Shown here one piece after another: positions 1 through 19,084 of a stretch of 19,084 nucleotides of DNA. The DNA is taken from positions 1 through 19,084 of the forward strand of contig JAGAPI010000288.1 in the NCBI GenBank assembly GCA_017623335.1, in the 5' to 3' direction. Source of the stretch: Prevotella sp. Lineage in GTDB: Bacteria; Bacteroidota; Bacteroidia; Bacteroidales; Bacteroidaceae. Numbering within the stretch: position 1 is the stretch's first letter; each line of letters starts with the position of its first letter. The position numbers and the translations under genes were made by a program. The notes beneath the pieces were generated by a model, which did no database searches, was not told the DNA's origin, and saw only the letters and a list, made by a program, of their open reading frames with translations.

Positions 1-312
1 ATGAACGAGCTGAAGAAGATTAAGGACGTGATGAAGAAGGTGATGCCCGAGGCTCCCGACGAGGTGATGCTGGTGCTCGATGGCTCGACGGGGCAGAACG
101 CTTTTGAGCAGGCAAAGCAGTTTGCGGCGGTCACGACAATCACGTCGCTCGCCATTACCAAGCTCGACGGCACCGCCAAGGGCGGAGTGGTAATCGGGAT
201 AAGCGACCAGCTGAAGGTGCCCGTGAAGTATATCGGACTGGGCGAGGGTATGACCGACCTGCAGCTGTTCGACAAGCGCCAGTTTGTGGACTCGCTCTTC
301 AAAAAGGACTGA
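1..312 (+). CDS. ftsY: FtsY, signal recognition particle receptor (3' end only)
   Basis: This is the C-terminal 103 residues of the SRP receptor GTPase, which docks ribosome-SRP complexes at the inner membrane for co-translational insertion. The visible part is the end of the NG domain: DGSTGQ at residues 27-32 (usually DGTTGQ), the guanine-specificity motif TKLDGTAKGG at 53-62, and the closing GEGMTDLQLFD at 81-91. The ATG at base 1 is almost certainly an internal methionine, because the N domain, P-loop and G2/G3 motifs must lie upstream of the window. The stop is followed after 40 bases by rimO on the same strand, which suggests co-transcription. Identification by family motifs is secure; only the 5' boundary is unknown. 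Confidence 0.95.
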   Translation: MNELKKIKDVMKKVMPEAPDEVMLVLDGSTGQNAFEQAKQFAAVTTITSLAITKLDGTAKGGVVIGISDQLKVPVKYIGLGEGMTDLQLFDKRQFVDSLFKKD

Positions 313-352
313 CGCCCGCTTTTGTTTATCAGGAAAACATGCTTTTTTGTGA

Positions 353-1654
353 ATGAAAAAGAAACATATTGACATTATAACACTTGGATGCTCGAAGAAC
401 CTCGTTGACAGCGAGACGCTCATGACGCTGTTCGAGCACAACGGATATGAATGTACCCACGACAGCGAGAGCCCGCGGGGCGAGATAGTGGTGGTGAACA
501 CCTGCGGATTCATTGAGGACGCTAAGCAGGAGAGCATCGACACCATCCTTGAGCTGGCGCAGGCAAAGGACGAGGGGAGGATAGGCAGCCTCTACGTGAT
601 GGGCTGCCTGTCGCAGCGCTATCGCGGGGAGCTGGAGGCGGAGATACCGCAGGTGGACCGCTGGTACGGAAAGTTTGACTACCGGCAGCTCGTTGCCGAC
701 CTCAACGCCGGCAACGCCGTGACCTGCAGCGGAGTGAGGCACATCACAACGCCGCGCCACTATGCCTACATCAAGATTAGCGAGGGATGCGACCGCCACT
801 GTGCCTACTGTGCCATACCCATTATGACGGGACGCCACGTGAGCCGCCCCATGGACGAGATTCTCGACGAGGTGAGGATGCTCGCCGCCAACGGAACCCG
901 CGAGTTTCAGGTCATTGCCCAGGAGCTGACCTACTACGGCGTGGACATTGACGGACGGCAGGGCATTGCCGAACTCATCAACCGCATGGCGCAGATTGAG
1001 GGCGTGGAATGGATAAGGCTTCACTACGCCTACCCCGCGCACTTCCCGTGGAATCTGCTGGAGGTGATGAACCGCCGCAAGAACGTGTGCAAGTATCTGG
1101 ACATTGCCCTGCAGCACATCTCGGACAACATGCTTACGCGGATGCGCCGCAACGTTACGAAGCGCGACACCATGGAGATGATTGAGCGGATGCGCCGCGA
1201 GGTGCCGGGAATACACATCAGGACAACGCTGATGGTGGGATTTCCGGGAGAAACCGACGACGACTTCAACGAGCTGGTGGACTTTGTGAAGTGGGCGCGC
1301 TTTGAGCGAATGGGAGCCTTTGCCTACAGCGAGGAGGAAGGCACATATTCAGCCGACAGCTACGAGGACGACGTGCCTGCGGAGGTGAAGCAGAAGAGGC
1401 TCGACAGGCTCATGCGAATACAGCAGCGCATAAGCGGAGAGATAGAGGCAGAGAAGGTGGGCAAGGTGATGCGCGTGGTAGTGGACCGCACCGAGGGCGA
1501 CTATTACATAGCCCGCACCGAATTTTGCTCGCCAGAGGTGGACCCTGAGGTGCTGATAAAGGCAGAGAAGGGCAGGGAGCTGCAGATAGGACAGTTCTAC
1601 GATGTAAGAATCACCGACTCGGAGGATTTCGACCTCTATGCCGTAGTTTTATAA
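353..1654 (+). CDS. rimO: RimO, ribosomal protein S12 methylthiotransferase
   Basis: This radical-SAM enzyme adds a methylthio group to the conserved aspartate of ribosomal protein S12. The 433-residue length is normal for the family. The N-terminal methylthiotransferase domain carries the three cysteines of the auxiliary Fe-S cluster: C13 in LGCSKNLVDSE, C51 in NTCGF and C85 in GCLSQRY. The radical-SAM motif is C146-x3-C150-x2-C153 (CDRHCAYC). A TRAM-like RNA/protein-binding domain occupies about residues 368-433. LGCSKNLVDSE and GCLSQRY favour RimO over the tRNA enzyme MiaB. The start is the ATG at 353, placing C13 at its usual distance from the N-terminus. All cluster ligands are intact, so the enzyme should be active. 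It lies 40 bases after ftsY and 76 bases before the HU gene. Confidence 0.96.
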   Translation: MKKKHIDIITLGCSKNLVDSETLMTLFEHNGYECTHDSESPRGEIVVVNTCGFIEDAKQESIDTILELAQAKDEGRIGSLYVMGCLSQRYRGELEAEIPQVDRWYGKFDYRQLVADLNAGNAVTCSGVRHITTPRHYAYIKISEGCDRHCAYCAIPIMTGRHVSRPMDEILDEVRMLAANGTREFQVIAQELTYYGVDIDGRQGIAELINRMAQIEGVEWIRLHYAYPAHFPWNLLEVMNRRKNVCKYLDIALQHISDNMLTRMRRNVTKRDTMEMIERMRREVPGIHIRTTLMVGFPGETDDDFNELVDFVKWARFERMGAFAYSEEEGTYSADSYEDDVPAEVKQKRLDRLMRIQQRISGEIEAEKVGKVMRVVVDRTEGDYYIARTEFCSPEVDPEVLIKAEKGRELQIGQFYDVRITDSEDFDLYAVVL

Positions 1655-1730
1655 ACTCAGCTCAACTTTTCGCATGTTGACGGGAGTTGTGTTGCAACTC
1701 TTCAAACAGTTGGACAAATTAGAAAAAAGA

Positions 1731-2009
1731 ATGAACAACAAGGAATTTATAAGCGAGCTTGCCGCGAGGATGGGCTTCAGCATTGCCGAGACGCAGCGCA
1801 TGGTGACGGCGGTGGTCGATGAGGCGGCGGAGCGCCTGCAGAACGGCGACACGCTCTCGGTGACGGGCTTCGGAACGTTCGACGTGAAGAAGAAGATGGA
1901 GCGCGTAATCATCAATCCTGCCACGCAGCAGCGTATGCTCGTGCCGCCGAAACTGGTATTGGATTTTAAGGCGGTGCCGCGTCTGAAAGATAAAATAAAA
2001 GGAAAATAA
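1731..2009 (+). CDS. HU-family DNA-binding protein (small)
   Basis: This 92-residue nucleoid protein binds and bends DNA as a dimer. The helical dimerisation half (NNKEFISELAARMGFS and following), the GFGTF turn at about residues 46-50 and the beta arm around INPATQQRMLVPP are all visible. The arm keeps the proline that wedges into DNA in HU/IHF proteins. I chose the ATG at 1731 because HU homology begins there; the reading frame is open from an ATG at 1674, but the extra 19 residues have no HU character. The stop codon at 2007-2009 shares a base with the next start (TAATG), so the two HU genes are probably translationally coupled. Whether this is the main HU or a specialised paralogue cannot be told from the window. 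Confidence 0.9.
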   Translation: MNNKEFISELAARMGFSIAETQRMVTAVVDEAAERLQNGDTLSVTGFGTFDVKKKMERVIINPATQQRMLVPPKLVLDFKAVPRLKDKIKGK

Positions 2010-3226
2010 TGGCAAAGATCTCGTTTTTTGAAGTGGCGCAGGTGCTTGTGGAGCACAAGGGGCTTGAGAAAGGCATCGCCAAAGAATTTGTCAAGACCAT
2101 GTTTGACATTATTCTGGAACGCCTCACCACCGACCAGCTGGTGAAGGTGAGGGGGCTTGGCACGTTTAAGGTGGTGGGCGTGGACTCGCGCGAAAGCGTC
2201 AACGTTACAACCGGCGAGCGCTTTGTGATAGAAGGACACTCAAAGATAACGTTTACTCCTGACTCCACTATGAAGGAACTTATCAACAAGCCGTTCTCGC
2301 AGTTTGAGACGGTGATGCTGAACGACGGTGTGAACTTCGCCGATAATAAGGCAGAGGAGAAAGCCGGAGAAGAACCGGCTCCCGTAGTAGAAGAGGTTCC
2401 AGCTCCCGTAATCGAAGAGGAGCCTGCTCCCGTAGTCGAAGAAGAACCAGCTCCCGTAGTCGAAGAGGAGCCTGCTCCCGTAGTCGAAGAGGAACCAGCT
2501 CCCGTAGTCGAAGAGGAACCAGCTCCCGTAGTCGAAGAGGAACCTGCTCCTGAAATCGTTGAAGAAGAGCCCGCTCCTGAAACAGTTGAGGAAGAGCCAG
2601 CTCCCGAAACAGTTGAAGAAGAGCCTGCTCCCGAAATCGTTGAGGAAGAACCTGCTCCTGTTGTGGAGGAAGAACCGGAAGAAAGCCGTTTGCCCTCGCA
2701 TTTCAAGCCCGTTCTCATACACCTTATATATATAACAGTGGTTGCGGCGCTGGCAGGGTGGGGCGGCTATTGGTATGGCAAGAACTCTGCAGAGCAGGAA
2801 GCCGCGGCAAAAGTGACGATGCCGGCAAAGCCCCGCAAGGCTGTGACGGTAAGGAAGACTGTGGCGGCAAAACCTGCGGTAAAGCCCGACACGACACGCA
2901 AGGACACCGCAAAGCCGGTGGTGCAGGAGAAACAGGATGAGGTGAAGACCGAAGCGCAGATTATTCTTGAGAACCACGAGAAATATTCGGCTATGGACTC
3001 AAGGGTGCGCACGGGAGCCTATGTGATTGTGGGCGAGCTGCGCACGGAAAAGGTAAGGAAGGGCGAGACCATGGAGCGGTTTGCCCGGCGTATGCTTGGC
3101 GAGGGTATGGAATGCTACATAGAGGTCTTTAATTCTATTCCGCCAAAAACGCCATTGAAGGAAGGGCAGGAGATAAAGATTCCAAAGCTGCGGCTGAAAA
3201 AGGCTGTGAGGAAACAGAGCAAATAA
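2009..3226 (+). CDS. Membrane-anchored HU-domain protein with acidic repeat and LysM-like domain
   Basis: The 405-residue protein has four parts. Residues 1-95 form an HU-like domain with the GLGTF turn at 49-53, but the arm reads VNVTTGERFVIEG and lacks the usual DNA-wedging proline. Residues 121-224 are twelve tandem units of the EEPAPVVE / EEPAPEIVE / EEPAPETVE type, acidic and proline-rich, hence probably extended. Residues about 235-257 form one hydrophobic segment (VLIHLIYITVVAALAGWGGY). A Lys/Ala/Pro-rich stretch (about 268-305) leads to a LysM-like fold at about 336-394, seen in VRKGETMERFARRML and LKEGQEIKIPKL. If the HU domain is cytoplasmic, LysM would sit in the periplasm and could hold peptidoglycan; this topology is inferred. 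The flanking charges do not decide orientation, since lysines are abundant after the segment. It overlaps the preceding HU stop by one base, and no other gene follows before the hairpins. Confidence 0.88.
   Translation: MAKISFFEVAQVLVEHKGLEKGIAKEFVKTMFDIILERLTTDQLVKVRGLGTFKVVGVDSRESVNVTTGERFVIEGHSKITFTPDSTMKELINKPFSQFETVMLNDGVNFADNKAEEKAGEEPAPVVEEVPAPVIEEEPAPVVEEEPAPVVEEEPAPVVEEEPAPVVEEEPAPVVEEEPAPEIVEEEPAPETVEEEPAPETVEEEPAPEIVEEEPAPVVEEEPEESRLPSHFKPVLIHLIYITVVAALAGWGGYWYGKNSAEQEAAAKVTMPAKPRKAVTVRKTVAAKPAVKPDTTRKDTAKPVVQEKQDEVKTEAQIILENHEKYSAMDSRVRTGAYVIVGELRTEKVRKGETMERFARRMLGEGMECYIEVFNSIPPKTPLKEGQEIKIPKLRLKKAVRKQSK
2369..2680 (+). repeat. In-frame 24/27-bp tandem repeat encoding EEPAP units
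   Basis: Twelve units encode E-E-x-P-A-P followed by VVE, VIE, EIVE or ETVE. The central 24-bp units (roughly 2417-2545) are nearly identical at the DNA level (core GTAGTCGAAGAGGAACC), while the later 27-bp units differ more. All unit lengths are multiples of three, so gain or loss of a unit would change linker length without breaking the frame. Near-identity of neighbouring units suggests recent expansion by slippage or unequal recombination. Confidence 0.93.
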
Positions 3227-3253
3227 GAGCAAAACAGAACAAATGAAAAAAAT

Positions 3254-3286
3254 AAAGTGCCGGAGCATCACTGCTGCGGCACTTTT
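3254..3286. terminator. Hairpin terminator after the HU-LysM gene, possibly bidirectional
   Basis: A perfect 9-bp stem, AAAGTGCCG (3254-3262) with CGGCACTTT (3277-3285), encloses an inner 4-bp stem AGCA/TGCT with a TCAC loop; a single G-G mismatch separates the two. On the plus strand it is followed by TTCC. On the minus strand the left flank becomes ATTTTTTT, so the same hairpin could stop transcription coming from the GH43 side. It lies 28 bases after the HU-LysM stop. Confidence 0.75.
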
Positions 3287-3305
3287 CCTAATTAATGAAA
3301 CAACT

Positions 3306-3326
3306 ACAAACTATACAGTTTGTTTT
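3306..3326 (+). terminator. Second, AT-rich hairpin in the convergent spacer
   Basis: ACAAACT (3306-3312) and AGTTTGT (3317-3323) form a perfect 7-bp stem with an ATAC loop, followed by TTT. It is weaker than its two neighbours and may only support them. Confidence 0.45.
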
Positions 3327-3332
3327 ATTCCG

Positions 3333-3369
3333 CGTCTCCGGCACTGCTTCATGCCTGGAGCGTTTTTTT
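3333..3369 (+). terminator. Strong intrinsic terminator with T7 tail
   Basis: CG-CTCCGGCA (3333-3343, with T3335 bulged) pairs with TGCC-GGAG-CG (3352-3362, with T3356 bulged) around an 8-base loop, followed by seven T residues (3363-3369). This is a classical plus-strand terminator for the ftsY-rimO-HU block. Its T-run touches the stop codon of the convergent GH43 gene. Confidence 0.75.
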
Positions 3370-4420
3370 ACCATGGTTCCAGCGTGAGCCAGCCGTCAGA
3401 GGTCCAGTTTATGCGCTTTTTCACAAGGATTGACGCACCGTTTTTTGCCACACTGTAGCCGTGGCAGATGAACAGGTCGGCAGGAAGGTCTGTGTGGTGG
3501 TATGCGGCGCAATGCCCCATTGCCTCATATTCCTTTTTGTCGCCTTCAAGGATGATTGTTCCTCCGCCCGCGAGCATATCCTTGCCGTTGCGGTCGAGAT
3601 ACGGACCTGCCACATTCTTGCTCCTTCCCACTGCAACGCGGTAGTTGCTCTTTATGCCCCGGCAACAGTAGTCCCAGCTCACAAACAGATAGTAATAGTC
3701 GCCGTGACGCATGATGAACGGTGCCTCTATGGCGTTGGTGCCTGCATATTTCGATGTTGGGTTGGGCTCTACGTTGGTGTCACCCGGGCTGTGGCGGCGG
3801 GCTATGGTGAAAGGCTTGGCACCACGCTTCACGTGCATGCTCTTGTCGAGCTGTACCATCTGTATTCCGTCCCAAAACGAGCCCCATGTCATACACGGGC
3901 GTCCTTTCTCGTCGATAATGAAGTTAGGGTCGATGGCGTTCCAGTCGTTGCGCTTTCCCTTCGATGCCACGATGCAGCCCTCGTTCTTCCATCCGCCGGC
4001 GTTTGCCAGCGAGGTGTTGCTGAGCAGTCCTATTGCCGAGGTGTTTTTACCGAATGTAGAGCACGAGTATGCCAGATACCATTTGTTGCGGTAGCGTATT
4101 ATGTCGGGTGCCCAGATATGGTTTTCAAATCCCGGCACGCTGTCTCTGGTCCATGCCGGAATGTTGTTGCCGAGCACTCCGCTGCGGTTGATGGTCCAGC
4201 GGCTGCCGTCGGTGGAGGTCATCTGCCCTATGCCGTGCCCAGTGCAGTAGAGATAGCACACCCCGTTCTCCCATGCCATCACGGGATCGTGAACAAACGG
4301 CGTGTCAACCGTCAGTTGCTCCTTGTTGCCTTGTAGAGTAGCCTCCTGAGCCTTTGCGCAGGGAGCGGCAAAAAGCATTGCCGTCCCTATGATTATGTTG
4401 TTGATGTTCATTGCCTTCAT
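3368..4420 (-). CDS. GH43 endo-alpha-1,5-L-arabinanase (single domain, exported)
   Basis: This 350-residue GH43 enzyme resembles arabinan endo-1,5-alpha-L-arabinanases, which cut the alpha-1,5-linked backbone of arabinan. The five-bladed propeller fold shows the three family acids: D45 in VHDPV (base), D164 in NAIDPNF (pKa modulator) and E232 in IEAPFI (general acid). HIWAPDI at 101-107, WGSFWDGI at 179-186 and DYCCRGIKSNY at 250-260 are also typical of this arabinanase branch. Residues 1-25 look like a signal peptide ending CAKA|Q. The cysteine at 21 sits in AAPC, a poor lipobox, so a soluble periplasmic enzyme is more likely than a lipoprotein. The start codon overlaps the stop of the upstream GH43 by one base (TAATG), implying coupled translation as the last gene of the locus. 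Exact product pattern is unknown. Confidence 0.9.
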   Translation of the reverse strand: MKAMNINNIIIGTAMLFAAPCAKAQEATLQGNKEQLTVDTPFVHDPVMAWENGVCYLYCTGHGIGQMTSTDGSRWTINRSGVLGNNIPAWTRDSVPGFENHIWAPDIIRYRNKWYLAYSCSTFGKNTSAIGLLSNTSLANAGGWKNEGCIVASKGKRNDWNAIDPNFIIDEKGRPCMTWGSFWDGIQMVQLDKSMHVKRGAKPFTIARRHSPGDTNVEPNPTSKYAGTNAIEAPFIMRHGDYYYLFVSWDYCCRGIKSNYRVAVGRSKNVAGPYLDRNGKDMLAGGGTIILEGDKKEYEAMGHCAAYHHTDLPADLFICHGYSVAKNGASILVKKRINWTSDGWLTLEPW

Positions 4421-7083
4421 TATTTCCTTATATACTTCTTGCCGTTGATGATTACAATGCCTCGATAGCTCTTATCCACCCGCTGTCCGCTGATGTTGTA
4501 GATGGCGTCTGTATCACGATATTGTGGCTGTTCGCCGATAACTGCATTCTCAATGCCTGTGACTGTAGAGCCGTCGATGTAAGACTTCTCATTCACGAAG
4601 AATAGTTTTATCTTGCTTGGCTTAGACGCAATAGTTGTTGTGTACCCATAGTTATACACTTTCTTGCTTGTGGTGGTGATGGTAGACTCCATCTTGAATG
4701 CACCGTCGGCAGTGAGGCTTACGGTCATATCCACGAGTGAGCCGTTCATGTCGCTCTTGAATGTATCCCAATTATAGTTGCTGGTCAAACCGCTTGCATC
4801 GTAATTGTCACCCCAACCGAAGTTGTCATTGCGCAGTACGAAATATTCCTTGTAGCCTGTTGCTCCACGTTCGGCGTTTGCTGTGACGAGCCCCCAGTTG
4901 TTCCAGTTTTCAGCCATGTCGCTGTAGTTGTAGAACTGGAGTCTTATCTTCTTGCCTGCCTCAACGTCGAAGTAACTTGTCGTGAAGTTGGTCCACCATG
5001 CGGCAGTAAGGTTTTTCTGTGTAGACTCAGGATAGAATACAGGCACATAGTCCTCAGCATCTTTATCTACGGTAATCTGATATTCCCTTGTATATACGCA
5101 GTCGTCCTTGGTTATGGTGAGAGTAAGCGTCACTTTTCCGTTGTTTCTCACTCTTCCCGTGTGCGACAGTATATTGGTGTCGCTTGATTTCCACTCTACA
5201 ATTGCTCCAAGGTTGCCGGCTGTAGGCAACTGTATGTTTGAGTTGATTGTAGCACCGTCGTTTACAGGTATGCTGAGTTTGTCGAGAGTGTATTTTATTG
5301 CCGCTCTGGCATCAGCCTTCACTGCCCACAGCTCCTGTCCGTAGGTCCAGCTTTTTCCTGTCGTGCGTACTCCGCTTGATGATGACAATGCGGTGATGCA
5401 GAGTGCTGGAATGTCAGTGTAGTCAATGGTCTGACGAACGAGCACGCCACGGTAGACTGTGGTTCCTATTGTCAGTGCAATGTAGTCGGTGCCTGGTGTG
5501 CGCTCCCATTTTCCTGATACCTCCCCGCTCACTGTTCCGTCGGCATCGAGATGTATGTTCACAGGTGTCTGATACTCCTTTGCCGCCACATTCTGATAAT
5601 ATCTGTGCCGTAGCAGCTGATAGTCGCCGGCAATCTCACTGTCGTCAATTGATGCCTTTGCGGCAATGTCCTGGTCGGTTACGGTTTCACCGTCAAACTC
5701 AAACGGGGCAGCCATTATCCAGTCCTCATCGTTGAGCCACAGCTGGTGCACACGTACCTCATGTCCCTCAGTACCGTTGTTGAAACGTGTGTGATAAACC
5801 ACGAACGCGCGTCCTTTGTCATCTATAAAGGCAGAGTTGTGCCCCTGTGCAATTTCTGCCACAGGCATTGTGTCCCATTGATAGCCGCCCATGAGCAGCA
5901 CTCCGCGGTTGTCGTTGGCATTGTTGCCGTAGTTAAGAAGATATTTGTCGAAGAGTGCTGATGTGCCGTAGCAATCTTTGTATGGTCCCTCGGGATTGTC
6001 AGAGCGGAATATGCGCATCTGGTATCCACCGTTTGATTCCAGTCCGCCGTAGCTCATGAAGAGGAAGTAGTGCTTGCCAATCTTCTCTATGTAGCTTGCC
6101 TCACCGGATACGTAATATCCTCCGGCAATCTTCTTGCCGAAGTAAGGGTCGCAGGTGCAGTCCTTGGAGTAATTGCCAGAGGTGGTCTCATTGCCGTTAA
6201 TCTCATATTTGAATGTATATTGATAGTCGCGCAGACCGTTGTCTTCGTTCAGTTTCAGAATGTATATGCCTCCCGACCATGAGCCGTAGGTCATCCACAG
6301 ATTGTTGTCATCATCGTAGAACACACATGGGTCAATACAGTTTGGCCAGTAGTTACCCCAATTGTCGTTTGTGGTCACCTTATAGCGTGCAGGCAGAGCA
6401 GTCTCGCCTGTGGCTATGCTTAGGTCAGTGCGTTTCCAGTCATCGGCCTTTCCGAATCCATTATGGGCGAACTGTCCTGAGAATCCAGAGAACACTACGG
6501 GTCCCTGATAAGTCCACGGACCCTCTATGTTGTCGGCTGTAAGACATACGATGCTTGAACACCAGTTGTCGCCGTTGACGCTCATGTACATGCACCATTT
6601 CTTCATCTTTTTGTTGTATATGACATCGGGAGCCCACTGCATTCCTCTTACGGTGTTTCCTGAGAACTGCCAGCCGTGCGCATCGAAGTTACCGAAGCTC
6701 ACGTCCTCGCCCTTATAGTTCTTCACAGTTTTCACGGCGTGGCTTGAGTAGGCATTGCTGTAGTTCACAATGCCACCGCCGACATTTGCGAACATGCTAT
6801 TGTCTGTGCCTGTGTTCTCCTCGCCGGTTTTGAATGTGGTCCATTCCTGATAGTTGGCGGCTTGTGTTGTCTTGCCTCTGCCGAGGTGTGAGCCATATAT
6901 ATAATATGTTGGTGCCGACGGTGATGCGATGTTGTCAATGACAATCGACGGGTCATGGCATGACACACGCATAGAGTAGCCTCTTGAGCTGTAGGCGTTT
7001 GCCAGGTCATTGTCGCTGACAGTTGTCTGTCCTATTGCCGCTGTTGCTGTTGACAGACAGAGAAGTGTGAGAAGTTTCTTCAT
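4420..7083 (-). CDS. Large modular GH43 arabinanase with Ig-like domain, putative glycan-binding module and sorting-type tail
   Basis: This 887-residue secreted enzyme probably makes the first cuts in arabinan. Parts in order: signal peptide 1-19; GH43 propeller about 36-465 with D44 in CHDPSI, D251 in CIDPCVF, E328 in GEASYI and the buried-metal histidine H415 in QGHNSAF; a beta-rich domain about 482-590 like the C-terminal domain of extended endo-arabinanases; an Ig-like domain about 592-673; a module at 694-838 that is homologous by eye to two segments of the neighbouring lipoprotein; and a tail at 858-887 reading IYNISGQRV then GIVIINGKKYIRK. The tail resembles type A sorting signals of the type IX secretion system, which would place the enzyme outside the cell; this is inferred. 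No lipobox is present. A strong hairpin precedes the gene in the operon. Activity as an arabinanase is well supported by family; exact linkage preference is not proven. Confidence 0.9.
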   Translation of the reverse strand: MKKLLTLLCLSTATAAIGQTTVSDNDLANAYSSRGYSMRVSCHDPSIVIDNIASPSAPTYYIYGSHLGRGKTTQAANYQEWTTFKTGEENTGTDNSMFANVGGGIVNYSNAYSSHAVKTVKNYKGEDVSFGNFDAHGWQFSGNTVRGMQWAPDVIYNKKMKKWCMYMSVNGDNWCSSIVCLTADNIEGPWTYQGPVVFSGFSGQFAHNGFGKADDWKRTDLSIATGETALPARYKVTTNDNWGNYWPNCIDPCVFYDDDNNLWMTYGSWSGGIYILKLNEDNGLRDYQYTFKYEINGNETTSGNYSKDCTCDPYFGKKIAGGYYVSGEASYIEKIGKHYFLFMSYGGLESNGGYQMRIFRSDNPEGPYKDCYGTSALFDKYLLNYGNNANDNRGVLLMGGYQWDTMPVAEIAQGHNSAFIDDKGRAFVVYHTRFNNGTEGHEVRVHQLWLNDEDWIMAAPFEFDGETVTDQDIAAKASIDDSEIAGDYQLLRHRYYQNVAAKEYQTPVNIHLDADGTVSGEVSGKWERTPGTDYIALTIGTTVYRGVLVRQTIDYTDIPALCITALSSSSGVRTTGKSWTYGQELWAVKADARAAIKYTLDKLSIPVNDGATINSNIQLPTAGNLGAIVEWKSSDTNILSHTGRVRNNGKVTLTLTITKDDCVYTREYQITVDKDAEDYVPVFYPESTQKNLTAAWWTNFTTSYFDVEAGKKIRLQFYNYSDMAENWNNWGLVTANAERGATGYKEYFVLRNDNFGWGDNYDASGLTSNYNWDTFKSDMNGSLVDMTVSLTADGAFKMESTITTTSKKVYNYGYTTTIASKPSKIKLFFVNEKSYIDGSTVTGIENAVIGEQPQYRDTDAIYNISGQRVDKSYRGIVIINGKKYIRK

Positions 7084-7117
7084 TGTCGGTTCTTATTTAA
7101 AGTAGTGTTTAGTAAAT

Positions 7118-7154
7118 AAGGGAGGTATTGCCATCGAATGGGAATACCTCCCTT
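7118..7154 (-). promoter_or_regulatory. Intercistronic hairpin between the lipoprotein and GH43 genes
   Basis: AAGGGAGGTATT (7118-7129) and AATACCTCCCTT (7143-7154) form a perfect 12-bp stem. Inside it CCAT (7131-7134) pairs with ATGG (7138-7141) around a CGA loop, with one G-G mismatch between the two stems. On the coding (minus) strand the stem is followed by a weakly T-rich run (ATTTACTAAAC), so partial termination, mRNA processing or protection of the upstream susC-susD-lipoprotein message are all possible. It sits in a 106-base gap, the widest within the operon. Confidence 0.8.
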
Positions 7155-7189
7155 TTGAATTTTACATCAAAATGAGTTATCTGCGTATA

Positions 7190-8956
7190 TTACTCGAATA
7201 CCAGATGGCTGCCGTCTACTGTGAACGACACATTGAAGTCATCAGGGTCGACAGTGCTTATGCCAAGGTAGTACTGGATATAGTCTGCACCGTCGGTGCC
7301 GTGCATGATGCACTGAACGTCAGCGTGACCGTTGTTGCAGTTGGTTACGTAGAGCGTACATTTGGCTCCGTTCATTGCGGCAAGCCATGTAGCCCAGTCT
7401 GCCTGACCTCCTGAGAGCTGCAGGTTGGCATTGCCGTCGTAGCCTGCACCCCATCCGTAGTTGTCGGAACGTACTACGGCATACTCTGCAAGGTTCGCGC
7501 GACGGAGAATCACCACGTAGTTGTTCCAGTTTGCACCACCGGCATAGTTGGTGAAGTTGAACTCACGGGTCTCGCCTGCAGGTACGTTTACATCATCGAT
7601 GAATGCTGCCCACCAGCCAGTGCTGTTGTCTTCTGCACCAAGTGCAAGCGGTGAAGGAGTAATCTTTGTCGACTTAGAGGTAGCCACGGCAATTTCTGTC
7701 TCGGCAGTCTTGCCGTTAGCGGTAGATACGGTCACCACAGCGTAGCCCTGACGTGCAGGAATAGCAGAGAATGTTAGCTTCGAGTTGTCTATCACGTCGG
7801 TTGTTCCGTCCGAGTAGGTTGCTGTAACCACCATGCCTGTCGGGTCGAATGGAAGGGTGCGCTCTTCCATGCCGTCGGTAGCGGTAGAGTTGAAGTAATA
7901 GTATGTGTCGCGTGTTGGCTCCTGTGTGATGGCGATTGATGCAATCTCGTTCACCACCTTGAATGTAGCATATGCCACGATAGGAGTAGCTGCATTCTCA
8001 CCCTTGAAGGTCTTGTTGTAGATTACAATCAAGTTCTTCTCGCCTGGCTCGTCCATGTCTGGGATAGCTGAGAAATAAAGTTCAGCAGCAGGAATTACTT
8101 TGCTTACACCCTCTTCAAACTGTACAGTTGCAGAAATGTTAGCCATTGCATCATCAAGAGATGTGCCCTTAACCACTTCGTCCGGAACATTCTCCAGAGT
8201 CATTGAAATTGGGTTCTTGTCGTTGGCAGATGTATATCCTCCGATAGGCTCTACGTTTGCTGCGAGGATGTTAAGGTAAGAGCCTTCGGGCACGAGGAAT
8301 ATGCGCATGTTGGTGTTCGACTGGTCTGCATTGAGATTGGCAAGAGGAGTCTTCTGCTTATAAGTTTTCGTGACAGTACCGTTGGTCATGGTCACCGTAA
8401 AAGATGACGCATCAGAACGGTCAACGGTCAGAGTAACCTTACCGCCAAGCTTCTCAACGCCTGCGTCCGTGTCGGTTGCGAATGTGAGTGTGCTCTCCAC
8501 GCAGCTGCGGTCGATGTAGTCGCCCCACTCAGAGTTTCCGCTTGGCTGGTTGTCGAAACGGATGGCTCCGTACTCGGCATAGCCTTCTCCGCCGCGGTCC
8601 ACGTCGTTGCTGAGAATCATTGCGAAGTTCTTATATGTGTTGGTTGCATTGGGGTTGATATTCAGGTTGAACTGAAGGTGGAATTTCTTTCCGTCGGGAA
8701 TTACGTAATACTTTGAGAACTGCGCCCACCAGCCAGAGGTGAAGTCGGTGGCACCGACGGTGTAGACATCTTCCTCCATGCCTTCGAGAATTTCCTCACC
8801 CTGGTTGTTCTTGGAGTTATTGATGGAGTCAATCTTCTCTGAAATCCAGTCGGGCGAGTCCACACCGTACAGTTCTCCGCCCTCACATCCTGTAAGCATG
8901 AGCAGTCCAAGGGCAGCCGTGCACATTGCGGATGATATTTTATTTATATGTTTCAT
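7190..8956 (-). CDS. Surface glycan-binding lipoprotein (SusE/F or SGBP position)
   Basis: This 588-residue lipoprotein stands directly after susD, where Bacteroidetes glycan loci encode surface glycan-binding proteins. The signal peptide ends in the lipobox LTGC (C24). After a short Ser/Asn-rich spacer come an N-terminal module at about 70-237, two Ig-like domains at about 245-335 and 338-425, and a C-terminal module at about 443-588. The two end modules share a pattern with each other and with residues 694-838 of the large GH43: GWW or AWW at the start, NWNN and SDNYGWG / NDNFGWG in the middle, and a closing strand such as IFLVPEGSYL. No catalytic motif is visible. Role inferred: capture of arabinan at the cell surface and transfer to SusC/SusD. 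The binding function rests on position, lipidation and architecture, not on a named CBM family. Confidence 0.82.
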   Translation of the reverse strand: MKHINKISSAMCTAALGLLMLTGCEGGELYGVDSPDWISEKIDSINNSKNNQGEEILEGMEEDVYTVGATDFTSGWWAQFSKYYVIPDGKKFHLQFNLNINPNATNTYKNFAMILSNDVDRGGEGYAEYGAIRFDNQPSGNSEWGDYIDRSCVESTLTFATDTDAGVEKLGGKVTLTVDRSDASSFTVTMTNGTVTKTYKQKTPLANLNADQSNTNMRIFLVPEGSYLNILAANVEPIGGYTSANDKNPISMTLENVPDEVVKGTSLDDAMANISATVQFEEGVSKVIPAAELYFSAIPDMDEPGEKNLIVIYNKTFKGENAATPIVAYATFKVVNEIASIAITQEPTRDTYYYFNSTATDGMEERTLPFDPTGMVVTATYSDGTTDVIDNSKLTFSAIPARQGYAVVTVSTANGKTAETEIAVATSKSTKITPSPLALGAEDNSTGWWAAFIDDVNVPAGETREFNFTNYAGGANWNNYVVILRRANLAEYAVVRSDNYGWGAGYDGNANLQLSGGQADWATWLAAMNGAKCTLYVTNCNNGHADVQCIMHGTDGADYIQYYLGISTVDPDDFNVSFTVDGSHLVFE

Positions 8957-9021
8957 AATTGTCTTTTATTTTTAATTTATATTTTTAAGGAGTTAGAGGG
9001 AGTAAAAGGGAGTTTTTTCTT

Positions 9022-10776
9022 TTACTTCAAGTTAACTACCGGACGTACTTTCCAGCCGCGTGCGAAGAAGTCGGCAGAGTTGTCAGTACCGTCGTTGGCA
9101 GAGTTGCCGTTGAGGTTAGGGTTGGCGTTGAGAGTACCCTGATAGATTGGCAGGAACTCATGACCTGGCAGATAGCTGTCGTAAGATGACTTAACCATAT
9201 CGTTGTCAACCTCTGAGTAGCTTACTGGAGCCTTCGGGTCAACTGCAGGGTAGATGCCCTTGCGGAATGTTCCGTGTTCCTTGAGCTGCTGCAGTCGGTC
9301 TGCCTGATAGAAGAATCCCCAGCGTAGAAGATCGTTGCCGCGGCCATACTCGCAACCGAACTCCTTAGGACGCTCAACGTTGGCAATCTGCTCAAACAGC
9401 TTGTCGGCAGAGTTGAAGTTGGCGAGCTTAAGGTCTGGCAGCTCAGCGCGGCGGCGTACCTCGTTAATCCAGTCGATAGCCTGCTGTGTAGGACCGTTCA
9501 CCTCGTTCTCGCACTCAGCTGCACGGAGAAGAACGTCAGAATAGCGCATCAGACGGAGGTTGATACCGCAGTGCAAGCCTGTAACCACTGTACCGTAGAG
9601 ATTAGTACGCAGGTTTGTCCATTTTGCGATTGGCAGACCGCCGTTGCTGTTGTTGGTCACAACGGGAGCGTCGGGAGTCATTTCTACGGTGTAGCCTACG
9701 TTGCCGTTCTCGAAGCCTTCCCAGTCGGTCTCGTATGTACCGATGGTCCAGTAGAGGCGTGGGTCGAGCTTGCCGCTTGTGGTACGCTCTTCCTTGAACA
9801 GATTGTAGAGCCATGGTGATGCAGAGAGGTCGGCCCAACCGCCATAATTGCCCGGACAGAAGTTTGACTCGATGGCGTGTCCCTGAGTGGCATTAGGTGA
9901 GGTGTTCACTGGTGTCCACTCATCGTCAACGCCCTGGCTTCCATAGTCAAGATACTGTACCTCGAACAGACTCTCGTCGTTGTTCTCGTATGCCGGACCC
10001 TCGCGGAAGTTGTCGCCGTAGTTTGCCATCAGCTTGTATGAGCCGTACTTCTTGTTGATGATGTCCTTCAGCACGGTAAGAGCCTCGCTGAACTTGTGAC
10101 GCTGCATGAGTGCGCGGGCATAGTATCCGGCAGCTGCTCCTTTGGTTGCACGGCCCTTGGACCATTCGCCCCCCTCATCGCGTGACGGCAGTAGAGTCAT
10201 AGCCTCAGAGAAGTCAGCCTCAACCTGGTCGAGCACCTCATCGTAAGAGCTGTTTGTGCCGTAAAGACCGTCGAGTGATGAGTAACCCTCATAGTCGGTG
10301 ATGAGCGATGGGGTTTGATAATAGTTCACGAGGTTGTAGTATGCAAGACCGCGGATGAAGAGAGCCTGTCCCTTGATGCGCTGCATTCTCTGTGACAGTG
10401 AGGCATTGTCGTTGCCGCAGCGTGACGTGATGAAGTTACATACGTTGATGGTGTAGTACCAGTCGCGCCATGACCACTGACCAATCTCGTCGGTGATAGG
10501 CTCGTTGAGGTCGTCGAATGGCATATACCATACCTGTGAGGAGTTCCACACCTCATCGCCGCGGCACACGTCGATGTTGTACCCCACTCGGGCGTAGGTG
10601 CCTTCCATACGGATGTGGTTGTATGCTGCGATAACACTTTCCTCCAAATCATCGGCAGTGTTGCCGAAGGTGCTTGAAGTCTGCTGGTTGGGATTGGTCA
10701 AATCCAGTTTGCCTTCGCACGATGTGAGAGCGCAGGCACCCAGCAGGATGGCTATAGAAAAATTATATAGTTTCAT
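9022..10776 (-). CDS. SusD-family nutrient-binding lipoprotein
   Basis: This 584-residue outer-membrane lipoprotein forms the lid over the SusC channel and binds the incoming oligosaccharide. The lipobox is LTSC with C20. SusD/RagB hallmarks are present: the TPR-like helix IKGQALFIRGLAYYNLVNYY (134-153), DVLLRAAECENEV (414-426) followed by INEVRRRAELP (437-447), ERPKEFGCEYGRGNDLLRWG (468-487) and the C-terminal LPIYQGTLNANPNL (542-555). Length is normal for the family. The gene starts 36 bases after the susC stop and ends 65 bases before the glycan-binding lipoprotein, so it belongs to the same operon. Aromatic residues clustered at 77-84 and 101-108 could take part in ligand stacking, but this is a guess. 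The specific ligand cannot be read from the sequence; arabino-oligosaccharides are inferred from the GH43 neighbours. Confidence 0.95.
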   Translation of the reverse strand: MKLYNFSIAILLGACALTSCEGKLDLTNPNQQTSSTFGNTADDLEESVIAAYNHIRMEGTYARVGYNIDVCRGDEVWNSSQVWYMPFDDLNEPITDEIGQWSWRDWYYTINVCNFITSRCGNDNASLSQRMQRIKGQALFIRGLAYYNLVNYYQTPSLITDYEGYSSLDGLYGTNSSYDEVLDQVEADFSEAMTLLPSRDEGGEWSKGRATKGAAAGYYARALMQRHKFSEALTVLKDIINKKYGSYKLMANYGDNFREGPAYENNDESLFEVQYLDYGSQGVDDEWTPVNTSPNATQGHAIESNFCPGNYGGWADLSASPWLYNLFKEERTTSGKLDPRLYWTIGTYETDWEGFENGNVGYTVEMTPDAPVVTNNSNGGLPIAKWTNLRTNLYGTVVTGLHCGINLRLMRYSDVLLRAAECENEVNGPTQQAIDWINEVRRRAELPDLKLANFNSADKLFEQIANVERPKEFGCEYGRGNDLLRWGFFYQADRLQQLKEHGTFRKGIYPAVDPKAPVSYSEVDNDMVKSSYDSYLPGHEFLPIYQGTLNANPNLNGNSANDGTDNSADFFARGWKVRPVVNLK

Positions 10777-10812
10777 ATCTTTGTTTACTTATATATATAA
10801 TAATGTGTACTT

Positions 10813-13800
10813 TTAGAATGTGAAGTGCAGACCAGCCATGAAGCTGCGTGCGCTTGGGAACGAGCAGAAGTTGTAGCCCGGAGTGAATGTACCGCCGGCG
10901 TAGTCCACGTTGTAGCCCTTATAGCCTGTGAAGGTATAGAGGTTTTGTGCAGAGACATAGAGGCGTACTCCGTTTACTATGCCGCCAAACCACTTATCGG
11001 GGAAGTTGTAGCCAAGTTCAACGTTGGCTATCTTCCAATATGCAGCGTTCTGTATCTTGCGGTCGCTGAACAGGTCGTTCCATGCCAGTGTGGCGTTGTT
11101 GGTAGCGTATGTGCGCGGAACGTTCGACAGATAAGTTGTTCCGTCCTCCGACCAGCGGTTGGCATCGCTCATTGCCACGTCCTTGTTCCACCAGCCGTAG
11201 CATGAGTTGAGGCTGTTGTAGATATCGTCTGACACGTGATAGTTGAGCGCGCCGTATGTTGCGATGCTCATGTCGAAGTGCTTGTACTCGAAGTGTGCGC
11301 TTAAGCCGAAGTTGATCTTTGGCAGACCGCTGCCAAGGATTGTCTGGTCGTTGGCGTCGATAGCGCCATCGTTGTTGATATCCTTATAGAGACAGTCACC
11401 TACGTTTGCTCCTGGCTGTGAAATCACATCGCCATTGTCGTTTACATGATTATCAAGGTCTGCCTGTGTGCGGGCGATTCCCTCATATACCCATCCGTAG
11501 AACTTACCTATTTCCTGACCCACCTCGGTCTTGTAGGCACCAGTGATGTAAGAGTCTGTGCCGAAACCAAGAGATGTGACCTTGTTCTTCAGTGTGCTGA
11601 GGTTGGCACTTACCTGATACTTGAATGGGTGGTCGTTGTTACGGTAGGTTGCTGAGAACTCGAAACCGCTGTTCTCCATCGATGCGGCGTTCATTGTCAC
11701 TGTAGCGTTTGAAACACCTGCCTGTGCTGGTACTGGAACGGCATAAAGCAGGTCCTCAGATACATTTTTGTACCACTCAGCTGTGAACTCCAAACGGTTG
11801 TGGAACATGGCGAGGTCGATACCTACGTTGGTAGTCTTTTTCTTCTCCCATGCAAGGTTGTTGTCGGTAAAGGTTGAGATGGCAGAACCTGTCACAGGAC
11901 TGTTTCCGAAACTGTAGGTCATGTTGTTGCGGCTCATTGTAGTCTGGTACATATACTCGCCGATGTTTTCATTACCGAGCACACCGTAGCTGCCGCGAAT
12001 CTTCAACAGATTGATAACGTCCTTGCTTACAGGGAAGAATTTCTCACGGTCGAGGCGCCAACCTACTGATATTGATGGGAATGTACCCCAGCGGATGTTC
12101 TTCGACAGGCGTGAGCTGCCGTCACGGCGGATAACTGCAGAGAGCAGGTACTTGTCGTCGTAATTGTAGTTGAGACGGCCGATGTAAGATGCAATCGCAT
12201 GCTTGTACTCGTAGGAAGAAGAGTAGGTGTTGGCTGCGTTCTGCAATTGGAGGAAGTATGGTTCAGGGAACTGAATGCCCCAGCCGGTAAGCTCGTCGGT
12301 GCTCTCTTCCTCGTAAGTCTGACCAACCACGAGGTTGATGTGATGCTTGCCGATGGTGCCGTCGTATGTGAGGGTATTCTCAATCAGAGCGTCAGTATAG
12401 TCGCGTGAGCCTTTTGTCAGGCGCTCGTTGCTCTTGTCGAGATATACACGGTTGCTCTGGATCCATGCGCCGAGCCATGTGAAGTCCTTGCAGTGTGTCT
12501 TGCTGTACGACAGGTTGAGGTTGTAGTGCAGAGAGTGGTTCTTGCTCTTGATTCCAACCATGTTGAACAGGTCTATGTCTGCAGATGCAGTACCTACGAA
12601 GCGGTCAACAAGTGTGTTGCGCTTCATCATATTGTTGACAAGCAGCGGGTTTGATGCAGAGATGTCACCGTGGATAGTGTCATAGTAAACACCGTAGCCG
12701 TAAGCGTCGTAATGGTAGTTGCCGGCGGCACCAACCTTGTCGTCAAGCACCCATGTCGACTCATCGTATGCCTTGATGGTGGGCTGCATGAGCAATGTGC
12801 CGCGGAGCACGTTGGTAACGTCGCCGTAAAGTCCCTGCACATACTCTGAAGCATTAGACAGAGCCATGTTGTCCTGATTTGAGTGAGAGTACACGAGACT
12901 TGTGCGGAACTTCACAAACTTGGTGTCCATTGTGTTGTTCACACGTGCTGTATAACGCTCGTAGTTAGGACCGGCACCCTCGATGGTACCCTTCTGGTTG
13001 AAGTAATCGAGACCTATATTATATGTACTGTTGGCACTTCCGCCGCTGAGGTTTACGTTGTGGTTCTGGCGTGTTCCTGTCTTGAACACTTCCTTAAACC
13101 AGTCGGTGTTGGTGCCGTCCATAAACTGGTATTTGCCTGTTTCGGAGTTGAGCTTATATCCTCCGGGCAGGGTGGTGCCTGAGTTGGCGCATGCCTGACC
13201 GATGTAGTTGCTGTACTGGTCGGCATTCATTAGGTCGTAAACATCGCTTGAGATGTTATCTACACCGAAGTAGCCTGAGTAGTCCACCTTCAGAGGCTGG
13301 TCCTTCTTTCCGTTCTTGGTGGTGATGATAATCACACCGTTTGCGGCGCGCGAACCGTAGATGGCGCCTGCTGCGGCATCCTTCAGCACCTGGATTGTCT
13401 CAATGTCGTTTGGTGAGAAATCGCGGATGGTTGTACCCATAGGCACACCGTCGATGACATAAAGAGGAGCAGTGCTTCCGAAAGAGCCGATACCGCGGAT
13501 GCGCACAGACGGGTCGGCGCCGGGCTGGCCGTCGCTGGTAATCTGCACACCTGGCACTTTACCTTCAAGCATGGTGGAGATGTTGCTGTTTGACACCTTT
13601 TTCATCTCCTCTGCATCAACTATAGACACTGAGCCGGTAAGGTCGGCTTTCTTCTGGGTACCATAGCCCACTACGACAACCTGTTCGAGAAGCTGGTCAT
13701 CGGAAGAAAGCTGTATTTGCGGGATTATGGCTCGTCCGCGCACTGCTATCTCGCGTTCCTTGAATCCAAGATAGCTCACCACGAGTGTGGCGTTGGCTTG

Positions 13801-14025
13801 AACTTTGAGTGTGAAGTTACCGTCAAGGTCGGTTACGGTACCGCTCTTGGAATTTTTTGTCTTCACGGTTGCTCCGACAAGTGGGTCACCTTGGGCATCA
13901 ACAACTTGTCCCTTCACCGTGATGGTCTGGTCCTGAAGCACTGAGGCTTTTACAGGAATGGGGCTGATTTTGGCAGCGCCGACTGTGCCCAGACACAGCA
14001 TCATAAAGAATAATTGTTTCCTCAT
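10813..14025 (-). CDS. SusC/RagA-family TonB-dependent transporter
   Basis: This 1070-residue outer-membrane channel imports oligosaccharides using TonB energy. After a signal peptide of about 28 residues comes a carboxypeptidase-regulatory-like domain (about 36-107; VKGQVVDAQGDPLVGATV and GTVTDLDGNFTL), then the TonB box region LEQVVVVGYGTQKKADLTGS (113-132), the plug with MLEGKVPGVQI, RIRGIGS and PLYVIDGVPMG, and a long beta-barrel ending in an aromatic residue (GLHFTF), as outer-membrane insertion requires. The protein has no N-terminal STN domain, so signalling through an anti-sigma factor is not expected; control should come from the regulator encoded just upstream. It is the first gene of the locus, with operator-like repeats and a TAATTTTG box in front. 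Substrate is inferred from neighbours. Confidence 0.96.
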   Translation of the reverse strand: MRKQLFFMMLCLGTVGAAKISPIPVKASVLQDQTITVKGQVVDAQGDPLVGATVKTKNSKSGTVTDLDGNFTLKVQANATLVVSYLGFKEREIAVRGRAIIPQIQLSSDDQLLEQVVVVGYGTQKKADLTGSVSIVDAEEMKKVSNSNISTMLEGKVPGVQITSDGQPGADPSVRIRGIGSFGSTAPLYVIDGVPMGTTIRDFSPNDIETIQVLKDAAAGAIYGSRAANGVIIITTKNGKKDQPLKVDYSGYFGVDNISSDVYDLMNADQYSNYIGQACANSGTTLPGGYKLNSETGKYQFMDGTNTDWFKEVFKTGTRQNHNVNLSGGSANSTYNIGLDYFNQKGTIEGAGPNYERYTARVNNTMDTKFVKFRTSLVYSHSNQDNMALSNASEYVQGLYGDVTNVLRGTLLMQPTIKAYDESTWVLDDKVGAAGNYHYDAYGYGVYYDTIHGDISASNPLLVNNMMKRNTLVDRFVGTASADIDLFNMVGIKSKNHSLHYNLNLSYSKTHCKDFTWLGAWIQSNRVYLDKSNERLTKGSRDYTDALIENTLTYDGTIGKHHINLVVGQTYEEESTDELTGWGIQFPEPYFLQLQNAANTYSSSYEYKHAIASYIGRLNYNYDDKYLLSAVIRRDGSSRLSKNIRWGTFPSISVGWRLDREKFFPVSKDVINLLKIRGSYGVLGNENIGEYMYQTTMSRNNMTYSFGNSPVTGSAISTFTDNNLAWEKKKTTNVGIDLAMFHNRLEFTAEWYKNVSEDLLYAVPVPAQAGVSNATVTMNAASMENSGFEFSATYRNNDHPFKYQVSANLSTLKNKVTSLGFGTDSYITGAYKTEVGQEIGKFYGWVYEGIARTQADLDNHVNDNGDVISQPGANVGDCLYKDINNDGAIDANDQTILGSGLPKINFGLSAHFEYKHFDMSIATYGALNYHVSDDIYNSLNSCYGWWNKDVAMSDANRWSEDGTTYLSNVPRTYATNNATLAWNDLFSDRKIQNAAYWKIANVELGYNFPDKWFGGIVNGVRLYVSAQNLYTFTGYKGYNVDYAGGTFTPGYNFCSFPSARSFMAGLHFTF

Positions 14026-14120
14026 TTTTAGATTTATATTAATTGTTTAGTTAAAGATGTACGCCGGTTTTTACTTTTATTAAGTATGTTTGTACTTTTG
14101 GTTTAATTTTGTTTTCGTGG

Positions 14121-14128
14121 CAAAATTA
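14121..14128 (-). promoter_or_regulatory. Predicted -7 box of the susC promoter
   Basis: On the minus strand these bases read TAATTTTG, a match to the Bacteroidetes consensus TAnnTTTG. No TTG-type -33 box is found 18-21 bases upstream; a conserved repeat lies there instead, as expected of a promoter that needs an activator. The predicted start is near 14114, giving a leader of about 89 bases. Confidence 0.55.
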
Positions 14129-14148
14129 TACAAAATGGTATTATAAGG

Positions 14149-14213
14149 GGTGGATAAACGAAAAATTAAGGTGGACAAACAGTTTGAATGGCGTTATTTT
14201 GCTGTTTATCCAC
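14149..14213 (-). promoter_or_regulatory. Putative AraC-type operator: three GTGGAYAAAC repeats
   Basis: GGTGGATAAAC (14149-14159) and GGTGGACAAAC (14170-14180) are direct repeats with a period of exactly 21 bp, two helical turns. A third copy is inverted: GTTTATCCAC at 14204-14213. The proximal copy lies about 35-45 bases before the predicted susC start, where it would take the place of a -33 box. A 21-bp period of direct half-sites is the arrangement known for AraC at araI. The regulator encoded next door ends in an AraC-type domain, so it is the natural binder. The repeats are seen directly; binding is inferred. Confidence 0.65.
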
Positions 14214-14214
14214 G

Positions 14215-14242
14215 CTGTTGTGCCCCTTGTGTGGGCACACAG
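14215..14242 (-). terminator. Hairpin just after the regulator gene, without T tail
   Basis: CTG-TGTGCCC (14215-14225, with T14218 bulged) pairs with GGGCACACAG (14233-14242) around a 7-base loop. It begins ten bases after the regulator stop codon. No T-run follows on the minus strand (GCGTGGATAAAC comes next), so it may be a weak terminator or an mRNA 3'-end protector. It abuts the distal operator copy. Confidence 0.4.
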
Positions 14243-14251
14243 AGGAAATCT

Positions 14252-17233
14252 TTATTTTAGCGTGTCAATGTATGCTGACGGTGCCACTCCGAAGAATTTT
14301 GTGAAGCAGCGTGTGAAGTATTTCGGGTCGTTGAAGCCCACACGGTAGGCTATCTCGGCAATGTTGCGGTTTGCCGCATTGTCGTTCATCATACGCTTGG
14401 CAATGTCCAGACGGTAGTTGCGTATGAACTGTATGGGAGGCAGTCCGGTGTTGGAGCTTATGTTTTTGCCGAGCACGGTGCGGCTCACTCCAAGGGCATC
14501 GGCAAGTTCCTGCACCCCAAACTTTGAGTCGCGGTAGTTTTGCTCCATCACCTCCATCACCGAGTCCATAAACGGTTTGGTGCTTTCTGCCATTTCTTTC
14601 TTGTCCGCCTCCACGGTCTTTTTCTGACTTTCCTGGTAGCGGCGCTGTGTTTCCAGTATTGTCTGTATCTGCGATTGCAGCTTGCCCGGCTCGTCGCTGT
14701 TCTTGAGTGCAGCCTCTATGGGGCGGTAGAGTATTTCCACTTCGCGCTCCCTCATCAGTTCCAGCCTTCTTTTATATATGCGGTGTACCGTGATTATCAG
14801 CCCCACCGCCATGAGCGATATAAACCACCAGCTCTTCCAGAAATATGGTGTGACATGCACTTTCACCGATATGGTCTGCTCTTTTGTGGAGCCTATTGAT
14901 GGAAGATACTTCACCTTGAAGTTGTAATTGCCGGCAGGCAGTGTTGAGTATCTCACGCTGTGATGTCCGGGCGGCAGCTTTATCCATTCATCCTCAAATC
15001 CTTCCATGCAATAGCTGTATGCGCCTTGGGTCTCGCTGCCATAGTTGAGCGCCGAGAAGTCTATTGTAAACGACCTGTCACTTTCGTGCAGCCTTATTTC
15101 CTTGGCTATTGATATGTCTTCATCGATATACTTGCCGTCGGCAAAAATGTCCTGATTGTCCACCCTCAGACTTGTGAATTTCAGGCTTCCTCCCGTGCTG
15201 ACGGTTGGCGGTTGCTCGCCTTTTATTGCTGTCAGTCCTTTCTCAGAGCCGAGATATATTGTGCCCTGACGGTCGCGGGTTGTGGCGTTGAAGTAGAACT
15301 GTGAGCACAGCAGTCCGTCACGGCTGTAGAAATTGTTGAATGCGCCGGTGGCGGGATTGAGCAGCGACAGTCCATAACTTGTGGCAACCCACAGCATTCC
15401 GCGGTTGTCCACAGTTATGCCTTTCACCATGTTGTTGGCAAGCCCGTCTGTCTCGGTATAGTTTTTTATTACGGTCAGCCCGCCGTTGGAGGCACGTTTA
15501 CATTGGTATAGCCCGTAACCGTTGCTTCCTGCCCATATTATTCCGTCGTTTGTCTCGTACAGACTGAGAATCTTGTCGAGAATGCCGCTTTGGGGATTGT
15601 CCAGCTTGTTGGTGTAGTGCTTCATCTTGAAGTGTCCCCTGCCGCCTTTGCGCGATTTCAGCTCGATGTCGGTCATGCCGTCTAAACACCCCATCAGCAG
15701 ATGGTTGTCGCGGGTTATGATGCATCCTATGTTGCCTCTTATGCTGCCGTTGTCTGGAAACGGATTTTCCAGCTGTCCGGTTTTCATGTTGTAGAAAAAC
15801 ACTCCCTCGTTGGCGCCTATCCACATACCTTTATTTATATGGTCATAAATCATGGCGCCAATGAATGTGAGTGGCTGCTGGTGGGCGGCGTCAACTTTCA
15901 GCCTCGTTATCTGTACGGGATTTCTTGAGGTGACGATATTCACTCCGCCTCCCCATGTGCCTATCCACAGCTGCCCACTGCCGTCGGGAGCAATCACCGA
16001 CACGCTGTTGTGGCTCAGGTTGGTGTTGCCCGTGTTATAATGTTTGAATTGCGTGGAGTGGGGGGGGACTACATTCAGTCCGCCTTCCACCACACCTACC
16101 CAAAGTGTGCCGTCGGGCTCGGTGTATATGGCGTTCACGGCATTTTGTGATATGCTTCCGGGAATGTTTGCATCATGGTAGTAGTTTGTAAGCTTCAGCT
16201 GGCGTGGAGTGAGCTTGCATACTCCGCCGGTTTCCGTTCCCACCCATATCTGTCCGTTTTTTGAGTATATGGTGTTTACGAAGTTGCTGCTCAGCGGATT
16301 TACTGTGGTGCAGCAGTTCCAGTGCTCTATCTTTCCGGTCTTGTCGTTGATGATGTCCACTCCGCAGAGTGTGCCCACCAGCAGATTTCCCGTTGGCGAT
16401 ATGCTCAGGCTGGTCACATTGTCGTGCTGCAGCTGGCTGTTGTCAGGTGTGTGGTGGTACACATTGCGCCCGCTGCCGTTGTTGAACAGCCCGACATTGG
16501 TGCCTATCCATATTTTCCCGTTGTATTTTATCATTGCGCCCACAAACTGTCCGTTCAGCTTGGGAAATTGTGCCGAGATGTCGCGTGTTGTCAGCCTGTT
16601 GCCTTTTGCGCTTATTTCGCGAATCACACCGCCGTAGCCCATCACCACCGTTCCTATGTTGTAAAGGTCCTGAATGGCGAGGTCGGGAGCCGATGAGGTG
16701 TAGCTCATGCCGAGAATGCTGTTTATCGTTCCTTCTGTATCGAAGGCTATGCGGCATATTTGGGCTGCCGTTATCAGCCATATTGCGCCTTTGGTGTCGC
16801 AGTACACACGGCTGCAGCGCTCTTTCTGCAGTTTCTGCAGCCGTTCTGCCAGTTCTTTTGTGGCGCATTTCGGCGACACGGGCTGAAGGGTGTTGAGGCT
16901 CATCACCTGAAAGCCTTCTTCAAACGCCACCCACAGCCGCTTGAACTTATCCTCATATACATTGCGGCTGCTGTTGCTGCGCAGCTGAACTCCCTTGCCG
17001 TTAACTCCAAAGCTCAGGTAGGAGAAACCGTCGTAGCGCACCAGACCGCCGCCGTGTGTTGAGAACCACATGAAACCGTTGCTGTCCTGATAGATGTCGT
17101 CGATAAAATTGCTCGGCATTCCCGACACCATGTTGATGTTCATCATATTATATTTGCCGGGCAGACCGCCTTGGGCGAATGTTCCCAATGCGGCGCTCAG
17201 TGCAAGCAGTAATGTTATAATATAATGTCTCAT
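14252..17233 (-). CDS. Membrane-spanning propeller/Y_Y_Y regulator with AraC domain, lacking kinase and receiver
   Basis: The 993-residue protein resembles a hybrid two-component system (HTCS) but is shorter than the usual 1300-1400 residues. Visible parts: signal peptide 1-20; a periplasmic sensor of Reg_prop repeats over about 30-670 (for example GFMWFSTHGGGLVRYDG, QIWVGTETGGVCKL, TLWVGVVEGGLNVV); a Y_Y_Y-type domain about 720-795 (YSYCMEGFEDEWIKLPPG); one membrane segment about 799-818; a charged helical linker 820-888; and an AraC/HTH_18 domain 888-992 with FGVQELADALGVSRTVLGK and IAYRVGFNDPKYFTRCFTKF. No HisKA H-box, HATPase N/G boxes or receiver aspartate is found, and the frame is uninterrupted. 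It probably senses an arabino-oligosaccharide in the periplasm and switches on the adjoining susC operon through the repeats at 14149-14213. Ligand and direct signalling are inferred. Confidence 0.92.
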   Translation of the reverse strand: MRHYIITLLLALSAALGTFAQGGLPGKYNMMNINMVSGMPSNFIDDIYQDSNGFMWFSTHGGGLVRYDGFSYLSFGVNGKGVQLRSNSSRNVYEDKFKRLWVAFEEGFQVMSLNTLQPVSPKCATKELAERLQKLQKERCSRVYCDTKGAIWLITAAQICRIAFDTEGTINSILGMSYTSSAPDLAIQDLYNIGTVVMGYGGVIREISAKGNRLTTRDISAQFPKLNGQFVGAMIKYNGKIWIGTNVGLFNNGSGRNVYHHTPDNSQLQHDNVTSLSISPTGNLLVGTLCGVDIINDKTGKIEHWNCCTTVNPLSSNFVNTIYSKNGQIWVGTETGGVCKLTPRQLKLTNYYHDANIPGSISQNAVNAIYTEPDGTLWVGVVEGGLNVVPPHSTQFKHYNTGNTNLSHNSVSVIAPDGSGQLWIGTWGGGVNIVTSRNPVQITRLKVDAAHQQPLTFIGAMIYDHINKGMWIGANEGVFFYNMKTGQLENPFPDNGSIRGNIGCIITRDNHLLMGCLDGMTDIELKSRKGGRGHFKMKHYTNKLDNPQSGILDKILSLYETNDGIIWAGSNGYGLYQCKRASNGGLTVIKNYTETDGLANNMVKGITVDNRGMLWVATSYGLSLLNPATGAFNNFYSRDGLLCSQFYFNATTRDRQGTIYLGSEKGLTAIKGEQPPTVSTGGSLKFTSLRVDNQDIFADGKYIDEDISIAKEIRLHESDRSFTIDFSALNYGSETQGAYSYCMEGFEDEWIKLPPGHHSVRYSTLPAGNYNFKVKYLPSIGSTKEQTISVKVHVTPYFWKSWWFISLMAVGLIITVHRIYKRRLELMREREVEILYRPIEAALKNSDEPGKLQSQIQTILETQRRYQESQKKTVEADKKEMAESTKPFMDSVMEVMEQNYRDSKFGVQELADALGVSRTVLGKNISSNTGLPPIQFIRNYRLDIAKRMMNDNAANRNIAEIAYRVGFNDPKYFTRCFTKFFGVAPSAYIDTLK

Positions 17234-17259
17234 TTAGTGTCGTTACTCATTTATGCTGG

Positions 17260-17267
17260 CAAAATTA
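17260..17267 (-). promoter_or_regulatory. Predicted -7 box of the regulator promoter
   Basis: The minus strand reads TAATTTTG, the same octamer as in front of susC and a match to TAnnTTTG. No clear -33 TTG is present upstream, where the DNA is a run of A and T. The start would lie near 17253, giving a leader of only about 20 bases. No GTGGAYAAAC copy is seen here, so autoregulation through that motif is not indicated. Confidence 0.4.
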
Positions 17268-17659
17268 CTACTTTTTTTTGAAAAAGAAGAATAAAAGCGA
17301 TTTTTTTTTATAAAAAAGCTGTGCCGGTTATGGTGTTGCTTCTCTTTCCTGTACTTTTGCAGAACCGCCAAACCGTCACCGCGGAAATTTGGCTATGGCT
17401 TTCAGCAAACGGATGGCTAAATCGCCGATTCACTACTCCCAATCGGCGATTCGCGATTCTAAATGTAGCATTTGGAATTCTATTCTCAACGTTTAGAAAA
17501 ATATATCGCACATAACCATACACCTTTTTACGTAACATTCTCATATTTATATTTTTAAGCGGTGTATGGTTGTTTTGCATTTTCTGTGAAAAATTTGATA
17601 GGCACATTACCTTGCCGAAAATGAAATAGTAAAATAGGTTAATTTTTAGCATGGTTTTA

Positions 17660-17689
17660 TTTGCATTACAACTATTTTTCGTACCTTTG
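17660..17689 (+). promoter_or_regulatory. Bacteroidetes-type promoter of the exported TlpA-like gene
   Basis: TTTG (17660-17663) and TACCTTTG (17682-17689) are 18 bases apart, close to the -33 / -7 arrangement of the Bacteroidetes primary sigma factor. Transcription would start near 17695, about 50 bases before the ATG. It is the best-formed promoter in the window. Confidence 0.7.
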
Positions 17690-17746
17690 TCAAAAATAAT
17701 TTTTACCTACCTGCTGAATAGATTATAATTGCATATATATTAAAAA

Positions 17747-19084
17747 ATGAAGAGAACTATTATCGCGACATTATTCGCATTGTTTGCTTTTTTCTGTGCC
17801 GAGGCACAGAAAAGTGTAGTTTGGGACAGACCGCTTTCTGCTTACTCAAAAGTGATGGGAATCCTTAATGTTACAAAAGTGGAAATGAATGATACGGCTA
17901 CGGTTGTGTCGTTTCATGTCAGTATGCGTGCCGGCAATGAAATGGGATTCCCCGATAATGTGGTGCTGCAGGCTGAGGGCAAGGACTTTAAGGTAAAGTC
18001 ATCGACGGTGCTGAAACTGAATGAGACATTCATTATTCCCGAATCGGGAGAGGCTGACTTTGCGCTGATATTCGAGCCGCTGCCTTATTCTACGAAGAGC
18101 ATCACATTCAGCTATCCCAAAGGATTTGCCATCAGTAACATACGCGACAGAAATGCTCCAAAGGAAGGGCTGGTAGATACGTATTGGCGAAATGACAAGA
18201 CAGGTGACTGGGTGCTTGGTATAGCCAAGGATGCCGTGGTGTATGACTGCAAGGTGTGGAGCATCACATCGAAGAAGGAAAACAAGGGGGCTTACAGTAT
18301 TGAGGCTGTGAGCGGTGACAAGGCTCTGTCTTTGATGATTGGCAAGGAAAAAGACGGAAAGCGTACAATAAAGGTTGACAAGGAGAAAATGGTGTGCAGC
18401 ATGATTGCGACAGACTATCTGCCCGACTATCCTGTAAAGGACACCGTCTCTGCCATCGTCGACAACAGTTACAGGGAGGGCGACAGCATCACTATCATCG
18501 GCTGGTATAAGGACATGCCCCAGAATTTAAGGAAGATCAGCAATGAGTTTGAGATCTCGTACGAAAGCATCTTCTCGGGCGAGAATGTGAATCATTATTC
18601 AAAACTTGACTCGCTCGGACGTTTCGTGCTCCGTATGCCAATAGAAAATACGACAATGCTCTATTGTGACTGGGGCAGAACTTCCACGATGTTTGTGGCT
18701 GAGCCAAACGAGACTTATTTCCTGATGAAGGATTTTGCGGAGAACAAGACGCTTGTTATGGGGAAGAACGCCCGCCTGCAGAATGAGGATTTAGCCAACA
18801 ATTTGCAATATGAACACAGTCCTTATTATAATATGAATGAAGTCGGCGGCACAATGCCCTACCTGCACCTCTGCGACAGCATTAATCGGGTTGCATTGCA
18901 AACGCTTGATGATTATTGCAACGCTCACCCTACATTGTCGTCAAGATACAAGAGGCTTTACAGGAATATCATTCTTGGCGAAACGGCGAGAAATCTTATG
19001 CAGGCACGTTTCGGTGTGCCGAACAACGAACTTCCCAAAGAATATGTGGATTTAGTCACCGAAAATTATTGGAAGAAGATTGAA
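17747..19084 (+). CDS. Exported protein, probable N-terminal part of a TlpA/thioredoxin-like family (cut by window end)
   Basis: The reading frame opens at ATG 17747 and runs 446 codons to the window edge without a stop. MKRTIIATLFALFAFFCAEA|Q is a clear signal peptide, so the product is exported. A beta-rich region follows (about 25-135), with PESGEADFALIFEPLP near residues 99-114. A helical region near 388-430 contains LDDYCNAHPTLSSRYKRLY and LMQARFG. I have seen this layout in large Bacteroidetes proteins that end in a TlpA/thioredoxin domain with CxxC, but that part would lie beyond the window, so the assignment is tentative. It has its own promoter and diverges from the regulator, which argues for a function separate from the arabinan locus. 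Confidence 0.75.
   Translation, partial: MKRTIIATLFALFAFFCAEAQKSVVWDRPLSAYSKVMGILNVTKVEMNDTATVVSFHVSMRAGNEMGFPDNVVLQAEGKDFKVKSSTVLKLNETFIIPESGEADFALIFEPLPYSTKSITFSYPKGFAISNIRDRNAPKEGLVDTYWRNDKTGDWVLGIAKDAVVYDCKVWSITSKKENKGAYSIEAVSGDKALSLMIGKEKDGKRTIKVDKEKMVCSMIATDYLPDYPVKDTVSAIVDNSYREGDSITIIGWYKDMPQNLRKISNEFEISYESIFSGENVNHYSKLDSLGRFVLRMPIENTTMLYCDWGRTSTMFVAEPNETYFLMKDFAENKTLVMGKNARLQNEDLANNLQYEHSPYYNMNEVGGTMPYLHLCDSINRVALQTLDDYCNAHPTLSSRYKRLYRNIILGETARNLMQARFGVPNNELPKEYVDLVTENYWKKIE

Follow-up and report, generated by a model that had tools for sequence, protein, structure and literature searches.

A conserved 21-bp tandem upstream of susC as the probable operator of a kinase-less propeller-AraC regulator in Prevotella

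At araI1-I2 of E. coli, the direct half-sites of AraC are spaced by about 21 bp, with the proximal half-site at the -35 region, and further half-sites serve its two-state switch. In Bacteroidota, the closest described systems are the hybrid two-component systems (HTCSs), of which 'most' carry all phosphorelay domains (Martens et al. 2011, PMC3243724; this and the other papers are cited from the excerpts available). Ravcheev et al. (2013, PMC3878776) predicted the operators of Bacteroides HTCSs as direct repeats averaging 21 bp, and described BT0366 (HTCS_Ara-1 of the B. thetaiotaomicron arabinan locus) as sensing oligoarabinan. Membrane HTCSs indeed bind DNA at the PULs they control: a BT1754/BT0366 chimera with the regulatory domains of BT0366 bound at the BT0366 PUL in ChIP-seq (PMC3404733), and BT4124/BT4663 promoter fragments with predicted sites were used in EMSA (PMC11253607). 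The transmembrane transcription regulators (TTRs) form a related class, and Bacteroides HTCSs are counted there as hybrid TTRs (PMC10269533). The original prediction for the locus described here held that operators of propeller regulators are seldom defined. For HTCSs this needs correcting, given the predicted sites, ChIP-seq and binding-assay fragments above.

We analysed a 19,084-nucleotide stretch of Prevotella sp. DNA (the window), in which a regulator gene lies upstream of a susC-led operon, both on the minus strand (Table 1). The word GTGGAYAAAC has only three exact matches in the window, all within 64 bp and between the regulator stop (14252) and the susC start (14025): GTGGATAAAC at 14150-14159 (plus strand), GTGGACAAAC at 14171-14180 (plus strand) and GTGGATAAAC at 14213-14204 (minus strand). 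Dinucleotide shuffling gave a mean of 0.06 matches per window and none of 200 shuffles got to three, which bears out the predicted three-copy word with its 21-bp direct spacing. The direct pair lengthens to GGTGGAYAAAC, at 14149 and 14170, 21 bp from start to start. A direct repeat matching at 10 of 11 positions and at exactly this distance is expected about 0.3 times among 52 shuffled gaps. Since many other spacings could equally have been noticed, the pair in the window is by itself only suggestive, and the proof comes from its relatives.

Table 1. Features of the regulator-susC locus, in positions of the window
Feature	Position	Strand	Sequence, basis or remark
Regulator, 993 aa	14252..17233	-	Reg_prop, Y_Y_Y, probable membrane helix, linker with receiver remnant, AraC-type HTH
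Inverted third half-site	14204..14213	-	GTGGATAAAC on the minus strand; offset 35 from distal core
Distal direct half-site	14170..14180	-	GTTTGTCCACC on the minus strand; 21 bp upstream of the proximal half-site
Proximal direct half-site	14149..14159	-	GTTTATCCACC on the minus strand; occupies the place of the -33 box
-7 box of susC promoter	14121..14128	-	TAATTTTG; TAnnTTTG form
Approximate susC transcript start	14114	-	Inferred from -7 box position
susC homologue (TonB-dependent transporter), first operon gene	10813..14025	-	Pfam, TIGR04056
susD homologue	9022..10776	-	Pfam
Probable surface glycan-binding protein	7190..8956	-	After susD; sub-threshold Big_3; 44% identical to S. copri positional counterpart
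GH43 enzyme, probable endo-arabinanase	4420..7083	-	Pfam GH43 and GH43_C; NCBIfam AbnB 248 bits (cut-off 750)
GH43 enzyme, probable arabinanase	3368..4420	-	Pfam GH43; NCBIfam AbnA 257 bits (cut-off 480)

The window protein was aligned with 22 homologues, and the alignment was used to draw the best 80 genome loci, mostly from Prevotella and Segatella, with regulators 34-58% identical to that of the window. In 52 of these 81 sequences (the best 80 loci and the window) the next large frame is on the same strand, lies 80-900 bp away and is susC-sized (900 aa or more, or continuing past the end of the locus). An 11-mer direct repeat of period 21 with at least 9 of 11 matches is present in 49 of the 52 regulator-susC gaps, where 1.9 are expected, and at 10 of 11 in 45 gaps against 0.3 expected; the runner-up periods were 22 and 23 (10 of 52 gaps). 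The repeats are thus kept upstream of orthologous susC genes, which was the check proposed with the original prediction. The half-site consensus in the relatives is CGTTTTGTCCACCT. The window departs from its relatives in having A in two of its three copies where they mostly have G, and its third copy is without the second C of CCACC, which counts against the reading proposed below. A tandem with up to three mismatches over both cores was found in 51 of the 52 gaps; the sole gap without one belongs to a complete HTCS (L072), which has the operator on its other flank. The remaining 29 sequences were treated separately. Among them, 19 have the tandem (at most three mismatches) and a -7 box at +51/52 from the distal core start, and one (L071) has a degenerate tandem with three mismatches and no -7 box; in nine the tandem is absent within the locus stretch examined. 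Both L071 and these nine loci count against the proposed reading. A direct repeat about 21 bp apart before susC is the geometry known for HTCS operators (Ravcheev et al. 2013), so that the operator belongs to a known form.

Whole-genome scans of relatives gave the same spacing. Two copies of TTTGTCCACC with 0-30 bp between them matched 10 times in 9 of 12 genomes, hand-picked from the regulator loci, every time at 21 bp. When the variable base was written as R and the spacing left free, 21 of 301 genomes yielded 23 matches in total, 20 of them at exactly 21 bp; the reversed-pattern control yielded six, all from a single genome. With the spacing fixed at 21 bp and one mismatch allowed, we found 82 matches in 78 of 299 genomes, against two, from a single genome, for the reversed control. 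After removal of 29 duplicates and three sites with other spacing, the pattern scans left 74 new non-redundant sites. In the great majority of these (66) a homologue of the window regulator, susC, glycan-binding or GH43 protein lies within about 1.5 kb; a -7 box at +51/52 accompanies 64 of the 66. At the other eight (L138, L141, L142, L145, L151, L174, L099 and L109) no PUL homologue was found within about 1.5 kb, which counts against the proposed reading; only L142 among them has a -7 box at the right distance. Conservation in the gaps, in the free-spacing scan and at the pattern-scan sites rules out a chance origin of the repeat. Many random genomic copies would have spoken against the original prediction, and the relatives have about one tandem per genome where it is present. 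Two S. copri genomes contain 8 and 14 Y_Y_Y matches, yet one exact tandem each, indicating that the word is not common to all propeller regulators.

The Bacteroidota promoter consensus consists of a -33 element, TTTG, and a -7 element, TAnnTTTG (Ryan et al. 2020, PMC7366714). In the window, TAATTTTG on the minus strand (14128-14121) lies 30 bp past the start of the proximal core TTTATCCACC, and TTTG is absent 19-23 bp upstream of it (sequence read by eye), so the predicted promoter, with a -7 box, no -33 box and the proximal copy at the -33 position, stands. The distance is fixed in relatives: in all 51 first-set tandem loci (drawn from the best 80 loci and the window) TAnnTTTG begins 51 bp (46 loci) or 52 bp (5 loci) after the start of the distal core, that is, 30-31 bp after that of the proximal core. 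At 11,444 other positions in the 117 pooled loci, covering 60 to 13 bp before and 60-109 bp after the start of the distal core, it did not occur once. TTTG 19-20 bp upstream of the -7 box was found in just 6 of 115 box-bearing loci, and the proximal half-site therefore stands at the place of the -33 element. In 51 of 51 first-set loci it is thus in the -33/-35 region, as for an AraC-like activator. A scan for sigma-70-type promoters was uninformative (2 matches, 1.2 expected). On this sequence evidence we consider it very likely that the tandem at 14149-14180 serves as the operator through which the susC-led, probably arabinan-responsive operon is activated, with the AraC-type domain of the upstream regulator as the binder.

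Other elements were noted around the tandem. The susC leader contains a second 21-bp direct repeat, GTTTTTACTTTT at 14067-14078 and GTTTGTACTTTT at 14088-14099, downstream of the inferred start; none was seen by eye in three S. copri leaders, and it was set aside. Directly after the regulator gene, at 14215-14242, is a G+C-rich inverted repeat read by eye (GTGCCCACACAAGGGGCAC on the minus strand) with no T run, and a similar stretch precedes the inverted half-site in S. copri relatives. Rfam at gathering scores had zero matches in the whole window.

The third copy was analysed with a matrix built from the direct sites and a cut-off of 6. An inverted half-site scoring at least 6 is present upstream in 23 of the 51 first-set loci, where 60 shuffles averaged 1.5 with a maximum of 4, and in 24 of the 66 new loci that have PUL context, where 40 shuffles averaged 1.4 with a maximum of 5. 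In the 117 pooled loci, where, as in the clustered counts, a relaxed cut-off of 5 was applied to the window only, a third site is inverted in 50 and forward-oriented in 3. The offsets of the inverted sites cluster at 15-17, 26-27, 35-37, 46-47 and 56-61, with off-phase exceptions at 10, 39, 68, 76 and 82. When one offset was taken per cluster of loci, the best period was 10.75 for 17 clusters (scan 6-16; Rayleigh p at 10.5 about 4e-4) and 11.0 for 22 clusters (p about 2e-4); the clusters, made by ungapped similarity of upstream sequences, vary in number with the identity cut-off and may be partly dependent, the largest of the 17 containing 30 of the 50 loci. Gapped single-linkage clustering of the upstream regions placed 48 of the 50 loci in one cluster, and was replaced as useless. 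Lying on a preferred face of the helix, the inverted half-site probably makes an additional contact. A phased third site would be compatible with a second contact on one face of the DNA, with bridging by a resting dimer or with a second dimer, and its recurrence in relatives fits the looping suggested in the original prediction.

We also noted, in 40 of the 117 loci, a Crp/FNR-like palindrome, TTGA-N6-TCAA, no more than 130 bp upstream of the distal core; mononucleotide shuffles give 0.3. Its offset is 51 in 23 loci and 74 in 13, and it lies immediately upstream of the inverted half-site (for example in L015, L016, L026 and L049). None was seen in the window.

In the window itself the inverted copy may be a chance look-alike, with the tandem alone functional, which we regard as a serious possibility though short of even. 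Its score of 5.5 is under the cut-off of 6 with both matrices and is reached by 30 of 1,000 shuffles, and a scoring inverted site is missing in 28 of 51 and 42 of 66 relatives. On the other hand, the copy is an exact duplicate of the window's proximal word and its offset, 35, is the commonest among the relatives, where inverted sites are far over chance in two sets of loci, are helically phased and greatly outnumber forward third sites. A different challenge concerns the protein. The tandem could be bound by another regulator sharing the promoter (an AraR/NrtR-type arabinose repressor, a Crp-type protein or another HTCS), with the adjacency of the regulator gene incidental. Such sharing has a precedent in B. 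thetaiotaomicron, where AraR and an HTCS are reported to control arabinan PULs jointly (PMC3878776 and PMC4666351, in the excerpts available), and the Crp-like palindromes are upstream in 40 of 117 relatives. The word, however, accompanies this regulator family whether or not the kinase is present, HTCS sites are predicted to be 21-bp direct repeats, and the S. copri genomes with their 8 and 14 Y_Y_Y matches have one exact tandem each; another regulator thus appears improbable as the binder. It is scarcely credible that the copies are DnaA boxes. The DnaA box is TTATCCACA, and TTATCCAC, contained in two of the three window copies, resembles it, but the family consensus TTTTGTCCACC, on which this identity was rejected, has G for the A of the box, and C last, in about 95% of half-sites. 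Moreover, we know of no DnaA boxes arranged as tandems spaced strictly by 21 bp, with a constant distance to a -7 box ahead of susC.

The preferred reading places the AraC-type domain of the neighbouring regulator on the operator. In that protein Pfam identifies HTH_18 and HTH_AraC at the C-terminus, in addition to Reg_prop and Y_Y_Y above cut-off, and its sensor matches solved HTCS sensors, for example 4a2l. The Pfam scan detected no HisKA, HATPase_c or Response_reg in the regulator, and the kinase is also missing in the alignment with complete HTCSs. Of the parts of an HTCS the protein has the propeller with Y_Y_Y and the AraC-type HTH, and neither the kinase nor the receiver. The AraC-type C-terminus assigned to it earlier was confirmed. 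The regulator is not a complete HTCS but a one-component protein lacking the kinase. Its AlphaFold model (mean pLDDT 81.6) has a long helix at 802-845, the putative membrane helix, for which a hydrophobic stretch was read by eye. The helix at 849-884 is largely of low confidence, as is the linker, and the HTH is confident.

Kinase-bearing relatives carry the same site. L063, L067 and L072 (about 1400 aa) have all of the kinase and receiver domains, and L062, L066, L070, L075 and L080 align with them right through the kinase and receiver. These eight loci have the same tandem and -7 box on one or both flanks; the ninth long regulator is that of L071, with its degenerate tandem and no box. L063 comes from Bacteroides heparinolyticus; of its two tandems, one is oriented towards a GH43 gene, which scores 911 bits with the BT0367 equivalog model (cut-off 800). 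The same site is thus kept by relatives whether the sensor retains or has lost its phosphate-relay parts.

We built a tree of 37 regulators by a quick method, with linker and kinase columns removed. It included 22 selected from the 61 Prevotella-type kinase-less proteins, the whole of a second kinase-less group (6) and every kinase-bearing protein (9). Each group falls on one side of a starred branch, and the tree, being unrooted, leaves one and two losses unseparated. The linkers contain remnants of the relay. That of the Prevotella group resembles the C-terminal end of the receiver (score 40.6, E 3.7e-6, where the best among 50 column shuffles scored 18.6) and, more weakly, the stretch just past the H-box of the kinase (score 26.1, E 0.0015); that of the second kinase-less group resembles the coiled coil before HisKA (E 3.8e-15). 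The differing remnants suggest that the two kinase-less groups may have arisen by separate excisions. We infer that the direction of change was towards loss: the window regulator most likely derived from an HTCS by losing the kinase and most of the receiver, with the HTH and the operator retained.

The operon is probably directed at arabinan, judging from its gene content, and the ligand of the regulator would be of the same origin. For both GH43 enzymes the best NCBIfam models are arabinan endo-arabinosidases, each scoring below its cut-off, which counts against arabinan. The S. copri locus L187 has the same gene order, with identities of 58% for the regulator, 82% for susC, 80% for susD, 44% for the glycan-binding protein and 71% for GH43b. 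Synteny is incomplete, as GH43a of the window had no match in L187 at E 1e-15, and this likewise counts against arabinan. A different GH43-like stretch lies in L187 at 8160-8894 (within about 6635-9708). In S. copri DSM18205 a PUL of similar make-up was induced by arabinan, its GH43_5 gene not being induced (PMC11784079, in the excerpt available), which again counts against arabinan; this PUL is probably the same locus as that in L187. Further along in the window, adjoining genes at 1674-2009 and 2009-3226 resemble, by eye, HU/IHF-type DNA-binding proteins, the second having an extended series of almost identical EEEPAPVV repeats as well as a predicted LysM-like tail.

Compared with the known systems, the window is most like the HTCS_Ara-1/BT0366 operators (PMC3878776) in its direct repeat of about 21 bp before susC/susD, the AraC-type HTH and the arabinan locus, a likeness of geometry and context. 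The B. heparinolyticus HTCS gene, flanked by the same tandem and beside a BT0367-equivalog gene, gives indirect support for a shared motif as well. In contrast to HTCS_Ara-1 as described there, the cognate regulator in the window has no kinase or receiver, and a phased inverted third half-site recurs. BT0366/BT1754 and BT4124/BT4663 are complete HTCSs; the operator sequence, the phased third site and a kinase-less form were not found in the available text of the two papers (PMC3404733, PMC11253607). TTRs have the sensor, membrane helix and DNA-binding domain in one chain, with no kinase, an arrangement that the window regulator, with its putative membrane helix, may share; propeller-AraC examples were not found named in the excerpt (PMC10269533). 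The window regulator suggests that there may be an excision route from an HTCS to a simple TTR. Unlike E. coli AraC, it would act from a membrane-tethered propeller sensor at a Bacteroidota -7/-33 promoter, and the further half-site is inverted rather than direct. Neither an operator kept across phosphorelay loss nor a helically phased inverted half-site was found in print among open-licence PMC papers.

We propose that a periplasmic oligosaccharide would bind the propeller sensor and alter the membrane-spanning dimer, with no phosphorelay involved. The two DNA-binding domains of the dimer would then occupy the tandem half-sites, 21 bp or two helical turns apart, and the proximal domain, over the place of the missing -33 box, would recruit RNA polymerase to the -7 box, in parallel with AraC, which recruits RNA polymerase from its I1-I2 sites. 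A wider reading, tentative and on balance doubtful, is that an arabinan-type HTCS became a one-component transmembrane activator at least twice, the phosphorelay being cut at different places while the operator sequence, the 21-bp spacing and the -7 distance stayed fixed; phosphorylation would in that case be dispensable for switches of this class. The phased inverted half-site would then make the system a membrane-tethered, AraC-like two-state switch, in which a resting dimer bridges the inverted and distal half-sites and the sugar shifts it onto the tandem.

Kinase-less propeller-AraC regulators form a large family in Prevotella and Segatella, and the tandem is a defined and conserved candidate for their operator; the helical phasing of the inverted half-site is testable by spacer insertions. 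As complete HTCSs share this operator, regulators with and without the kinase can be set side by side on one promoter, and such a comparison bears on whether the phosphorelay is required for the response or merely tunes it.
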